The position numbers and the translations under genes were made by a program. Positions 1-64,000 of a stretch of 64,000 bases of DNA are shown here, piece after piece. Within the stretch, counting starts at the first letter, position 1, and every line of letters starts with the position of its first letter. The stretch comes from an uncultured Gemmatimonadota bacterium (GTDB lineage: Bacteria; Gemmatimonadota; Gemmatimonadetes; Gemmatimonadales; Gemmatimonadaceae). The DNA lies in the NCBI GenBank assembly GCA_902826615.1, contig CADEFN010000005.1, forward strand, positions 186,001 through 250,000, in the 5' to 3' direction. The notes below the pieces were generated by a model. The model was not told where the DNA came from, searched no databases, and worked only from the letters and a program-made list of their open reading frames with translations.

Positions 1-2
1 GC

Positions 3-896
3 AACCAGAACATGGACTACGCCTGGAACGTCACCACCCAGCTGCGCAAGCGGTACAGCAACAACTGGGAGGGTCTGCTGGCCTACACGTATGGCCGCGC
101 ACAGGACGTGGCGTCGTTCACCTCGTCCACGCACATCTCCAACTGGCAGTTCGGGCGGACCCTGTCCACCGATCAGTTTGACCCGCTGCTGGGCACCTCG
201 CTCTTCGATCAGCGCCACAAGTTCCTCGCCAATCTCACCTATACGCTCAACTGGCTGAAGAAGGCGTCGACGGACTTCACGCTCTTCTATCAGGGCTCCA
301 GCGGTGCGCCGCACGACTACATCTACGCTGCGGGTCCGTCCGGTGGATCGGGTGACCTCAACGGCGACGGACGGCAGGGGAATGACCTGCTGTATGTGCC
401 GACGCGCGCGACCGATGCCACGCAGCTCCAGTTCCGCGACATCACGCAGACAGTGAGCGGGGTTACGACTGTCCGTGTGTCAGCGGCGCAGCAGGCGGCC
501 AACTTCGACAACTTCATCAGTCAGTCGCCCTGCCTGAACAACGCCCGCGGCAGCATCATCCAGCGCAACGTCTGCCGGTTGCCATTTCTCAACCGTGTCG
601 ACCTGAGCGTGCGTCAGAACCTCAGCTACTTCGGCACGCAGCGCGCGTCGATCCAGTTCGACGTCTTCAACTTCGGCAACATGCTGAACAGCGAGTGGGG
701 CAAGGAGCGCATCTCGCCTCGCTCGGGTAACAGCAACATCCCGCTACTCACGCATGTCGGCCAGTCGAGCAACGACACGCGTACGGCGATCCCGATTGTA
801 CAGTTCGACAACATCAGCAATGGCGCCGAGTACATCGACGGCGTGTTTGCGGCCAACTTCTGGCGCACGCAGCTGTCGTTCCGTATCTCGTTCTAA
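3..896 (+). CDS. TonB-dependent receptor, C-terminal part (5' truncated by window edge)
   Basis: The reading frame is open from the left edge, so only the last ~298 residues are visible. The sequence alternates aromatic and polar residues as in outer-membrane beta strands and ends in an aromatic residue (RISF), the usual C-terminal signal of outer-membrane barrels. Segments such as FDQRHKFLANLTY and RVDLSVRQNLSYF resemble the barrel ends of large carboxypeptidase-regulatory/Oar-like TonB receptors. No plug domain or TonB box is in view, so the substrate cannot be named. A strong terminator follows the stop codon. The receptor call is an inference from barrel style rather than from a diagnostic motif. 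Confidence 0.75.
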   Translation, partial: NQNMDYAWNVTTQLRKRYSNNWEGLLAYTYGRAQDVASFTSSTHISNWQFGRTLSTDQFDPLLGTSLFDQRHKFLANLTYTLNWLKKASTDFTLFYQGSSGAPHDYIYAAGPSGGSGDLNGDGRQGNDLLYVPTRATDATQLQFRDITQTVSGVTTVRVSAAQQAANFDNFISQSPCLNNARGSIIQRNVCRLPFLNRVDLSVRQNLSYFGTQRASIQFDVFNFGNMLNSEWGKERISPRSGNSNIPLLTHVGQSSNDTRTAIPIVQFDNISNGAEYIDGVFAANFWRTQLSFRISF

Positions 897-909
897 CTTG
901 CGAGGTTCG

Positions 910-952
910 ACACAAGGGGCGGGCGCCAATCGGCGCTCGCCCTTTGTGTTTT
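910..952 (+). terminator. Rho-independent terminator after the TonB receptor
   Basis: An 18-base arm (910-927) pairs with 932-949 through GC-rich sequence with a few G-U or mismatched positions and a 4-base loop, then runs into TTT. It begins 13 bases after the receptor stop codon. Confidence 0.8.
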
Positions 953-979
953 CCTCCGGTTACGCTGGAGCATTGCATC

Positions 980-1720
980 ATGGCTGAACTCTCGGAGCTT
1001 CCGCTCAAGACCCGCCTCTTCCTGGCGGCCTATCGATGGCGTCGCATCGATCCCGTGCCCTGGTCGCCGCTGCGCAAGCCGTTGCGGGAGTGCCGGGTGG
1101 CTGTTGTCAGCAGCGCAGGGCTCACACGTCCCGACCAGGCACCCTTCGACGATGACGTGCGGGGTGGCGATCCCACGTACCGAATTTTGCCGGCCGACAC
1201 CGAACTCGGTGAGTTGCTCGAGAGTCATCGCAGCGAATCGTTTGACCACTCTGGGCTGCGTGAGGATCCAAACCTGGCGTTGCCGCTTGACCGGCTGAAG
1301 GAGCTGGCGGGTGCAGGCACCATCGGCGACGTGGCGCCGCGGCATCTCTCATTCATGGGTTCCATCACTGCCACGGGGCGTCTGGTCAAGGAGACCGCGC
1401 CCGGGGCGGTGAACACCCTCGTCGCTGATCAGGTGGATCTGGCGTTGTTTGTCCCGGTGTGACCCATGTGTACCCAGACCGTGAGTCTGGTGGCGGCCGA
1501 AGCAGAACGACAGGGCATCACAACGGTGTGCCTGCAATTGCTGCGGGTGATTGCCGAGTCGGTGCGACCTCCACGAGGCCTCCTGGTTCCGTTTCCGCAT
1601 GGCTACCCGCTTGGTCGCCCGCATGACGCAACCCTGCAGCACCGCGTGTTGCGCGCGATGCTAGCCCTGACGAATGAGCCTGGCCCCGGGCCCATCCTTC
1701 GAGAGTTGGGGTCTGCATGA
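980..1720 (+). CDS. GrdB-like (glycine/sarcosine/betaine reductase selenoprotein B family) protein, probable selenoprotein with in-frame TGA
   Basis: The first 160 codons from ATG 980 resemble the GrdB-like family (VSSAGLTRPDQAPFDDDVRGG, then SHRS, PLDRL and SFMG). Translation would stop at TGA 1460-1462, but the same frame continues for 85 codons with the expected second half of the family (CTQTVSLVA, PPRGLLVPFPHGYPLG). Read through, the TGA gives FVPV-Sec-PMC: a UxxC redox motif with Sec161 and Cys164, where other members are recalled to have CPxC. A hairpin 11 bases downstream fits the bacterial SECIS pattern. The length of 246 residues is one complete domain. The partner and substrate are unknown, and no other reductase subunit or Sec machinery gene is in the window. 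Alternatives are a nonsense-mutated pseudogene or a sequencing error. Confidence 0.82.
1474..1490 (+). promoter_or_regulatory. SECIS-like hairpin downstream of the in-frame TGA
   Basis: Bases 1474-1479 (CCAGAC) pair perfectly with 1485-1490 (GTCTGG) around the loop CGTGA. The apical loop starts 17 bases after the TGA at 1460-1462. Known bacterial SECIS elements have an apical loop about 16-37 bases after UGA, a short upper stem, and a G within the first two loop bases; here the second loop base is G. The hairpin lies within the coding sequence, as bacterial SECIS elements do. Confidence 0.7.
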
Positions 1721-1916
1721 CGGGATGCGAGGCAGAACGCCGACCTTGCGGGGAAGCGCTGTCCAGGAGCTGATGGAAGGGTCGACGGCGTGTGCTGTTT
1801 CGCCTCAGGCGGCAATCGGGCCTGCCGCCGGGGAGCGGTGTGAGCAGGAAAGCGCTTGCGGCGCCTGAGGTCGCTCGCCAACATCACGCAGCGCAATTCC
1901 CCGTGAGGCTCGGCCC
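1721..1916. other. Intergenic region with inverted repeats, no gene seen
   Basis: No credible coding frame was found. A perfect 7-bp stem (1808-1814 with 1823-1829, 8-base loop) is nested near a second pairing of CCTCAGGCG (1803-1811) with CGCCTGAGG (1862-1870), so the two structures could compete. There is no T tract, so this is not a standard terminator. I looked for a tRNA-Sec gene and did not see one. Confidence 0.4.
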
Positions 1917-4900
1917 ATGCGATCTCTTCTGCTCCTCCTCGTACCCGTCGTGCTCTCTGCACAGCCAGCCAACGCCACGAAATTTGTGCGCTATGCGCAC
2001 GTGGCCAACGATGGCCGTATCGCCTTCACGTACGCGGACGACATCTGGCTCGCCGACGCCAACGGCGCCAATCCCCGCCGGCTCACGGCGCATGTGGCCC
2101 GCGATATCTCGCCACGCTTTTCGCCCGATGGGCAATGGATTGCCTTCACGTCCAATCGAGCGGGCAACAACGATGTGTACGTCATGCCGGTTGCTGGCGG
2201 CGAGCCGAAGCAGCTCACCTACCACTCCGGTGATGACCAGGCGCTCTACTTCACCCCCGATGGCTCGGCTGTCATCGCCACGTCGTCACGCGGAACACTG
2301 GCGTGGGGCTCTCCGCTGTATCGCATTCCGCTGGATGACACGGTACCAACACCGTTAGGCATGGACATCGGGCGGGCGGGGATGATCAAGCAGGATGCGA
2401 CCCTGGTGGCCTTCAATCGCGTGCTGCCCACGTACTGGCGCAAGGGATACCGCGGGAACAACAGCGGTGACATCGCCGTGCAGGACCTCCGCACCGGCGC
2501 CATCCGCGAGATCACCGACACCGACCTGCAGCAATACAAAGGGCATGTCAACGATGTCCATCCCATGTGGGGCGCTGACGGCAGAATCTATTTTGCCTCC
2601 GAACGAGATGGGACCTTCAACATCTGGCGCACAGACCCGGCAGGCGGCAACGCGCAGCAGATCACTCGGCACACCGATGACGGTGTGCAGTTCCCCGCCA
2701 TGTCACCTGACGGCAAACGCCTCATCTACGAGAACAACTTCGAGTTGTGGACACTCGACGTCGCCAGCGGTCAGTCGCGCAAGGTGCCGATCACTCTCGC
2801 CTTCGATCCCAAGGAAAGCGACACGCAGGTGGTGACGACGCAGCATCGCGCCGACGGTTTCGCCGTCGCGCCGGAGGGAAATGCGATTGCCGTCGACTTT
2901 CATGGCGAGATCGTGATCGTGCCGGTCGAGTCTGGTGTGGGAGAACGACTCCAGGTGACCAGCTCACCGTGGCGCGAGCGTTTTCAGGCGTACAGCCCCG
3001 ATGGACGACACCTCGCCTACATCTCCGATGAGTCTGGTGAGGAGGAAGTCTGGATCACCGAGAATGCGACCGGGACGAAGCGCAAACTCACCACGCACGA
3101 ATCGGTGAAGGCGGAACTCACCTGGTCGCCCGCGTCAAACAAGGTTGCGTACACGGCGGCTAACCGGCTCTATGAGGTGGACGCGACGGGTGGCGCTGCG
3201 CGCGAGCTGGCGAACAATCCGGCCGGTGGGTTCAGCAATGTGGCCTACGCGGCCAACGGCAGCTGGATGATCTACGTCAAGCGCGACGACGATCAGAACG
3301 CCGAGGTCTTTGCACTCGATGTGGCCGCGAAGCGCGAGTACAACCTCACGCAGAGCCCCTTCAACGAGTCGAGTGCGCAGCTGACGCCCGACGGCCGCAC
3401 GGTGGTGTTCACGTCGAACCGGTCCAACGGTGTGGTGCAGATTTTTGCCACCTCGCTTGCGCGGCTCACCGAGGATCCAAACGATCCGCTGGTGCGGGAG
3501 CGCGCGCGCCGAGCCAACGGGCGATCGGACAGCAGCGCTGTGACAGCGCCGAACGCACTGCGGGTGGACGCGGCAGGAATCGAGAAGCGGGCGGTGCAGC
3601 TGACCCGAGGCACCGTGCCCGTGAGCACCTTCTTCATCTCGCGCGACGGGCGGACGGTGTACTTCTCGCAGGGCGCTGGAGGCGGCTTTGGTGGCGGCGG
3701 CCAACAACCGGCAGCAGCCTCGGACAATCCTGACGCGGGGCTGTATGCCGTCACCCTCGAGGGGCGCGACCGGCGGCGGGTCGCGCAAGGCGTTTTCAGC
3801 AACATGGTGCCATCCAGCGACCGTCGCACCGTGTTCTTCCGGAACACACCACGCGCCGACGATGGTGAGGCCGCGCCCGGCTTTGAAGTACACCGACTCA
3901 CTATCGCGAATCCGCAGCGTGCCGAGCGTGTCAACTTCTCCTTCCCCGTGCGTGTCGACCGCCGCGCGGAGTGGAACCAGGTGTTCGAGGAGTCCTGGCG
4001 TGTGATGAAGTACCGGTTCTATGACGAGAACATGCACGGCGTCGATTGGCGCGCGATCCGTGCGCGGTATCGTCCACTCCTGCAGTACGTGGGCACCAAT
4101 GAGGATCTCTACGATCTCACCAACGAGATGATCGGCGAGCTCAACGCGTCGCACACCGGGGTGAGCGGCCCGCCCACACGTCCGCAGCCCGCCGTCTATA
4201 GAACGCGCTTTCTCGGGTTCGAGATTGAGCCGGCCGAGGGTCGGTACCGCGTGTCCCATATCTATCGGGACGGGCCGGCCGACAAGGAGTGGATCGACCT
4301 GGCCGTGGGCGACTACGTCCTGGCGATCGACGGCACGGAGCTCAAGGCGGGCGACAACTACTGGAAGCTGCTGAGCACCACACTCAACGAGTACATCCCT
4401 GTGCGGTACGCCAGGACCCCAACCGGGGAGAACGCCAAGACCGCGCGTATCAGCACCGTGACATCACTCACCGACATCAGGTACGAGGAGTGGGTGGCGC
4501 GCAATCGCGATGAAGTGAAGGCGACGACCAATGGTGACATCGCATATGTCCATATCAGGTCGATGGACCAGCCATCGCTGGCGCGATTCCGGAATGAGAT
4601 CGATCAATACTCCAATGCCAAAGGCATCATTGTCGATATCCGGTACAACGGCGGCGGAAACATCGATCAGGAGCTCATCGACATTCTCGAGCGGCGTCCC
4701 TACCAGTTCTGGAACCAGCGGACCGGGGCGCGCACCTGGGGACGGCGGCCTCGGCAGGCGATCGCCGGGCCAAAGGTGATGCTGGTGAATCATCGGTCGG
4801 GGTCAGACAGTGAGGTCACACCGATGGCGTTCCGGCAACTCGGGCTTGGGCGGATTGTGGGGAACCCGACGGCGGCGGCGGTGATCGCTACCGGGAGTTA

Positions 4901-5132
4901 TCCGCTCATCAACGGCGGGGCGATTCGCACGCCGGGATCGCTGGTGGTCACGTACGACCCAACGCGGCCCAACAACTACGGTGTGAATCTCGAGAACCTC
5001 GGGGTGCCCCCGGATGTGTGGGTGGAGAATTCGCCTGACGAGGCGGCGAAGCGTATCGACAAGGAGCTCAAGGTGGCGATCGACGAGGCGATGAAAATGC
5101 TCCGTGCCACGACGCCGCGGGTGTCGCAGTAG
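1917..5132 (+). CDS. Tricorn-type S41 peptidase (periplasmic, beta-propeller plus PDZ)
   Basis: This 1071-residue protein has a signal peptide (MRSLLLLLVPVVLSAQ), then repeated SPDG/TPDG propeller blades over about residues 20-660, a Gly-rich loop near 585, a PDZ-like stretch near 760-850 and an S41 core. Catalytic residues line up with Thermoplasma tricorn almost to the number: Ser745-His746 (NASHTGV), nucleophile Ser963 in SGSDSE, and a probable Glu1026. The IRYNGGGN motif forms the usual oxyanion region. The family trims oligopeptides, and here the export signal suggests periplasmic peptide processing. It lies convergent with the HEAT-repeat operon. The start was chosen for its signal peptide; the ribosome site is weak. 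Confidence 0.93.
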   Translation: MRSLLLLLVPVVLSAQPANATKFVRYAHVANDGRIAFTYADDIWLADANGANPRRLTAHVARDISPRFSPDGQWIAFTSNRAGNNDVYVMPVAGGEPKQLTYHSGDDQALYFTPDGSAVIATSSRGTLAWGSPLYRIPLDDTVPTPLGMDIGRAGMIKQDATLVAFNRVLPTYWRKGYRGNNSGDIAVQDLRTGAIREITDTDLQQYKGHVNDVHPMWGADGRIYFASERDGTFNIWRTDPAGGNAQQITRHTDDGVQFPAMSPDGKRLIYENNFELWTLDVASGQSRKVPITLAFDPKESDTQVVTTQHRADGFAVAPEGNAIAVDFHGEIVIVPVESGVGERLQVTSSPWRERFQAYSPDGRHLAYISDESGEEEVWITENATGTKRKLTTHESVKAELTWSPASNKVAYTAANRLYEVDATGGAARELANNPAGGFSNVAYAANGSWMIYVKRDDDQNAEVFALDVAAKREYNLTQSPFNESSAQLTPDGRTVVFTSNRSNGVVQIFATSLARLTEDPNDPLVRERARRANGRSDSSAVTAPNALRVDAAGIEKRAVQLTRGTVPVSTFFISRDGRTVYFSQGAGGGFGGGGQQPAAASDNPDAGLYAVTLEGRDRRRVAQGVFSNMVPSSDRRTVFFRNTPRADDGEAAPGFEVHRLTIANPQRAERVNFSFPVRVDRRAEWNQVFEESWRVMKYRFYDENMHGVDWRAIRARYRPLLQYVGTNEDLYDLTNEMIGELNASHTGVSGPPTRPQPAVYRTRFLGFEIEPAEGRYRVSHIYRDGPADKEWIDLAVGDYVLAIDGTELKAGDNYWKLLSTTLNEYIPVRYARTPTGENAKTARISTVTSLTDIRYEEWVARNRDEVKATTNGDIAYVHIRSMDQPSLARFRNEIDQYSNAKGIIVDIRYNGGGNIDQELIDILERRPYQFWNQRTGARTWGRRPRQAIAGPKVMLVNHRSGSDSEVTPMAFRQLGLGRIVGNPTAAAVIATGSYPLINGGAIRTPGSLVVTYDPTRPNNYGVNLENLGVPPDVWVENSPDEAAKRIDKELKVAIDEAMKMLRATTPRVSQ

Positions 5133-5260
5133 ACCCGTTGCCTGCCTGGTCGTGGGATGGGCGCGCTGATTCCCGAAGGCAGCGCCCGTTGCGTCCAGCG
5201 CACGCCATGGTTCCAAAGCCGGTGATGGCGCTGCCGCATCGGCGGCCTGTAGGTGCTGCC

Positions 5261-6529
5261 CTAACGCGTAACGATGCCCTGCAGCGCGCTCCGCACCGCC
5301 GGATCGTCCGTCCTGCCCAGCGCGCTGATCGCTCGCCGGCGCGCGTTGAGCTGTGTGTCGTCCTTCGCAATCGCCACCAGCTTGGCCGTGGCCTCGCGTG
5401 TGCCCGCATTCGCGAGCGCATCGATGAGCTGATTACGAAGCTCCCCGTCACTCACCATATCGTAGCTCGCGATGAGGTCCTTCACCGGCACACCGGCACG
5501 ATCCAGCAGCGACGCGGCACGTCGCCGCTGGCGTGAGGCTGCCGACTCGTCACGCACCAGCCGCAGCAGGAAGGCCCGTCCTTCGCTGCCCCCCGTCGAG
5601 GCAACGACACCCAGCGCAGCGTCGCGTAGTTTGTCCGTTGTCATGGTGGGCCAAGCACGGATCGCCGCCTGAGCGTCCTGGACCGTCCCGTACTCCGAGC
5701 CCATGCCGCCAAGGGCTGCAGCACGCACGTCCGCCGACACCTTCTCGGATGCTACCAGCTCCCGAACCGCGCGTCGCGCCCGTGGATCCCCCGATCGTGC
5801 CAGGGCTTCGGCCGCCTGACGAGCCAGGAGGAGATCGTTGTCGCTGCTGGCGAGCTCGATCAGCACCGGAACGCCACCTTCGAGCCGAGCCAGCTGCCCG
5901 ACGACGGACTGCCGAAATGTTGCGTGTTCTTCCTGATCGCGCGCCATGCGTGCGAGCAGGGTCACCGTCGCGGCCTCGGCCCCAGTGCCCGCAGATCGGC
6001 GGACGAGCCACGACAGCGCACCCCTGCGCAGCTCGCGCGGACGTGTCGGCGAGGTGGCCACGTCGCGGAACACGGCACCGGCATCCATGGAGTCGGCCAC
6101 ACCTAACGAAAGCAACGCATCGCGCGCGGGTCGACCGTCAGACGTGCGGGCGAGCGTCCCGAGAAAGGCCAGCGCTTCACCGGATGTCACCCGTCCCAGC
6201 GACGTGACCCCGGCCTCTGGTGATCCTGGACCGACCAGTGTGGCGAGCCGCAGCACCTCAGTTCCCGACTTGTACACGACGACTCGTACCGGGCCGGCCT
6301 CACAACTCGCCGAACGGGTCATGTCGTTCATGGTGCCATACCAGGCGTCCCCATCGACGCGGATCCAGTGGCGGCCATCGCCACACACGCCCGGCCGCGC
6401 AGCGAGCTGGAACTCCACGGCCTCGCCACTCCCCGTCAGGATGCGGCGCTCGAGAGACTGGCCGCAGGCGTTGGTGGCAATCGCGCCCAGCAGGAGCGAC
6501 ACAGTGATCCAACGGCTGTAGTGTGTCAT
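5261..6529 (-). CDS. Exported HEAT-repeat protein
   Basis: This 422-residue protein has an N-terminal signal sequence (hydrophobic VSLLLGAIATNACG, possibly a non-canonical lipobox). A non-repeat domain of about 100 residues containing two cysteines follows, then alpha-helical HEAT-like repeats to the end (patterns such as LLLARQAAEALARSGDPRARRAVREL). HEAT repeats are protein-binding scaffolds and no catalytic motif is seen. Its ATG overlaps the stop of the upstream HEAT/TPR gene by ATGA, so the two are translationally coupled. It is the last gene of the sigma/anti-sigma operon. Confidence 0.8.
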   Translation of the reverse strand: MTHYSRWITVSLLLGAIATNACGQSLERRILTGSGEAVEFQLAARPGVCGDGRHWIRVDGDAWYGTMNDMTRSASCEAGPVRVVVYKSGTEVLRLATLVGPGSPEAGVTSLGRVTSGEALAFLGTLARTSDGRPARDALLSLGVADSMDAGAVFRDVATSPTRPRELRRGALSWLVRRSAGTGAEAATVTLLARMARDQEEHATFRQSVVGQLARLEGGVPVLIELASSDNDLLLARQAAEALARSGDPRARRAVRELVASEKVSADVRAAALGGMGSEYGTVQDAQAAIRAWPTMTTDKLRDAALGVVASTGGSEGRAFLLRLVRDESAASRQRRRAASLLDRAGVPVKDLIASYDMVSDGELRNQLIDALANAGTREATAKLVAIAKDDTQLNARRRAISALGRTDDPAVRSALQGIVTR

Positions 6530-8226
6530 TTGTCAATAATCTCCATGAGCAGGCGCAGGGCGCGCGGGTCCTTCTTGCTCGTGAGGGCCGAGATGGCGCG
6601 GCTGCGGAGTTGTGGATCGGTACCGCTCTTCACAATCTCGAGGAGTTTGTCCGTCGCTTCGGCTTCGGTGCGCTGGCCAAGGGTCTCGATTACCGACTCA
6701 CGAATCGGACGCTCGGCGGATGCATCATAGAGTTTGGCCAGTTCGGTGATGGCCAACGTGCGGCCGACGCGCCGCAGGGCGCCGCGGCGGGTGTCGGAAT
6801 CGGTGTCCTGGTCGCGTGCCAGGGAGAGGAGCCACTGGTCCACCTCGGGGCCACCGACGTTGGAGAGGGTGCCCACCAGGCGCGAGCGAATACGCGGGTT
6901 CTCGGTGCGCGAGTACAGGGCACGCATCCAGGTGACATCGTCCGCGGTGGTGCGCTCCCGATCAAAGGCCGAGAGGGCCTCGAGCCTCAGGCGTTCGGGG
7001 GTTTCCGATCGCTCGACAATACCGCGGACGAGGGTGCGAGCGCGCGGGGCGGGATGGGCGACCAACGCGCGGACGGCGGTGCGCTGGATCCGTTCGCTGG
7101 TGTCGCGCGCGAGTTCTTCGAGAGTGCCAAGGGCATCGTCGCCGGGGGAACGTGCGAGCCACTCGATGGCCGACGCACGGACCTCGAACGAGGGATCGGT
7201 GCGTGCCACCTGGGTCATGGTGGTCACGGCGCTTCCGTCACGGCTGATGCTGCCTAACAAGAAGACGGCGGTGCGACGCAGCGGAATGGAACAGGCATCC
7301 TTGCGCGCCAGGGTCTTCTGCAGCAGGGGAACGGCGCCCTGCGCATCGGAACGAGCGAGGGCGCTGAGCGCCTCGACACGCACGGACTGTTCCTCGCGAT
7401 CACAGCGGAGCATGGAGTCCGCAGCCGCCGTGCGAATGAGGGCGGCCGCCCCGGCGTCACCGCGCGAGGCCAGCGCTCCACGGATACGCACGGTGAGCGC
7501 CTCGGTTTCGGCCTGCATCCGAGCGCCGGGATATTTCGCGCGTTGTTCGTCCAGCAACGTTACCGCGCTCCGCAGCTCGGCGGTGCCGCCGATGCGATAG
7601 AGCGCAAACGCCTGCCAGTAGAGGGCATCGGCTGCATAGGCGCTGTTGGGTGTGCGGCTCAGCACCTCGCGAAATGCCGCGGCGGCTCGGCGATATTCTC
7701 CGGAGTTGAGGAGTTCGCGGGCGCGACGGTAGACGGTGTCGGCCTGGTCGCCAGGCATCCACGCAGCGCGTGGTGTGGACGGCAGTGGCGCGAGCGGGGC
7801 GATGGGTGCGAGCGCTCCACGAGCGGGCCAGTTGAACTCCATGGCGCGTTGTGCCTCATCCCAGGCACGCTCACGCATCTCCTCGATGTTCCAGCGTTCG
7901 TTGTCGATCTGCAGCTCCGCCTTCAGTCGGCCCTTTTCGGCCGCGCGGCGCCCCTGTTCCATCGCGTCGCCATGCAGGCGATCGAAGTCGATGCTTCGCA
8001 TGGCCTCAGCGTGGAGCTCGTCGATGTCGGGGAAGTCCAGCGGGTCGGGGAAGTCGAAATCCCAGTCGCGAGCCAGCGGGGCGAGCGGGGGAAGCGGCGT
8101 GGGGGCCGGGCGTGGCGCAGGCGCTGGTTTGGCCACCGGGGCCGGCGCGGGGCGAGGACGAACAGGCGTCTGGGCCGACAGGGACGCGGCGGCAGCAAGA
8201 ACAATCAGCGAAAGCAGGCGGGGCAT
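6526..8226 (-). CDS. Exported TPR/HEAT-repeat protein
   Basis: This 566-residue protein begins at ATG 8226, preceded by GGAG at good spacing, with a signal peptide ending LSAQ. A Pro/Ala-rich linker covers about residues 20-55. A helical region follows, then a TPR-like segment (ARELLNSGEYRRAAAAFREVL) near 155-230, and HEAT repeats from about 240 to the end. The frame extends further upstream but lacks sense there. It lies 13 bases after the anti-sigma gene and overlaps the next HEAT gene. A scaffold or sensor role is inferred from context; no enzymatic motif was found. Confidence 0.82.
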   Translation of the reverse strand: MPRLLSLIVLAAAASLSAQTPVRPRPAPAPVAKPAPAPRPAPTPLPPLAPLARDWDFDFPDPLDFPDIDELHAEAMRSIDFDRLHGDAMEQGRRAAEKGRLKAELQIDNERWNIEEMRERAWDEAQRAMEFNWPARGALAPIAPLAPLPSTPRAAWMPGDQADTVYRRARELLNSGEYRRAAAAFREVLSRTPNSAYAADALYWQAFALYRIGGTAELRSAVTLLDEQRAKYPGARMQAETEALTVRIRGALASRGDAGAAALIRTAAADSMLRCDREEQSVRVEALSALARSDAQGAVPLLQKTLARKDACSIPLRRTAVFLLGSISRDGSAVTTMTQVARTDPSFEVRASAIEWLARSPGDDALGTLEELARDTSERIQRTAVRALVAHPAPRARTLVRGIVERSETPERLRLEALSAFDRERTTADDVTWMRALYSRTENPRIRSRLVGTLSNVGGPEVDQWLLSLARDQDTDSDTRRGALRRVGRTLAITELAKLYDASAERPIRESVIETLGQRTEAEATDKLLEIVKSGTDPQLRSRAISALTSKKDPRALRLLMEIIDK

Positions 8227-8239
8227 GTGGGTTCTCCAG

Positions 8240-8830
8240 TCAGTCGCCGGCGGCGAGATGGGCAGCCACGCTGCGAATGCGTGGCACGAGGTCCTGTTGT
8301 TGCATGGCGTCACGAATGAGTTCGCGCTCGGCGCGGGACTCGCCGTGCTGTATTCGCGCCACCTGGGCGAGCACCAGTTCGAGATCTTCGAGCAGGGCCT
8401 TGAGCGCCGCATTCTGCTGTGCCGCTGGCGCGTCGAGCAGCACGCGTGTGGTGAGCAGCAAGTCGCCGGCTTCGCGGGCAAAACGCTGGTCCTGCGCTTC
8501 ACTCATCTCCTGCGGGAGTGAGCTCAGCAGTACCACACTTTCGCCCAGCAACATGGCGGCAACCGTGGTGACGGGCTGTTCGGTGGACGTGCCCTGCGCC
8601 GTGACGGCAGGGGCCGGCGCCGAGCTGGAACTCCAGCGGCCTAACGAGAAGGCGAGGGCGAGCGAGGCGGCCAGTGCGAGGGGACGCCACCAGCGCCGTG
8701 CAGGTCTGGCTCGCTCCGTGGTGCGACGCCGCTGAATCTGCGTCCACGAGCGTTCGAGGTCGGGTACCGGCGGCGTGTGATACCCGCCGGCGCCGGTCGA
8801 GATGAGAGCGTCGAGCTGGCGATCATCCAT
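8240..8830 (-). CDS. Probable anti-sigma factor (single-pass membrane protein)
   Basis: The ATG at 8830 lies inside the end of the sigma-factor gene (8-base overlap), the classical arrangement of an ECF sigma factor and its anti-sigma. The 196-residue product has a short cytoplasmic N-terminus with a DLERSWTQIQRRR helix, one membrane segment (PLALAASLALAFSLG) and a helical periplasmic C-terminus. No HxxxCxxC zinc motif is present, so it is not a ZAS-type anti-sigma. The assignment depends mainly on topology and position. Confidence 0.7.
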   Translation of the reverse strand: MDDRQLDALISTGAGGYHTPPVPDLERSWTQIQRRRTTERARPARRWWRPLALAASLALAFSLGRWSSSSAPAPAVTAQGTSTEQPVTTVAAMLLGESVVLLSSLPQEMSEAQDQRFAREAGDLLLTTRVLLDAPAAQQNAALKALLEDLELVLAQVARIQHGESRAERELIRDAMQQQDLVPRIRSVAAHLAAGD

Positions 8831-9404
8831 GAGTCTGCTCCGGGGCAAAACGCGCCAGCAACTGGCGCAGGCGTGCGCGGGCGTGAAAGAGGCGTCCTTT
8901 GCTGGTGCCCTCGGAAATCCCGAGGATCTCGCCGATTTCCACGTGGGTGTATCCCTCCAGGGTATGCATCACGAATACCTCGCGTTGCCCCGGGGAGAGT
9001 GTGTCCACGGCTTCGTTGAAGGAACGCTGAAAGTCATGATCGAGTGCGGGTTCCGCTGGAGCGGCGATGTCGTCGGGCATCTCGCCGATCCATCGGTCGC
9101 GGCGCTGGGTACTGCGGCGCGCGTTGAGCGTGAGATTGATGGCAATGCGATGGAGCCAGGTGCCGAACGCGGCATCCCCACGAAAGAGGTCAAGTCGACT
9201 GAAGGCTCGAACAAAGGCATCCTGGAGCAGATCATCGGTGAGGGCGGCGTCGCCGCAGAGTCTGAAGACGAGACGGTGGATTCGTGGCGCGTGCAGGTGG
9301 TACAGGGCGTACTCGGCCTCCCGGTCGCCGCGTCGAACGCGATCAACCAGGGCCGACTCCGAAGGGCCGGGGGCCTGCAGTGGTACAGCGGCCGCGTGCA
9401 TCAT
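8823..9404 (-). CDS. ECF-type RNA polymerase sigma factor
   Basis: Region 2 is visible as AEYALYHLHAPRIHRLVFRL and LTDDLLQDAFVRAFSRL, followed by FGTWLHRIAINL. Region 4 is LSPGQREVFVMHTLEGYTHVEIGEILGISEGTSKGRLFHARARLRQLL in outline, with the helix-turn-helix SEGTSKGRLF. The start at ATG 9404 gives 193 residues, typical for the family. An alternative TTG at 9536 has an AGAAAGG ribosome site but would add a Pro-rich low-complexity leader. It is the first gene of a four-gene operon with the anti-sigma factor and two HEAT-repeat proteins, which it probably autoregulates. Confidence 0.92.
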   Translation of the reverse strand: MMHAAAVPLQAPGPSESALVDRVRRGDREAEYALYHLHAPRIHRLVFRLCGDAALTDDLLQDAFVRAFSRLDLFRGDAAFGTWLHRIAINLTLNARRSTQRRDRWIGEMPDDIAAPAEPALDHDFQRSFNEAVDTLSPGQREVFVMHTLEGYTHVEIGEILGISEGTSKGRLFHARARLRQLLARFAPEQTHG

Positions 9405-9516
9405 GGGGTTCGCGAGGTTGGACACCGGCGGCCGCGGAGGGGTTGGGGGGGGGCGCGCGACACGACTCGCTGAACAGGACGGATGCGGCGGTGGTTTGTG
9501 TCCCGTCCACGGCTCG

Positions 9517-9545
9517 TTGACAGAAATACTTAGCAAGGCTAACCT
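9517..9545 (+). promoter_or_regulatory. Sigma-70-type promoter for the VOC/MarR pair
   Basis: A perfect -35 TTGACA (9517-9522), a 17-base spacer and a -10 TAACCT (9540-9545) lie 37 bases before the VOC start codon. It sits in the intergenic region divergent from the ECF sigma gene. Confidence 0.65.
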
Positions 9546-9581
9546 TTCTGCCGGTCGAGCCCACCCATCCTCCCCATTCCC

Positions 9582-9968
9582 ATGTCCGACCTTTCATCCG
9601 CCACGGTAGGCCAGCTCCTTATTCCTGTCGAAAATCTGGAGCGCTCCACGGCATTCTTTCGCGATCAGCTCGGAATTCCATTCCTCTTCTCGGCGCCGCC
9701 GCAGATGTCATTCTTTCAGGCGGGCGCCGTTCGGCTGCTGGTGGGCGTGCGCGAGGACGGAGCCACTTCGCTCCGCGGCTCCATGGTGTACTTCAAGGTC
9801 AGTGACATCCACGCGACCTACGAGACTCTTGCATCGCGCGGTGTGACCATGGGTGACAAGCCACACCTCGTCCATCGTGCACCGACCTACGAGCTGTGGC
9901 TGTGCGAGTTCCGCGATCCCGATGGCAATCCTTTCTGCCTCATGAGTGAGGTGCCGGTGGCGGCATGA
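9582..9968 (+). CDS. VOC (glyoxalase/bleomycin-resistance fold) family protein
   Basis: This 128-residue protein has the paired beta-alpha-beta-beta-beta modules of VOC proteins: TVGQLLIPVENLERSTAFFRDQLG at the start (first module) and FRDPDGNPFCLMSE at the end (second module). Candidate metal or substrate ligands are a Gln early on and Glu near the C-terminus, but the reaction cannot be named. It overlaps the following MarR gene by ATGA, so the regulator probably controls this gene and responds to its substrate. Confidence 0.88.
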   Translation: MSDLSSATVGQLLIPVENLERSTAFFRDQLGIPFLFSAPPQMSFFQAGAVRLLVGVREDGATSLRGSMVYFKVSDIHATYETLASRGVTMGDKPHLVHRAPTYELWLCEFRDPDGNPFCLMSEVPVAA

Positions 9969-10420
9969 GTGCTCGCCGGGAGCTGCACGACGTGGCGGAC
10001 AGGCTCCACTCGATTGCGATCCATCTGTTGCGCCGACTCCGGAAGGTCGATGAGTCGAGCGGATTGAGCGGCCCCCGCCTCTCAGCCATGTCGGTCGTGG
10101 TGTTTGGCGGGCCGCTGACCATCACGGCCCTGGCGGCCGCCGAACAGGTCAAGACGCCTACCATGACGCGGCTGGTGCAGGCGCTGGAGCGCGAGGGCTA
10201 CCTCCGGCGCCACTCGGACCCGCTCGACGCGCGGGTGAGCCGTGTGGAGGCGACGCCAAAGGGGCACAAGGTGCTCATGGATGGGCGGGCGAGGCGCGTC
10301 AAGATGCTCGCCGGTCTCCTGGAGGAGCTCTCACCCTCTGAAGCGAAGGTTGTTCGCGAGTCGGTGACCCTGCTGGAGTCGATTGTGGCGGGACGGCGGA
10401 CGGTCGCGCCATTGGAGTGA
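9965..10420 (+). CDS. MarR-family transcriptional regulator
   Basis: This 151-residue protein has the winged helix of MarR regulators: LTITALAAAEQVKTPTMTRL (recognition helix), then LEREGYLRRHSDPLDARVSRVEATPKGHKVL, the family's wing with the conserved D-x-R. It would bind DNA as a dimer through its terminal helices. It is translationally coupled to the upstream VOC gene, and the pair probably forms an autoregulated detoxification unit. Confidence 0.9.
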   Translation: MSARRELHDVADRLHSIAIHLLRRLRKVDESSGLSGPRLSAMSVVVFGGPLTITALAAAEQVKTPTMTRLVQALEREGYLRRHSDPLDARVSRVEATPKGHKVLMDGRARRVKMLAGLLEELSPSEAKVVRESVTLLESIVAGRRTVAPLE

Positions 10421-10454
10421 TTTCCGGGGGGGTGGGGGAAGTCCGCGGTGTTTA

Positions 10455-10486
10455 TTGACAGGGTTCCGCCTGAAGGCTTGTTTAGC
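10455..10486 (+). promoter_or_regulatory. Possible promoter of the succinate dehydrogenase operon
   Basis: A perfect TTGACA (10455-10460) is followed 17-18 bases later by an AT-rich stretch TTGTTTAGC, a poor match to a -10. It lies about 60 bases before the sdhC ribosome site, and the only other candidate in this gap was not better. Confidence 0.4.
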
Positions 10487-10539
10487 CGCGCTCGCAGGTT
10501 GGGAATTGAAGGTGAGGCGAACCCTTGGTGAGGAGCTCG

Positions 10540-11340
10540 ATGCAGCGTTCGTTACCTGTACTGCCCCAGCGCCGATTTGGTGAGACGCTGCGGCAAGACG
10601 CCTGGTGGGTGCCAAACGTTTTTATTGTCGCGATCCTGACGAGTTTTCTTGCGTACGCGACGTGGGCGGCCTTTCAGAATGCGCACTACACCAGCGGTCC
10701 TTATCTCTCGCCTTTTTACTCACCCGAGATCTGGGGTGATTCGCCCCACGCCTGGTTTGGTCCCAAGCCTGGCTGGTGGCCGGGATGGCTCCCCTTTTCG
10801 CCGGCACTCCTGATCCTCCCTGTCCCGGCGCTGTTTCGCTTTACCTGCTACTACTACCGGGGCTCATACTACAAGGCGTTCTGGGCCGATCCGCCGGGAT
10901 GTGCGGTGGGTGAACCACGCAAGGGATATCTCGGCGAGCGGTACTTCCCGCTTGTGCTGCAGAATGTGCATCGCTACGGCCTGCTGCTCGCGTTCATTTT
11001 CCTCGTCTTCCTCTGGCAGGACGCCTTCAAGGCGTTCTGGTTCGACAACGGCACTGGCAGCAAGTCGTTTGGTGTTGGCGTCGGCAGTCTCGTGCTGCTG
11101 CTGAATGTCTGCCTGCTCTCCGGCTACACCATCGGCTGTCACTCCATGCGGCACATCGTGGGTGGGTTGCGCAACACACTCTCGCGGTCGCCGGTTCGCA
11201 AGGTGCTCTATGATTGCTCGAGTGTCTGCAATCGCGGGCATATGCGGTGGGCCTGGTGCTCCCTCTTCTCCGTGGCACTCACAGACGTGTATGTGCGACT
11301 CTGCTCCATGGGTATCATCACCGACATGAGGTTCTTCTAG
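10540..11340 (+). CDS. sdhC: Succinate dehydrogenase membrane subunit
   Basis: This 266-residue protein has about five membrane segments (near VPNVFIVAILTSFLAYATW, PFSPALLILPVPALFRF, YGLLLAFIFLVFLW, VLLLNVCLLSGYTIGC and LFSVALTDVYVRL). ATG 10540 is preceded by AGGAG at proper spacing. Histidines in membrane segments (for example NVHRYG and GCHSMRHIVGG) are candidate haem ligands. It ends one base before sdhA, so it should anchor the complex and carry quinone and haem. It is larger than classical SdhC and resembles the long single-chain anchors of some Gram-positive and Gemmatimonadota enzymes. The identity comes mainly from context. Confidence 0.78.
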   Translation: MQRSLPVLPQRRFGETLRQDAWWVPNVFIVAILTSFLAYATWAAFQNAHYTSGPYLSPFYSPEIWGDSPHAWFGPKPGWWPGWLPFSPALLILPVPALFRFTCYYYRGSYYKAFWADPPGCAVGEPRKGYLGERYFPLVLQNVHRYGLLLAFIFLVFLWQDAFKAFWFDNGTGSKSFGVGVGSLVLLLNVCLLSGYTIGCHSMRHIVGGLRNTLSRSPVRKVLYDCSSVCNRGHMRWAWCSLFSVALTDVYVRLCSMGIITDMRFF

Positions 11341-11341
11341 C

Positions 11342-13159
11342 ATGTCCATGGTCGAACGGGTTTCGCATGACGTGCTGGTGATTGGCGCCGGTGGTGCCGG
11401 CCTGCGCGCCGCAATTGCGGCAGCGGCGACTGGCGCACGGGTGGGACTGGTCTGCAAGTCCCTGCTTGGCAAGGCACACACGGTGATGGCCGAGGGCGGG
11501 ATGGCCGCGGCGATGGGTCATGTGGACGACCGGGACAACTGGCGTGTGCATTTCGCCGACACGATGCGCGGCGGGCAGTACATGAACAACTGGCGCATGG
11601 CCGAGCTGCATGCGAAAGAGGCACCGGATCGCGTGCGGGAGCTCGAAGCCTGGGGTGCGGTGTTCGATCGCACCGCCGATGGCCGTATCCTGCAACGAAA
11701 CTTTGGTGGCCACCGGTATCCGCGTCTCGCGCACGTGGGCGACCGCACCGGGCTGGAGATGATCCGGACCCTTCAGGATCACGCAATCCATCAGGGCATC
11801 GACGTCCACATGGAAGTGACGGTGGTGCGGCTGCTGATGGACGGCGGTCGTGTGGCAGGTGTGCTGGCCTACGACCGCGAACGTGGCCGTTTCAAGGTGT
11901 TCAGCTGTGGCGCTGTTGTGCTGGCCACGGGCGGTGTTGGCCGGGCCTTCAAGATTACCAGCAACAGCTGGGAGTACACGGCCGATGGGCAGGCGCTTGC
12001 GTACGAGGCCGGGGCCGAGCTGATGGACATGGAATTCGTGCAGTTCCATCCCACGGGAATGGTGTGGCCTCCGAGTGTGAAGGGCATTCTGGTCACCGAG
12101 GGGGTTCGCGGTGAAGGGGGGGTGCTCCGCAACAGTCAGGGCAAGCGCTTCATGTTCGACGACATTCCGGAGAATTACCGGAACCAGACGGCGGACAGCG
12201 AAGAGGAAGGATGGCGCTACACGCAGGGTGACAAGTCGGCGCGTCGCCCACCCGAGTTGCTCACGCGTGATCACGTGGCGCGCTGTATTCAGCGTGAGGT
12301 GCGCGAGGGGCGAGGGAGCCCGCACGGCGGGGTCTACCTTGACATTGCCTGGATCAAGGAGCGCATCCCCAAGGCGCAGGACCATATCAAGAAGAAGCTG
12401 CCGTCGATGTACCACCAGTTCATGCAGCTGGCCAACATCGACATCACGACCACACCCATGGAAGTCGGCCCAACGACGCACTACATCATGGGTGGTATCC
12501 GCGTGGATGGCGATTCGCAGATGTCCACCGTGCCCGGCCTCTTTGCGGCCGGTGAGTGTGCGGCAGGATTGCACGGGGCTAACCGGCTGGGCGGCAACTC
12601 CCTCAGCGACCTGCTGGTGTTCGGCAAACGCGCCGGCGAGTATGCCGCGCGTTTCGCCGCAGAGCATCCCGGCGCCACCGTGTCAAACAGTGAAGTGGAC
12701 GGAGCAGTGGCGGCTGCCCTCAGCCCATTTGAACGCGCGGGTTCCGCCGAGCAACCGTACCGCATTCAGCACGAGTTACAGGATCTGATGCAGGACCTGG
12801 TGGGTATCGTGCGCAAGGAAGAGGAGATGCGCCGAGCCCTCGATGCGCTGCAGGGGCTCAAGGCGCGGGCTCGCGACGTTGGTGTGGCGGGCAACCGGGA
12901 ATACAACCCCGGTTGGCATACGGCACTCGACCTCGCCAACCTGCTCACCATCTCGGAGGCTATTGCCCTCGCCGCCGTGGAGCGGAAGGAAAGTCGTGGC
13001 GGTCACTTCCGCGACGACTACCCGGACAAGGACTCCAACTACGCAAAGTTCAACATCGTGATGCGCAAGGGATCGGGGGGCGAGATGGAGCTGGAGCGCC
13101 GGCCGATTCCTCCGCTCCCGCAGGAGCTGGCGGGGATCATCGAGGAGCAGAAGAGCTGA
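11342..13159 (+). CDS. sdhA: Succinate dehydrogenase/fumarate reductase flavoprotein subunit
   Basis: This 605-residue protein starts with a Rossmann FAD motif (VLVIGAGGAGLRAAIAAA), followed by the KAHTVMAEGGMAAAMG segment that in this family carries the covalent FAD histidine (HTV). Substrate-site sequences include GGHRYPRLAHVGDRTG and the FHPTGM and GANRLGGNSLSDLLVFG regions. The C-terminal domain ends with RESRGGHFRDDYP-type sequence. It catalyses succinate oxidation in the TCA cycle (or the reverse) on the cytoplasmic face. It lies between the membrane anchor and, 85 bases later, the iron-sulfur subunit. Confidence 0.96.
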   Translation: MSMVERVSHDVLVIGAGGAGLRAAIAAAATGARVGLVCKSLLGKAHTVMAEGGMAAAMGHVDDRDNWRVHFADTMRGGQYMNNWRMAELHAKEAPDRVRELEAWGAVFDRTADGRILQRNFGGHRYPRLAHVGDRTGLEMIRTLQDHAIHQGIDVHMEVTVVRLLMDGGRVAGVLAYDRERGRFKVFSCGAVVLATGGVGRAFKITSNSWEYTADGQALAYEAGAELMDMEFVQFHPTGMVWPPSVKGILVTEGVRGEGGVLRNSQGKRFMFDDIPENYRNQTADSEEEGWRYTQGDKSARRPPELLTRDHVARCIQREVREGRGSPHGGVYLDIAWIKERIPKAQDHIKKKLPSMYHQFMQLANIDITTTPMEVGPTTHYIMGGIRVDGDSQMSTVPGLFAAGECAAGLHGANRLGGNSLSDLLVFGKRAGEYAARFAAEHPGATVSNSEVDGAVAAALSPFERAGSAEQPYRIQHELQDLMQDLVGIVRKEEEMRRALDALQGLKARARDVGVAGNREYNPGWHTALDLANLLTISEAIALAAVERKESRGGHFRDDYPDKDSNYAKFNIVMRKGSGGEMELERRPIPPLPQELAGIIEEQKS

Positions 13160-13179
13160 CGGCAGAAGGCAGATGGCAG
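13158..13179 (+). repeat. Copy 1 of a GGCAGA-type dispersed repeat
   Basis: Two imperfect tandem units of the type GGCAGA(A/T) sit at the end of sdhA. The first 19 bases match the reverse complement of 41432-41450 at 18 positions. The intergenic stretch to 13244 holds nothing else recognised. Confidence 0.55.
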
Positions 13180-13244
13180 GTTGGGAGACCAGGACGGTGC
13201 GCGAGGACGGGGCGCACCAATGTTGACTCACGCAAGCCAATTCA

Positions 13245-13997
13245 ATGACCGCAACGACGTTCCGGATCTGGCGAGGTGAAAAGGGCAATGGCGCCTTTGC
13301 CGACTACACGGCTGACATCACCGAAGGGATGGTGGTGCTCGACGCCATGCATCAGATCCAGGCAGACAACGCCAACGATCTCGCCATCCGCTGGAACTGC
13401 AAGGCGGGGAAGTGTGGCTCGTGCTCGGCGGAGATCAACGGCATGCCAAAGCTCATGTGCATGACGCGGATGGACGAACTGCCGACCGACAAACCGATCA
13501 CCGTCGAGCCGATGCGGGCCTTCCCGCACATTCGCGACCTGGTGACCGATGTGTCGTGGAACTTCGAGGTCAAGAAGCGGATCAAGAAGTTCACCCCTCG
13601 CCCTCCTGACGCCCCGGATGGCACCTGGCGGATGGTGCAGGAAGACGTGGATCGGGTGCAGGAGTTCCGGAAGTGCATCGAGTGTTTCCTCTGTCAGGAT
13701 GTGTGCCACGTACTCCGTGATCACCACAAACACGATGAGTTCATCGGGCCGCGGTACTTTGTGTATTCGGCAGCCCTCGAAATGCATCCGCTCGATACCG
13801 CTGATCGCCTGAAGGATCTCAAGGAGGATCAGGCGATTGGGTACTGCAACATCACCAAGTGCTGCACCAAGGTGTGTCCCGAGCACATCACCATCACCGA
13901 CAACGCCATCATTCCCCTCAAGGAACGGGTGGTGGACGAGTTCTACGATCCGCTGATGAAGCTGGTGCGGTTGGTGCGGGGCAAACCCAGGAGTTGA
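13245..13997 (+). CDS. sdhB: Succinate dehydrogenase/fumarate reductase iron-sulfur subunit
   Basis: This 250-residue protein has the plant-type [2Fe-2S] ligands C-x4-C-x2-C-x11-C in NCKAGKCGSCSAEI...MC and the two C-terminal cluster motifs CIECFLCQDVC and CNITKCCTKVCP, which hold the [4Fe-4S] and [3Fe-4S] centres. It passes electrons from the SdhA flavin to the quinone site in the membrane subunit. It is the last catalytic gene of the operon; a TPR-like gene follows after 4 bases. Confidence 0.96.
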   Translation: MTATTFRIWRGEKGNGAFADYTADITEGMVVLDAMHQIQADNANDLAIRWNCKAGKCGSCSAEINGMPKLMCMTRMDELPTDKPITVEPMRAFPHIRDLVTDVSWNFEVKKRIKKFTPRPPDAPDGTWRMVQEDVDRVQEFRKCIECFLCQDVCHVLRDHHKHDEFIGPRYFVYSAALEMHPLDTADRLKDLKEDQAIGYCNITKCCTKVCPEHITITDNAIIPLKERVVDEFYDPLMKLVRLVRGKPRS

Positions 13998-14001
13998 TAT
14001 C

Positions 14002-14499
14002 ATGGAGATCAAGCCGATCACGAGTGCGGGACTGGCCGCTGCCCTGCAGAAGGCGCATCGCTACCGGGTGCTCAACGACTCGATTGCGGCAGAGAGCATC
14101 TGCCTCGACGTGCTCGCGATCGAGCCGGGGAATGTGGAGGCGATTGTCATGCACGTGCTGGCAATCACGGACCAGTTTCCCGCCGGGCGCACGGCCGACC
14201 TGCGACGGGCGGAGGAGGGGGTGCATGATCTCACCGATGCCTACCGCAACGCGTACTACCACGGGGTGATCTGCGAACGGTGGGCGAAGGGCCTCATTCA
14301 GCGTGGGGCGCCGCGTGCTGGCGAGGTTGCCCACACGTGGATCACCAAAGCGTTAGGCTGGTACGAAAAGGCCGAGGGCATGCGCCCCGCAGGGAACGAC
14401 GAAGCCATCCTCCGATGGAACACCTGTGTGCGTATGCTGCAGAACGACCCGCACCTGCACGCCCCCGACGTCGAGCCGTACGAGCCGTCATTCGACTAG
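14002..14499 (+). CDS. TPR-like protein of unknown function, co-transcribed with sdh
   Basis: This 165-residue soluble protein has no signal or membrane segment. It has a helical TPR-like start (ALQKAHRYRVLNDSIAAESICLDVLAIEPGNVEAIVMHVLAI) and a second pair of helices around EVAHTWITKALGWYEKAEG. It begins 4 bases after sdhB, so it is almost certainly in the same operon. A role in Sdh assembly is an inference from position only. No catalytic residues were identified. Confidence 0.7.
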   Translation: MEIKPITSAGLAAALQKAHRYRVLNDSIAAESICLDVLAIEPGNVEAIVMHVLAITDQFPAGRTADLRRAEEGVHDLTDAYRNAYYHGVICERWAKGLIQRGAPRAGEVAHTWITKALGWYEKAEGMRPAGNDEAILRWNTCVRMLQNDPHLHAPDVEPYEPSFD

Positions 14500-14523
14500 G
14501 CTCGCGTCGCCGAGCGCACGGCG

Positions 14524-14551
14524 CCGGTGAGCGCGGGTTGATCGTCACCGG
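14524..14551. terminator. Inverted repeat between convergent genes, possible terminator
   Basis: CCGGTGA (14524-14530) pairs perfectly with TCACCGG (14545-14551) around a 14-base loop, between the TPR-like gene and the convergent GMC gene. There is no T tract in either direction. Confidence 0.3.
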
Positions 14552-14575
14552 GCCGAAGTGCGCACCCAGCCCGGA

Positions 14576-16126
14576 CTACATCGTGGCACTGAGGTGATTC
14601 GCCAGGCGCAGCGCGAGCGCCACGATGCTCAGGGTGGGGTTCGCCGCCCCGCCGGCCGGAAAGACGCCGGCACCCGCCAGCCAAAGGTTGGCCATGCCAT
14701 GTACTCGACAGTCAGCGTCAACCACACCCTTGCGAGGATCCGCGTGCATCCGCGTGCCCCCCATGTCGTGCCAGCCGCCACTGACACGCTCGGGCCACGC
14801 GGGTGCGTCGGCGGCAAGCCAATCCACCAGCTGCAGTCGAGCCACGCCCGCAGCGCCGAGCGCGCGACCCAGGGCACGCGTCCCCTCGCGCATGCTGTGC
14901 AGGTCCAGCGCAGTCAGCTGCCAGTCCAGCCGTGCACGCGGCACACCCCACGCGTCGCGGTCGTTGCTGAGCGTAACGCGTGATGCGGCGTTCGGCGCCT
15001 GCTCCTGCCTGGTCATCACCGTAAAGAACGGGCTGCGTCGCACCGTGTTCACGTCATGTGCCCGACGCTCCGCCAGCGCCGCGGCGCGGAGTTCCGACGT
15101 CATCCCACTGCGCGTATCCTGCCGGTACGCCTCCAGAACATCCGGAGGCTCCCGGTCGAAGGTGGAAACCAGGGCACTCCCCGCCGTTGCCGGGTCAAGC
15201 GAGAACGACGCGTTGAGCAGACCGTACCGTCGCTGCACCTCGACCGGGAGCTGCAGCTCCACCCGCTCGCGGGTGACTCCCCAATCGTAGGCGTATCGCT
15301 GCATATCCTGCGGGCGCATCAGCGCCAGTGTGCCGACAGGCATCTCCAGGTGCTCCATGAAGCCACGCCCCACCTGGTCGAATGCATTGCCTACACCGGC
15401 CGGCAGATGATCGTTGGAGCTGAGCAGGAGACGGACGTTCTGCAGGGTGGAGCAGGCCAGAACAAAGTGCTGCGCCCGGATGCGCACGGTGTGTCCCCCG
15501 GGTTGCCGAACCACGAGATGGTCGAGCGCAGTACCATCGGCGGTGGTGCGCAGGGACACAACGGGTGCGTGCGTCAGAAGCTGGATGTGGTGATGGCGCA
15601 CCACGTCGTTGCGATACCGACTCCCAAAACGTGTTGGCGGCGAGAATCGCCAGAGTTTGTGCCCTAAGGCGTCGGACGAGACGGGGAGCAGCGGAGCGTT
15701 GGTCTCTTCGGCGTCCGATGGAGCCCACCCCCCCGGTTGCAGTTCGAGGAGGGTGGCGGCTTCGGTGTACCAGGGTTCGAGGGTCTCCGGCGCGAAGGGC
15801 CATCCACTCCCGGGCACCCACGAGCGCGAGGAGAAGTCCACGGGGTCGAGTGGGGCGCAAAAGCCTCCCCAGTGTCCCGTGGTTCCACCGAAGTAGTGCA
15901 GGCGGGTGGCTTCCAGGGAATAGTAGGGTCGCCCGACAACCTCGCCCCGATATCGATCCTGGAGTGCGGGGTCGAGGTCAAAGCCGCCTCCCTCGAGCAG
16001 CATGACATCACGCCCGCGAGAGGCACTTGCCAGGGCCAGTGGAATGCCCGCGGCGCCAGCACCAACGATGCACAGCGACGTTGACACGGTCGCCTGGTCA
16101 TCCAGGCGGCGAGCGTCACGGTGCAC
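14576..16126 (-). CDS. GMC-family FAD-dependent oxidoreductase
   Basis: This 516-residue protein has the FAD-binding motif SLCIVGAGAAGIPLALASA at the N-terminus and LHYFGGTTGHWGGFC, a GMC signature region. The C-terminal GMC_oxred_C domain carries GGWHDMGGTRMHADP and the final GANPTLSIVALALRLANHL-like flavin contact. It probably oxidises a sugar or alcohol; the substrate is not evident. Translation appears to start at GTG 16126 inside the upstream small gene (11-base overlap), so the two are likely one complex. No signal peptide of its own is seen, so export could be by hitch-hiking on the partner. Confidence 0.88.
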   Translation of the reverse strand: MHRDARRLDDQATVSTSLCIVGAGAAGIPLALASASRGRDVMLLEGGGFDLDPALQDRYRGEVVGRPYYSLEATRLHYFGGTTGHWGGFCAPLDPVDFSSRSWVPGSGWPFAPETLEPWYTEAATLLELQPGGWAPSDAEETNAPLLPVSSDALGHKLWRFSPPTRFGSRYRNDVVRHHHIQLLTHAPVVSLRTTADGTALDHLVVRQPGGHTVRIRAQHFVLACSTLQNVRLLLSSNDHLPAGVGNAFDQVGRGFMEHLEMPVGTLALMRPQDMQRYAYDWGVTRERVELQLPVEVQRRYGLLNASFSLDPATAGSALVSTFDREPPDVLEAYRQDTRSGMTSELRAAALAERRAHDVNTVRRSPFFTVMTRQEQAPNAASRVTLSNDRDAWGVPRARLDWQLTALDLHSMREGTRALGRALGAAGVARLQLVDWLAADAPAWPERVSGGWHDMGGTRMHADPRKGVVDADCRVHGMANLWLAGAGVFPAGGAANPTLSIVALALRLANHLSATM

Positions 16127-16481
16127 CAGCAGCCCCGTGCAATGCGACCAGGGCGCATTGGAGGAGTTCGGTCTCTGACAACATCCACCCGTCGATCAGG
16201 TGCACGCGCCCCCGCCCGAAATCGGCGGCGACCTGCTGCGTCACATCGGGTCCGTTGCTCCGGAGTCGCGACACGAGGCGACGGCGTGACTGTGGGCTGC
16301 GGCTGAGCCAGGAGCGTCCGAAGGCAACGACCTGTTCTCGGCCAAAGGTACGAAGCAGGTCATGCGGCTGCCACTCCGCGGTGGACTCGGGGAGTGGTGC
16401 GCACGATCCCTGTACCACGAGGGTCGCGAGCTGAATGAGCAGGGCGCGGCGGGTGAGCGCCAATGTGGCACGATCACGCAT
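16116..16481 (-). CDS. Small exported partner of the GMC oxidoreductase (gluconate dehydrogenase subunit 3-like)
   Basis: This protein of about 121 residues has a twin-arginine-like N-terminus (TRRALLIQLATLVVQGSC) and an ending (VHLIDGWMLSETELLQCALVAL) typical of the small subunits or chaperones that accompany membrane GMC or gluconate 2-dehydrogenases. Its stop overlaps the GMC start. ATG 16481 was chosen because it gives a clean signal; ATG 16502 upstream is possible. The family assignment is by pattern and context. Confidence 0.6.
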   Translation of the reverse strand: MRDRATLALTRRALLIQLATLVVQGSCAPLPESTAEWQPHDLLRTFGREQVVAFGRSWLSRSPQSRRRLVSRLRSNGPDVTQQVAADFGRGRVHLIDGWMLSETELLQCALVALHGAAGAP

Positions 16482-16566
16482 CCTCTGCAGTATCGGCCCC
16501 ATCCGTGGCGGCTGCACCGATTTATCCGTCCCGCGCAAGACGAGAAGCCTATAGATCCGCCGCCCA

Positions 16567-19500
16567 GTGGCCGATCATCACCGTGTGAGCGCAGACCCCG
16601 TATTCTTCGATCCTACTGGCAGGCGACGTCGCGCCCTCCGGGCCGTGGCCTTTGGCCTGACGGCGACCATCGCATTCGTTTTCGGCGCGTTTGCCATCGA
16701 CGTCCTCAATCCGCCCGATCTGGAGCCCCTGCCTGTCGCAGGTCGCGAACGTCCGGTGGCGGCCATCCCCGACGCAACGACTGAGCGCTGCCGCGGCAGC
16801 GCGTGTGGTGAGATGCCGAGGCCGCGGCGGGCGGGCCCTCCGGTTCGAGACCCCATTGTTGCCGGCTTTCTCGTGCAATGGGATGAAGGGAGTCGCTCCG
16901 CCCTCAAGCGGCACGCCGGTCAACTGGACTGGGTCATCGTGGAAGGGGGATTCCTGGGGCGGGGGCCTGACGGTGCCATGGCCATCACCCTCGATCGGGA
17001 TCTGCTGAGCGTCGCCAGGACCGCCGGATCGCAGGTGCACCTGATGCTCACCAACTACGGACCCACCGGCTTCACTGCCGAGCTGGTGACGGCGCTGGTG
17101 GGCGATGCGGCTCGACGCGCCGATGCGGTGGAGCGCGTGATGGATGCGGTGCGCAGCCATCAGCTCGACGGCATCACCGTGGACTTTGAGTTGGTGCCCG
17201 CTGAGGGGCACGCCGACGTTATCGCCTTCCTTGGCCTGTTGCGCGCGGCTCTTGCTCCTGCCGGCAAGACACTCTCGGTGGCGATACCGATTGGTGAGGG
17301 CGACGGGTATCCGATGGCCCGCTATGCAGCGAGTGTCGACTATGTCATCCCGATGTTGTACGACCAGCACGCGTCGGAAGATGAACCGGGCCCCATCGCG
17401 TCGGCGCAGTGGTTCGCGGAGCGACTCGACGTGGTGCTCGAGTCCGTCCCACCGTCGAAAGTGCTGGCCGGTCTGGGACAATACGGATACCACTGGCGCT
17501 CAGGACGTTTGGAGGGAGCCACGGTCAGCGTAGGTGAGGCCATGGCGCTGGCGCGAGCCGTGCGTGGCGGGCCGCAGTTTGAGGCAACACTGCGGCAACC
17601 ACACGCGCGGTGGCGCGATGCCTCGGGAGTCACTCACGATGTGTGGTACCTCGACGCGGCGACGGGCTGGAACCACTGGAAGGCTGCTCATGAGGCGGGT
17701 GTGGCGGGCGCGGCAATCTGGCGGTTGGGGACCGAAGACCAGACGTGGTGGCGTGTGCTTGGCCGATCGGGCTCCAATGGTCGTTTGGAGGAGTTGCTCG
17801 CCCTTCCTGACAACGGGGTGTCGGTGTTGTCCGGGGAGGGGGAGGTGCTGGCGGTGGAGGGGTCGATAGGACATGGGGCCCGGACCATCGAGCTGGATAC
17901 CGAGGGGTTTGTCCGTAGTGAGCAGGTCGTGCGTGCGGCCGGAGGGTATCTGGTGAGCCGCGGAGGGACGGCGCCGTCCAAGGTGGCGATCACCTTTGAT
18001 GACGGCCCCGACCCCGAGTTCACCACCCCGATTCTCGACACGCTGCGGTCCCGGCAGGCAGTGGCCTCGTTTTTCGTCGTTGGCAAACAGGTTCAGCGAC
18101 TCCCGCAGCTGACACGCCGCATCATTGAAGAAGGGCACGAGATCGGGAACCACTCGTGGAGCCACGCAGACTTTTCGGCGCTGAGCGACGCCGCCATCCG
18201 GCTCGAACTTGGCACCACGAGCCGAGTGATCGAGGCGGTGACGGGTCGGCATCCTCTGCTGGTGCGTCCCCCCTACATCGGTGATGCACGTCCGGCCACC
18301 GAAGACCGGTTGCGTCCGATGGCCGTGGCCACGTCCATGGGGTATCGCGTGGCGGGCCTGGAGGTTGATCCCAAAGACTGGAACACCGACGACCCGACCC
18401 TGATTGTTGCGCGGACCCTTCAGGCACTCCGACGAGGGTCGGGCCGCATCATCCTCCTGCACGACGCGGGTGGCGACCGCCGCTCCACCGTGGCGGCACT
18501 GGGCCCCCTGGTCGACTCCCTGCGCGCTGCCGGTTTTGTGCTCACGACCGTTGCCGGATTGCTCGAAATACCACCGACTGCCGGTCTGGTGCATGCCCCC
18601 GCTGCGGAGGCGTCACAACGCGCCCTCTTCTCGCTGGGTCTGCGGGCGGCAAACAATGCGGAGCAAGGGTTGGTGTGGCTTTTCTTCGTGGCGCTGGTTC
18701 TTGGTGCGGTGCGGCTGGTCGGCATTGGGTCGCTCGCCGCACTCCAGCGCTATCGCCCGCGCTATGCCCGGCGCGCGGTGGATCGCGAGTGGCGTCCCGC
18801 GATTTCGGTGCTTATTCCCGCCTTCAACGAGGGACGGGTCATCGCCCGCACGGCGAGTTCTGTGCTCGCCCAGGAGTATCCGAACTTTGAAGTCGTGGTG
18901 ATCGACGATGGATCGACCGACGACACAGTGGCAGCGGCTCGCGCCATCGCCGACCCGCGTTTCCGCGTGGTGTCGCAGCCGAATGCAGGCAAAGCCGCTG
19001 CCCTCAATCGTGGCATGGCCGAGGCGCACGGTGAGGTGGTCGTGGTGATCGATGCCGATACCCTGCTGGCCCCCGATGCGCTGCGTCACCTCGTCCGTCC
19101 CCTGGCCGACCGGCGCGTCGGTGCGGTAGCAGGCAATGCCAAGGTAGGTAATAGGGTCAACCTCGTCACGCGCTGGCAAGCGGTGGAGTACGTCACCAGC
19201 CAGAATCTCGATCGACGTGCCTTCGTGACCCTCAATTGCATCACCGTGGTCCCCGGGGCAATCGGTGCATGGCGGCGGGATGCAGTGCTCGCCGCCGGGG
19301 GCTTCAGCTCCGACACCCTGGCCGAAGATCAGGACCTGACGTTGACCCTGCTGCGGGCCGGGCACCGGGTGGCGCTCGCCGACCAGGCCGTGGCCCTCAC
19401 CGAGGCGCCGGAGAGTTTTTCGGCGCTGCTGCGGCAGCGATTCCGGTGGAGCTTTGGCACCATGCAATGCGCGTGGAAACATCGACGCGCATTGCTGCAT

Positions 19501-19908
19501 CCCTCAACAGGTGCACTCGGCCTCGTCGGTCTTCCCAACATCCTGCTCTTTCAGCTGCTCTTTCCTCTTCTGTCGCCGATCGCCGATCTGGCGCTGGTCG
19601 CGGGCCTCGTGCGCTGGATCGTCGAAGCGCAATCGCTTGGTGCGCATCTCGCCTGGGCACACGTGGCGCCGGTGCTCGGACTCTACGGCATTTTCCTTTT
19701 GGTCGACACACTCACAGCCTTTCTCGGTGTCGCCTTTGAGCCGGGAGAGCGCCTGACGCAGGCCTTGCTGGTGCCGCTCAAGCGGCTGGCCTATCGTCAG
19801 GTGCTCTACCTGGCGCTATTTCGCGCCGTGCATGCGGCGCTGTCAGGATGGTCGCCGGGCTGGGGGAAACTCGAGCGGACGGGTCGAGTGTCGACGGCCG
19901 TAGGCTGA
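16567..19908 (+). CDS. Three-domain polysaccharide enzyme: GH18-like, NodB deacetylase and GT2 synthase
   Basis: This 1113-residue protein starts with one membrane anchor (residues about 25-47). Residues 90-390 are a GH18/YaaH-type domain with the DGxxxDxE motif ending in catalytic Glu208. Residues 460-680 are a NodB polysaccharide deacetylase with Asp478-Asp479 (TFDDGPD), His529 and His533 (HSWSH) and RPPY. Residues 740-1000 are a processive GT2 with D829-A-D831, E920-D921 and Q957-RF-R-W961, followed by membrane helices. Together these steps polymerise, deacetylate and cut a beta-linked amino sugar polymer, as PgaC and PgaB do in PNAG export. The GTG start is the first reasonable one; no strong ribosome site is seen. 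Confidence 0.93.
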   Translation: MADHHRVSADPVFFDPTGRRRRALRAVAFGLTATIAFVFGAFAIDVLNPPDLEPLPVAGRERPVAAIPDATTERCRGSACGEMPRPRRAGPPVRDPIVAGFLVQWDEGSRSALKRHAGQLDWVIVEGGFLGRGPDGAMAITLDRDLLSVARTAGSQVHLMLTNYGPTGFTAELVTALVGDAARRADAVERVMDAVRSHQLDGITVDFELVPAEGHADVIAFLGLLRAALAPAGKTLSVAIPIGEGDGYPMARYAASVDYVIPMLYDQHASEDEPGPIASAQWFAERLDVVLESVPPSKVLAGLGQYGYHWRSGRLEGATVSVGEAMALARAVRGGPQFEATLRQPHARWRDASGVTHDVWYLDAATGWNHWKAAHEAGVAGAAIWRLGTEDQTWWRVLGRSGSNGRLEELLALPDNGVSVLSGEGEVLAVEGSIGHGARTIELDTEGFVRSEQVVRAAGGYLVSRGGTAPSKVAITFDDGPDPEFTTPILDTLRSRQAVASFFVVGKQVQRLPQLTRRIIEEGHEIGNHSWSHADFSALSDAAIRLELGTTSRVIEAVTGRHPLLVRPPYIGDARPATEDRLRPMAVATSMGYRVAGLEVDPKDWNTDDPTLIVARTLQALRRGSGRIILLHDAGGDRRSTVAALGPLVDSLRAAGFVLTTVAGLLEIPPTAGLVHAPAAEASQRALFSLGLRAANNAEQGLVWLFFVALVLGAVRLVGIGSLAALQRYRPRYARRAVDREWRPAISVLIPAFNEGRVIARTASSVLAQEYPNFEVVVIDDGSTDDTVAAARAIADPRFRVVSQPNAGKAAALNRGMAEAHGEVVVVIDADTLLAPDALRHLVRPLADRRVGAVAGNAKVGNRVNLVTRWQAVEYVTSQNLDRRAFVTLNCITVVPGAIGAWRRDAVLAAGGFSSDTLAEDQDLTLTLLRAGHRVALADQAVALTEAPESFSALLRQRFRWSFGTMQCAWKHRRALLHPSTGALGLVGLPNILLFQLLFPLLSPIADLALVAGLVRWIVEAQSLGAHLAWAHVAPVLGLYGIFLLVDTLTAFLGVAFEPGERLTQALLVPLKRLAYRQVLYLALFRAVHAALSGWSPGWGKLERTGRVSTAVG

Positions 19909-20102
19909 GGGACGGTCCGTCAAAAGCGCTCGGGCGCAGGACGCAGATTGCCAGTGTAGTGCCTGCGACCCCCGTGGCGGCCATCGATTGGCGTGCCTGG
20001 CGTGCGTAGATTCGAAGCGTCGAGGACGTGTACCGCAGCCACCGGTGATCCAACCCTCGGGGGCGAATGCCTCACCACTCTTACCGTCGGAGGTGCAACG
20101 GG

Positions 20103-20498
20103 ATGGTGCTTCGGAGCGCCTGGCGGCGCGGTGGTTTGGGGAGTTTGGCATGTGCCATTCCCGCTTGGTGGCTCGGACTCTTTGTGAGCGAGCCGTTTCG
20201 GGACGCCTTTATTGCTGCAACGCGATGGTCGAGCTTCCGCTCCCTGCTTTGGGCGGATCTGGGCCTTGCTCTTGTGACCCTCCTCGCCGCACTCGAACAG
20301 GGATCAACAGTCCGCAACAGCCGATGGCGTACCGGAGCGTGCCTCGGCGGTTGGCTGTACGCGACTTTATGGACAGTCGGAGCCTGGTCAGTCGGGGAGG
20401 TCACGTGGCTCGGCGCCGTCGCCATGCTCCTGGCATTCGTTCTCGTCGGAGGTCTTTGCGATGTTCAGATTCCGCCGCGCCCGCCCCGCGAGTCGTAG
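20103..20498 (+). CDS. Small integral membrane protein, unknown function
   Basis: This 131-residue protein from ATG 20103, with GGAGG nine bases upstream, has about four hydrophobic segments (GSLACAIPAWWLGLFV, LLWADLGLALVTLLAAL, ACLGGWLYATLWTVGAW and WLGAVAMLLAFVLVGGL). It overlaps the next gene by 38 bases. The family was not recognised. Its position ahead of a membrane methyltransferase and a Coq4-like gene suggests a shared membrane-lipid or quinone task, which is speculative. Confidence 0.65.
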   Translation: MVLRSAWRRGGLGSLACAIPAWWLGLFVSEPFRDAFIAATRWSSFRSLLWADLGLALVTLLAALEQGSTVRNSRWRTGACLGGWLYATLWTVGAWSVGEVTWLGAVAMLLAFVLVGGLCDVQIPPRPPRES

Positions 20499-20985
20499 CT
20501 GGAACGCGGGCAAGACGCTCCTCCAGATTGTCGCCTTCTGGGGACTGTTCCTGGTGATACTCCCGGGCTGGATCGTCAGCTACACGGGCGGGCCTAAGGG
20601 CACGGAGCGCGTCGTCTTGGTGAACATTGGTGCCATTGCGCTCCTGGTTTTCGGGAGTGTACTCGGTCTCTGGAGCGCCTGGAGCATGGTAAGCATCGGA
20701 GAAGGGACACCGCTCCCGCTCGATGCGCCCCGGAGACTCGTCACCACGGGTCCATATGCCCGCATCCGCAATCCGATGGCCACGGCGGGGTTGATCCAGG
20801 GGCTTGGCGTGGCACTCTGGTATCAGTCGCTGCTGCTTGCGTTGTTTTTTCTGTTTGGGGTAACGCTTTGGCATCTGATTGTCCGACCGGTGGAGGAACG
20901 AGACCTTGCCGACGCTTTTGGGCCGGCCTACACCGCCTACCGGAACGAGGTGCCTCTCTGGCTCCCGTGGAGAGGCCGAGTGTGA
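20461..20985 (+). CDS. Isoprenylcysteine/phospholipid methyltransferase-like membrane protein
   Basis: This 174-residue protein has membrane helices (TLLQIVAFWGLFLVILPGW, NIGAIALLVFGSVLGLW and two after them) and the ICMT/PEMT signature: TTGPYARIRNPM for AdoMet binding, then VEERDLADAFGPAYTAYRNEVP. The family methylates prenylated or lipid amino substrates at the membrane; the bacterial substrate is not known. It overlaps both neighbours, sharing GTGA with the Coq4-like gene. Confidence 0.82.
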   Translation: MFRFRRARPASRSWNAGKTLLQIVAFWGLFLVILPGWIVSYTGGPKGTERVVLVNIGAIALLVFGSVLGLWSAWSMVSIGEGTPLPLDAPRRLVTTGPYARIRNPMATAGLIQGLGVALWYQSLLLALFFLFGVTLWHLIVRPVEERDLADAFGPAYTAYRNEVPLWLPWRGRV

Positions 20986-21545
20986 CTGACTACGACGATC
21001 GCTGGCTGGTGCGCGATGCGATGGCCGATGCGTACAGGCGGCTGGGGCTCCCGCCGGACGGAGGACATGGAGCGGCGACCGTGTCGTATCCCGTGGGGCG
21101 GTTTCGCCTGACGGTGCCCAATCTCCCCGCACGTCGGCGCGCGCTGCCGCTGCACGACGCGCTTCACCTGGTGACTGGATACGGGACGACCTGGCGCGGC
21201 GAAGCGGAGATGGGTGCGTGGGAGTTGGGGTCCGGGTGCGGCAGTTATGTCGCACCATGGGTGCTGGCGACGATCGCGTGCGCGTTAGGCCTGGTGTTGT
21301 GCCCCGGCCGCGTTTGGCGCGCCTTCGGGCGCGGTCGCGCAAGCCACACGTTGTACCGCGTACCGTGGGCGGCGACGTGTTACGACATGACGCTTGGAGA
21401 AGTTCGGAGCCGACTCCACGTGCCCACGCATGCCGTCGCGCCGCGGGTGTCAGATATCCTGACGTTTGGCCTGTTCACCGCTTCGGTGATGCTGGTCATC
21501 GCTGCGCCCGTGTTGCTGGCATGCCGTTGGGCGATGGGCCAGTAA
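20982..21545 (+). CDS. Coq4-like protein
   Basis: This 187-residue protein starts at GTG 20982, overlapping the methyltransferase stop. It carries the Coq4 zinc signature HDxxHx11E: His58-Asp59, His62 and Glu74 in LHDALHLVTGYG...GE. It also has a membrane-associated C-terminal segment (LTFGLFTASVMLVIAAPVLLA), and GLGxxY-like Gly-rich sequence elsewhere. In ubiquinone biosynthesis Coq4 binds the quinone head group and organises the complex, and recent work links it to a C1 decarboxylation/hydroxylation step. Here the quinone type and partners are unknown. No RBS can be assigned because the start lies in the upstream gene. Confidence 0.68.
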   Translation: MTDYDDRWLVRDAMADAYRRLGLPPDGGHGAATVSYPVGRFRLTVPNLPARRRALPLHDALHLVTGYGTTWRGEAEMGAWELGSGCGSYVAPWVLATIACALGLVLCPGRVWRAFGRGRASHTLYRVPWAATCYDMTLGEVRSRLHVPTHAVAPRVSDILTFGLFTASVMLVIAAPVLLACRWAMGQ

Positions 21546-21613
21546 TCTGACAGCCGGGCGACTGAGACGGCATTTTGACCTGCCAATCTCTCATCGCATG
21601 CCGTTGCCTGTGA

Positions 21614-23029
21614 CTAGCTGGCCGCCACGAAGGTCTCGCCATCGCTGCCTGCCACTGGTGGCAGACCGAGTGCCGTGAGGGTGGAAGGAAAGAGATCCAC
21701 CGTCCGCTGCGGAGGTCTTGTCACCGGGCGATTGCCAAGGAGTGGCACCCACATGTGATCCCGGTGGAGGCTGCCATGTGTGCTGCGGTGGGGGATCGGC
21801 TCAAACCGCGCGCGAAAGTCCCACCCTGGTGCGGCGGAGAGAATGATGTCACCCACGCGGGGCGCGTCGGCAAGATGCGCAATCTGGACGAGCGCATCGG
21901 GATAAGCGGTTTCGGCGCACCGCTCCCACGAGGCCTCGCGTGACAACCGCAGGGGTTGGGGGCCCAGCTGCAGCGGATCGCCGTCAGTCGGTGTGTAGGT
22001 AATCAACGTCCCTGCCGACGATACCTGCGCCGAGCCGCAGCGCGCGGAGCGCACCTCACAGGTTGTCTCATCCACGGGCAGAATGACCAGGTCGGCACTC
22101 GGCCGGCTGACGAGATCATGCACCAGGGGCTCCCAGCGGGGGGCATGTGCGGCCCAGCCGGCGGCTTGCCGCCGTTGGGGTTCGAGGTAGAGGTGCGCCA
22201 TGGCGTTGCCACTGACCATCACGGCGACATCGCTCGTCATGCTCGCCCGCACGCGGGGGTGTGCGATGGTGCGATGTCCCGCGTTACGGATGATATCAGC
22301 CAGATCGTCATGGGTGTGCACCGGTGAGTGCCCATGATCGCTTACCACCCACAGATGCATGTCCGCCCATCGGCCGTCGCGTTCGGCGTCGGCGCGGATG
22401 CGAGCGACGGTGTCGTCCACCAGCGCGAGCGCCATGTCCACCCGCGGGTCGGTGCATCCGAACGCATGTGACAGTTTGTCTATCCCCAGCAGCGCGACCA
22501 TGGCGTAGGACGGGTGGTCACGTGCGATCCGGCGAACCGAGAGGTCAGCCACCTGGCGATCGATCGCCAGCCAGCCGTCCACGGAGCCGCGAAAGTGTGC
22601 CCACGCGCCACGGAGCTGCCAGGCCAGTGAGCGGCCGATCCAGTCTCGCGTGGCGAGGCCGCGGCCAATCATGCTCAGGGCGGCAAAAGAGGGACGTGAC
22701 AGCTCAAAGATCGTGGGCGCGGTGGCGTCCAGGTCGCCGCTGAGGTAGCGCATATCCCAGCCCAGATACGAGCGCGTGAAGTGCGGCGCCCGCGTGCGCT
22801 CCCGGGCGCGATCGAGCCAGCGCAGACCTGGCAATCCCACGGCCACGGGGTGCCGACCCATGGTCATGGGGACGTAGGCGAGACCCGTGACGGAGGGAAA
22901 GACCGTTGTCACCCGTCCGTGGAAACCCTCGGCGGCGAGACGGGCGAGGGCTGGGAGACGACCGGCGGCAATGCCCTCCGCGACCGCCTCCGGGCGTGCG
23001 CCATCTGCAACAATCACAATCACTGACAT
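21614..23029 (-). CDS. Alkaline phosphatase superfamily protein (nucleotide pyrophosphatase/phosphodiesterase-like)
   Basis: This 471-residue protein has a metal site at the start (VIVIVADGARP, Asp9) and the nucleophile Thr48 in VFPSVTGLAYVPMTMG. The second metal site is LGIDKLSHAFG and VVSDHGHSPVH, in the order seen in NPP-type enzymes. There is no signal peptide, so it acts in the cytoplasm. The substrate is unknown. The start MSVIVIVAD is well placed. The 117-base gap between it and the upstream M20 gene contains no feature I can support. Confidence 0.85.
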   Translation of the reverse strand: MSVIVIVADGARPEAVAEGIAAGRLPALARLAAEGFHGRVTTVFPSVTGLAYVPMTMGRHPVAVGLPGLRWLDRARERTRAPHFTRSYLGWDMRYLSGDLDATAPTIFELSRPSFAALSMIGRGLATRDWIGRSLAWQLRGAWAHFRGSVDGWLAIDRQVADLSVRRIARDHPSYAMVALLGIDKLSHAFGCTDPRVDMALALVDDTVARIRADAERDGRWADMHLWVVSDHGHSPVHTHDDLADIIRNAGHRTIAHPRVRASMTSDVAVMVSGNAMAHLYLEPQRRQAAGWAAHAPRWEPLVHDLVSRPSADLVILPVDETTCEVRSARCGSAQVSSAGTLITYTPTDGDPLQLGPQPLRLSREASWERCAETAYPDALVQIAHLADAPRVGDIILSAAPGWDFRARFEPIPHRSTHGSLHRDHMWVPLLGNRPVTRPPQRTVDLFPSTLTALGLPPVAGSDGETFVAAS

Positions 23030-23146
23030 GCAACAGAGGCGATGTGGACAGCGGATGGCGCGGAGTGCGTTGACAAACGGACTGCGCGGCGACGACGCGA
23101 GGGCCAGGGCGCAGCGCGCTGCGGCCGTGCCCCTGCGTGCCGCACC

Positions 23147-24451
23147 TCAAGGCACCGGAGCACTACCACCACTCCTGAGGTAGTCGATGGCGAGGTTGGC
23201 GAGTGACCGCACACCGATCGGCAACGCCGCCTCATCCACGAAAAAGAGCGGCGAGTGGTTCACGGCCACCTTGCTGAGGTCCGTACCTGCGGGTGAAGCT
23301 CCCAGCGCGTAGAAGAGACCGGGGATTTCCCTGGTGAACACGGGGAAGTCCTCGGACCCGGTAATCGGGTTGACGATGTTGAAGCCGCCACTGCCCGCGG
23401 TGCGCTTGAGTGTTGGTGTCATCTTGTCGAACAGGGCGGGATCGTTTGTGGTAATGAGTCCGCCCGTCGACAGCCTAACGATCGCCGTGGCGCCGGCGGA
23501 CTGCGCGATGTACTCCGCGGTACGCTTGACGCGCTCGTGGATCTGTGTGCGCATCGTTTGGTCGAACGTACGAATGGTGCCGATCATCACGACGCTGTCC
23601 GGGATGATGTTTCCGCGGTTGCCGCCATTGATCGCCCCCACCGTGATCACCGCCGGTGCGGCCGAGACATCAATCTGACGACTTGCTATGGTCTGCAGTC
23701 CGAGCACGATCTGCGATGAGACCACGATGGGGTCGACCCCCGCCCAGGGTTGCGAGCCGTGCGTCTGCCGGCCCTTGACGATGATTTCGAGTCCATCGGC
23801 GGCGGCCAGGAATCCCCCGGGCCGTGCGTTGAGAGAGCCTAACGCGCCAGGCATGACATGCAATCCGAAGATGGCCGAGGGTCGCGGGTTCTGCAGGGCC
23901 CCATCAGACACCATGGCGGCGGCGCCTCCAAGCCCCTCCTCGGCGGGCTGGAAGATGAACTTGACCGTGCCGGGAATACGCGCCTTCATGGCGGTGAGGA
24001 CCTCGGCGACGCCCATGAGAATGGCGACATGGTTGTCGTGGCCGCAGGCGTGCATAACGCCGACCTCCTGGCCGTTGTACATCGCGCGCACCTTGCTCTT
24101 GAACGGAAGGTCTACGAGCTCCGTGACCGGGAGGCCGTCCATGTCAGCTCGGAGCGCAACCACGGGTCCCGGCTTGCCACCCCGGAGAATGGCCACCACT
24201 CCGGTTTTTCCCACCGGTGCCTTGACCTCGAGCCCAAGCGATCGGAGATGTTTTTCCACGAGTGCCGAGGTGCGTACCTCTTCGAATGAGAGCTCGGGGT
24301 GTTCGTGGATGTCGCGTCGCCAGGCAACGACCTTGGGCATGACCTGTTCCATGCGCTGATCGATTTCACGCGCGAGGGCGTCAGCGGAGGGTTGCTGTGC
24401 GGCCAGTGGAAGCGCGACGGCGAGGGCTGAGAGTGCGAGGGAAAGACGCAT
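23147..24451 (-). CDS. Exported M20D-type amidohydrolase/peptidase
   Basis: This 434-residue protein has a signal peptide (MRLSLALSALAVALPLAAQ). It has the M20D metal sites HACGHDNHVAILMG and EEGLGGA and a C-terminal HHxxxx-type ligand region (SEDFPVF then VNHSPLFFVDE). The family removes acyl or amide groups from amino acids such as hippurate or IAA conjugates. Here it would act in the periplasm on an unknown substrate. The gene diverges from kdpE. The ATG at 24451 was chosen because it starts the signal peptide; no ribosome site is visible. Confidence 0.9.
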   Translation of the reverse strand: MRLSLALSALAVALPLAAQQPSADALAREIDQRMEQVMPKVVAWRRDIHEHPELSFEEVRTSALVEKHLRSLGLEVKAPVGKTGVVAILRGGKPGPVVALRADMDGLPVTELVDLPFKSKVRAMYNGQEVGVMHACGHDNHVAILMGVAEVLTAMKARIPGTVKFIFQPAEEGLGGAAAMVSDGALQNPRPSAIFGLHVMPGALGSLNARPGGFLAAADGLEIIVKGRQTHGSQPWAGVDPIVVSSQIVLGLQTIASRQIDVSAAPAVITVGAINGGNRGNIIPDSVVMIGTIRTFDQTMRTQIHERVKRTAEYIAQSAGATAIVRLSTGGLITTNDPALFDKMTPTLKRTAGSGGFNIVNPITGSEDFPVFTREIPGLFYALGASPAGTDLSKVAVNHSPLFFVDEAALPIGVRSLANLAIDYLRSGGSAPVP

Positions 24452-24548
24452 GGGGTGAGTGAGGGGCCGACGGCAACCTGTTACCCGAAGGCGGTGACGG
24501 CAAGGCACAGATCGTGGGACTGGGGCCAACGACGAGGTTGGCGCGATT

Positions 24549-24580
24549 TATACTACGTGCATGCACACGATGATTTCGTG
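24549..24580 (+). promoter_or_regulatory. Candidate kdpE promoter region with palindromes
   Basis: A -10-like TATACT (24549-24554) lacks a clear -35. It is followed at once by the perfect palindrome GTGCATGCAC (24557-24566) and the inverted repeat CACGA-N5-TCGTG (24566-24580), about 75-100 bases before the kdpE start. A missing -35 suits an activator-dependent promoter. Confidence 0.4.
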
Positions 24581-24655
24581 CGCCTTCGGCGCAGAAAACA
24601 GGCGCGCCGGCTGGTTCGCGCGGGATGTGAACGCCCGCCTCGGATCGGGAGGAGT

Positions 24656-25357
24656 ATGGTCGTGACCGAAAGGCTACGAGTCCTGCTTGTGGACGACGAG
24701 TCGCAGATTCGGCGAGCGGTCACCCATCTGCTCGAACCCCTTCACGCGACGGTGACCGCGGCGGTGAGTGGGCGCGACGCCCTCACCCTCGCGGCCGCGG
24801 AGCGACCTGACCTCATCATCCTGGACCTTGGGCTGCCGGACATGGATGGCACCGAGGTGTGTCGGGACCTGCGCAAGTGGAGCAATGCGCCGGTCCTGGT
24901 CCTCACCGCCCGCGATCAGGACCACGACACCATTGCAGCGCTCGATGCTGGCGCAGACGACTTTGTGAGCAAGCCATTCTCCCCGGCGGCGTTTCTGGCG
25001 CGAGTCCGGGCGCTACTGCGAAGGGCGGGGCGCTCCGGCGAGCGCCAGTCGCCAGTCATTGCGACCGGCGAATTGAGCATCGACCTCGCATCGCGTACGG
25101 TGTTGCGAGAAGGGCGGCCCGTGCACCTGACGCCGACAGAGTGGGAACTGCTGGTGGTGCTTGCGACGCATGGCGGCAAGGTCATGACACACCGGCAGCT
25201 GTTCACACGGGTGTGGCAGGGTCGCGAGCATGGCGATGCCCAGGCACACCTGCGCGTTCACATTGCGCATCTCCGGCAGAAGATCGAGCAGGATCCCGTA
25301 CGACCGCGGCACCTGCAGACCGAAATTGGGGTTGGATATCGCTTTGTCTGCGACTGA
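24656..25357 (+). CDS. kdpE: KdpE response regulator (OmpR family)
   Basis: This 233-residue protein has a receiver domain with phospho-acceptor Asp57 (ILDLGLPD), an acidic patch LVDDE and Lys in SKPFSP. A winged-helix OmpR-type output domain follows (LTPTEWELLVVLATHGGKVMTHRQL, RVHIAHLRQKIE, GVGYRF). ATG 24656 follows a strong GGGAGGAG. It begins the Kdp locus and is followed one base after its stop by the kinase half of KdpD, so it is the regulator of the kdpFABC genes downstream. Confidence 0.94.
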   Translation: MVVTERLRVLLVDDESQIRRAVTHLLEPLHATVTAAVSGRDALTLAAAERPDLIILDLGLPDMDGTEVCRDLRKWSNAPVLVLTARDQDHDTIAALDAGADDFVSKPFSPAAFLARVRALLRRAGRSGERQSPVIATGELSIDLASRTVLREGRPVHLTPTEWELLVVLATHGGKVMTHRQLFTRVWQGREHGDAQAHLRVHIAHLRQKIEQDPVRPRHLQTEIGVGYRFVCD

Positions 25358-25358
25358 C

Positions 25359-26913
25359 ATGAAGCGCCGGGGCCGACTGACGTGGCTGACGTGGGTGGTG
25401 GTGCTGGGGGTCACGGTGTTGTCGCTGTCGCCGTTCCGCACCCGGCTGGACACGTCTCACGTGGCCCTGGCCCTGCTGCTGGTGGTGCTGGGCGCAAGCG
25501 CCACGGGCGGACGCAGAGCGGGGTTGGTGACTGCGGTGCTCGCGTTTCTTTTCCTTCAACTGGTTCTTCCTGCCGCCGTATGGCACCTTGCGACTGGAAG
25601 AACGGCTGGACGCCATCGTGCTCGGCGCCTTTCTGGTCACGAGCGCGGTCGCATCGCAGCTGTTTCACCGGATTTCGGCGGAGGGTGAGCTCGCCCGGGA
25701 GCGGGCGGCAGAGCTGGAATCACTCGCATCGTTAGGCATGCGCGCCATGACGGCCGTGCATGCACGAGACGCCCTCCAGATTGTGAGTGTCAGTGTGCGT
25801 GAGCACCTGGGCGCAACCGGGTGCCGTGTGCATACCCTGACCGACGGTCGCGGAATGACCTCGGCAGGTGATCCGGATGGACCGGAGAACCGGGAACCGG
25901 TCACACTCGCCATGCAGCGCGGGATGCGGGTCGCGGTGCTGGCCGGCGGTCCGTTGCGTGTCATTCCCGACCAGATGGAACCGCTGTCGGTGGCCCTGGG
26001 TGGGCAGGTTGCCCGAAGGCTGCTGATCCCGCTGCGAGGTGGTACGGAGGTCATTGGTGTGCTTGATGTGGAAGGCGAGTCTGGCCTCGTTCTGGATTCG
26101 GCAAATGCCCGTGTTCTCGACGCCCTGGTCTACTACGCAGCGTCTGCGGCAGAGCGCGCACGGCTTGAGCGCGCCGGGGCCCGTCTCGAGGCCCTCCAGG
26201 GCGCAGAGGAAATGCGGGCCGCGGTGCTGGCATCGGTCTCACACGACTTGCGGACGCCACTCACCACGATCAAGGCGCTCGCGAGCCAGCTCCATGTCAT
26301 GGGGGACGATCGGTCCGAGGTGATCGAGCAGGAGGCAGACCGTCTCAACCGCTTTGTCGGCGAGATGCTCGATATGTCACGTCTGACGAGCGGTGGTTTT
26401 GTGCCGCGACCCGAAGTGGCGCCAGTCGAGGAGTTGGTGGTGGGCGCACTGCAACAGGTCGAGGGGAGCTTCGGTGAGCGTCGCATCGACGTACGCATGC
26501 CGGCACATGATCCCCTACCGCTGGCGTGGATGGACATGACACACACCGTCCGGATTGTCGTCAACCTGCTCGAGAACGCGCGCAAATACTCACCGGGAGA
26601 GAGCCCGGTCGAGCTGGTGGTGGAGTCCGCTGGCGCACAGATGCACATTTCGGTTTGTGATCGCGGTCCCGGAATCGCACCGTCGGAAGTGAATCGCATT
26701 TTCGACGCCTTGTACCGTCCCGCAACTGCCCGGGCCGATGCGGGGAGCGCAGGGCTTGGTCTGGCCATTGCTCGGGGCCTGGCGCGCGCCCAGGGTGGCG
26801 ATGTGGTGTGGACAGAACGGCCGGGAGGTGGGAGCATCTTTACTCTCACACTCCCGGCGGCGACCGTGGCCGACCTCGATCCGCCGCGCCCCGGAATCTT
26901 TACGCCATCTTAA
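25359..26913 (+). CDS. kdpD: KdpD membrane/kinase half, with apparent 1-base frameshift near 25554
   Basis: From ATG 25359 the frame encodes the KdpD membrane region (WVVVLGVTVLSL, VALALLLVVLGASATGG, GLVTAVLAFLF) but then leaves it. The true continuation (FNWFFLPPYGTLRLEERLD) lies one base out of frame, as if one extra C occurs at 25553-25554 in TTTTCCTTC. Past it, a GAF-like domain and the kinase core follow intact: phospho-acceptor His (codon 26242, SVSHDLRTPL), N box LLENARKY, GPGI and GLGLAIARG. The restored length is about 517 residues, equal to the C-terminal part of classical KdpD; the N-terminal sensor is a separate gene at 32684. It could be a sequencing error, a programmed shift or a pseudogene. 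A shorter product from TTG 25588 is also possible. Confidence 0.8.
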
Positions 26914-26917
26914 CGCC
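26896..26917 (+). promoter_or_regulatory. Tandem 11-bp direct repeat, candidate KdpE operator
   Basis: ATCTTTACGCC (26896-26906) and ATCTTAACGCC (26907-26917) are adjacent with one mismatch, a spacing of exactly one helical turn. OmpR-family dimers bind such head-to-tail half sites. It overlaps the end of the kinase gene and lies about 100 bases before the first structural gene. Confidence 0.5.
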
Positions 26918-26994
26918 CTTCCGCACCGTCTTTGTGCGCCGGTAGCGGGTCACCCGGCATCCTCCACTCCGTGGCGGCCGCATTCCGCGAGCCG

Positions 26995-27012
26995 CCTTCC
27001 TCTCGGAAGGAG
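26995..27012 (+). promoter_or_regulatory. Hairpin covering the ribosome site of the 39-residue gene
   Basis: CCTTCC (26995-27000) pairs perfectly with GGAAGG (27005-27010) around TCTC. The second arm is part of the Shine-Dalgarno sequence AAGGAG (27007-27012) of the gene at 27019, so the hairpin could hide it. Confidence 0.4.
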
Positions 27013-27018
27013 ATGGTG

Positions 27019-27138
27019 ATGCGCGACCTGTTGTACGTAGCTCTCACCCTGGGCTTTTTTGCGCTCATGTGGCGCTGGGTCCGGTTCTGTGCGTCCCTCG
27101 GTCGTGTGGCCGCCGCCGCCGGGGAGATGCGCCGATGA
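27019..27138 (+). CDS. 39-residue membrane protein ahead of kdpF
   Basis: ATG 27019 is preceded six bases earlier by AAGGAG. The product has one membrane segment (LLYVALTLGFFALMWRW) and a basic C-terminus ending GEMRR. Its stop overlaps the kdpF start by ATGA, so it is cotranslated with the potassium pump genes. An accessory or regulatory role at the Kdp complex is inferred. The upstream ATG at 27013 is too close to the ribosome site. Confidence 0.65.
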   Translation: MRDLLYVALTLGFFALMWRWVRFCASLGRVAAAAGEMRR

Positions 27139-27224
27139 CGCTGGACACTGGAGTCGCACTCGTCCTCGTCCTGGTGCTCGCTGCGTGGGTGTTGGCCGCA
27201 CTCATTCATCCGGAACGGTTCTGA
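27135..27224 (+). CDS. kdpF: KdpF, small subunit of the potassium pump
   Basis: This 29-residue peptide has one hydrophobic helix (ALVLVLVLAAWVLAALI) and the family's typical ending HPERF. It stabilises the KdpABC complex in the membrane. It starts within the stop of the 39-residue gene and ends two bases before kdpA. Confidence 0.88.
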   Translation: MTLDTGVALVLVLVLAAWVLAALIHPERF

Positions 27225-27226
27225 CG

Positions 27227-28942
27227 ATGACGACCAATGGATGGGTGCAGTTCGGCCTTCTGGGTATGACCGTCGCACTCCTGACGCGCCCGACGGGCGC
27301 CTGGCTGGTGGGCGTCTACAGTGGGTCGTTTGGGGCTCTGGGGTTCGCGGAGCGTGCGATCTACCGGGTCATGCGGATTGACCCCAATCAGGACCAGCCC
27401 TGGACGCGGTACGCGGAGGCCATGCTCACCTTCAGCGTGGTGTCCATGCTCATGACGTATCTGGTTCTGCGACTGCAGGGCATGTTACCGCTGAACCCGC
27501 AGCACCTGGGAGCGGTGGCGCCGTCACAGGCATTCGAAACCGCCGCCTCGTTCACGACGAACACCAACTGGCAGTCGTACGCCGGGGAGTCGACCATGTC
27601 GTACTTCTCGCAACTGACGCAGTTCACCTTCCACAATGTGGCGTCGGCCGCAACCGGAATGGCGGTCGCTGCCGCTCTCGTGCGCGGTGTCTCGCGAAAG
27701 GGAAGTGCGGGGATCGGCAACTTCTGGGTGGACCTGGTGCGTGGGACCTTGTACGTGTTGCTGCCCCTCTCGCTGGTGCTTGCGCTGGTGTTCGTGCAAC
27801 AAGGCACCATCCAGACGCTCCAGACACCGGTCGTGGCCACGACGCTCGAGGGTGTCACGCAGACACTGGCCATGGGCCCGGTCGCCAGCCAGGAAGCCAT
27901 CAAACTCGTCGGGACGAATGGGGGTGGTTTCTTCAACGCCAACTCGGCACACCCGTTCGAGAATCCGACTCCGCTGACAAACTTCCTGCAGATTGTGGCC
28001 ATTCTGCTCATTCCGGCCGGGTTCACGCGGATGTACGGTCGGCTGGTGTCGAGCCCGCGTCACGGCTGGGTGTTATGGAGTGTGATGGGCCTTCTGCTGA
28101 CCGCCGGGGGCGCGGCGTCGTACTACGCAGAGGCACACGGGAATCCGGTTCATGCTGCGCGTGGCGTCGACGTGGTGGGGACGGCCACCAACCCCGGGGG
28201 CAACATGGAGGGCAAGGAGGTGCGGTTCGGCATTCCATCATCGACCCTGTATGCGACGGTGACCACGGCGGCGTCGAGCGGCGCGGTCAACAGTATGCAC
28301 GACTCGTTTACCCCGCTGGGTGGCCTGGTGACCATGCTCAACATCCAGCTGGGCGAGGTGATCTTCGGGGGCGTGGGCGCAGGTCTGTACAGCATGGTGA
28401 TGATGGTCATTCTCACGGTCTTCATCGCCGGGCTCATGGTGGGGCGCACCCCGGAATACCTGGGCAAGAAGATTCGCGCCCGGGAAGTACAGGTCGCGTC
28501 GTTGTACGCACTGATCTTTCCTGCCGCGATCCTTGTCCCGACCGCCGCGTCTGCGGTGTTGCCGCAGGGATTGGCGGGGCTCGCGAATGCCGGCCCGCAT
28601 GGATTGTCCGAAATCCTGTACGCGTTTACCAGCACGGCGGGCAACAATGGGAGTGCATTTGCCGGTCTCAGCGGCGGCTCCACCTGGTACAACACACTCT
28701 TCGGGCTGGTGATGCTCACCGGGAGGTTCGCCATGATGGTCCCGGTCCTGGCGCTGGCCGGGTTTCTCGGGGAGCAGGGGCGGGTCCCGGACTCGTCAGG
28801 CACCTTCCCGGTGACGACGGTCCTCTTCGGTGTTCTCCTGATCAGCGTGATCGCGATCCTCGGCGCGCTCACCTTCTTTCCGGCGCTGGCCCTGGGGCCG
28901 GTCGCCGAACACTACCTCGTAAATGCCGGCCGGTTGTTCTGA
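27227..28942 (+). CDS. kdpA: KdpA, potassium-binding subunit
   Basis: This 571-residue polytopic membrane protein has the four K+ selectivity-loop signatures, including [33 protein letters not shown] and [11 protein letters not shown]. It descends from K+ channel subunits of the SKT superfamily and accepts potassium for pumping by KdpB. It starts two bases after kdpF. A few TTA codons outside the usual GTTAGG context occur here, which is unusual for this window. Confidence 0.97.
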
Positions 28943-28943
28943 C

Positions 28944-31007
<2,064 letters not shown>

Positions 31008-31012
31008 TCATC

Positions 31013-31597
31013 ATGCGCACCGTTCCCCTGCGTCCTGCCATTACCCTGACCACCGTTCTGTGCCTGCTGACCGGTGTGGCTTATCCCGGTCTGGTGACCG
31101 TCGTGGCTCAACTGCTATTCCCATTCCAGGCGAACGGGTCTCTGCTCTCGGTGAATGGTGAGGTACGAGGGAGCGCCCTCATCGGCCAGCGGTTCACGGA
31201 AGACTGGTACTTTCACTCGCGCCCCGCGTCGGCTGGCGGGTACGACGGCATGACCTCCGGCGGAAGCAACAAGGGGCCAAGTGACCGGGCGCTGGCAGAT
31301 ACAGTCGCAAGTGCCGTCGCCGCCGTCGTCCGTGTTGAGGGTGGGACTGCAGGCGCGGTGCCATCTGATATGGTCACCCGTTCGGCATCGGGGCTCGATC
31401 CACACATCTCACCGGCCAACGCTGCGCTGCAGGTGGCGCGAGTGAGTCGAGCGCGAGGTATCTCCCGCGATGACCTCAGGCAGCTTGTCGCGCGACATAC
31501 GGAACTTCGGCAACTGGGCGTCTTCGGGGAGCCGCGGGTCCACGTCCTGCGACTGAACCTCGCCCTCGACTCCGCCGCTGCCCGGAGGGTACGATGA
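31013..31597 (+). CDS. kdpC: KdpC, assembly/catalytic chaperone subunit
   Basis: This 194-residue protein has one N-terminal membrane segment and the family motifs GSALIGQRFTEDWYFHSRPSA (outline), SNKGPSDRAL and SGLDPHISPANAALQVARVSRARG. It binds the pump and raises its potassium affinity. Its stop overlaps the porin start (ATGA). Confidence 0.96.
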   Translation: MRTVPLRPAITLTTVLCLLTGVAYPGLVTVVAQLLFPFQANGSLLSVNGEVRGSALIGQRFTEDWYFHSRPASAGGYDGMTSGGSNKGPSDRALADTVASAVAAVVRVEGGTAGAVPSDMVTRSASGLDPHISPANAALQVARVSRARGISRDDLRQLVARHTELRQLGVFGEPRVHVLRLNLALDSAAARRVR

Positions 31598-32682
31598 CGC
31601 TTCCTCGCGTCACGTTGATGGTGAGTGCAATCCTGCCGGGGCTCCTGCAGGCGCAGAGTGCGCCCGACAGCACCGTCCGCGTCCGCTTTGGCGCGTTTGT
31701 TGACCTGTACTATGCATGGGACGGAAGCCGACCCGCAGGTCTCGATCGGCCCTATACCACACAACCGGCACGCCACAACGAGTTCAACGTGAACCTCGCG
31801 CACATCGAGGCCATAGTGTCAGGGGAACGCGTCCGCGGCCGGTTGGCAATGCAGGTGGGCACGTCCGTTCAGTCGAACTACGCCGCCGAGCCTCGTGTGG
31901 GCACCGTGAGTGGCCCCGACCTGGCCAGGCATATCCAGGAGGCCGTCGTGGGAGTGCGTGTTGCGAGCACCCTCTGGGTGGATGGAGGCATCTTTTTCTC
32001 GCATGTCGGAGGCGAGTCGTGGATCTCGCGCGACAACCTCACCTACACGCGCTCCCTCATCGCTGACTACTCGCCGTACTATCAGTCCGGTGTCAAGCTT
32101 GTGTGGCAGCCCCGCCCCACCGTCACGGCACAGCTCAATGTCGTCAACGGCTGGCAGCTGATCTCGGAGAACAACTCGGACAAGTCTGCCGGCATCCGCC
32201 TCGACTGGCGGGCCACGAAGGCGCTCACCCTGTCCACCTACAACCTCTTTGGCAATGAGCAACCCACGGGGGAGGCGCGGCAGCACCGGTACTTTCAGGG
32301 CGCGAGTGTCCGCTGGACACCGCGTGAGGCGATGGCGGTGCAGGGCACGTGTGATGCAGGCACGCAGTCACTTGGGGATCGGCGTGGCAATTGGTATGGC
32401 TGCGCGATCGCCGGGCGCCGGTACATCAGCCGCACCACGGCACTGGTGGCGAGGCTGGAGCGATACGCCGATCCGCGTCAGGTCATCGTCTCCACCAGTG
32501 GCAGCGCCGGCCTGGTGGCTAATGGAGCATCGTTAGGTGCCGACGTGACGCTGGCCCCGGGAATGTTGTGGCGCACCGAGTGGCGTGCCCTGCGGTCCAC
32601 GCAACCGGTCTTTCCGGGGAACAACCGGCCCGGCCGGGGAAACCAGGTGTTCGTGACATCCCTCGCCCTCGGAATGCCCTGA
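31594..32682 (+). CDS. Outer-membrane beta-barrel porin (BBP2-like) in the kdp operon
   Basis: This 362-residue protein has a signal peptide (LMVSAILPGLLQAQ) and amphipathic strands typical of the putative porin-2 family (VRFGAFVDLYYAWD, NEFNVNLAHIEAIV, YSPYYQSGVKL). It overlaps kdpC by ATGA, which ties it to potassium uptake, perhaps as the outer-membrane route. Potassium selectivity is inferred from position alone. Confidence 0.8.
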   Translation: MTLPRVTLMVSAILPGLLQAQSAPDSTVRVRFGAFVDLYYAWDGSRPAGLDRPYTTQPARHNEFNVNLAHIEAIVSGERVRGRLAMQVGTSVQSNYAAEPRVGTVSGPDLARHIQEAVVGVRVASTLWVDGGIFFSHVGGESWISRDNLTYTRSLIADYSPYYQSGVKLVWQPRPTVTAQLNVVNGWQLISENNSDKSAGIRLDWRATKALTLSTYNLFGNEQPTGEARQHRYFQGASVRWTPREAMAVQGTCDAGTQSLGDRRGNWYGCAIAGRRYISRTTALVARLERYADPRQVIVSTSGSAGLVANGASLGADVTLAPGMLWRTEWRALRSTQPVFPGNNRPGRGNQVFVTSLALGMP

Positions 32683-32683
32683 C

Positions 32684-33865
32684 GTGCGTGAGAACGCCGA
32701 CGGGACTCCCACGGGATTCTACGACATCGTCCGGCTTCGGGAACGGGGCAAGCTCAAGGTGTATGTTGGCTCGGCGGCAGGTACCGGAAAGACATATCGC
32801 ATGTTGCAGGAAGCGCACGAGCTGCGGCGGCGTGGCGTCGATGTGGTGATCGGCTTTGTGGAAACACACCAACGCGCCGAAACCGAGGCCCAGGTTGGCG
32901 ACCTCGAACACATCCCGCGCCAGCACATCGCATACCGGAGTGTGATGCTGGAAGAGATGGACATCGAGGCGCTGCTTCGGCGGCACCCACAAGTCGCACT
33001 GGTCGACGAGCTTGCCCACACCAACGTTCCTGGCGCACGCCATCGCAAGCGTTGGGAGGATGTCCTCGACCTGCTCGATGAGGGCATCAGCGTCATTTCC
33101 GCCGTGAATGTGCAACACCTCGAATCCCTCAACGAGGTGATCGCCTCAACGCTGGGAGTCACCGTGCGTGAAACGGTCCCTGACTGGGTGGTGGCGTCGG
33201 CGGCGCAGGTGGTGAACCTGGACATTTCCGCCGAGGACCTGAGGCAACGTCTGCGGGAAGGGCGGATCTACACCACAGACAAAGTGGATGCTGCCCTCAC
33301 CAATTTCTTTACCGAGGAGAACCTGACCACACTCCGCGAGCTGGCCCTGCGCGAAGTGGCGAGCAGTGTGGACCGGGCACGTGAAGAAATCGTCCGGCGG
33401 GAGGACGCCCCACGTTATGCTGCTCGCACTGCCGAGCGTATCCTCGTGGCGATGTCGAGCAACCCACAGTACACCGCACGGTTGTTGCGCCGTGCAAGCC
33501 GCATCGCTGGTCGCCTGAATAGCGATTGGTATTGTGTGTGGGTGCAGACCCCAGGTGAAAGTGCGAACCGCATCGATAGCACGGTACAGCGCGCCCTGGT
33601 CGACAATATCCAGCTGGCCCAGTCGCTTGGCGCAGAAGTGGTCAAGCTGCAGGGCACACAGGTGGCCGCCGAAATTGTGCGCTTCGCGCGCGAACGCGGA
33701 GTGTCCCTCGCGCTCGTTGGCCAGAGCCAGCGATCCCGCTGGTATCGCTGGTGGCATGACTCGGTGGTGCGCTCACTCCTGCACAACACCTCTGGACTCG
33801 ATGTGCTCGTTGTCTCTCTGGATGAACGAAGGCAGTCTGGTGGATCATCCGGCGCGGTGAGCTGA
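32684..33865 (+). CDS. kdpD: KdpD N-terminal sensor half (KdpD domain plus USP domain)
   Basis: This 393-residue soluble protein starts at GTG and matches the cytoplasmic sensor part of KdpD. It has Walker A GSAAGTGKT (residues 29-37), the Walker-B-like VALVDELAHTN, and PGARHRKRWEDVLDLLDEGI. A universal-stress (USP) domain follows after residue 250 (RILVAMSSNPQYTARLLRRASR). It ends just where the membrane part of a normal KdpD begins; that part is the separate gene at 25359. It overlaps the following kinase-like gene by TGATG. Confidence 0.9.
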   Translation: MRENADGTPTGFYDIVRLRERGKLKVYVGSAAGTGKTYRMLQEAHELRRRGVDVVIGFVETHQRAETEAQVGDLEHIPRQHIAYRSVMLEEMDIEALLRRHPQVALVDELAHTNVPGARHRKRWEDVLDLLDEGISVISAVNVQHLESLNEVIASTLGVTVRETVPDWVVASAAQVVNLDISAEDLRQRLREGRIYTTDKVDAALTNFFTEENLTTLRELALREVASSVDRAREEIVRREDAPRYAARTAERILVAMSSNPQYTARLLRRASRIAGRLNSDWYCVWVQTPGESANRIDSTVQRALVDNIQLAQSLGAEVVKLQGTQVAAEIVRFARERGVSLALVGQSQRSRWYRWWHDSVVRSLLHNTSGLDVLVVSLDERRQSGGSSGAVS

Positions 33866-34800
33866 TGCGCACCTGGCAACACCTAGCCCTTGTCCTGGCA
33901 ACGGCGATCGCAGGTATGCTCATCGGCGCGGCGGTGGTGCAGCTCCGTGGAGATGTGCGGCAAGTCCCCGAATGGCTGCTGGTGGCGGCGGTGCTCGCCG
34001 CCACAATCCCCGCCTGGCTGGCCTCGCACTACGCGAGGAATGGAGCCGCACGATCGCGCAAGCCGCCGAGCGCTGAGGGGCGCAGTGTGGATTACACGCA
34101 TGTGCCGGACAAAAGCGCGGACGATGGACTGGCGGCTGCCATCAGTCCGCCCGAGAGTCGGCACCCTGAGTACGCCGAACTGATCGCGTCGACAGTGCGA
34201 GTTGCCACACGTCAGCTCGACGATGTTCGGCTTCCGCTTCACATACTTCTCGACAATCACTTCGGTGAGCTCAACGAAAATCAGGAGGAGATGCTCGGTG
34301 CCGCGCGCGAGGCGTGTGAGCGAGTGGGAATTGCCCTTCGTGAGCTGCACGATGTGGTTGAGCTCGATCTCGGCACGCTGGAACTGCGTGTCGCACGTGT
34401 GAGCCTGGCCGATGTCGCCGAAACGACCGTGCGCATGTTCGCCACACAAGCGGAAGAACGTGGGATACAGCTGCTGGTCCACATGGATCCCGGTCGCGGC
34501 GCCGTGCTTGCGGACCGGACCAGGCTACAGGAGATCTTCTCCACACTCATGGGCAACGCCGTGGCCGCCGCCGCAGCCGGCAGCTGTGTTGTTGTAGAAG
34601 GCCGGGTCGAGGAAGGCCGGATCGTCCTGACGATCCGTGCCCCGGGTGTCGATTTCGATTCGTCGGCTCAGCAGTCCCTGGCTCGGCGCATTGTTGCGGC
34701 ACATGGCGGCACTATCGAGGCCGGATTGGGGGCCGTGAGACTCGCGTTTCCCCCGGCGCCAACGGCGCTCGGTCACGAGAGGCGTTCCCTCCGCCGCTGA
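33865..34800 (+). CDS. Degenerate histidine-kinase-like protein
   Basis: This 311-residue protein has two N-terminal membrane segments, then a DHp-like helical hairpin and an ATPase-like domain. The H box aligns as LDDVRLPLHIL where HELRTPL is normal, so the phospho-acceptor His is replaced by Asp. The G1 and G2 boxes are eroded (RAPGVDF, LARRIVAAHGG). It probably cannot autophosphorylate and may act as a scaffold or modulator for the split KdpD. It overlaps the KdpD sensor gene by one base. It could also have lost function. Confidence 0.7.
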   Translation: MRTWQHLALVLATAIAGMLIGAAVVQLRGDVRQVPEWLLVAAVLAATIPAWLASHYARNGAARSRKPPSAEGRSVDYTHVPDKSADDGLAAAISPPESRHPEYAELIASTVRVATRQLDDVRLPLHILLDNHFGELNENQEEMLGAAREACERVGIALRELHDVVELDLGTLELRVARVSLADVAETTVRMFATQAEERGIQLLVHMDPGRGAVLADRTRLQEIFSTLMGNAVAAAAAGSCVVVEGRVEEGRIVLTIRAPGVDFDSSAQQSLARRIVAAHGGTIEAGLGAVRLAFPPAPTALGHERRSLRR

Positions 34801-34842
34801 ACATTGGTATGGTCCTGCATAGGCCATTCACCGGAGAAATCG

Positions 34843-35148
34843 ATGAGCACGTGGCGCGACAAGATCAACGAGATGATGACCGAGCTGCAGCAGGAGCGCG
34901 ACGAACTGCGCGTAAAAATGGCCCTGGGCAAGGCGGAGCTGAAAGACGAGCTGGCCGAGCTGGATGGCAAGCTGGACGAGCTCAAGGGGAAGGCCGCCGC
35001 ATGGGCGGACAAGGCCGACGACCAGCTGGACGATGTGCTTGACGACGCCAAGGAGAAGGCGAGCGGGTGGCTGGGTGAACTCAAGGAGGGGTACCAGAAG
35101 CTCCGCGAGCGGATGACGGGTGACGACGCACCTCCGCCGCCGGCCTGA
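34843..35148 (+). CDS. Small coiled-coil protein, unknown function
   Basis: This 101-residue, highly charged protein has heptad-like repeats of Lys, Glu and Asp (ELKDELAELDGKLDELKGKA), two runs of DD and a Pro-rich tail. The start is ATG 34843 with GGAGA upstream. It resembles apolipoprotein/LEA-type stress proteins in composition only. It is 42 bases after the kinase-like gene and is followed by a terminator. Confidence 0.65.
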   Translation: MSTWRDKINEMMTELQQERDELRVKMALGKAELKDELAELDGKLDELKGKAAAWADKADDQLDDVLDDAKEKASGWLGELKEGYQKLRERMTGDDAPPPPA

Positions 35149-35178
35149 TCAGGCCCGCCTCTGAACGTCGATGGAATA

Positions 35179-35211
35179 AAAACGGGCCGCCCCAAAGGGA
35201 CGGCCCGTTTT
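35179..35211. terminator. Bidirectional rho-independent terminator
   Basis: AAAACGGGCCG (35179-35189) pairs with CGGCCCGTTTT (35201-35211), and CCC with GGG above a mismatch, leaving an AAA loop. A/T tracts flank both sides, so it serves both the rightward Kdp region and the leftward LVIVD gene. Confidence 0.93.
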
Positions 35212-35231
35212 ACGTGCGGCGTAAGCGGTGG

Positions 35232-37208
35232 TCAGGACACCACGCTCGAGAGATCCTTCACCGCCTTCATGAGCAGCTGGACCCGGTTGGGGTCACACGA
35301 GCCGCGCGCGTCACCTTCGAGCGCGGTGGCCAGGGTCGACAAGGCCGAAGTCCGGGCCCCGCCGTTGGCGCGTTCGGCCGTCGAAAGGGACTGCCGCACC
35401 GTTGCAATGCGACCGGAAGAGAGACACTTGTTTCGCTCCAGCTGGTCGACGAACGCCCGGGCAAGCGCAAACGACGGCGGCCAATCGATTTTTGGCTGTC
35501 CCTGCGCATTGAGGTGTGTCCATCGCACCGTCTTGGCGGCGTCGATTTCGTTCTGCGAGATGAACTGGCTCGGTGTCAGCTCGGCCACGTCCATGCCGCG
35601 GGCAATTTCGGAGCTGATGATGGCTCCGTTGTACCAGTACACCGACCACGAGCCACCCATCTGCATGCGGGTGGAGTCGACCGGGCCGCGATCAAAGAAC
35701 GCGACTTCGAACGGCTTGGCGGGGTTGGTCCAGTCAAACACCGAAATGCCACCCTGATACCAGGCCTGCACCATCACGTCGCGGCCGGGGATGGGGATGA
35801 GCGATCCGTTGTGGGCGACACAGTTCTCCTGCGCCGTCTGGATGGTCGGAATCTTGTAGTAGCTCTGGAACTTCATCTTGCGATTTTCGATCGTGAAGAT
35901 CGCGTTCGCGCCCCACTCGGTCTTGTCGGTGGCGCGGCACTTCGGTCCACCGCCGCCGCCCCATTCGTCGGAGAAGAGGATCTTCGACCCGTCATTGCTG
36001 AAGGTGGCCGAGTGCCAGTAGGCGAAGTTCGAATCGGCGACCGCATCGAGACGCACCGGGTTGACCGGGTCGTTGATGTCGAGGAGGATGCCGTGACCTT
36101 CGCAGGCGCCACCCGCCAGACCTAACGACGGGTACACCGTGATGTCGTGGCACTGACGGCCAGCAGCGACGGGGTCGCCCTGTTTTGGCCCGGCGAAAAA
36201 GCGATTGACGTACGTCTGCACATTGGCGCGCAGCGTGGCGGTGTCAGCCGCCGTAGGAGCACCACTGCCACCACGTGCCTTCACGACGGAGTCGAGGAAG
36301 ATGCGCATGATCTGTCCCCCGATCACCATTTCCTGACCCGACGAGGGGTTGCGTGCGGTGATCTGTCCGGCGGCACGGGCACGAGCGGCGGCGTCGGCGG
36401 CCTGCTTGAGGTCGTCGGGCGCGGCGCTGTGCGTGGGTGTGGTCGTGAGCCCGGTGAAGATGTTGGCCCGGCTGACCACCGAGGCGGCCGACGGATTGGC
36501 CAGCGGCACCCGGATGATCTCGATGCGGAACAGCGACGAGTTGGGGTCGTTGTTGGGATTGCTCGACACACACCCGGCCAGTTCGTTAGGCGAGCGCAGC
36601 GGTGCGGAACCCGAGACGTAGATGTAGATGTTGTTCGGGTCCTTCGGGCTTTCGACGACGGTGTGGGTGTGTGACCCTCGGCAGGTCTGCACATTGGTCA
36701 GCAACTTCGGCTTCTTGATGTCGCTGATGTCAAAGATGCGAACGCCACGCACACGCAACGCGCTCACCGTGTCGGGCACACCACCGGGGAGGCAGTCCAC
36801 GCGGCCGTTGTTGGCCTCGGCGGACATGAACATGAGGTTCTTGTAGACCGACACGTCGTTCTGCGAGGCCGGGCAGGTAAATGCAACCACCAGCTGCGGC
36901 TGCGCCGGGTTGCTCACGTCCCAGATGACGGGGCCGTTGTAGTTGCCCTGGATGACGTAGTTGCCGGAGAAAGCGAGGTCGGAGTTGGTCACGCCCAGGA
37001 ACCCCGGGGGCGACACCGCCTTCGACACCACCTTCATGTTGGAAATCGCCTCGCCGGCGTTCATGAGTCCGGCCTTGAGGCCGACACGCGCGTCATTGCG
37101 GGGATCAACCACCGGCGTCGGCGGCGGGGCGGGTGTCGAGCGGGCACAGGCGGCGCCTAACAACAACACGGCGGTCGTGCGCGTCATGCGATGCAACGAT
37201 ACGTTCAT
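35232..37208 (-). CDS. Exported LVIVD-repeat-type protein
   Basis: This 658-residue protein starts at ATG 37208 with GAGGA upstream. It has a short signal with a Cys suggesting lipidation (VLLLGAACAR). Repeated motifs such as GVRIFDISDIKKPKLL and WDVSNPAQPQLV are propeller-like LVIVD repeats that bind other proteins or form surface structures; no catalytic site is seen. It lies 17 bases after the DUF305 gene in the same direction, and the two are probably co-expressed. Confidence 0.82.
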   Translation of the reverse strand: MNVSLHRMTRTTAVLLLGAACARSTPAPPPTPVVDPRNDARVGLKAGLMNAGEAISNMKVVSKAVSPPGFLGVTNSDLAFSGNYVIQGNYNGPVIWDVSNPAQPQLVVAFTCPASQNDVSVYKNLMFMSAEANNGRVDCLPGGVPDTVSALRVRGVRIFDISDIKKPKLLTNVQTCRGSHTHTVVESPKDPNNIYIYVSGSAPLRSPNELAGCVSSNPNNDPNSSLFRIEIIRVPLANPSAASVVSRANIFTGLTTTPTHSAAPDDLKQAADAAARARAAGQITARNPSSGQEMVIGGQIMRIFLDSVVKARGGSGAPTAADTATLRANVQTYVNRFFAGPKQGDPVAAGRQCHDITVYPSLGLAGGACEGHGILLDINDPVNPVRLDAVADSNFAYWHSATFSNDGSKILFSDEWGGGGGPKCRATDKTEWGANAIFTIENRKMKFQSYYKIPTIQTAQENCVAHNGSLIPIPGRDVMVQAWYQGGISVFDWTNPAKPFEVAFFDRGPVDSTRMQMGGSWSVYWYNGAIISSEIARGMDVAELTPSQFISQNEIDAAKTVRWTHLNAQGQPKIDWPPSFALARAFVDQLERNKCLSSGRIATVRQSLSTAERANGGARTSALSTLATALEGDARGSCDPNRVQLLMKAVKDLSSVVS

Positions 37209-37224
37209 ACAGGTCCTCGGCAGG

Positions 37225-37860
37225 TCAGGGTAGTTCGAGCAACATCTGCAACATGCGCTTGATCTCGGTGGACTGATCCACGTCGACGTCAGCCGCAAAC
37301 TTGAAAATCGTCTCGTCCTGGCCGGAGCCACGGGTCGAGAAGAGGGTCCGCACCATGTCCACTGCCCCGCGATGGTGCTGGATCATGAAAGTGAGGAAAA
37401 GCCGGTCAAACTCTCCGTTGCGGCTCTCGTCGAGCTGCTTGAGCTGCTCATCGGTGAGCATGCCCGGCATCGGCATGACATGCGCCATGCCGTTATGCAT
37501 CATGGGCATCCCGGCGGGATTCGGCTCCGGCACGGCCTGGTTCCGGTCACGGAGCCAGGTGGACATGAGCGAGATCTCGTCCTGCTGCGCATTGATGATC
37601 CGCTCGGTGAGCCTGATGACTGCCGGGCTCGCCCCATGGGTTGGTGCCCACTTGGCGATCTGGATGGCCTGTGCATGGTGGTGAATCATCCCCGACATGA
37701 AGTCGATATCGCCCTTCGTGTACGGGTATCGCAGCGAGTCGGCCTTGGCGCGTGCGACGGCTGCCTCCGCCCCCATGTGTGAGGGGGTGGGCCGGGCGGC
37801 AGCGCAGGCGGTGAGCGTGAAAGCGCCGACGGCGATGGAAAAAGAGCGGAAATGCATCAT
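37225..37860 (-). CDS. DUF305 family lipoprotein
   Basis: This protein of about 211 residues starts at ATG 37860 (ATG 37857 also possible). It has a lipobox LTAC in FSIAVGAFTLTACAAA and the two DUF305 histidine motifs DFMSGMIHHHAQAI and FMIQHHRGAVDM, which form a four-helix bundle able to bind metal. Methionine-rich PMMHNGMAHVMPMPGM adds further soft-metal ligands. Copper or other metal binding is the likely role. It precedes the LVIVD protein gene. Confidence 0.85.
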   Translation of the reverse strand: MMHFRSFSIAVGAFTLTACAAARPTPSHMGAEAAVARAKADSLRYPYTKGDIDFMSGMIHHHAQAIQIAKWAPTHGASPAVIRLTERIINAQQDEISLMSTWLRDRNQAVPEPNPAGMPMMHNGMAHVMPMPGMLTDEQLKQLDESRNGEFDRLFLTFMIQHHRGAVDMVRTLFSTRGSGQDETIFKFAADVDVDQSTEIKRMLQMLLELP

Positions 37861-38204
37861 GGGAGTCTGCCGGGCATTGGACATCAATACCGAGTACGGC
37901 GTTGCTTCAGAATCTTCACTCCCGGTGCCCCACGCGGTAGCAGGGAAGGCACGATCCGAGCGTCCCACGCCGCGAACGGTCCTGGCCAGGGACGCGCGGC
38001 GCGACCCCCAGCCTACAACGACAGCGGTGGTATCTGGCAGCGCTATTGACTCGGCGGGCCCGCCGAGCGTAGGCTCGGCGGAGTTGACGCAATGAGAGTG
38101 ATTTTGATTGGATCTGAGCTGGAATGATGACGCTCGATCCGGCGACGCTCACCATCCTTGGCCATGCCGATCCATCACTCGCATGCGCCAGGGAGCCGCC
38201 CCCA
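37861..38204. other. 344-base intergenic region before the Uma2 gene
   Basis: This region is divergent between the DUF305 gene and the Uma2 gene. It contains the TTGACT/TAGGCT element with an 18-bp palindrome at 38046-38075; a weak ribosome site lies ahead of ATG 38124. I see no other gene or RNA. Confidence 0.5.
38046..38075 (+). promoter_or_regulatory. Promoter with palindromic operator ahead of Uma2 gene
   Basis: TTGACT (38046-38051), an 18-base spacer and TAGGCT (38070-38075) frame a perfect 18-bp palindrome CTCGGCGGGCCCGCCGAG (38050-38067). A repressor bound there would cover the core promoter. Confidence 0.5.
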
Positions 38205-38747
38205 ATGTACATGGCCACCGGAACGAAGTATTGGACCTTCGAAGAGGTCGACGAACTGCCTGAAGACGGCAGCAAACAGGAAGTCATCGACGGGGAGCTT
38301 TGCGTGACGCCCCCGCCCGACTACCGGCACGAACACGTCAGTGCCCGTCTGCGTGCAATTCTCACCCCCTTTGTCGAGTCGCAGGGGCTGGGCATGGTGT
38401 TCGGCTCGCACTCCGTATTCCAGGTAGGGCGGCTAATTCGCGCTCAGCCAGATCTCAGCATTCGCACACCGCACCCCGGCAACCAACCTGCGTGGGAAAC
38501 CGCACCCGTTCCCAGACTGGTTATCGAGGTGATTTCGCCGAGCTCACGATTGAGGGACCTGGGCAGGAAACGAGAGGTGTACCTCGAAGCGGGCATCCCG
38601 GAGTACTGGACGGTGGACCACGAGGCGCGCGTGATCACGGTCTTCCGTCAGGGCGCGCTGCCGCTGGTGGTCAGAGAGCAGATGGAGTGGATGCCTGCAG
38701 GTGCAACGCTACCACTTCGCTTCGCGCTCGATCAACTGTTCATCTGA
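38205..38747 (+). CDS. Uma2-family PD-(D/E)XK nuclease-like protein
   Basis: This 180-residue protein (from ATG 38205, with GGGAG upstream) matches the DUF820/Uma2 family. Its features are DGSKQEVIDGEL, HEHVSARL, AQPDLSI as the acidic metal ligand, and LVIEVISPSSR with the E-x-K-like core plus KREVYLEAGIPEYWTVD. It could start as early as ATG 38124, but that leader lacks family sequence. The family is widespread and often in mobile or defence neighbourhoods, and its true substrate is unknown. Its end overlaps the convergent PqiA-like gene by 39 bases. Confidence 0.78.
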   Translation: MYMATGTKYWTFEEVDELPEDGSKQEVIDGELCVTPPPDYRHEHVSARLRAILTPFVESQGLGMVFGSHSVFQVGRLIRAQPDLSIRTPHPGNQPAWETAPVPRLVIEVISPSSRLRDLGRKREVYLEAGIPEYWTVDHEARVITVFRQGALPLVVREQMEWMPAGATLPLRFALDQLFI

Positions 38748-39260
38748 GTCCGACACTCGCCGCTGAGGCGTCTCGCTCTCGGGCACGTGCAGGAACTGGA
38801 ACGCAAGGTTCGAAAGCAGACAGTACGCGGCGAAGAAGAAAAACCCGCGTCCTGCGATGGCGCTGAGGTTGTCCGTCGCATTGGCGGCGAGGAAGGCGAT
38901 GAATACGCCCACCACGAAGACGTCAGCCATGGCCCATTTGCTGATGGCACGGGTGAACTGATACACCCGGCGCTTCATCGCGCCCTTCTTCGCCATCAGC
39001 ACCACGGCCAGGAGCCCCGCCTTGATGACCGGCACGGTGATGCTGAAGAAGAGAATCAGTGCCGCCACGAAGGTATTCCCGGAGTCGTGGAGGTTGTTCA
39101 CCGACTGCCAGATACTCTGAGTCTGCCGGAACACCTCACGCGATACGCCGAGCAACTTGATGGAGGCGGTGATGGTGAGCACCGGTTCGGTGAGCCCGGG
39201 CCAGAGCAGGCCGAGCGACACAACGGTGAGGCCGAGTGCAATCCAGTTTCGTGACGTCAT
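38709..39260 (-). CDS. PqiA-like paraquat-inducible protein A family membrane protein
   Basis: This 183-residue protein has membrane helices such as IALGLTVVSLGLLWPGL and ISKWAMADVFVVGVFIAFLAANA; the KWAMADVFVVG segment is the PqiA-family signature. PqiA proteins belong to lipid-transport systems together with MCE proteins (PqiB), and the window has an MCE cluster a few kilobases to the right. No cysteine-rich zinc ribbon is seen, so it is a single-domain version. Confidence 0.8.
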   Translation of the reverse strand: MTSRNWIALGLTVVSLGLLWPGLTEPVLTITASIKLLGVSREVFRQTQSIWQSVNNLHDSGNTFVAALILFFSITVPVIKAGLLAVVLMAKKGAMKRRVYQFTRAISKWAMADVFVVGVFIAFLAANATDNLSAIAGRGFFFFAAYCLLSNLAFQFLHVPESETPQRRVSDSDEQLIEREAKW

Positions 39261-39384
39261 GCGCGGGAAGATATCGCGGTCGCCGTGGGATGCCACGCAC
39301 AGGCAGAAGGGTGTCCCTCTGGTGGACTCCCGAACCATCGGAGACATTCTCCGCGACCAGTTCGGTGCCCCGGGAGGGCTTGCC

Positions 39385-41430
39385 ATGATACGTGTAGTCG
39401 TAGCGTCTGCGATGCTGATGACCGCCACGTCAGTAGTCGCACAAACCACGGGGCGTGCGCTGCGCATCGAGGACTTCTACCGCTTGCGGAGCGTGGGGAG
39501 TCCGGTGATGTCTCCAAACGGGCAATGGGTGGCATTCACGGTGACCTCGCGGGTTGAGGCGACCAATGCGGATCCCTCCGAGGTTTGGCTCGTTGCGACG
39601 ACGGGTGCGCCGGCGGCGCGGCGTGTGTCGCCCGCTGGCGTTGATGCCGGCCAGCCCAGGTGGGAGGAAAGCAACCGTCTGATGTTCCGGTCGGGAGAGC
39701 AGGCATGGGCACTGGACCCGTCATCGCCGGCCAGCATCGTGGAGGCTCCAACGCCACGTCGCGCGACAGAAGAACTGCGCAGTGCCGACGGACGCATCAC
39801 CGCCCGGCTGCGCGCCATGACGGTCGAGAAGCGAGCACCGGCGCAACTCTCGGAGTTTGAACGTCGTCACGAGGAGCGCTTCAAAGGAGTGCAGTTCGAC
39901 TGGCTCGATTTCCAGCGTGACGGGCAGCCCTTCCCGGTGCCAAACCGGGCCGATCCTACGGTCTCACCGCCACAAGAGGTCTTTCTCACGGAAGGCGGAA
40001 CGGAGCGGCAGCTGACACGTCTGGGGCTGCGTCCAAATGGTCTCCAGCTCAGCCGCGATGGGTCAACTCTGGTGTTCACGGCCGACACGGCCTACCGGAA
40101 CGAACGGAAGTATGGGGCGAATGCCGTGTTCGTCGTGAACCGCGAGGGGCAGGTGCGCTCCCTCACCAGCGATCCGGCGGTCAACCACACCTCGGCCTCA
40201 CTCTCTCCTGATGGCCGGTGGGTGCTGTACACTCGCCAGTTAGGCACCGACGCCGTGATTGCGCAGCGCCTCACCCACGGCGGAGCGACCGACCTCGCCG
40301 TCCGCCCGGTTGAGGGTGGACCGGAACGGGTGCTGACCGCCGAATGGGACTACCTGCCGTCGAACGCCACCTGGAGTCCCGACGGGCGATTCATCTACTT
40401 CATGGGTGGTGTCGGCGGCGCCAACCATCTCTTCCGCGTGGCGGTGGCTGGTGGTCCGGTGGAGCAGGTCACAAGGGGAGAACGCCGGATCAATGGCGTG
40501 TCGTTCGATCAGGGGTTCCGCACGATGACGTACACGGTCGGGCTCATCGAGGCGCCGAGCGACGTCTTTGTCGCCAATATCGACGGCAGCGGCGAACGGC
40601 AGCTGACCAGCCTGCATAACGAGTTCACTCGTGAGGTCGCGCTGAGTCGCGCCGAACGCCTGCAGTTCACAAGCAAGGATGGCACCCCGGTTGAAGGGTG
40701 GCTGATGTATCCACACGGGTATCGTGCCGATTCCCGCTATCCGCTCATTGTCAGCAATCACGGCGGGCCACACGCCGCTGACGGTTACAGCTTCGACTTC
40801 AAGAGCCAGTACTTCGCCGCCAGCGGCTACTTCGTGCTCAAGGTGAATTTCCGCAGCTCAACGGGGTATGGCGAGAAGTTTCTCTGGGGCACCTGGGGTG
40901 CGTGGGGCGATCGCGACGGCGAAGATGTCATGGCGGGGATCGATCACGCGATCGCGAAGTATCCCATCGATCGCAACCGCGTGGCGACGATCGGGCACTC
41001 GTATGGTGGTTTCATGACCAACTGGCTCATCACGCAGTACCCGGATCGTTTTGCGGCGGCAGTGCCAGGGGCCGGGATTGTGAACTGGGTCAGCGACTAT
41101 GGGACCGCCGATATCGCGCGTACCAAGGAGACGGAGTTCTTCGGCACACCATGGGACGAGATGGCGCGTGAGGTCATGGTGCGGCAATCACCGCTGACGT
41201 ATGCGCAACGCGTAAAGACACCTACACTCTTTGTGCATGGCGAGGTGGATCAGCGTGTGCCGTACTCTGAGGCCGAGCAGATGTACGTGGCGCTCAAGAA
41301 AAACGGAGTGCCGACCAAGATGATCCAGTACGCCGGCATGCCGCACAGCATCTCGGGTTCATGGAATCAGGTCCATCGCGCGATGAACGAGCTGAAGTGG
41401 CTCGATCGTTGGCTGAAGGGCGCGATGTGA
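39385..41430 (+). CDS. Exported S9-family (prolyl oligopeptidase-type) peptidase
   Basis: This 681-residue protein has a signal peptide (VVASAMLMTATSVVAQ), then a beta-propeller of SPDG/SRDG blades and a C-terminal alpha/beta hydrolase. The nucleophile is in GHSYGGFMTNW, the acid in HGEVDQRVP and the base His in GMPHSISG. ATG 39385 has GGGAGG upstream. It would cleave short peptides after export, alongside the tricorn-type enzyme. Confidence 0.93.
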   Translation: MIRVVVASAMLMTATSVVAQTTGRALRIEDFYRLRSVGSPVMSPNGQWVAFTVTSRVEATNADPSEVWLVATTGAPAARRVSPAGVDAGQPRWEESNRLMFRSGEQAWALDPSSPASIVEAPTPRRATEELRSADGRITARLRAMTVEKRAPAQLSEFERRHEERFKGVQFDWLDFQRDGQPFPVPNRADPTVSPPQEVFLTEGGTERQLTRLGLRPNGLQLSRDGSTLVFTADTAYRNERKYGANAVFVVNREGQVRSLTSDPAVNHTSASLSPDGRWVLYTRQLGTDAVIAQRLTHGGATDLAVRPVEGGPERVLTAEWDYLPSNATWSPDGRFIYFMGGVGGANHLFRVAVAGGPVEQVTRGERRINGVSFDQGFRTMTYTVGLIEAPSDVFVANIDGSGERQLTSLHNEFTREVALSRAERLQFTSKDGTPVEGWLMYPHGYRADSRYPLIVSNHGGPHAADGYSFDFKSQYFAASGYFVLKVNFRSSTGYGEKFLWGTWGAWGDRDGEDVMAGIDHAIAKYPIDRNRVATIGHSYGGFMTNWLITQYPDRFAAAVPGAGIVNWVSDYGTADIARTKETEFFGTPWDEMAREVMVRQSPLTYAQRVKTPTLFVHGEVDQRVPYSEAEQMYVALKKNGVPTKMIQYAGMPHSISGSWNQVHRAMNELKWLDRWLKGAM

Positions 41431-41431
41431 A

Positions 41432-41450
41432 CCATCTGCCATCTGCCGTC
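41432..41450 (-). repeat. Copy 2 of the GGCAGA-type dispersed repeat
   Basis: These 19 bases are the reverse complement of the start of the sequence at 13158, with one mismatch. They form a tandem of two CATCTGC units between the S9 peptidase stop and the convergent MlaD gene. Confidence 0.55.
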
Positions 41451-42331
41451 TAGAAAATCTCCAGATTGATGAACTTCCGCGGGTTCTTCTTGAACTCCAT
41501 GGTCAGGGAGTCCACGCGGATCAGTACCCGGCGCAGGTCGTTGTAGAGCGCGGGATCGTTGAGCAGTTTGGCGGCGGTTCCGTCACCCGACTCGACGCGC
41601 GCCAGCAGGCTGTTCACGCGATCACCCGTGGTCTTGAGGTCGGCCGTGGCGACCGAGAGGTTGGTCGCGGTCGCGCGCAACGCACGAATGGTGGAGTCCA
41701 CCTGCTGCGAGTCCACGGCGGCGGCCTTTGAGCGCACCGCCACAAGAGTGGCCTGCAGTTCCTTGCTCTGCAGTGCGGCGATCTGCCCCATCTGTGCCAC
41801 CAGCCCATTGAGCGCCACGATCGTGCGGCGCATCTCACGCATCCCGCCCGAATCGACAAACTGTTCGGAGGCACCCTTGAGCAGTTTGTTCACGCCCTGC
41901 GTGATCGTGTCGGCGCTGGCCGTGAGCTTGGCAATGCCGGCCTGTGGTGCGCCGACCGGCACGGTATCGCCCGGCGCGAAGGACTCCGTATTCGGCTGGT
42001 CCGGAACGAGCCCCACGGCCACGTCGCCAAAAAAGCCGTTAGGCAGGATGGTTGCCGTCGTGCCCTTTGGCACCTTGTACTGGTCCTGCAGCCGGTAGGT
42101 CACCAGGAGGGTGCCGCCAGGCTCGAAGGTGATCTCGTCGACAAACCCGACGGTGGCACCACTGAGCCACACGGGCTGACCCTGCTTGAGCCCCTGACCC
42201 CAGGTAAACCGCGTGTAGAGGGGATAGCCCTTGGCCAGTCCGCCGCGCGCCAGCCAGATGGCGCCGAGGATGGCCACGGTGATGGCCGCCGTGGTGAAGA
42301 GGCCCACAAGCACTTCGTCGCGTCGTTTCAT
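41450..42331 (-). CDS. MCE/MlaD-family lipid-binding protein
   Basis: This 293-residue protein has one N-terminal membrane helix (VGLFTTAAITVAILGAIWLA). An MCE domain follows (FTWGQGLKQGQPVWLSGATVGFV and TATILPNGFFGDVAVGL), then a helical tail (VSRKAAAVDSQQVDS-like) that would form a needle or barrel. It would carry phospholipids between membranes, with MlaE as its permease (ATGA overlap). It is the last gene of the lptF-lptG-mlaE-mlaD run. Confidence 0.9.
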   Translation of the reverse strand: MKRRDEVLVGLFTTAAITVAILGAIWLARGGLAKGYPLYTRFTWGQGLKQGQPVWLSGATVGFVDEITFEPGGTLLVTYRLQDQYKVPKGTTATILPNGFFGDVAVGLVPDQPNTESFAPGDTVPVGAPQAGIAKLTASADTITQGVNKLLKGASEQFVDSGGMREMRRTIVALNGLVAQMGQIAALQSKELQATLVAVRSKAAAVDSQQVDSTIRALRATATNLSVATADLKTTGDRVNSLLARVESGDGTAAKLLNDPALYNDLRRVLIRVDSLTMEFKKNPRKFINLEIF

Positions 42332-43170
42332 CCCTGAAGGAGTGGTGCGAGGAGGGAAGCCGTCAATGCATCGAGCACAAGAATCGCCACCGAGGTCACC
42401 ACCACCGCCTTGGCGGTCGAGCGACCCACACCCTCAGCCCCGACGTCGGCGAAGTAGCCTTCGTAAGAGCACAAAAAGGCGATGGCTGCTCCGAACATGG
42501 TGGCCTTGAGCAGTGAGTAGAACACCTGGAATGGCGCATAGGCGAGTCGCAGCCCTTCGGAGAACTGCTGCCAGGTGACATCGGTCGCGTAGACCGACGT
42601 CAGGAACGCCGTGGAAATGCCGACGAAATTGGCAAAGACCACGAGCAGGGGCATCATGAGGATGCCGGCCAGCAGTCGTGGGACCACGAGGTAGGCGACG
42701 GGATCGTACGCCAGTGTTTCGAGGGCGTCGATCTGTTCGGTGACGCGCATGGTGCCGATCTCGGCTGTCATGCGTGCACCGACCCGCCCGGTAAGCACCA
42801 GCCCGGTCAGCAATGGACCGAGCTCGAGAATAATCATCTGTCGCGAGATGAGCCCAACCACTGACAGCACCACACCCGGGAAAAGCTGATACCGGGTTTG
42901 CAGCGCGATCACCGATCCGATGAAGGCCGCGACGATGGCGGTGAGGGGGAGCGAGCCGACACCGATGGCGTACATCTGCCGCGCGGTGAGCGGGAGCCAG
43001 GTGCGCCACTCCGTGAAGAGGGCGCGAATGGTCTCGAGGAGAAAGTAGACCCGCTCTCCAACGCCGCCGAACACTTTCGCCCCCACCTCGGCCATCTGCC
43101 GCAGGAAGAGAAAGGGGGCGCGAGCAACGACGGGAAACTCTTCCGTGGCGCGCCGAGAGCCGGACGTCAT
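42328..43170 (-). CDS. MlaE-family ABC transporter permease
   Basis: This 280-residue membrane protein has the permease signatures VALIAAFIGSVIALQTRYQ (outline), ILELGPLLTGLVLTGRVGARMTAEIGTM and EQIDALETLAYDPVAYLVVPRL. It drives lipid transfer together with the MCE protein encoded just downstream. The ATP-binding partner MlaF is not in this window. Confidence 0.93.
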   Translation of the reverse strand: MTSGSRRATEEFPVVARAPFLFLRQMAEVGAKVFGGVGERVYFLLETIRALFTEWRTWLPLTARQMYAIGVGSLPLTAIVAAFIGSVIALQTRYQLFPGVVLSVVGLISRQMIILELGPLLTGLVLTGRVGARMTAEIGTMRVTEQIDALETLAYDPVAYLVVPRLLAGILMMPLLVVFANFVGISTAFLTSVYATDVTWQQFSEGLRLAYAPFQVFYSLLKATMFGAAIAFLCSYEGYFADVGAEGVGRSTAKAVVVTSVAILVLDALTASLLAPLLQG

Positions 43171-44261
43171 GTGCGCACGCGCGCGAGTGAGATCAGTCCC
43201 AGCACCCCAAACACGATGTTGGGGACCCAGGCCGCCATTTCGGGGCTCAGAAATCCGCGACCACCGATCGCCTTTGTCAGCTGAATCATGATGAGGAAGA
43301 TGATGGTAGTCCCCAGCGAAATGCCAATGCCGTATGCTGCGCCACCCCGCTGGTTGGATGTAGCGAGCGGCATGCCGAAGAACGCAATGATGATGCAGGT
43401 GACCGGCACCGCAATCTTGAGCGCGCGCTCCACGCGCAGGGCATTCACGTCGCTCCCGGAACGCTCCAGCGCCTGGATGAATCGACCGAGGTCTTCGTAG
43501 CCCATGTCGGTGGGCGCCTTGGGGGATGCCATGAGGTCGCGTGGAGACTCGGTCATCGACTTGTCCTTGAGCGAGTCGAACCGGATGGCGATGTCACGTC
43601 CCTGTCCCGGCACGATGTGCATCGCACCCTGGCGCACCATCCACCCCTTGTCCTTGAAATGCAGCGCACTGTTGGCGGAGAGGATCCAGGTAGGGTACGT
43701 CGGATCACCTTCACGACCCTTGCGCTCGACTTCGATTCCCTCGAGGTAGCCGCGGTCGACATTGAGCATGGTGGCGCGATACACACGCCCCTTGTCGGCC
43801 GCAAAGGCAAAGTTGTAGCGCTCGTTGCCACTGGTGTACTGCGATTCCTTGAGCAACTCACTGCGCCGCTTGTTGGCGAGCGGCACGTAGTCGCTCAGCA
43901 GCAGCGCCCCTCCCGACGCGAGGAGTGCGCCAAGCAAAATGGGGAAAGTGAGCCGATGGAAGGAAATGCCCGAGGCCTTGGCGGCCGTGATTTCGGAGTG
44001 GCGGGTGAAGGCACCAATGCTGAACACCGTGGCGAACAGCACGGCCGCCGGCAGCACCAGCAGCACCGACTCCGGGAACCAGTACAGGTAGCTCAGCGCA
44101 ATGTCTTTGCGCGGCAGGCTTCGGTTGAGGTACTTGTCGAGATTGTCGGTGAGGTCAAAGATCGTGAGGATCAGCGGAAAGCCGAGGCTTGTGCCGACAA
44201 AGATCTTGCTCCATTCAGAGAGCACATACCGATCGAGTGGACGCAGAAACCATCGAAACAT
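43167..44261 (-). CDS. lptG: LptG, permease of the LPS export ABC transporter
   Basis: This 364-residue YjgP/YjgQ-family protein has RPLDRYVLSEWSKIF at the start, a membrane segment near ILTIFDLTDNLDKYL and the HSEITAAKASGISFHRL signature. The periplasmic jellyroll domain and C-terminal helices follow. It pairs with LptF to extract LPS from the inner membrane. It overlaps lptF and mlaE. Confidence 0.9.
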   Translation of the reverse strand: MFRWFLRPLDRYVLSEWSKIFVGTSLGFPLILTIFDLTDNLDKYLNRSLPRKDIALSYLYWFPESVLLVLPAAVLFATVFSIGAFTRHSEITAAKASGISFHRLTFPILLGALLASGGALLLSDYVPLANKRRSELLKESQYTSGNERYNFAFAADKGRVYRATMLNVDRGYLEGIEVERKGREGDPTYPTWILSANSALHFKDKGWMVRQGAMHIVPGQGRDIAIRFDSLKDKSMTESPRDLMASPKAPTDMGYEDLGRFIQALERSGSDVNALRVERALKIAVPVTCIIIAFFGMPLATSNQRGGAAYGIGISLGTTIIFLIMIQLTKAIGGRGFLSPEMAAWVPNIVFGVLGLISLARVRT

Positions 44262-46060
44262 CAGGTACGCCTGCGGCCGAAGGTGAGGGCGTCTCGCAGG
44301 CGAGCCCAGAGTTCACCCGTGTCGCTTCCACGCGCCGAGCCGCCATCCTTGTCCATGCGGGCCAGGAGGATGAGCCCCGCCAGGGTGAAGATGATGTTTG
44401 CGGCCCACATGGCGAGCGATGGACGCAGCAGGTTGCGGTCCGCCAGTGACTCGCCGGCAATCAGGCCCACGTAGTAGAGGGCAAAGACGACCAGACTGAC
44501 GCCAATCACCAATCCCACACCGCCACGCGGGAAGCGAAGTGCGAGCGGGGCGCCTAACAAGACGAACACAATGCAGGCGAAGGAGATGGCAAACTTCTTG
44601 TGGATTTCCACCGCAAACTGGTTGATCGAGGCGCGGTGACGCAGCATCTCCGACCGGGCGCTTTCCATTTCCACGGCAACCGGCACAGTTGGGGACACGC
44701 CGGTGGAGGGTGCAATCCCCAGTGGCGTTCCTGTGCTGTCGATCGCCGGGGTGATGGGGCCGGAGGTGAGACCGGGGTAGATCGTGTCGCCCTGCGGGGT
44801 CACGGTCACGCCAGGCGGCAGTGGTGCCGGGGGCATGGGAACAGGAGTCTGTCCGGGGGGCGGTGGAGTGGTGCGACCCGCAGCGGCCGCGGCGGCCGAA
44901 TCGGTCCTGGCGGTGGTGTCGCGCTTGACGGTGTCGGGTACGGGGGACTTGGCGCTGTCCTTCTTTGCTTTCAGCGTGTCCTGGCCCTGCGCCCAGGCGG
45001 GATCGGGGATGAACAGGGTCGCCACCTGCGACAGCCGCTTGCGCACCCAGGGCGCCGCCACCGAGTCCACCAGTCGCTGGCCATCACAATACGTCCGACC
45101 TAACGATGCCACCCGCGCGCGCGGCGTGCGCGACGTATCGGACAGGTTCGTCATCGCCATCACGTTCACGTCCACCACCCCGGTGGGGCTCTTCCTGGCG
45201 ATCTCCGACGCCTTGTCGAATCGCTCACGCGCGCGGAAGAAGTCGCGCTCCGATTTGGCCACTTCCCCCTGCAGTTCACACACCGACATCTCGCGATCGC
45301 TTTTGTACGTGTCGGTGGTGTCGTGCTCCAGGAAGTTGAAGACATTCTTGACACGAATTTCGTCGGTCGTGTAGTACAGCCGCTGAAATTTCTCGGGCTC
45401 CTCCTTGGGCACTTCCTGGATGAAGCCGGCCCAGAGCGTGAGCTTGAGATCAGACTGATTGCCCGCCACGGCCATCAACCCACTGTCGGCGTAAATGGTT
45501 CGGCGGCGCAGCTGGTCGCTCAGGTCGTAAATGGTCACGTCCCGCATGCGGTTCGTGGCCGGATCGAGATGATTGGTACGAAGGAAGAAGACCCCCGGGA
45601 GCACTTCATTGATGACCTGCTCCCGGATGGCGAAGGTGGGCTTTTTGCGCGCGATGTCGCCCTGAAGCTTCCGGAGTCGATGGTTGGTGGCAGGCAGCAA
45701 CTGGTCCTGAAACCAGATCATTCCGCCGGTGAACACGGCTCCCCAGGCCAGAACGGGGAGGAGAATGCGCCGCATCGAGACCCCGTTGGCCTTCATCGCG
45801 GTAATCTCGTTTTCCGAGGCCAGTCGGGAGAACGCATACAGCACCGCCACCAGCACCGACATGGGCAGGGTCATGGCCACGGTGAATGGGAGCGACAGCA
45901 CGAAGAACTCCGCGATCACCTGCCAGGACAATCCTTTGCCCACGAGGTCCCCGAGCCGCTTGGCGATGTAGTTGAGCAGCATGAGTGAGGTGAGCGCCGA
46001 GACGGCGAACACCAGCGGGCCCAGATGCTCTCGGAGGACGTACTTGTGGATTATCTTCAC
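44261..46060 (-). CDS. lptF: LptF, with a long Pro-rich periplasmic insertion
   Basis: The start at GTG 46060 gives KIIHKYVLREHLGPLVFAV, a normal LptF N-terminus. The ENEITAMKANGVSMRRIL signature and the last membrane block (FAISFACIVFVLLGAPLAL) are intact. The 599-residue product is over 200 longer than usual. The extra is a region rich in Pro, Thr, Ser and Ala (roughly residues 290-480) within the periplasmic domain. It lies divergent from the SprA-like gene. Confidence 0.88.
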   Translation of the reverse strand: MKIIHKYVLREHLGPLVFAVSALTSLMLLNYIAKRLGDLVGKGLSWQVIAEFFVLSLPFTVAMTLPMSVLVAVLYAFSRLASENEITAMKANGVSMRRILLPVLAWGAVFTGGMIWFQDQLLPATNHRLRKLQGDIARKKPTFAIREQVINEVLPGVFFLRTNHLDPATNRMRDVTIYDLSDQLRRRTIYADSGLMAVAGNQSDLKLTLWAGFIQEVPKEEPEKFQRLYYTTDEIRVKNVFNFLEHDTTDTYKSDREMSVCELQGEVAKSERDFFRARERFDKASEIARKSPTGVVDVNVMAMTNLSDTSRTPRARVASLGRTYCDGQRLVDSVAAPWVRKRLSQVATLFIPDPAWAQGQDTLKAKKDSAKSPVPDTVKRDTTARTDSAAAAAAGRTTPPPPGQTPVPMPPAPLPPGVTVTPQGDTIYPGLTSGPITPAIDSTGTPLGIAPSTGVSPTVPVAVEMESARSEMLRHRASINQFAVEIHKKFAISFACIVFVLLGAPLALRFPRGGVGLVIGVSLVVFALYYVGLIAGESLADRNLLRPSLAMWAANIIFTLAGLILLARMDKDGGSARGSDTGELWARLRDALTFGRRRT

Positions 46061-46249
46061 GCGCGTTTTTTGACCTTGGTACCTGACCCCTTCCACATGG
46101 GACCACCCGTTCGGGGGAGGGTTGAGCTTCCGGGGTCAGAAAGCGGTAGTATCCGGAGATGCCGACCGCTCGCAGCCGCCGCAATATAGTTGACCCTGCC
46201 GGAGCCACCGACGACGGTCCGCCGCTACTACCCCTCCTGCGCGTCTTCG

Positions 46250-49200
46250 GTGCGCGCTAACCGGCTGACCCTCCTGCTGGTCGCCTTCCTGGGCCTCGGG
46301 GGGACGGCGGCTGCCCAGTCCCCCAGGCGGGACTCGGCGCGGGTGGCCTCTCCGGCCGATTCGGCGCGGGCGAGGCGGGGCACGGGGGTGGACTCGCTGG
46401 CCGCCTTGCTCCGGGACCGCATCAACTCGATGAGCGATCTCCGCATCGAGTTCAACACCCGGCTCGAGGCCAAGGCCCAGCAGACCCGAAACGAACGCTG
46501 TGCCACGAGTGTGCTCTTTCGTGCCGGCTTCAACTGCCGGGCACCCTTTACCCCCGCCCTCGACGCCCAGTTCAGCCTCAGGTCCAGTGGCGGCTTTACC
46601 GACCGCACCCGCGTGGACGTGGACTACGACTCGCAGCGCGAGTTTGACGGGTCCAACACCATTGCCCTTTCCTATCGCGGAAAGGCAAACTCCCTGCTGC
46701 AGCGCGTGGAGGTCGGGAATGTGTTCTTCACGCCTCCGCCGTCGCGGTTCATCAGTGCCGGTATCCCGAGCGGCAACTTTGGGGTGCAGGCGGTCGGGAA
46801 ATTCGGGCCGGTGGGTGTCACGGCCATTGCTGCCCAGCAGAAGGGGAATGTCACCCGCGATCAGATTTTTCAGGTGGGGGGGCGCACCACACGCACCGAG
46901 CTGCGCGAGATCGAGGACTATCAGATCGAGCCGCGGCGATTTTTCCTGACCATCGACCCGCTGGCCTTTGGCAGTGCCTATCCCAACATCGACATTCTCA
47001 ATGGGCAGGCCATGCAACAGCTGGCGAGGTCGCTTCCCGATACCGTGCGGCCGGCGCGGGTCTTTCTCTATCGCATCATTCTGGGTGGTCAGCCACCCAA
47101 CCCGAACGGTCCACGTTTCCAGATTCTTGGTGATCCCCTCTCGCGTCCGGGACAGGTGTACGAGTTGCTGCGCGAGAACATCGACTATTACATCGATCCT
47201 TCACTGCTCTGGTTTTCGCTGGTGCGTCCCCTGGCGCTCAACAACGAACGCCTGGTGGTGGCGTACTCGTTTCGGACTGCCGGGCGCGACAGTGTGATCG
47301 CACGACTCGGCGGCACCCCGGACCTGGAGTTCGTGCCCGGCAAGCAGCAGTTTGCCCACCTGCTGTGGGACCCCCAGGTGGGACCATCACATCCTTCGTT
47401 CCGGCGCGAGATCCGGTCGGTCTACCGCATTGGCGGCGATGACATGCGTCGCGAAACCGTGCAGCTGCGCATTGTCGCCGGCACCAGCGCCGAGCAGGAA
47501 AAACCCGCGGGAGGATCGGCGTCCACCTACCTCCAGTTCTTCGGTCTCTCGCAAGTCGCCAACCCTTCCACCTTCGACGCCGAAAACCGGCTCTGGCCTC
47601 GGCCCGACGATCCCAACTTTCTCGTGAGCGCCATTCCGGGCACACGAATCATCCGGGATCAGTTTGTCGTCTTTCCATCGCTGGAGCCGTTCTCGCGGCG
47701 CGGGCTGGCCCGCCCGGCCGAAGTGGCGGCCAACGACACGATTTACCGCACCCCGAGTGAGTACATCTACTCACCGCAGCACCCGCAGTCGTACTACCGC
47801 CTCATCGCGAAGTACGACGTGTCGGGTGGTTCAGCGGGTACGATCGCGCTGAACGCGGTGCAGATCCGCCCGGAGTCCGAGCGGCTCACCATGGACGGCC
47901 GGATCCTCATGAAAGGGGTGGACTACGAGATCGACTATGAGCTGGGCCGTGTCACCCTGCTGCGGCCTGACACCTTGTCGCGTGTGGCCAGACAGGTGGT
48001 GGTGCGCTACGAGGAGAACCCTCTCTTTGCCACCATTCCCACTTCGATCCTGGGATTGTCATCGCAGTGGAACTTCGGGAATGGGCAGCTGGCCTTCACG
48101 GCCATCTCGCAGTCGCAGCGGACCACCTTCACACGACCACCGTTAGGCTTTGAGCCCCAGGCGAGCCTGATTGCCGGTGTCTCGGGCAACACGGGGTGGA
48201 ACCTCCCCTGGCTTGCACGCTGGGTGAACCGGCGGAGTGACGGTGTGGCGCCCCCGGTGCGCCTTGACGTGTCCGCCGAAGTGGCGGTGTCGCAACCACG
48301 GCAGCGCAAGGGACAGCAGGCCTACATCGAGTCGTTTGACAACGAAGGGGGCGTGAACGTCAACCTGGTCGAGGCCAACTGGCAGCTGTCGTCGCAGCCG
48401 GCGCTGGGTCGCACGCTGGCCAACCGGCTGGGGGCGCGCACACTCGACACCACCCGCGCCACGTCCCTGGCCTTCCAGAACGCGGGCACCGGGCGCGAAA
48501 ACCGGCTGGTCCAGTTCACCATCCAGGACATCGACCCCCAAACGAACCTTGCAGGCACCGGAGTTGCCCCGCCAGAGCAGTTGCTCTGGCTCTCCCTCTA
48601 TCCGCTCAGTGTCGGTGGCAAGTACGATGCAACACGCAACCGATACCAGTGGCAGACCGGGGCGCGTGTGCCGGGGCGTCGCTGGCGCTCGATTCGCACG
48701 ACGTTCGGCATTGCCGGAAGTGGTATCGACTTCTCCCGTGGTGAGCAGCTGGAGTTCTGGACGCTGGTGGATACCTCGGGACTGCGCCGCTCGCGCAATC
48801 CCACGCTGGTGCTCGACTTTGGCGACGTCTCCGAGAACTCGGTGGCCTTCGGTCCCGACTCGGTGGTGGTGCGCGGGGCCGACTCCACGTACTTCGGGCG
48901 TCATCTCGAAGGCTTTGACCGGCTGGACAGCGAACGCGATCCCTTTTCGCGGTCCTTCAACGCCGATGTCAACGACCTGGGGTTGGCCGGCGATGTGGTG
49001 GAGCGCCTGCAGGTGATCAATCCGCCAGAACCGGCGCGGGTGACCTCACTCACCATCTGCGCCCTCAACCGCGGCCGCAACCGGGTGTTAGGTGACAACC
49101 AGGCCAGTTGCACGGCCCGCAACGGCCGCCTCGACGAAGAAGACATCGACCAGGACAACGCCCTCAACTTCACTTCGGCGGAGCGGGAGCTGGAACGGGT

Positions 49201-52200
49201 GCGCCGCTACGTGGTGGATCTCTCCGACCGGCGTGTGTACTCGCGCATCGGGCGTTGCGGCGCCCAGGTGCGAGATGTGAATGATGGAGCACCCATCGAC
49301 GGCCGTTTCTGCTGGGTGCAGGTGCGCCTCCCCTTTGCCCAGGCCGAGGATTCCACCGGCGGCGGCCCCGCCATCCGGCGCATTCGCGCACTCCGGATCA
49401 CGATGGTCTCCGGCGCAGGGCTCGCTGATTCGGCTTTTTCCCTTATTCCCATCGGCCGGTTGCGTGTAGTTGGAGCCCCGTGGCTCAAACGGGCCGATCG
49501 TCCCCTCTCCGGTGTGGCGGGCGCCGAGAACGCGCTCACGGGTGACGTGATCGCCACCACCATCGGAACTCAGGATCGCGACTCGACTCGCGGCATCTTC
49601 TACGAATCGCCACCAGGAGTGACCGATGCGCCGGAGACGGCGGCCGGGGTTTTCGGGAGCCAGCAGGTGCAGGTGAACGAGCGCTCGCTCCGCCTGATGG
49701 CGACCCGGCTCGGTGCGGGCGACCGTGCGGAGGCGTTTTACAGGTTTCCTGAGGGCCAGCGCAGCCTCATGGGATATCGCGAACTGCGGATGTGGGCGCG
49801 GGGCCGGGGACGTGGGTGGGGACAGCAAAGCGACCTGCAGGTGTTTGTCAAACTCGGGCGTGATCCAGACAACTTCTATTTCTATCGCACCACGGCCAAT
49901 GCGGGCACCACCCGAGCGGCGTGGGATCCGGAGGTGCGGGTGCGGTTCGAGAAATTCTACGAACTGCGCGCCCGGCTCACCGACGCCTTTCTGCGTGGTG
50001 ACCGGACGTCGATCGGCTGTACCGGGATCGACTCGCTCCTCGTGGCACGCAGTGCGCTGCCGCCGGGGTTCCGAAGTACACGGTACGCGGCCTGTGAGGA
50101 CGGGTACATGGTGTACACCGTGGATCCGGCGGTCACGCCCCCCAATCTTGCGGCCGTGCAGGAGGTGGCCGTGGGGATTGTGCGGGTCGACTCGCTGGGG
50201 CGCGGCGATGCCCTTCTGCCCTCGGATACCGCGGAGGTGTGGGTCGACGACATCCGGCTTTCCGACATCGTGAATGACATCGGGTATGCCGGAGAGTTTG
50301 CCGCAACACTGAGTGCTGGCGACATGGGCTCGTTGCGTGTCGCAATGCGGCGTCGTGACCCCAACTTTCGCCAGATTGCCGATGCGCCCACCTTCCTGAC
50401 AAACGACGATCTGGAGGTGGCGGCCACCTGGCGACTTGACCGCTTTCTGCCGTCTACCCTGGGGCTCGCCATCCCGCTGACGGTGACCCATCGGGCGTCG
50501 CAGGTGGATCCCGAGTTCATCACACGCTCCGATGTGCGCGGCGCTGCGGTGGAAGGTCTCCGGCGTCCGCGAGCGGAGAACACGGCCTTCACCGTGAACG
50601 TGCGGCGCACCAACCGCGAGGGCCCGTGGTACCTCGCCGCACTCAACAATCTCGTGGTGGACGGCTCGGGGAGCCTGCTCGGAAATCGCACCGAGTTCCA
50701 GGACGCCGATGTACGCGACGTGCAGTTTGGCATGGACCTCTCGAGCAAGGGCTTCTTTGATGCCCCGCTTCCGGTGCGTTCACCCGATGAGGGCGGCGGT
50801 CCACTCACGCCACCGGGTGGCGTCTCATGGCAGCGCTTCAAGCCGACGTACATGCGAGTGACCAGTGCCGTGATCTCCACCGAAGACAGGCGGGCATCCT
50901 TCCTCAAACCGGCGGGAGCCGACGACGACCCGAGGACGGAGGCGCGTGGGGAACAGCGCGTCTGGCGGTCATCCACATCGCTGGAGTTCAAACCTTGGTC
51001 CGCCCTGACGGCCCGCTGGGATGCGCTGAGTGTCCAGGACCTGCGCGCCTATCGCGGGTCGGACCTCAACGAGATCGCGGCCCGTCGTGAGCGCGGGACA
51101 CTCTTTGGCGTCGACATCGGGCTCGAGCGTGAGCGAACCATGTCGTCGAGCATTACCCTTGCGCCTCCCACGGAATCGTGGGTGCGGCCACGGTTGGCGT
51201 TAGGCTCCACCTTCGGCATGCTGCGCGACCCCAACAACCGCTCGCTCGTGGTTGCGATCGGGCCGGCAGACGAACCCGTACCAAGCCTGGTGCGCCGCAC
51301 CGGAAACACCCAGTACGTCACGGCCGCCGCCAATATCGACGCCGCCAGTGGCGTGCAGCGTCTGGTCGGTGAGGGCTCGGCGTGGATGCGTCTCGCGCGT
51401 GTGGTGCGGCCGATCGACTTCTCCGTCTCACGCAACCAGCTCACCTCGTACGATGGTGTGCCGGTGGCCGCGGGCCTCGGGTATCAGTTCGGCCTCGGCA
51501 GTATCAATAGCTTCCGCGAAACCGATGGACTGCTGGCCAGTAACGCCGGCGCCAGCACGGACATGGTGCTCGCCAATGCGCTGGCGCTTCCGGGCGGGCT
51601 GGCCGTGACAAACCGCATACAGCGCACTGCCTCGCGGCACTGGAACCGACGCAGTGATCAACGCAATACGTTGTTTGAAGGCGACCTGCAGACGTTCCCC
51701 GACGTGGCGCTGCGCTGGAGCGGTAAACCCGCCAGGCTGAGTGGGGTCTTCTCGTCGCTGGGCCTTACGGCGCGCGCCCTCCGGGCCGTGCAGGAGTGGA
51801 CCACGCCGAGTGATCTGGACCGTGTGCTGGACGAGATACGGCGCAGCGAGCAGGTGAGTGTACCGCTCTCGGCGAGTATGGTGACGGCGCGCGGCAATGT
51901 GGCCTGGACCGCCACCTATGCCTGGTCGCGCCGAGTCGATTCACTGCCGGGCAGTACCAGCCGCGGCCGCAGCACCGACCTCGCGACCGACCTCAGCAAG
52001 TCCTTCCCCCTGCCCAAGTCGTGGGGCATGCAGTCCCCCCTGCGCGCGCGAGTGGCCTGGCAGGAAACACTGGCGGAGAACTTTGTCACGAATGCTGCCG
52101 CTGCTGGGTTCCGCAGCCGACTGACGGACAATGGTCGCCGCGTGTTCAACCTGAATCTCGATACTGATGTCTCGGAGACCATGTCGCTCAGTCTGCAGGG

Positions 52201-52309
52201 CACGCGATTGGCGACGTTTGACCGGAACTTCAACCGGAGGATCGTCCAGACGCTGCTGACGGCGGTGTTCCAGATGCAGTTCTTCGCTGGGCCGGGGACG
52301 GAGAAGTAG
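46250..52309 (+). CDS. SprA-like giant outer-membrane protein
   Basis: From GTG 46250 this protein of about 2019 residues has a good signal peptide (LTLLLVAFLGLGGTAAAQ). A TTG at 46190 is possible, but a -10-like TATAGT at 46185-46190 argues against it. The body has gliding-motility SprA-type repeats (NTIALSYRGKANSLLQRVEVGNVFF, GVQAVGKFGPVGVTAIAAQQ, DIVNDIGYAGEF) and many beta strands, with a final barrel strand ending QMQFFAGPG. In Bacteroidota, SprA is the type IX secretion conduit. Here no other T9SS gene is in view, so function is by homology only. Confidence 0.8.
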   Translation: MRANRLTLLLVAFLGLGGTAAAQSPRRDSARVASPADSARARRGTGVDSLAALLRDRINSMSDLRIEFNTRLEAKAQQTRNERCATSVLFRAGFNCRAPFTPALDAQFSLRSSGGFTDRTRVDVDYDSQREFDGSNTIALSYRGKANSLLQRVEVGNVFFTPPPSRFISAGIPSGNFGVQAVGKFGPVGVTAIAAQQKGNVTRDQIFQVGGRTTRTELREIEDYQIEPRRFFLTIDPLAFGSAYPNIDILNGQAMQQLARSLPDTVRPARVFLYRIILGGQPPNPNGPRFQILGDPLSRPGQVYELLRENIDYYIDPSLLWFSLVRPLALNNERLVVAYSFRTAGRDSVIARLGGTPDLEFVPGKQQFAHLLWDPQVGPSHPSFRREIRSVYRIGGDDMRRETVQLRIVAGTSAEQEKPAGGSASTYLQFFGLSQVANPSTFDAENRLWPRPDDPNFLVSAIPGTRIIRDQFVVFPSLEPFSRRGLARPAEVAANDTIYRTPSEYIYSPQHPQSYYRLIAKYDVSGGSAGTIALNAVQIRPESERLTMDGRILMKGVDYEIDYELGRVTLLRPDTLSRVARQVVVRYEENPLFATIPTSILGLSSQWNFGNGQLAFTAISQSQRTTFTRPPLGFEPQASLIAGVSGNTGWNLPWLARWVNRRSDGVAPPVRLDVSAEVAVSQPRQRKGQQAYIESFDNEGGVNVNLVEANWQLSSQPALGRTLANRLGARTLDTTRATSLAFQNAGTGRENRLVQFTIQDIDPQTNLAGTGVAPPEQLLWLSLYPLSVGGKYDATRNRYQWQTGARVPGRRWRSIRTTFGIAGSGIDFSRGEQLEFWTLVDTSGLRRSRNPTLVLDFGDVSENSVAFGPDSVVVRGADSTYFGRHLEGFDRLDSERDPFSRSFNADVNDLGLAGDVVERLQVINPPEPARVTSLTICALNRGRNRVLGDNQASCTARNGRLDEEDIDQDNALNFTSAERELERVRRYVVDLSDRRVYSRIGRCGAQVRDVNDGAPIDGRFCWVQVRLPFAQAEDSTGGGPAIRRIRALRITMVSGAGLADSAFSLIPIGRLRVVGAPWLKRADRPLSGVAGAENALTGDVIATTIGTQDRDSTRGIFYESPPGVTDAPETAAGVFGSQQVQVNERSLRLMATRLGAGDRAEAFYRFPEGQRSLMGYRELRMWARGRGRGWGQQSDLQVFVKLGRDPDNFYFYRTTANAGTTRAAWDPEVRVRFEKFYELRARLTDAFLRGDRTSIGCTGIDSLLVARSALPPGFRSTRYAACEDGYMVYTVDPAVTPPNLAAVQEVAVGIVRVDSLGRGDALLPSDTAEVWVDDIRLSDIVNDIGYAGEFAATLSAGDMGSLRVAMRRRDPNFRQIADAPTFLTNDDLEVAATWRLDRFLPSTLGLAIPLTVTHRASQVDPEFITRSDVRGAAVEGLRRPRAENTAFTVNVRRTNREGPWYLAALNNLVVDGSGSLLGNRTEFQDADVRDVQFGMDLSSKGFFDAPLPVRSPDEGGGPLTPPGGVSWQRFKPTYMRVTSAVISTEDRRASFLKPAGADDDPRTEARGEQRVWRSSTSLEFKPWSALTARWDALSVQDLRAYRGSDLNEIAARRERGTLFGVDIGLERERTMSSSITLAPPTESWVRPRLALGSTFGMLRDPNNRSLVVAIGPADEPVPSLVRRTGNTQYVTAAANIDAASGVQRLVGEGSAWMRLARVVRPIDFSVSRNQLTSYDGVPVAAGLGYQFGLGSINSFRETDGLLASNAGASTDMVLANALALPGGLAVTNRIQRTASRHWNRRSDQRNTLFEGDLQTFPDVALRWSGKPARLSGVFSSLGLTARALRAVQEWTTPSDLDRVLDEIRRSEQVSVPLSASMVTARGNVAWTATYAWSRRVDSLPGSTSRGRSTDLATDLSKSFPLPKSWGMQSPLRARVAWQETLAENFVTNAAAAGFRSRLTDNGRRVFNLNLDTDVSETMSLSLQGTRLATFDRNFNRRIVQTLLTAVFQMQFFAGPGTEK

Positions 52310-52370
52310 CGCGGGCCGCCACCGGCGACTGGGGAGCACGCGACACGCCCGGGAATGCCACCGGAGCGCA

Positions 52371-54881
52371 CTAAACCGTCAGTGCACCTGTGGCCGGGGC
52401 GAGCGTGAAGAAGAAGGTGGCGCCGTGGCCGGGTTTGCCTTCTGCCCAGACGCGGCCACCATGGGCGCTGATGATACGCTGGACCGTGGCGAGCCCGATC
52501 CCCGCGCCCTCGAACTCCTCGCGCTTGTGCAGGCGCTCAAAGGGTGCAAAAAGCCGACCTGCATAACGAGGATCGAAGCCGGCGCCATTGTCGCGCACAA
52601 AGATCGTGAGCGGCTCGGTCCCCTCACATCGCCCGACTTCGATCACGGCGTCGGTGGTGCGTGCGGTGTACTTCCAGGCGTTGTCGAGCAGGTTCTGCAG
52701 TGCGATGAACACCAGTTGTGTGTCGGCCACCGCCTCGAGTCCATCGCCGATACGCATGGTCACGATCCGGTGCGGGTCGCTCCGCTGCAGCTCGCCGAGG
52801 ATTTCAGTGGCCATGCGCCCGATGTTGACCGGCGTCCGATCGAGCTCTGCCGTGTCGAGTTGACTCAGCCGGAGCAGGTCGTCGACCAGCCGTTTCATGC
52901 GCTGCGCAGCGGCGCTGATGCGCTCCGCGTGCGCCCGGAGTTCCTCCGTGTGGCCCAGCTCGAGATCCTCGAGCATGGCACGGCTGAAGCCCTCCACGCT
53001 GCGAAGGGGGGCACGCAGATCGTGTGAGAGCGTGTACCCGAAGGCCTGCAGCTCCCGGTTGACGTTGGCCAACTGTGCCGTCCGCTCGGCCACCCGCTGC
53101 TCGAGAGCTTCGTTGAACCGGCGGGCCGACTGTTCTGCATCTTTTCGCGGCGTGATGTCGAGCGAGCTGCGCAGGACGTGGGTCACCTCTCCCCGTTCGT
53201 TCATGATCGGCGTCATGGCGACTTCGGCCACCCGGCGTCCGAGCTCGGTGACCAGTTCGTCCTCGTAGCGCAGTGCCTGGCCCGTGGTGATGGCCTGCTC
53301 GGCAAACTGGAGGTTGCGCACGAACATCTCGTGGGTGAACCCGGGCAACATGGTGAGGATGTCCGACGCCGGCCGGCCGATGATGTCGCGGCGTGATGAC
53401 CCTGGCCAGAAGTGTTCCCACACGCCGATGGCTGCGCGGTTGAGATGCACCAGGCGCATGGACCGGTCCGCTCCAACGGCAAACAACATGTGGACCTCTG
53501 CCGTTGCATCGGACACTGCGGCAAACCGCAGCTCACTCTCGCGCAGGCGCTGCTGGGACAGACGCGACTCGGTCAGGTCGCGCGACGTCGCCAGCACGTA
53601 GGCGGTGCGTTCCCCTTCCTTGAGCGGCACAAGCGCGGTTTCGATGGCCCGCGGACCCTGGGGCAGCATGATCTCGGCCTCGTACCGAAGCGGCTGGCCC
53701 GTGCGCGCGACCTCCTCGAGCTTGCTGCGGTTGCTGGAGTCGCGGTCGGTGTCGCCCCTGATCATGCGCTGTAACTCGTCGACGGTCTTGCCAATGATGG
53801 CGTCGTCCGTCACGTCGGCGCCAAGACTGGCCACGCCCTCGCGCCAGACGCGGTTGGCGGTGGCGAGGCGCAACTCCCCGCGGTCGCTCACGGAGTAGAG
53901 GGCGTGCGCGTCGGGGGTGCCGGAAAACACCAGTGCCAGCGTCCGCTCGGCGCCCGAAATGCGCGCCAGGGTGTCTTCGCGCTGGGAGGACGACGCCGAT
54001 CCCACCAGCACGATCAGCACCATCAGCACGTGGAAGGTCTGCACATTGATCACACCACGCACACTGTCCGCCGACACCAGCGCGCCCGTCCCGAATCGCA
54101 CGCCGAGTGTGCCAGCAATCGAAAGGACCACCACGACCGCCGTCGCCACGCGGAGGTCGGCGCGCAGGCTTGTCCACAACATGAGCGGGAACAGCGCCAG
54201 GAGCGTGGTCAGGGTCCGGTATCCGGCGAAGCCACTAAAGGACAGCAGTGGAAAGAGCCCAACGCCAATGGTGACAATGGCAAGGGCCGTCAGTTCCATA
54301 CCCTGAGGACGCATCGCGCGGAACCGGCGGTCGATCCAGAGAAGAAATGCCGGCGCAAAGACCAGGATGCCCAATGCGTCTCCGAGGGTCCAGGACACCG
54401 TTGCCGTGAGGGCGGCGGAAATGGGCAGGTCGCCGCCGAGCACAAGGGCCGCGACCCCCGTGGCGGCCCCGGCAAGGGCGGCCACTCCCGCGATCCACAG
54501 TAGCTGAACAGGTGCCCCGGGCCGGCGGAAGCGAAGGTCGAACCGCGTGCGCAATACCAGGGTCATGGCCAGCGCAATCTCGACCCCGACGGGGAGCATG
54601 AGGGCCAAAGCGATGGGCACAGAACGGCCGTCCAGGATGGCGACGGTAAAGGAACCCAAGGCGATCGCCGGAAAGGTTCGCCAACCCCGCGTCGCAACGG
54701 CGGCAAAGGCCACCGCACTCGCCGGCCAGATGGTGGCGACCTCCCCGTGCACCCGCGCGACAAAGAGTCCATAACCTCCAGCCAGGACGATGGCCACGAA
54801 CGTCCACAGGTTGGCAGCAAGCGACCAACGCGCGATGCGCTGCTCGGCTGAAACCGTGAGGGCGGGGGAGGGGAGGCGCAT
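52371..54881 (-). CDS. MASE1/PAS hybrid sensor histidine kinase
   Basis: This 836-residue protein has a MASE1 membrane domain of about eight helices (IARWSLAANLWTFVAIVLAGG onward, with TIWPASAVAFAAVATRG). Two PAS/PAC domains follow (EREDTLARISGAER... and the second near FAAVSDATAEVHMLFAVGADR). Then come a HisKA domain (phospho-acceptor in GYTLSHDLRAPLRSVEGF) and a HATPase with NLLDNAWKYT, DNGAGFD and GAGIGLATVQRI. No receiver domain is attached, so the partner is elsewhere. It is convergent with the SprA-like gene. Confidence 0.93.
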   Translation of the reverse strand: MRLPSPALTVSAEQRIARWSLAANLWTFVAIVLAGGYGLFVARVHGEVATIWPASAVAFAAVATRGWRTFPAIALGSFTVAILDGRSVPIALALMLPVGVEIALAMTLVLRTRFDLRFRRPGAPVQLLWIAGVAALAGAATGVAALVLGGDLPISAALTATVSWTLGDALGILVFAPAFLLWIDRRFRAMRPQGMELTALAIVTIGVGLFPLLSFSGFAGYRTLTTLLALFPLMLWTSLRADLRVATAVVVVLSIAGTLGVRFGTGALVSADSVRGVINVQTFHVLMVLIVLVGSASSSQREDTLARISGAERTLALVFSGTPDAHALYSVSDRGELRLATANRVWREGVASLGADVTDDAIIGKTVDELQRMIRGDTDRDSSNRSKLEEVARTGQPLRYEAEIMLPQGPRAIETALVPLKEGERTAYVLATSRDLTESRLSQQRLRESELRFAAVSDATAEVHMLFAVGADRSMRLVHLNRAAIGVWEHFWPGSSRRDIIGRPASDILTMLPGFTHEMFVRNLQFAEQAITTGQALRYEDELVTELGRRVAEVAMTPIMNERGEVTHVLRSSLDITPRKDAEQSARRFNEALEQRVAERTAQLANVNRELQAFGYTLSHDLRAPLRSVEGFSRAMLEDLELGHTEELRAHAERISAAAQRMKRLVDDLLRLSQLDTAELDRTPVNIGRMATEILGELQRSDPHRIVTMRIGDGLEAVADTQLVFIALQNLLDNAWKYTARTTDAVIEVGRCEGTEPLTIFVRDNGAGFDPRYAGRLFAPFERLHKREEFEGAGIGLATVQRIISAHGGRVWAEGKPGHGATFFFTLAPATGALTV

Positions 54882-54972
54882 CTGGCGTGGAGAAGTGCGC
54901 GGTGCAGTGAAATCGGCCTGAACCGCAATGGAATGATGACACTGGGTTCGGGAAGGGCAAGCAGATTGGCAC

Positions 54973-55572
54973 ATGCCCAAGCTCGATCGGCTGCACACGG
55001 CGCTCGCCGTGCTCATCACCCTGGGGGTGGGATATCGTGCCTTCGACAACCACCAAAGGGTTGCGGGGAATGAGCAGCCTGCCCTCCGCGCCCAGATCGA
55101 ACGGACCGGGAGAAGCGGAAAGGCGCCGGCTCGTGAGCGCCCTCCCCGCAAGGCGGCAGAAAAGCGCCCGTCCGCATCGACTGAATCAGGGGTTCGCGCC
55201 GAGCAGACGCCCGCCGGAGCCCTTGCACGTGTCACGGTACCGAAACAACAAACGGTGGTGGGTGCGACAGTCGAGCGGGTCGATATGGACCAGGCCTCGG
55301 AGCGTGTGTTGGAGGCGTTGCCCGGAATTGGCCCATCGCTCGCCCGTCGTCTGGCCCGGGACCGGGAGAGCAATGGCCCCTTCGGTTCGCTCGCGGGGCT
55401 GCAGCGCGTGAAAGGGGTCGGTCCGCGTTTGGCGGAGCGCCTTGCGCCCTACGTGACCTTTGGAGGTACGGGGCGTCCCAGCAATGTGATCTCCATCCCG
55501 GAGCCGGCGCACGCCGGAAGCCAGGATGGGGCACGACGTCGCGAGGGGCGGAACAGGCTGCGCTCGCGGTGA
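54973..55572 (+). CDS. ComEA-like helix-hairpin-helix protein
   Basis: This 199-residue protein has an N-terminal membrane anchor (LHTALAVLITLGVGYRAF), a basic low-complexity linker, and two HhH motifs (LPGIGPSLARRLARD and VKGVGPRLAERLAPYV) at residues about 115-165. Such proteins bind DNA without sequence preference, as ComEA does in natural transformation. It sits 50 bases upstream of pilB and in the same direction, which supports a link to pilus-driven DNA uptake. Confidence 0.8.
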   Translation: MPKLDRLHTALAVLITLGVGYRAFDNHQRVAGNEQPALRAQIERTGRSGKAPARERPPRKAAEKRPSASTESGVRAEQTPAGALARVTVPKQQTVVGATVERVDMDQASERVLEALPGIGPSLARRLARDRESNGPFGSLAGLQRVKGVGPRLAERLAPYVTFGGTGRPSNVISIPEPAHAGSQDGARRREGRNRLRSR

Positions 55573-55622
55573 TTCTCGCGCTCTCCTTTCCGTCCTCCTC
55601 GCCCCGCGATCCGTCTACAAGC

Positions 55623-57446
55623 ATGGCAGCGTCTGCGGTAGCAGCACCAGAGAAAGTGGCGGACGCCCTGCTCCGGGACGGTGTCATCACCAAGGAGCAG
55701 TTCGAGCGCGCTCGTCAGGAAGGCAAGCAGAGCAGCACCACGGTGAGTTATGCCCTGGTGAAGCTCGGCATCCTCCCCGAAGTCGAGCTCACGAAGTTCC
55801 TCGCGCGTAACTCGCGCATGCCGGCCGTCGATCTCACCAAATTCGAAGTCGACCCGCGCATCGTCAAACTGATTCCTGCCGAGCTGGCCACCAAGCACCT
55901 CGTGCTGCCGCTCAAGCGGGATGGCCGCACGCTCACGGTGGCCGTGGCGGACCCCACGAACATGGGGATCCTCGAGGACCTCAAGTTCATCACGCGCTAC
56001 GACATTTTCCCCGTCCTCGCCGGGGAATTCACGCTGCGCAACGTCATCGACAAGCAGTACGACCAGGGCGACGTGGGGATGCAGAACCTCCTCGACGAAG
56101 TCACCGGTCTGGATGACATCGAGGTGGTGGAGGACAAGGAAGAGGATGTGTCCGCGGCCGCTCTCGCGGCGCAGGTGGATGACGCACCAGTCGTCAAACT
56201 CATCAATGCCATCCTGACCGACGCCGTCAAACGCGGCGCATCGGACATTCACTTCGAGTGCTTCGAACACGAACTGCGCGTGCGCTACCGCATTGACGGC
56301 GCGTTGCAGGAAGTGATGAAGCCGCCCCTCAAGCTCAAGGCGGCCCTGATCTCGCGCTTCAAGATCATGGCCCAGCTGAACATTGCCGAACGCCGCGTGC
56401 CGCAGGACGGGCGTATCAAACTGAAGATCGGCAACAAGGTCATCGACTACCGTGTCTCGACGCTCCCGACACTGTTCGGCGAGAAGGTCGTACTTCGAAT
56501 TCTCGACAAGGGCAACCTGACCCTCGACCTAGAGAAGTTCGGTATCGAACCGAGCGCCGAAAAGGCGCTCATGGAAGCGATCTCGAATCCGTACGGCATG
56601 GTGCTGGTCACGGGACCCACGGGTTCCGGAAAGACCACCACGCTGTATTCGGCGCTCTCGAAGATCAACAACATCGACGTCAACATCATGACGTCGGAAG
56701 ATCCCGTGGAATACAACCTCTTCGGGATCAATCAGGTGCAGGTCCGTAACGAGATCGGTATGACGTTCGCCGCGGCGCTGAAAGCATTCCTGCGTCAGGA
56801 TCCGAACATCATCATGGTCGGCGAAATTCGAGACCTGGAAACGGGCGGTATCGCCATCAAGGCCGCGCTCACGGGTCACCTGGTGCTCTCGACGCTGCAC
56901 ACCAACGCGGCGCCAGAAACAGTGACGCGTCTCCTGGATATGGGCCTCGAGCCGTTCAATGTCGCCTCGGCACTCAACCTGATTCTCGCACAGCGACTTG
57001 TGCGGCGCGTCTGTCCACGGTGCAAGAAGAAATACACGCCGGACGAAAATGAGCTGGCGGGCGCGAAAGTCTCTGCGGACACGCGGCTCGGCGATCTGCG
57101 CTTTACGGACTCCGCGCTGCAGGATGCCAAGGCGCGTGCCACACCCGAAGCGCTGCCGCATCTGGCCAACCTCTCGGTCGACACCCGCATTGGCGAGCTG
57201 CCGTTTTTCAAGGGCCGTGGCTGCGACGATTGTGCCGGGAGCGGACTCAAGGGTCGTCAAGGTTTGTACGAGGTGATGTCCATGACGGCTGAGCTGCGCA
57301 AGCTGATCCTCATGAACGTGGGCGCCGCCGAGCTCAAGGATGCCGCGATTGGTGAAGGCATGCTGACCCTGCGCATGGACGGCTGGCTCAAGGTGATGAA
57401 GGGTGTCACGACGCTGGAGCAGGTGATCCGGGAGACGTCAGCTTAG
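55623..57446 (+). CDS. pilB: PilB, type IV pilus extension ATPase
   Basis: The start at ATG 55623 gives 607 residues. An N-terminal MshEN-like region (ARQEGKQSSTTVSYALVKLGI) precedes the motor. Walker A is GPTGSGKTTTLYSA, Asp box EDPVEYNLFGINQVQV, His box LSTLHTNAAPETVTRLLDMG, and the tetra-Cys zinc site is CPRCKKKY plus GCDDCAGSG. It powers pilin polymerisation at the inner membrane. The product is typical length. Confidence 0.94.
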   Translation: MAASAVAAPEKVADALLRDGVITKEQFERARQEGKQSSTTVSYALVKLGILPEVELTKFLARNSRMPAVDLTKFEVDPRIVKLIPAELATKHLVLPLKRDGRTLTVAVADPTNMGILEDLKFITRYDIFPVLAGEFTLRNVIDKQYDQGDVGMQNLLDEVTGLDDIEVVEDKEEDVSAAALAAQVDDAPVVKLINAILTDAVKRGASDIHFECFEHELRVRYRIDGALQEVMKPPLKLKAALISRFKIMAQLNIAERRVPQDGRIKLKIGNKVIDYRVSTLPTLFGEKVVLRILDKGNLTLDLEKFGIEPSAEKALMEAISNPYGMVLVTGPTGSGKTTTLYSALSKINNIDVNIMTSEDPVEYNLFGINQVQVRNEIGMTFAAALKAFLRQDPNIIMVGEIRDLETGGIAIKAALTGHLVLSTLHTNAAPETVTRLLDMGLEPFNVASALNLILAQRLVRRVCPRCKKKYTPDENELAGAKVSADTRLGDLRFTDSALQDAKARATPEALPHLANLSVDTRIGELPFFKGRGCDDCAGSGLKGRQGLYEVMSMTAELRKLILMNVGAAELKDAAIGEGMLTLRMDGWLKVMKGVTTLEQVIRETSA

Positions 57447-57453
57447 GGGCGGA

Positions 57454-57512
57454 AGCACGAGTAGCACGAGTAGCACGAGAAGCACGAAGAGCACGAAGAG
57501 CCCGAACACGAG
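57454..57512 (+). repeat. Tandem 9-bp array, AGCACGAGT-type
   Basis: Five units of AGCACGAGT/AGCACGAGA/AGCACGAAG stand head to tail from 57454, followed by a sixth decayed unit AGCCCGAAC and a partial one. Confidence 0.85.
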
Positions 57513-57653
57513 TGTGCTGCTTGTCACAGTCGTGACGCCGTCGTCGATGCGCCCGTCAATAGTCGTCAAACTGAGGCAGTAGCCAGGAGGTTGGGAGTGA
57601 TGCACCGGACATTGAGTGTTAACGCAGCTTGGAGCAGTCGAAGCTCGGATGCC

Positions 57654-57689
57654 CTTCGTGCTTCCCGTGCCTCCCGTGCTCCCCGTGCC
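57654..57689 (-). repeat. Tandem 9-bp array, opposite orientation
   Basis: Four units read on the minus strand as GGCACGGGG, AGCACGGGA, GGCACGGGA and AGCACGAAG, a variant family of the first array. It ends 8 bases before the pilT start. Confidence 0.8.
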
Positions 57690-57697
57690 TCCGCCGT

Positions 57698-58864
57698 ATG
57701 ACTAAACCCAACTCAGCCCCAAACGTCAATCTGCGTGCGCTGCTCGAAGAGATGATCGAGCGCGATGCGTCGGATTTGCATATCACGGCGGGTGAACGCG
57801 CCAAGTTGCGCGTGGACGGCGACATCGTGAATGCGACCAGCGAATACGTGCTGTCGCCCAAGGATACGCTGCAGCTCGCCTACTCCGTCCTCACGGAAAA
57901 CCAGAAGAAGCGCTTCGAGATGGAGGACGAGCTCGACTTCTCGTTCGGCATCCAGAACCTCGCCCGCTTCCGTGGCAACTGCTTCAAGCAGCGTGGCTGC
58001 GTCTCGATGGTCATCCGGCAGATTCCGTTCAACATCCGCACGTTCAGCGATCTCGGGCTGCCTGGTGTGATGGCGCGCATGGCCGAAAAGCCGCGCGGTC
58101 TGGTGCTGGTCACCGGGCCGACGGGTTCGGGCAAGTCCACCACCCTTGCCGCGATGATCGACAAGATCAATCGCGAGCGCAAAGGGCATATCATCACGGT
58201 CGAAGACCCCATCGAGTTCATCCATCGCCATCAGGGTTGCATCGTCAACCAGCGCGAGGTCGGCACCGACACCAAGACCTTTGCCAACGCACTCAAGTAC
58301 GCGTTGCGTGAAGACCCCGACGTCATTCTCGTGGGCGAAATGCGCGACCTGGAGACCATCCAGGCTGCCCTCACGATTGCAGAAACAGGCCACCTCGTCT
58401 TTGCCACGTTGCACACCAACTCGGCGGCCGAGGCGATCAACCGTATCATCGACGTCTTCCCGAGCCATCAGCAGTCGCAGGTGAGAGCGCAGCTGGCCTT
58501 TGTGCTCGAAGGCATCGTCACCCAGACGCTGCTGCCGCGTGCGCGCGGCCGCGGCCGGGTGATGGCGGCCGAGATCCTCGTGATCACCGCGGCCATGCGC
58601 TCGCTCATCCGTGACGACAAGATCCACCAGATCTACTCGCTCATGCAGAGCGGCAAGAAGTACGGCATGCAGACCATGAACGACGCGTTGTACCAGCTGT
58701 ATGTGTCGCGCGAAGTGACCGAGGAGGAGTGCCTCCGCACCTCGGGTGACCCCAACGAGTTCTTGCGCATGATCGGCCGCAGTCCCTCGGACGAAGAGGC
58801 CGATGGCAAAAACGGCAAAGCAGCACCCCAGCGCGCCATGGCGGCCGCCGGGGGTCGACGCTAG
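57698..58864 (+). CDS. pilT: PilT, type IV pilus retraction ATPase
   Basis: This 388-residue hexameric ATPase from ATG 57698 has the PilT N-terminal region (MIERDASDLHITAGERAKLRVDGD), Walker A GPTGSGKSTTLAAM, Asp box VEDPIEFIHRHQGCIVNQREVG, Walker B DPDVILVGEMRDLETI and His box HLVFATLHTNSAAEAINRIID. It powers pilus retraction. A single frame, typical length and the adjacent pilC confirm identity. Confidence 0.95.
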   Translation: MTKPNSAPNVNLRALLEEMIERDASDLHITAGERAKLRVDGDIVNATSEYVLSPKDTLQLAYSVLTENQKKRFEMEDELDFSFGIQNLARFRGNCFKQRGCVSMVIRQIPFNIRTFSDLGLPGVMARMAEKPRGLVLVTGPTGSGKSTTLAAMIDKINRERKGHIITVEDPIEFIHRHQGCIVNQREVGTDTKTFANALKYALREDPDVILVGEMRDLETIQAALTIAETGHLVFATLHTNSAAEAINRIIDVFPSHQQSQVRAQLAFVLEGIVTQTLLPRARGRGRVMAAEILVITAAMRSLIRDDKIHQIYSLMQSGKKYGMQTMNDALYQLYVSREVTEEECLRTSGDPNEFLRMIGRSPSDEEADGKNGKAAPQRAMAAAGGRR

Positions 58865-58888
58865 ACCACCGCACCAGCAGGAGCAGGC

Positions 58889-60082
58889 ATGGCAACCTTT
58901 ACGTACACCGCGCGCACGGCGAGCGGCGAACTCAAGACCGCAAGCATCGAGGCGGCCAATCGCGAGGACGTGGTGGCGCAGCTCCGCCGTCAGCGTCTCT
59001 CGGTCGTCAAAGTCGATGAAGAATCCAAGCCCAAGAAGGCGCGTGGCAGCATCGGCATGCGCGACATCGTCATTTTCACCCGGCAGTTCTCGACGATGAT
59101 CAACGCCGGTCTGCCGCTCGTGCAGGCCCTCGACATCCTCGCCAAGCAGACCGAGAACAAGGTCCTCGCCGATGTCACGCGCGCCGTGGTGTTCGACGTC
59201 GAGTCGGGCCACACGGTGGCCGACGCGCTCGCCAAACACCCGAATGCCTTCAGCGAACTGTACGTGAACATGGTGGCGGCCGGTGAAGCCGGCGGTATTC
59301 TCGACACCATCCTCATGCGCCTCGCGACGTTCATGGAAAAGAACGACGCCCTGGTCCGCAAGGTGAAGGGTGCGATGATCTACCCCGGTGTCATCATGTC
59401 GGTGGCCTTCATCGCCATCGCCGTGCTGCTCATCTTCGTGATTCCGGTCTTCGAAAGCATGTTTGCGTCGGTGGGTCTGGCGCTGCCGCTCCCGACTCGC
59501 GTCGTGATCGGGCTCTCCAAGTTCCTCAAGGGATACTGGTGGGCGGTTGGCGCCGGCATGGGCGGTGCCTTCTACATGCTCAAGAAATACTACGCCACGC
59601 CCAACGGACGTCTGGCCATCGACAAGCTCATGCTCAAGATGCCGGTGCTCGGCGACGTGTTGCGCAAGTCGGCGGTGTCACGGTTCACCCGCACGTTAGG
59701 CACGCTGATCTCGTCGGGTGTGAGTATCCTCGATGGTCTCGAGATTACCGCCAAGACCGCGGGCAACCGCGTGATCCAGGACGCCATCATGGCCTCACGC
59801 GCCTCGATTGCCGGTGGTGACACGATCGCGGCACCGCTGGCAAAGTCAGCCGTGTTTCCGCCGATGGTGATCTCCATGATCGCGGTCGGTGAGCAAACCG
59901 GTGGTCTGGATGAAATGCTCTCCAAGATCGCAGACTTCTACGACGAAGAAGTGGACGCCGCCGTGAGTGGGCTCCTCTCCCTGCTCGAACCGATCATGAT
60001 TGTGTTCCTCGGTGTGGTCGTGGGTGGTATGGTGGTCGCCATGTACCTCCCGATCTTCGACATGATCAACGCGGTGCAGTAA
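58889..60082 (+). CDS. pilC: PilC, inner-membrane platform protein
   Basis: This 397-residue protein has two GspF-type domains: FTRQFSTMINAGLPLVQALDIL (about residue 65) and FTRTLGTLISSGVSILDGLEI (about 268), and membrane helices at PGVIMSVAFIAIAVLLIFVI and LLEPIMIVFLGVVVGGMVVAMY. It links PilB/PilT motors to the growing pilus. The ATG is preceded by AGGAG. A terminator follows. Confidence 0.95.
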   Translation: MATFTYTARTASGELKTASIEAANREDVVAQLRRQRLSVVKVDEESKPKKARGSIGMRDIVIFTRQFSTMINAGLPLVQALDILAKQTENKVLADVTRAVVFDVESGHTVADALAKHPNAFSELYVNMVAAGEAGGILDTILMRLATFMEKNDALVRKVKGAMIYPGVIMSVAFIAIAVLLIFVIPVFESMFASVGLALPLPTRVVIGLSKFLKGYWWAVGAGMGGAFYMLKKYYATPNGRLAIDKLMLKMPVLGDVLRKSAVSRFTRTLGTLISSGVSILDGLEITAKTAGNRVIQDAIMASRASIAGGDTIAAPLAKSAVFPPMVISMIAVGEQTGGLDEMLSKIADFYDEEVDAAVSGLLSLLEPIMIVFLGVVVGGMVVAMYLPIFDMINAVQ

Positions 60083-60100
60083 GCACTCCGTCGGCACCTG

Positions 60101-60136
60101 AACGGCCTCTCCACCTCTGGAGGGGCCGTTCTGTTT
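60101..60136 (+). terminator. Rho-independent terminator after pilC
   Basis: AACGGCCTCTCCA (60101-60113) pairs with TGGAGGGGCCGTT (60118-60130) through one T-G wobble around a CCTC loop, followed by CTGTTT. Confidence 0.85.
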
Positions 60137-60365
60137 CCGGACCGCTCGTCAGCGGTAGGAGGGCTCCCCTCACGTTGGCGACCTCAAGCATCACATACAC
60201 GGCCGTTACGCGTTGCAGAAAGAAACTGCTCGCGTCTTTTGGGCAGAGGCCACTATACTGTGGCAAGGACTGTGTCCCTTTCGCCCTCGTGCTGGGGATA
60301 CCGCAACGCTTCCCGGGAGCAATCCCGGGGGCGTTTTGCTTTGTGCCCCAGTTAGAATCGGTGCC
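60137..60365. other. Intergenic region with -10 and terminator-like hairpin, no gene seen
   Basis: TATACT (60254-60259) lacks a clear -35. A hairpin at 60305-60335 has AACGC and CCCGGG arms (internal TT/G loop), an AGCAAT loop and a TTGCTTT tail. A transcript between them would be about 75 bases, a possible leader attenuator or small RNA. Nothing else is visible. Confidence 0.45.
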
Positions 60366-61004
60366 GTGAACACACCCACACACGCGCTGGTCTCTCTGTT
60401 CGTCCTCGGCAGGCGAGCCACGTCACGCGAAACAGGCGCGCTCGTCGCGGGCGCCATCGCACCTGACGTTCCGATGTTCGTCATGTTCGTCTGGGCGCGG
60501 TTCATTGCCGGCAGGCCGCAGGGCGAGATCTGGGGTGACATCTACTACCAGCGCGGTTGGCAGCATGCGATCGACGCCGCCCACTCGGTCCCCATCGCGC
60601 TCGCTCTGGTGGCGGTCTCACTCTGGCGGCAGCGCGCCGGGGGACGGGAGACACTCTGGAGCCCGGTGCGCCTCTTTGCCCTCTCGGGGCTCCTCCATAC
60701 CGCCCTCGACTTTCCGGTTCATCACGACGATGGGCACCGCCATTTCTGGCCCCTCAGCCCGTGGCGCTTTGACTCCCCCATCTCGTACTGGGACGACTGC
60801 TGTTATGGCTCACTCGTGAGCCTGGGTGAGGTCACCGCCATGCTGGTCGTGATCGTACTGCTCTGGCGGCGGTACACCGGGCGCTGGGGGCGGGTCGCGT
60901 TAGGCGTGACCGGTTTCGTGTATACCGCCGGATTGGCCAGCCTCCTCGTGCGGGCGCGGGACTTCCCCTGGCTGGGCGCCCTCCTCGGTGGGGGGCGGGA
61001 CTGA
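60366..61004 (+). CDS. Membrane protein related to YdjM-type metal-dependent hydrolases
   Basis: This 212-residue protein from GTG 60366 starts NTPTHALVSLFVLG and GALVAGAIAPDVPMF, the opening of YdjM-like membrane hydrolases. His-rich HHDDGHRHFWPLSPWRFDSPISYWD follows, then membrane helices. The family may be zinc-dependent but its substrate is unknown. It stands alone, with the terminator-like hairpin upstream. A longer frame upstream carries no recognisable sequence. Confidence 0.6.
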   Translation: MNTPTHALVSLFVLGRRATSRETGALVAGAIAPDVPMFVMFVWARFIAGRPQGEIWGDIYYQRGWQHAIDAAHSVPIALALVAVSLWRQRAGGRETLWSPVRLFALSGLLHTALDFPVHHDDGHRHFWPLSPWRFDSPISYWDDCCYGSLVSLGEVTAMLVVIVLLWRRYTGRWGRVALGVTGFVYTAGLASLLVRARDFPWLGALLGGGRD

Positions 61005-61130
61005 GCGGGAAGGGGTGTCGCTGGGGTGGCGACAAGGCGAGATTCACGCCCGTCAATCGTGTCACCCCAGCTGGCCGTCTCCCCCGCGAACGTGGGGGGC
61101 TCAGCAACCCAGCCTTCAGCCGACCGTCCC

Positions 61131-61433
61131 GTGTACTTCATCCTCTTCTACGAAGGTGTCGAGAATTACGCAGAAGTGCGTGCGCCCTTCCGCCCCGGGC
61201 ACCTCGATCTGGCCCGGGCCGCATACGCCCGGGGCGAACTGGTGCAGGCTGGGGCCTTTGCCGATCCGGTGGACGGCTCGGCACTCGTTTTCCGCGGGGA
61301 GAGCCCGGCCGTCGCCGAGGATTTTGCCCGCCAGGACCCCTTTGTGATCAACGGCGTCGTGAAGCGCTGGTATGTTCGTCCCTGGACCACCGTCGTCGGC
61401 CCCGAGGCCACTAACCCTCTGATTGGAGTCTGA
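61131..61433 (+). CDS. YciI-family protein
   Basis: This 100-residue protein starts at GTG 61131, giving YFILFYEGVENYAEVRAPFRPGHLDLA, the usual YciI N-terminus, with His and Asp residues later (QDPFVINGVVKRWYVRPW). An upstream GTG would add 35 residues of no family similarity. YciI proteins have a ferredoxin-like fold and unclear reactions. It ends 8 bases before ilvE, so the two are probably cotranscribed. Confidence 0.78.
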   Translation: MYFILFYEGVENYAEVRAPFRPGHLDLARAAYARGELVQAGAFADPVDGSALVFRGESPAVAEDFARQDPFVINGVVKRWYVRPWTTVVGPEATNPLIGV

Positions 61434-61441
61434 CCCAAGCA

Positions 61442-62368
61442 ATGTCCCAACTCACCCCGACGGACTGGATCTGGCGCGACGGCAGCTTTGTGGCGTGGAA
61501 CGACTGCAACTTCCACCTGCTCAGTCATTCGATGCAGTACGGGTCGGCAATCTTCGAGGGGATCCGGTGTTACTCGACGCCAAAGGGCCCCGCCGTTTTC
61601 CGCCTCCCGGAACACATGGAGCGGTTGATGGGGAGCGCGAAGGTGTATCGCTTCGAGATGAAATACACCGCGGCCGACCTGGTGAAGGCCGCCTGTGAGG
61701 TCGTGAAGAAGAACGGGATGTCGGCCTGCTACATCCGGCCGATGGTGCTGCGCGGCTTTGGGGCGTCGAGTATGGTGCCGTTTGCGTCACCGGTCGAGGT
61801 GTGCATTCCCTGCTGGCCGTACGGGGCCTACCTCGGAGACGGCGCGCATGAAAACGGTGTGGATGTCTGCATCTCCAGCTGGCAGCGTGTGGCGCCCAAC
61901 ACCATCCCCACCATGGCCAAGATTGCCGGCAACTATCTCTCCGGCATGCTGATCAAGATGCAGGCCCTCGCCGACGGCTATGCGGAGGCGATCGCGCTAG
62001 GCCCGGATGGCAAACTCAGCGAAGCGTCTGGCGCCAACACCTTCCTGGTGAAGAACGGGGCGATCTACACCGCGCCCGTTGACGCCTCGATTCTGCCCGG
62101 CATCACGCGCGACTGTGTGATGAAGATGGCCGCCGACCTCAAGATCCCCGTGTACGAGCGTGACCTGCTGCGTGAGTCGGTGTACCTCGCGGACGAGGCG
62201 TTTTTCTGCGGCACGGCGGTGGAGCTGACGCCCATTCGCAGTGTCGATCGCATTCCGGTGGGGGCCGGCAAGCCGGGACCCATCACCCGCGCGCTGCAGG
62301 AACGATTCAACGCCACCACGACAGGAAAGATCGACGACACCCACGGGTGGCTCACGCACGTCGGGTGA
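61442..62368 (+). CDS. ilvE: Branched-chain amino acid aminotransferase
   Basis: This 308-residue fold-type IV PLP enzyme has the start WIWRDGSFVAW, then YGSAIFEGIRCY and the PLP-binding Lys in TMAKIAGNYLSG. The phosphate-binding segment is GITRDCVM and the C-terminal SVDRIPVGAGKPGPITRALQ. It transfers the last amino group in leucine, isoleucine and valine synthesis. No other ilv gene is in the window. No T-box or leader attenuator was recognised. Confidence 0.94.
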   Translation: MSQLTPTDWIWRDGSFVAWNDCNFHLLSHSMQYGSAIFEGIRCYSTPKGPAVFRLPEHMERLMGSAKVYRFEMKYTAADLVKAACEVVKKNGMSACYIRPMVLRGFGASSMVPFASPVEVCIPCWPYGAYLGDGAHENGVDVCISSWQRVAPNTIPTMAKIAGNYLSGMLIKMQALADGYAEAIALGPDGKLSEASGANTFLVKNGAIYTAPVDASILPGITRDCVMKMAADLKIPVYERDLLRESVYLADEAFFCGTAVELTPIRSVDRIPVGAGKPGPITRALQERFNATTTGKIDDTHGWLTHVG

Positions 62369-62377
62369 GCACGACCC

Positions 62378-64000
62378 CTACCTGATCGCAGCGAGTATAT
62401 ACTGCGGGAGGAACTCCTCCCGCAGCTTGCGCCAGGCACGGTAGCGGTTGTAACTCCCGGCCGTGAAGCCCACCACCAGGTCGAGCTCGGGAATGGCCAT
62501 CACGAGCTGCCCGCCATTCCCATTGGCTTCAATCATCTGCCAGCTCTTCCCGCCGGCACGCACGGTGTGACGATGCCAGGCGAGTCCATCGGAGCCACCG
62601 TCGGGCGTGGCGGCGACATGCGCGGTGGAACGCCTGATCCACTCGCTGCTCACCACTCGGCGACCATTCCACAAACCCTCGTCGACGACCAGCTGCCCGA
62701 ATTTCAGGAGGTCCCGCGGCAGCAACCGGGTGCCGCCACCGCCATACCCCTGGCCATCGGGCGCGAGGTTCATGGCGTAGCGCGAGATGCCTAACGGTTG
62801 CGCAAGTGCGGCATCGAACAGTGCCGGCAACCACTCGCCGGTCTGGCGCGAGACCAGTGCTCCCGCGAGATGGATGCCCCCCGAGCAATAGGCGTAGTGC
62901 GTGCCGGGTGCGTGGCGAGTCGGCAGCTGGGCAACAAATCGGGCCCAGTCACGTTCGCCCCGCTGCGTCTGCATCTGTTCCTCTCCGCCGGGTGATTGCT
63001 CATCGTTGTCGTCGCAGGCCAGTCCAGTGGTGTGCGCCAGGAGATGTCGCAGCTGAATGCCGCGCCGAGTGCCGTTCCCGAGCAGGGAATCGACGTCGCT
63101 GTTCTCGCTCAGGCGGCCGCGGTCACTGGCCACACCAACCAGCAGCGACACCACACTCTTGAATGCCGAACGCGAGTCGTGCAGGACGGCGGGCCCATAC
63201 CCACGGAAGTACTCGTCGAGGACCAGGCGACCATGCCGGGCAATCTGGACGGAATGCACGAGTGGTTCGGTGGCGTCCTCGGCGCTGGCGGCACGAATGC
63301 GCCGAAGCATCACCTCCAGCAGCGCGGGATCGATGCCGGTCGTGCGAGCATCTGCCGTGCGCCAGCCGTCCGTTGATCGCACCGGCGCACGGTACGTGTA
63401 GGTCGGTGTGGCCACGACCGCCGAGGTGGACTCGCGACTGATGTTACGTTCGGTGGGTCGCAGGAGGAGTGGCACGCCGAAGTCGAAGGCAATCGTGCGT
63501 TGCACCGAGTCATACCCCTGCGTAAGCCGCACCCTGCCCGAAGCGCTGTCGGCGAAAAAGATTTCGTCCTTGTTGCGCGTGATGCGGAACACCTGCCCCT
63601 GATTCCAGCTGCGCTCCGGGTTGGTGAACCGCCCGTAGAATGCGCCATCGGCACCACGCTGCACAGCCAACTGCAGGGTGAAGGTCTCCTCGAGTGGTGC
63701 GATGGTGCCCCGCCAGGTATTGCCTTGCCTGACGAGTCGTAGGGGGGTGGCCACGGCCTCGAGCATGCCCGGTGGCTGGATCCAGAACGCATTCCAGTGT
63801 GAGCCTGCGCCGGGGAGTCGAGCGCGAAACGTTCCACTGGAGTCTGGAAGGGTGATGAACAGTGTGTCGCCCTCGGCGCGATGGCGCGCCACACGGTTGT
63901 CGACGCGCAGCTCCCAGCTGTCGCCACGACGTGCGAGAGTGACGGCGCCTTTAGCACTGACCGGAGAGGTCAGCCTGCCGAACCATCGACCCTGGAGTGA
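62378..64000 (-). CDS. Serine hydrolase of the beta-lactamase/class C family (5' truncated by window edge)
   Basis: The frame is open through the right edge, so 540 residues are visible without the N-terminus. The N-terminal ~190 residues form a beta-rich domain of unknown role. The catalytic part has SxxK in RSAFKSVVSLLVG, YAYCSGGIHL as the Y-x-S/N tyrosine motif, and a third motif HTG-like in NGNGGQLV. Such proteins are penicillin-binding esterases or beta-lactamase relatives rather than resistance genes. It ends 9 bases after ilvE on the other strand. Confidence 0.88.
   Translation of the reverse strand, partial: SLQGRWFGRLTSPVSAKGAVTLARRGDSWELRVDNRVARHRAEGDTLFITLPDSSGTFRARLPGAGSHWNAFWIQPPGMLEAVATPLRLVRQGNTWRGTIAPLEETFTLQLAVQRGADGAFYGRFTNPERSWNQGQVFRITRNKDEIFFADSASGRVRLTQGYDSVQRTIAFDFGVPLLLRPTERNISRESTSAVVATPTYTYRAPVRSTDGWRTADARTTGIDPALLEVMLRRIRAASAEDATEPLVHSVQIARHGRLVLDEYFRGYGPAVLHDSRSAFKSVVSLLVGVASDRGRLSENSDVDSLLGNGTRRGIQLRHLLAHTTGLACDDNDEQSPGGEEQMQTQRGERDWARFVAQLPTRHAPGTHYAYCSGGIHLAGALVSRQTGEWLPALFDAALAQPLGISRYAMNLAPDGQGYGGGGTRLLPRDLLKFGQLVVDEGLWNGRRVVSSEWIRRSTAHVAATPDGGSDGLAWHRHTVRAGGKSWQMIEANGNGGQLVMAIPELDLVVGFTAGSYNRYRAWRKLREEFLPQYILAAIR

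Follow-up and report, generated by a model that had tools for sequence, protein, structure and literature searches.

Known PrdB- and GrdB-Type Selenoproteins

The closest described relatives of the gene treated here encode selenoprotein subunits of reductases. PrdB, the selenoprotein subunit of D-proline reductase in clostridia (TIGR04483), consists of about 240 amino acyl residues and carries selenocysteine (Sec) in a UxxC motif. GrdB, GrdF, and GrdH, i.e., selenoprotein B of glycine, sarcosine, and betaine reductases (PF07355, TIGR01917, and TIGR01918), are represented by longer models of about 431-435 positions and have Sec in a UxxC motif that is extended by a third Cys to UxxCxxC. UxxC PrdB selenoproteins are also known from other sources: 42 such genes were found in the Sargasso Sea set (PMC1088965) and 235 such proteins in the Global Ocean Sampling set (PMC2398784), proline-reductase selenoproteins are listed for Anaeromyxobacter and Geobacter (PMC1794560), and a review from 2026 lists D-proline reductase with UxxC (PMC13188914). 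A UxxC PrdB selenoprotein family outside the clostridia is already published, and the gene reported here is a genuine but ordinary addition to it. The marine-metagenome, Anaeromyxobacter, and Geobacter proteins, compared by description and not residue by residue, share with our protein the UxxC Sec motif, the assignment to PF07355/PrdB, a bacterial SECIS, the existence of Cys homologs, and a non-clostridial distribution, so that it constitutes another member from a new genome.

One Gene Probably Read Through an In-Frame TGA

In the window, i.e., the whole stretch of 64,000 nucleotides that was analyzed, the open reading frames 980-1459 and 1463-1720 lie in one frame, and the TGA at 1460-1462 is their sole interruption. 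Translation of positions 980-1717 through this TGA encounters one internal TGA, at codon 161, and yields a joined product of 246 residues. The features of the locus are as follows.

980-1720, plus strand: predicted complete selenoprotein gene of the PrdB-like/GRDB superfamily; 246 amino acyl residues plus stop in read-through translation, ATG at 980, final stop TGA at 1718-1720
1460-1462, plus strand: in-frame TGA, putative selenocysteine codon U161 of the UPMC motif; TGA in 50 of 51 homologs covering the site, TGC (Cys) in L068
1469-1471, plus strand: TGT codon of C164, second residue of the presumed UxxC redox pair; Cys in 49 of 49 distinct TGA-bearing sequences
1474-1490, plus strand: bacterial SECIS-like hairpin with the 6-bp stem CCAGAC/GUCUGG and the apical loop CGUGA

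The original prediction had taken the two frames for halves of one protein whose readthrough gives a Sec-Pro-Met-Cys motif of the UxxC type. This holds, as the PrdB profile TIGR04483 matches the joined protein from residue 27 to residue 230 (E 1.2e-34) and thereby spans the TGA, and the translation reads U161-P162-M163-C164. From residue 161 onward the sequence is UPMCTQT, and the third Cys of UxxCxxC is missing. Homologs have the start Met in common with the window protein and align with it from end to end. Comparison with these homologs strongly supports the view that 980-1720 is one working selenoprotein gene in which the apparent TGA stop is read as selenocysteine. As had also been anticipated, open reading frame calling with table 11 divides the locus, giving one frame of 172 and another of 84 residues.

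Conservation of the TGA and Selection on Both Sides

The search for homologs covered 60 relatives, 395 genomes of the window's phylum, and the named genome collection. They occur in the window's own phylum, Planctomycetota (including Candidatus Brocadia), Verrucomicrobiota, Acidobacteriota, Myxococcota, and in Desulfobacterales or Desulfofustis bins, and those covering the site are about 34-64% identical to the window protein. The same alignment column holds TGA in 50 of these 51 homologs, the window's included, which is far from a chance placement, and the remaining one has TGC. This Cys homolog, L068 in genome G243, displays the motif CAMC. The claim that relatives have CPxC in this position needs refinement: one relative does have Cys, but most have Sec.

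Mean identity to the window protein amounts to 54.9% after the TGA versus 52.6% before it, and dN/dS after the TGA ranges from 0.07 to 0.37 in eleven pairs, the distant ones being near synonymous saturation. Judged from these comparisons, purifying selection acts on both sides of the TGA. In genome G222, a copy of the gene (L081:1501-2081) is in pieces in different frames, owing either to decay of the gene or to faulty assembly.

One might suppose that translation really terminates at the TGA and that a second polypeptide restarts at ATG 1466, which begins 3 nucleotides after the TGA; calling with table 11 likewise gives two frames. However, Met at this potential start, M163, is found in no more than 25 of the 49 distinct sequences, the others having Thr, Ile, Leu, Val, Arg, or further residues, whereas all TGA-bearing sequences keep Cys164. 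Such a restart would also split the UxxC motif, and termination predicts neither the Cys replacement nor the hairpin described below. We therefore regard two separate polypeptides as very improbable, and readthrough of a single gene is the reading pursued here.

A SECIS-Like Hairpin Downstream of the TGA

Bacterial SECIS elements have been described as having a small apical loop that holds a G and as lying immediately downstream of the UGA (PMC1088965). The window hairpin agrees with this description, as it lies immediately 3' of the UGA and has a small apical loop with G. With the T of the TGA as nucleotide 1, positions 15-20 pair with 26-31 (window positions 1474-1479 with 1485-1490). Among 48 sequences, 96.9% of the hairpin cells are paired, and the covariation score of 0.503 exceeds both that of shuffles (0.163 ± 0.019) and that of slid versions of the hairpin (0.076 or less). 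RNAalifold returns the same helix unprompted, and 46 of 49 sequences have G at position 22, in the loop. In isolation the hairpin has a folding energy of -8.4 kcal/mol (z -3.3); it is short, and when the window sequence is folded with a context of 48 nucleotides, the minimum-energy fold is a different structure, although the centroid is the expected hairpin.

The most informative pairs of the stem are 19-27, found as A-U, U-A, or G-C, and 15-31, found as C-G, G-C, or U-A. In pair 19-27, the third base of codon 9 is the partner of base 1 in a codon that varies among Thr, Ala, and Ser; selection on the protein is not by itself expected to couple these two bases. The Cys homolog reads CAGTCGGTGGCGCTC, not the CAGTCGGTCGGACTG of its relatives, and its stem is therefore degraded. 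This locus (L068:1966-2030) presents a natural Sec-to-Cys replacement with a degraded hairpin in a host genome that retains selA and tRNA-Sec.

A nonsense mutation or a sequencing error, which would make the locus a pseudogene or would mean that faulty assembly had turned a Cys codon into TGA, might fit the sporadic occurrence of the gene, as the four further genomes of the genus that were searched gave no homolog at the threshold used. The TGA is, however, common to homologs from several phyla in independent assemblies, the RNA hairpin covaries, and the part downstream of the TGA is under purifying selection. The 50 occurrences of the same TGA refute this reading, and we consider mutation or error exceedingly improbable in comparison with a functional Sec codon.

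The Selenocysteine Pathway in the Window's Genome

The original prediction stated that a tRNA-Sec pathway would be needed and that none of it lies in the window. The genome holds it elsewhere: selA, selB, selD, and tRNA-Sec were all found, each above its curated cut-off.

C8:204381-205676: selA, 523.8 bits
C3:90832-92673: selB, 343 bits
C3: tRNA-Sec, 66.3 bits; tRNA-SeC with anticodon tca (UCA) according to ARAGORN
L082:1335-2420 (on C3), minus strand: selD, with an in-frame TGA of its own in CAGUAAK; directly upstream of the tRNA-Sec gene

SelD of this genome is probably a second selenoprotein. Genes for Sec synthesis that are situated elsewhere in a genome do not single out the gene at 980-1720. 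Of 30 genomes carrying a homolog, 29 gave a selA match (26 over the cut-off), compared with 41 of the 60 relatives irrespective of whether they have the gene; the exception, G367, is a homolog-bearing genome that is 86% complete.

Reading of TGA as sense at codon 161 would also be expected if TGA were reassigned throughout the genome to a sense codon, e.g., for Trp or Gly. Yet the gene's own stop at 1718-1720 is TGA, the downstream gene as well as selA and selB read normally under table 11, and the conserved replacement for this codon encodes Cys and not Trp or Gly. The probability of such a reassignment is practically negligible, and recoding of this particular UGA as Sec is the explanation we retain.

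Family Assignment and Predicted Structure

The protein had been called GrdB-like. This is correct insofar as Pfam GRDB (PF07355) is matched with 32.1 bits over a gathering score of 22, a match that covers the first half, while a Pfam search with the second half alone gave no match. The best family, though, is PrdB and not GrdB: the score is 119.8 bits with TIGR04483, below its equivalog cut-off of 300, and 34.4 bits with the GrdB model TIGR01917, far below the cut-off of 602. In length and score the protein is thus closer to PrdB than to GrdB. It is homologous to the C-terminal half of GrdB, GrdF, and GrdH, but it scores well under the cut-offs of their models and, at 246 residues, is much shorter than these. 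The PF07355 match above the gathering score together with the UPMC motif places it in the broad PrdB-like/GRDB superfamily, and 36 of 36 homologs tested match the PrdB model and the same set of models as the window protein.

These matches, with PrdB as the best NCBIfam family, might suggest a true PrdB subunit of D-proline reductase that partners PrdA. Against this, PrdA (TIGR04480) went undetected in 11 gene-bearing genomes, in searches whose control set included no positive genome, and no prd or grd operon surrounds the gene in any locus examined. GrdA (PF04723) was not found in 14 genomes either, again with no positive control matched. Because the score lies far below the model cut-off and PrdA and GrdA were undetected in these searches, in which no positive control matched, D-proline reductase itself is unlikely. 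The protein is best called a PrdB-like selenoprotein, and it probably acts as a stand-alone selenol/thiol oxidoreductase.

The junction between a β-strand and an α-helix is a usual place for a UxxC redox pair. In an AlphaFold2 model (pLDDT 92, pTM 0.92), U161 is located between the strand 154-158 and the helix 164-177. Searches of the PDB by sequence gave no relative for the single protein or for the profile, and searches by fold gave no Foldseek match at E ≤ 0.001. VIA-align reached Z scores of at most 7.9, to assorted unrelated α/β proteins, and with Foldseek empty, no fold relative can therefore be claimed.

Distribution and Genomic Context

In the phylogenetic tree, the window protein groups with proteins from Planctomycetota, Acidobacteriota, Verrucomicrobiota, and Myxococcota (97/92) and lies outside the main group that its own family forms. 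This placement suggests, but is no proof of, transfer or ancient paralogy, since bins can hold foreign contigs, and it is compatible with horizontal spread. No relative of the window protein was found in the viral contigs searched. An apparent extra domain is present in the Desulfofustis homolog (L053:6288-6809), which runs about 170 residues past the usual C-terminus.

Comparison of the neighborhoods revealed no conserved operon and few recurrent neighbors. At three loci (L002:120-1487, L066:2-1501, and L067:2223-3722), a flavin-dependent pyridine nucleotide-disulfide oxidoreductase, identified by Pfam in L002 and L066 and by similarity in L067, ends 0-11 nucleotides before the selenoprotein start. 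In L038 and L049, an acyl-CoA-synthetase-like ORF is located upstream and an α/β hydrolase downstream, with the AMP-binding family Pfam-tested in L038 only and the hydrolase in L049 only. Peptidases or related hydrolases (tricorn/S41, S33, S58, M14, S9, and DUF885) often adjoin the gene, in the window (1917-5132) as well as in L003, L004, L039, L042, L057, and L072; these may simply mirror genomes rich in peptidases. The recurrent neighbors are not taken as evidence of function.

Proposed Function and Significance

Taken as a whole, it is highly probable that a single gene encodes a 246-residue PrdB-like selenoprotein in which Sec is inserted at the UGA by means of SelB and the hairpin and forms a redox pair with Cys. 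We infer that SelB with Sec-tRNA(UCA) would read the UGA at 1460-1462 as selenocysteine and that the hairpin at 1474-1490 would direct the insertion. The product would bear a Sec161-Pro-Met-Cys164 selenol/thiol pair between β-strand and α-helix. By analogy with PrdB and GrdB, Sec161 most likely serves as the nucleophilic selenol that reduces a substrate, and the Sec-Cys selenenylsulfide through which it is recycled would be reduced again either by a thiol of the cell or by a flavin disulfide reductase. The flavin disulfide reductase encoded upstream in L002, L066, and L067 is a candidate for the electron donor.

There seems to be an even chance that bacteria without PrdA or GrdA have, in their Sec-rich PrdB-like proteins, a selenoenzyme family that acts on a substrate of its own, is sporadic across phyla, lacks a pyruvoyl partner, and is possibly fed by a flavin disulfide reductase such as that encoded directly upstream in those three loci. 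The homolog set supplies a compact SECIS-like element with clear covariation together with a natural Sec-to-Cys replacement. Since calling with table 11 cuts the gene into two open reading frames, the family is likely under-annotated. The locus sharpens the question of which role PrdB-like selenoproteins fulfill where no proline or glycine reductase partner is found.

Follow-up and report, generated by a model that had tools for sequence, protein, structure and literature searches.

Inverted tandem arrays between pilB and pilT of a Gemmatimonadaceae-like bacterium are probably one copy of a dispersed array family found behind stop codons

The spacer between pilB and pilT in an uncultured Gemmatimonadota bacterium (genome G000, Gemmatimonadaceae-like, 5.9 Mb in 98 contigs) carries two tandem arrays that face each other, which raises the question of whether they serve these two genes or belong to something more widespread. 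The window, that is, the whole analysed stretch of 64,000 nucleotides, corresponds to C5:186001-250000. The original prediction described arrays of six and four 9-bp units in opposite orientation, and both were confirmed by TRF and by an inverted-pair search. The core, estimated at about 140 bases, measures 144 by unit boundaries, and the proposed spacing of the array end to pilT holds. PilB and PilT score above the curated NCBIfam cut-offs, while the best match of the gene after pilT is PilC, below the cut-off. The locus is organized as follows:

55569-57446, plus strand: pilB, the upstream neighbour, identified as PilB by TIGR02538; start codon uncertain
57444-57446, plus strand: TAG stop codon of pilB, within the terminus consensus TTAGGGGCRGAR common to many copies
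57447-57454, plus strand: leader GGGCGGAA, 8 nt from the pilB stop to the left array
57455-57508, plus strand: left array, six 9-bp units by unit boundaries (TRF 57454-57506, period 9, 5.9 copies)
57509-57652, plus strand: core, 144 bases between the arrays by unit boundaries
57653-57688, minus strand: right array, four inverted 9-bp units by unit boundaries (TRF 57657-57692, period 9, 4.0 copies)
57689-57697, minus strand: inverted leader CTCCGCCGT from the right array to the pilT start
57698-58864, plus strand: pilT, the downstream neighbour, with ATG at 57698-57700; the same start is found in G002

By unit boundaries, 8 nt separate the pilB stop from the left array and 9 nt the right array from the pilT ATG. 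The best TRF scores of the two arrays, 65 and 65, head the 38 rows obtained for the window, followed by 60 (34932-34982) and 57 (28968-29007). The inverted pair has arms of 46 nt (57448-57493 and 57650-57695) that are 83% complementary, and the spacer-end complementarity of 22 compares with 11 for the runner-up in the window (among spacers of 25 nt or longer, own gene calls). With up to two mismatches, GCACGANNNGCACGANNNGCACGA matched the window six times, five of them between pilB and pilT, against a mean of 0.02 and a maximum of 1 in shuffled sequences; a chance origin of the arrays is excluded within the window. A stretch of the core, GTGTGC..TTGTCAC.GTCGTGACG, is recognisable by eye, without a scored alignment, in the same-genus genome G002, and we therefore take the core for older spacer sequence.

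The search for the unit elsewhere in the genome, which the original prediction had set as a test, revealed that it recurs widely, with 145 matches to three consecutive GCACGRRRR units in the whole of G000. Reading of the individual loci yielded 85 arrays of the GCACGRGRR unit, dispersed over 54 elements, of which 30 are inverted pairs and 24 are single arrays. In several arms the units carry TACG for CACG (C4:352768, C2:397711 and C10:7249; L071, L063 and L081). Since the arrays shade into such degenerate units, all array counts are lower bounds; on a G000 sample, a stricter de novo method calls only 5 of 19 array-bearing spacers inverted pairs. The intervals between paired arrays range from 1 to 144 bp and are unlike each other in sequence. 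Four-helix-bundle or GxxExxY genes might ride between such arrays. In the one long facing interval in G000, C1:659346-660386 (960 bp), the gene present looks ordinary, so an autonomous element with an internal gene was rejected; the two arrays around it were tallied as singles. In the three-unit search, as in the 298-genome search and for several genomes of the GGCAGAY search described below, the backwards-pattern control reached or exceeded the actual count and is uninformative there, since reversing the pattern does not stop it from matching a tandem array. The same control gave 0/0 for G000 in the 99-genome unit search and for the array-rich genomes in the AGGAGTC and GGCTGCGT searches.

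A pilT-specific device, as first suggested, is not supported, as arrays are common behind many other genes, including those for ribosomal proteins. The related proposal of a phase-variable repeat that tunes pilT through changes in copy number draws on the tandem arrangement and on unit numbers of 2 to 9 per array across G000. Against it, the units within one array differ among themselves and housekeeping genes, too, are followed by arrays of this family, which makes such tuning hardly credible.

The polarity of the arrays is fixed. Neighbouring arrays within 200 bp of each other are ordered '+-' in 30 cases, '++' in one and '-+' in none. Most arrays are, moreover, anchored at a stop codon: a gene stop within -12 to 15 nt lies on the sense side of 55 of the 85 arrays, which read away from it, and on the other side of 6. 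The remaining 30 have no sense-side stop in this range, and some abut start codons. Among the 56 arrays with a stop within -40 to +10, the distance is exactly 8 nt in 26; in this tally the stop assigned to the right arm of the window, at 24 nt, is spurious. These 56 stops comprise 34 TAG, 15 TGA and 7 TAA, compared with 36 TGA, 21 TAG and 16 TAA in the background of the window plus one ribosomal stretch (TAG versus the rest, p = 3e-4). Single arrays behave alike. Co-directional spacers contain 21 of them, four with non-sense polarity, and 15 of the 17 sense arrays start -6 to 9 nt after the stop. Under uniform placement the expectation for each would be 5 to 35%, the other room in these spacers being 27-223 nt (one spacer has a run of N). 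The two not scored as flush are C7:311464, 115 nt from its stop, and C4:402443, a faulty gene call. As genes were called with our own codon model, the distances carry error.

Of the 54 elements, 35 lie in co-directional, 17 in convergent and 2 in divergent spacers, against a background of 145, 34 and 48, respectively, in a 484-kb sample (convergent versus divergent, p = 2e-4). In a 400-kb sample of G020, some short array was present in 17 of the 36 spacers between convergent genes, 16 of the 132 between co-directional genes and 3 of the 52 between divergent genes; both samples include stretches with previously known matches, and their densities are not unbiased. The convergent excess in the two genomes would suit a bidirectional transcription terminator. 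Contrary to this explanation, terminator-like sites (GC-rich hairpin, short loop, T-run) were absent from 57200-58000, with 0.5 expected from shuffles, and the tuf-S10 operon (genes assigned by NCBIfam) bears 9-bp arrays in four of its spacers in G000: tuf-rpsJ, rpsJ-rplC, rplB-rpsS and rpsN-rpsH. Arrays within this operon argue against strong termination, and we regard a terminator function as very unlikely. An array inside an operon must, in turn, be transcribed.

The original prediction also held that the arrays could form long-range structure in RNA. The RNA of 57440-57710 was indeed predicted to fold with -111.5 kcal/mol (z -3.6), a stability that 0 of 200 shuffles reached, closing the whole spacer end to end as one long stem; no Rfam family matched the window at gathering score. 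Stem formation is likely when one transcript holds both arms. One could imagine that this stem is what selection maintains, as a hairpin joining the pilB stop to the pilT start for stabilisation, attenuation or translational coupling, with the units as building material. Consistent with this idea, the predicted fold closes the spacer end to end in six genomes (G000, G001, G002, G004, G020 and G037) and, to a weak degree, in G026, the arm sequences being different, and the arrangement recurs with other units. At pilB-pilT, the arms of G002 differ from those of G000, G001 and G004 have 7-bp units, G037 has (AGGAGTC)n and G020 has (GGCTGCGT)n. End complementarity at pilB-pilT exceeded all 300 letter shuffles in G000, G001, G020 and G037; it was weak in G002, G026 and G004, where 5, 10 and 16 of the 300 shuffles, respectively, reached it. 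Pairing of spacer ends across genomes scored at most 7 for G000, G037 and G020, versus 22, 29 and 25 for their own ends. For G001 and G004 the cross-genome scores of up to 11 and 10 are near their own (12 and 9), and the own match is therefore not distinctive there.

Several observations speak against such selection. The match between arms is no better within an element than between elements (0.861 versus 0.865 in permutations, p = 0.70; outer-aligned, p = 0.90; 30 pairs), so we do not claim selection on each stem. Moreover, the 24 single arrays among the 54 elements have no detected partner, convergent spacers offer no start codon to couple, and G009 and G015 lack end pairing at pilB-pilT (287 and 298 of 300 shuffles, respectively, reach the observed value). 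Taken as a whole, a selected stem appears rather doubtful. The complementarity test covers 9 of 13 pilT loci, G013, G018, G019 and G034 being omitted because their spacer ends are unsure, and four of the nine pilT starts were set to the last ATG. The G034 spacer (L232:2696-2917) contains a 15-bp repeat in 14.8 copies with an adjoining inverted GTCATCCTGAGC-type repeat.

The presence of arrays differs between species of the same genus. Within 99 genomes of the family, the GCACGRGRR-type unit occurs in four (G000, 74/69 matches; G003, 30/12; G004, 0/4; G030, 0/1), with no matches in G001 and G002. Positions differ as well: in the tuf-S10 operon of G003, a single 9-bp array lies in another spacer, rpsC-rplP, and none of the five sites is shared by G000 and G003. 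The rpsC-rplP spacer of G000 has a 7-bp array of the GGCAGA type, and that of G002 a degenerate array with a 9-bp unit. In the long spacers of this operon the stop positions of G000, G003 and G002 mostly agree, and the sequence behind the stop differs. Arrays were found in 2 of 335 spacers of G002, none of them paired. A flank match in the G002 sample was obtained for 19 of the 54 G000 elements, with both flanks at one place for ten, and the spacer of these ten is longer in G000 in eight cases, as measured between match ends. Flush palindromes as a genus-wide feature were likewise not found in 800 kb of G002: end complementarity of at least 12 occurs in 1.0% of the co-directional (n = 207), 1.8% of the divergent (n = 57) and 2.4% of the convergent spacers (n = 42), and of at least 15 in none (controls, 0 to 0.8%). 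Scattered CACG arrays were matched in 13 of 298 genomes of the phylum, G000 included; at 13 such loci from other genomes our own pattern detected no facing partner, each being a single array. A wider scan of genome contigs gave at least 80 loci among the matches listed, mostly actinobacterial.

Other genera show the same arrangement with unrelated units, which are mostly stop-linked and sometimes located at pilB-pilT. GGCAGAY occurs in 9 of the 99 family genomes, including G000, AGGAGTC in two genomes of one genus, and GGCTGCGT in two, with 85/37 matches in G020 and one in G007. Several unit families coexist in G020: by eye, its array-bearing spacers contain at least seven different units, and 25 of 36 are inverted pairs. 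Stops lie on the sense side of 17 and the other side of none of 21 GGCTGCGT arrays in G020, and of 8 and none, respectively, of 13 AGGAGTC arrays in G037. For other G020 units stop linkage was 4/6 (AGGGCAGG), 4/12 (GGGACTC), 0/6 (CACGGAGGA) and 0/1 (CCGCAGAGGG), with two further units not picked up by the script; stops on the other side did not occur for these units either. All neighbour orders in G020 are '+-' (10, 2, 6 and 1). In the window itself, a short 7-bp GGCAGAN array at 13147-13179 sits directly on the TGA stop of a called gene (11342-13159), as a second stop-linked unit family.

Could the elements be mobile? Palindromic elements of the REP/REPIN or MITE type might be moved by a trans-acting transposase with specificity for the terminus TTAGGGGCRGAR, which adjoins the array in many copies, including copies without a gene stop there. 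The presence of the elements is lineage-specific, and the inverted dimers, with their variable spacers, are reminiscent of the REP dimers described in PMC3733652. Like the REP/BIME/REPIN elements of that account, the G000 elements are dispersed between genes. REPs are, in the same source, short palindromes tied to Y1 transposases, whereas the G000 arms are tandem arrays in a genome with no Y1 match. The Y1 transposase family PF01797 had no match in six array-bearing genomes (G000, G001, G003, G004, G020 and G313; completeness 74% for G003 and 81% for G313). Single matches were obtained in 4 of the 14 genomes searched, namely G037 and G016, which carry arrays, and G015 and G019, in which the units searched are absent. 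A REP-type palindrome of 20-40 bp with a GTAG or CGTC tag was not encountered, the copies read having TTAGGGGCRGAR and 9-bp arrays, and the G000 cores are unlike between copies. Spread by a Y1 transposase is thus not supported, and mobility of this type seems unlikely. The AGGAGTC elements L323, L337 and L342 (G037) and L326 (G313) share a similar core of about 80-90 bp with small palindromes, in contrast to the variable G000 cores. A TA target duplication, suggested by eye at the termini in G000 and G037 but not in G020 (TGAGT), was not adopted.

The closest known kind is represented by the GGGAATC heptamer arrays of Xanthomonas. As described in PMC4692102, 186 (Xcc) and 183 (Xac) dispersed intergenic arrays include 70 and 75 convergent inverted pairs. 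Those behind a gene are on the coding strand, mostly within 0-50 bp of the stop and in some cases overlapping it; those in front of a gene occupy the non-coding strand, and few (8% and 7%) are found between divergent genes. The G000 unit similarly forms dispersed, stop-proximal head-to-tail arrays with frequent convergent inverted pairs, but measures 9 bp instead of 7. The Xanthomonas stop-proximal arrays were studied as quadruplex formers, 56% and 42% having at least four units with intact G tracts (PMC4692102). The four-tract G3N1-7 rule fits 9 of 85 G000 arrays and neither arm in the window, although 78 of 85 have at least one GGG. As, in addition, the units AGGAGTC, GGCTGCGT and GGCAGAY of other genera lack GGG, a quadruplex reading does not seem to be general. 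Whereas 83% of the Xanthomonas repeats keep their gene context in the sister species (PMC4692102), none of the five ribosomal-operon sites is shared within the genus here, and orthologous spacers in Gemmatimonadaceae bear unrelated units. Three heptanucleotides of Calothrix are mentioned in the same paper, which describes few inverted pairs for Nostoc, unlike the G000 arrays. The Beggiatoaceae TAACTGA arrays of PMC4679880 are likewise 7-bp arrays dispersed in spacers, putative ribosomal operons included, but in that account lie mostly just before start codons, with one inverted case in 170 sets. Cyanobacterial heptamers, known as STRR, share with the G000 arrays that they are lineage-specific short tandem repeats dispersed in the genome. 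Judged by title and abstract, none of the papers listed by our searches, which covered few subscription papers, deals with these units or with their replacement at a place that is itself conserved.

The simplest account assumes a family of arrays that builds up behind stop codons in a single direction. We consider it probable that the pilB-pilT arrays are one copy of such a family, which is dispersed and non-coding and is made of short tandem arrays whose polarity is fixed. Each array would begin just behind a gene boundary, at a distance of a few bases, and read away from the gene; the boundary would mostly be a stop codon. Two boundaries facing one spacer would then give an inverted pair and, once transcribed, a long stem closing the spacer. 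Arrays may be copied within the genome and be retained at sites where they harm neither the gene upstream nor the leader of the gene that follows. Their action, if any, would be that of a REP/BIME-like transcribed 3'-end hairpin rather than of a terminator or a pilT switch; such a hairpin might protect or insulate the pilB message at its end while transcription reads through into pilT.

More tentatively, a general process in some Gemmatimonadaceae may place G-rich arrays behind stops with fixed polarity, the unit being replaced by lineage while place and direction stay constant. Since translating ribosomes leave the message at the stop, free nascent RNA, for example in R-loops on the G-rich sense strand, could attract or generate arrays there. 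The stop-proximal arrangement described in Xanthomonas arises here from several unrelated units, some without a GGG run, and orthologous spacers differ in unit. The question thereby shifts from what one sequence binds to what places arrays behind stop codons. At the pilT end of the spacer, an in-frame TTG at 57629 (57629-57700) extends the PilT reading frame through the right array, and annotation could gain 23 false residues.
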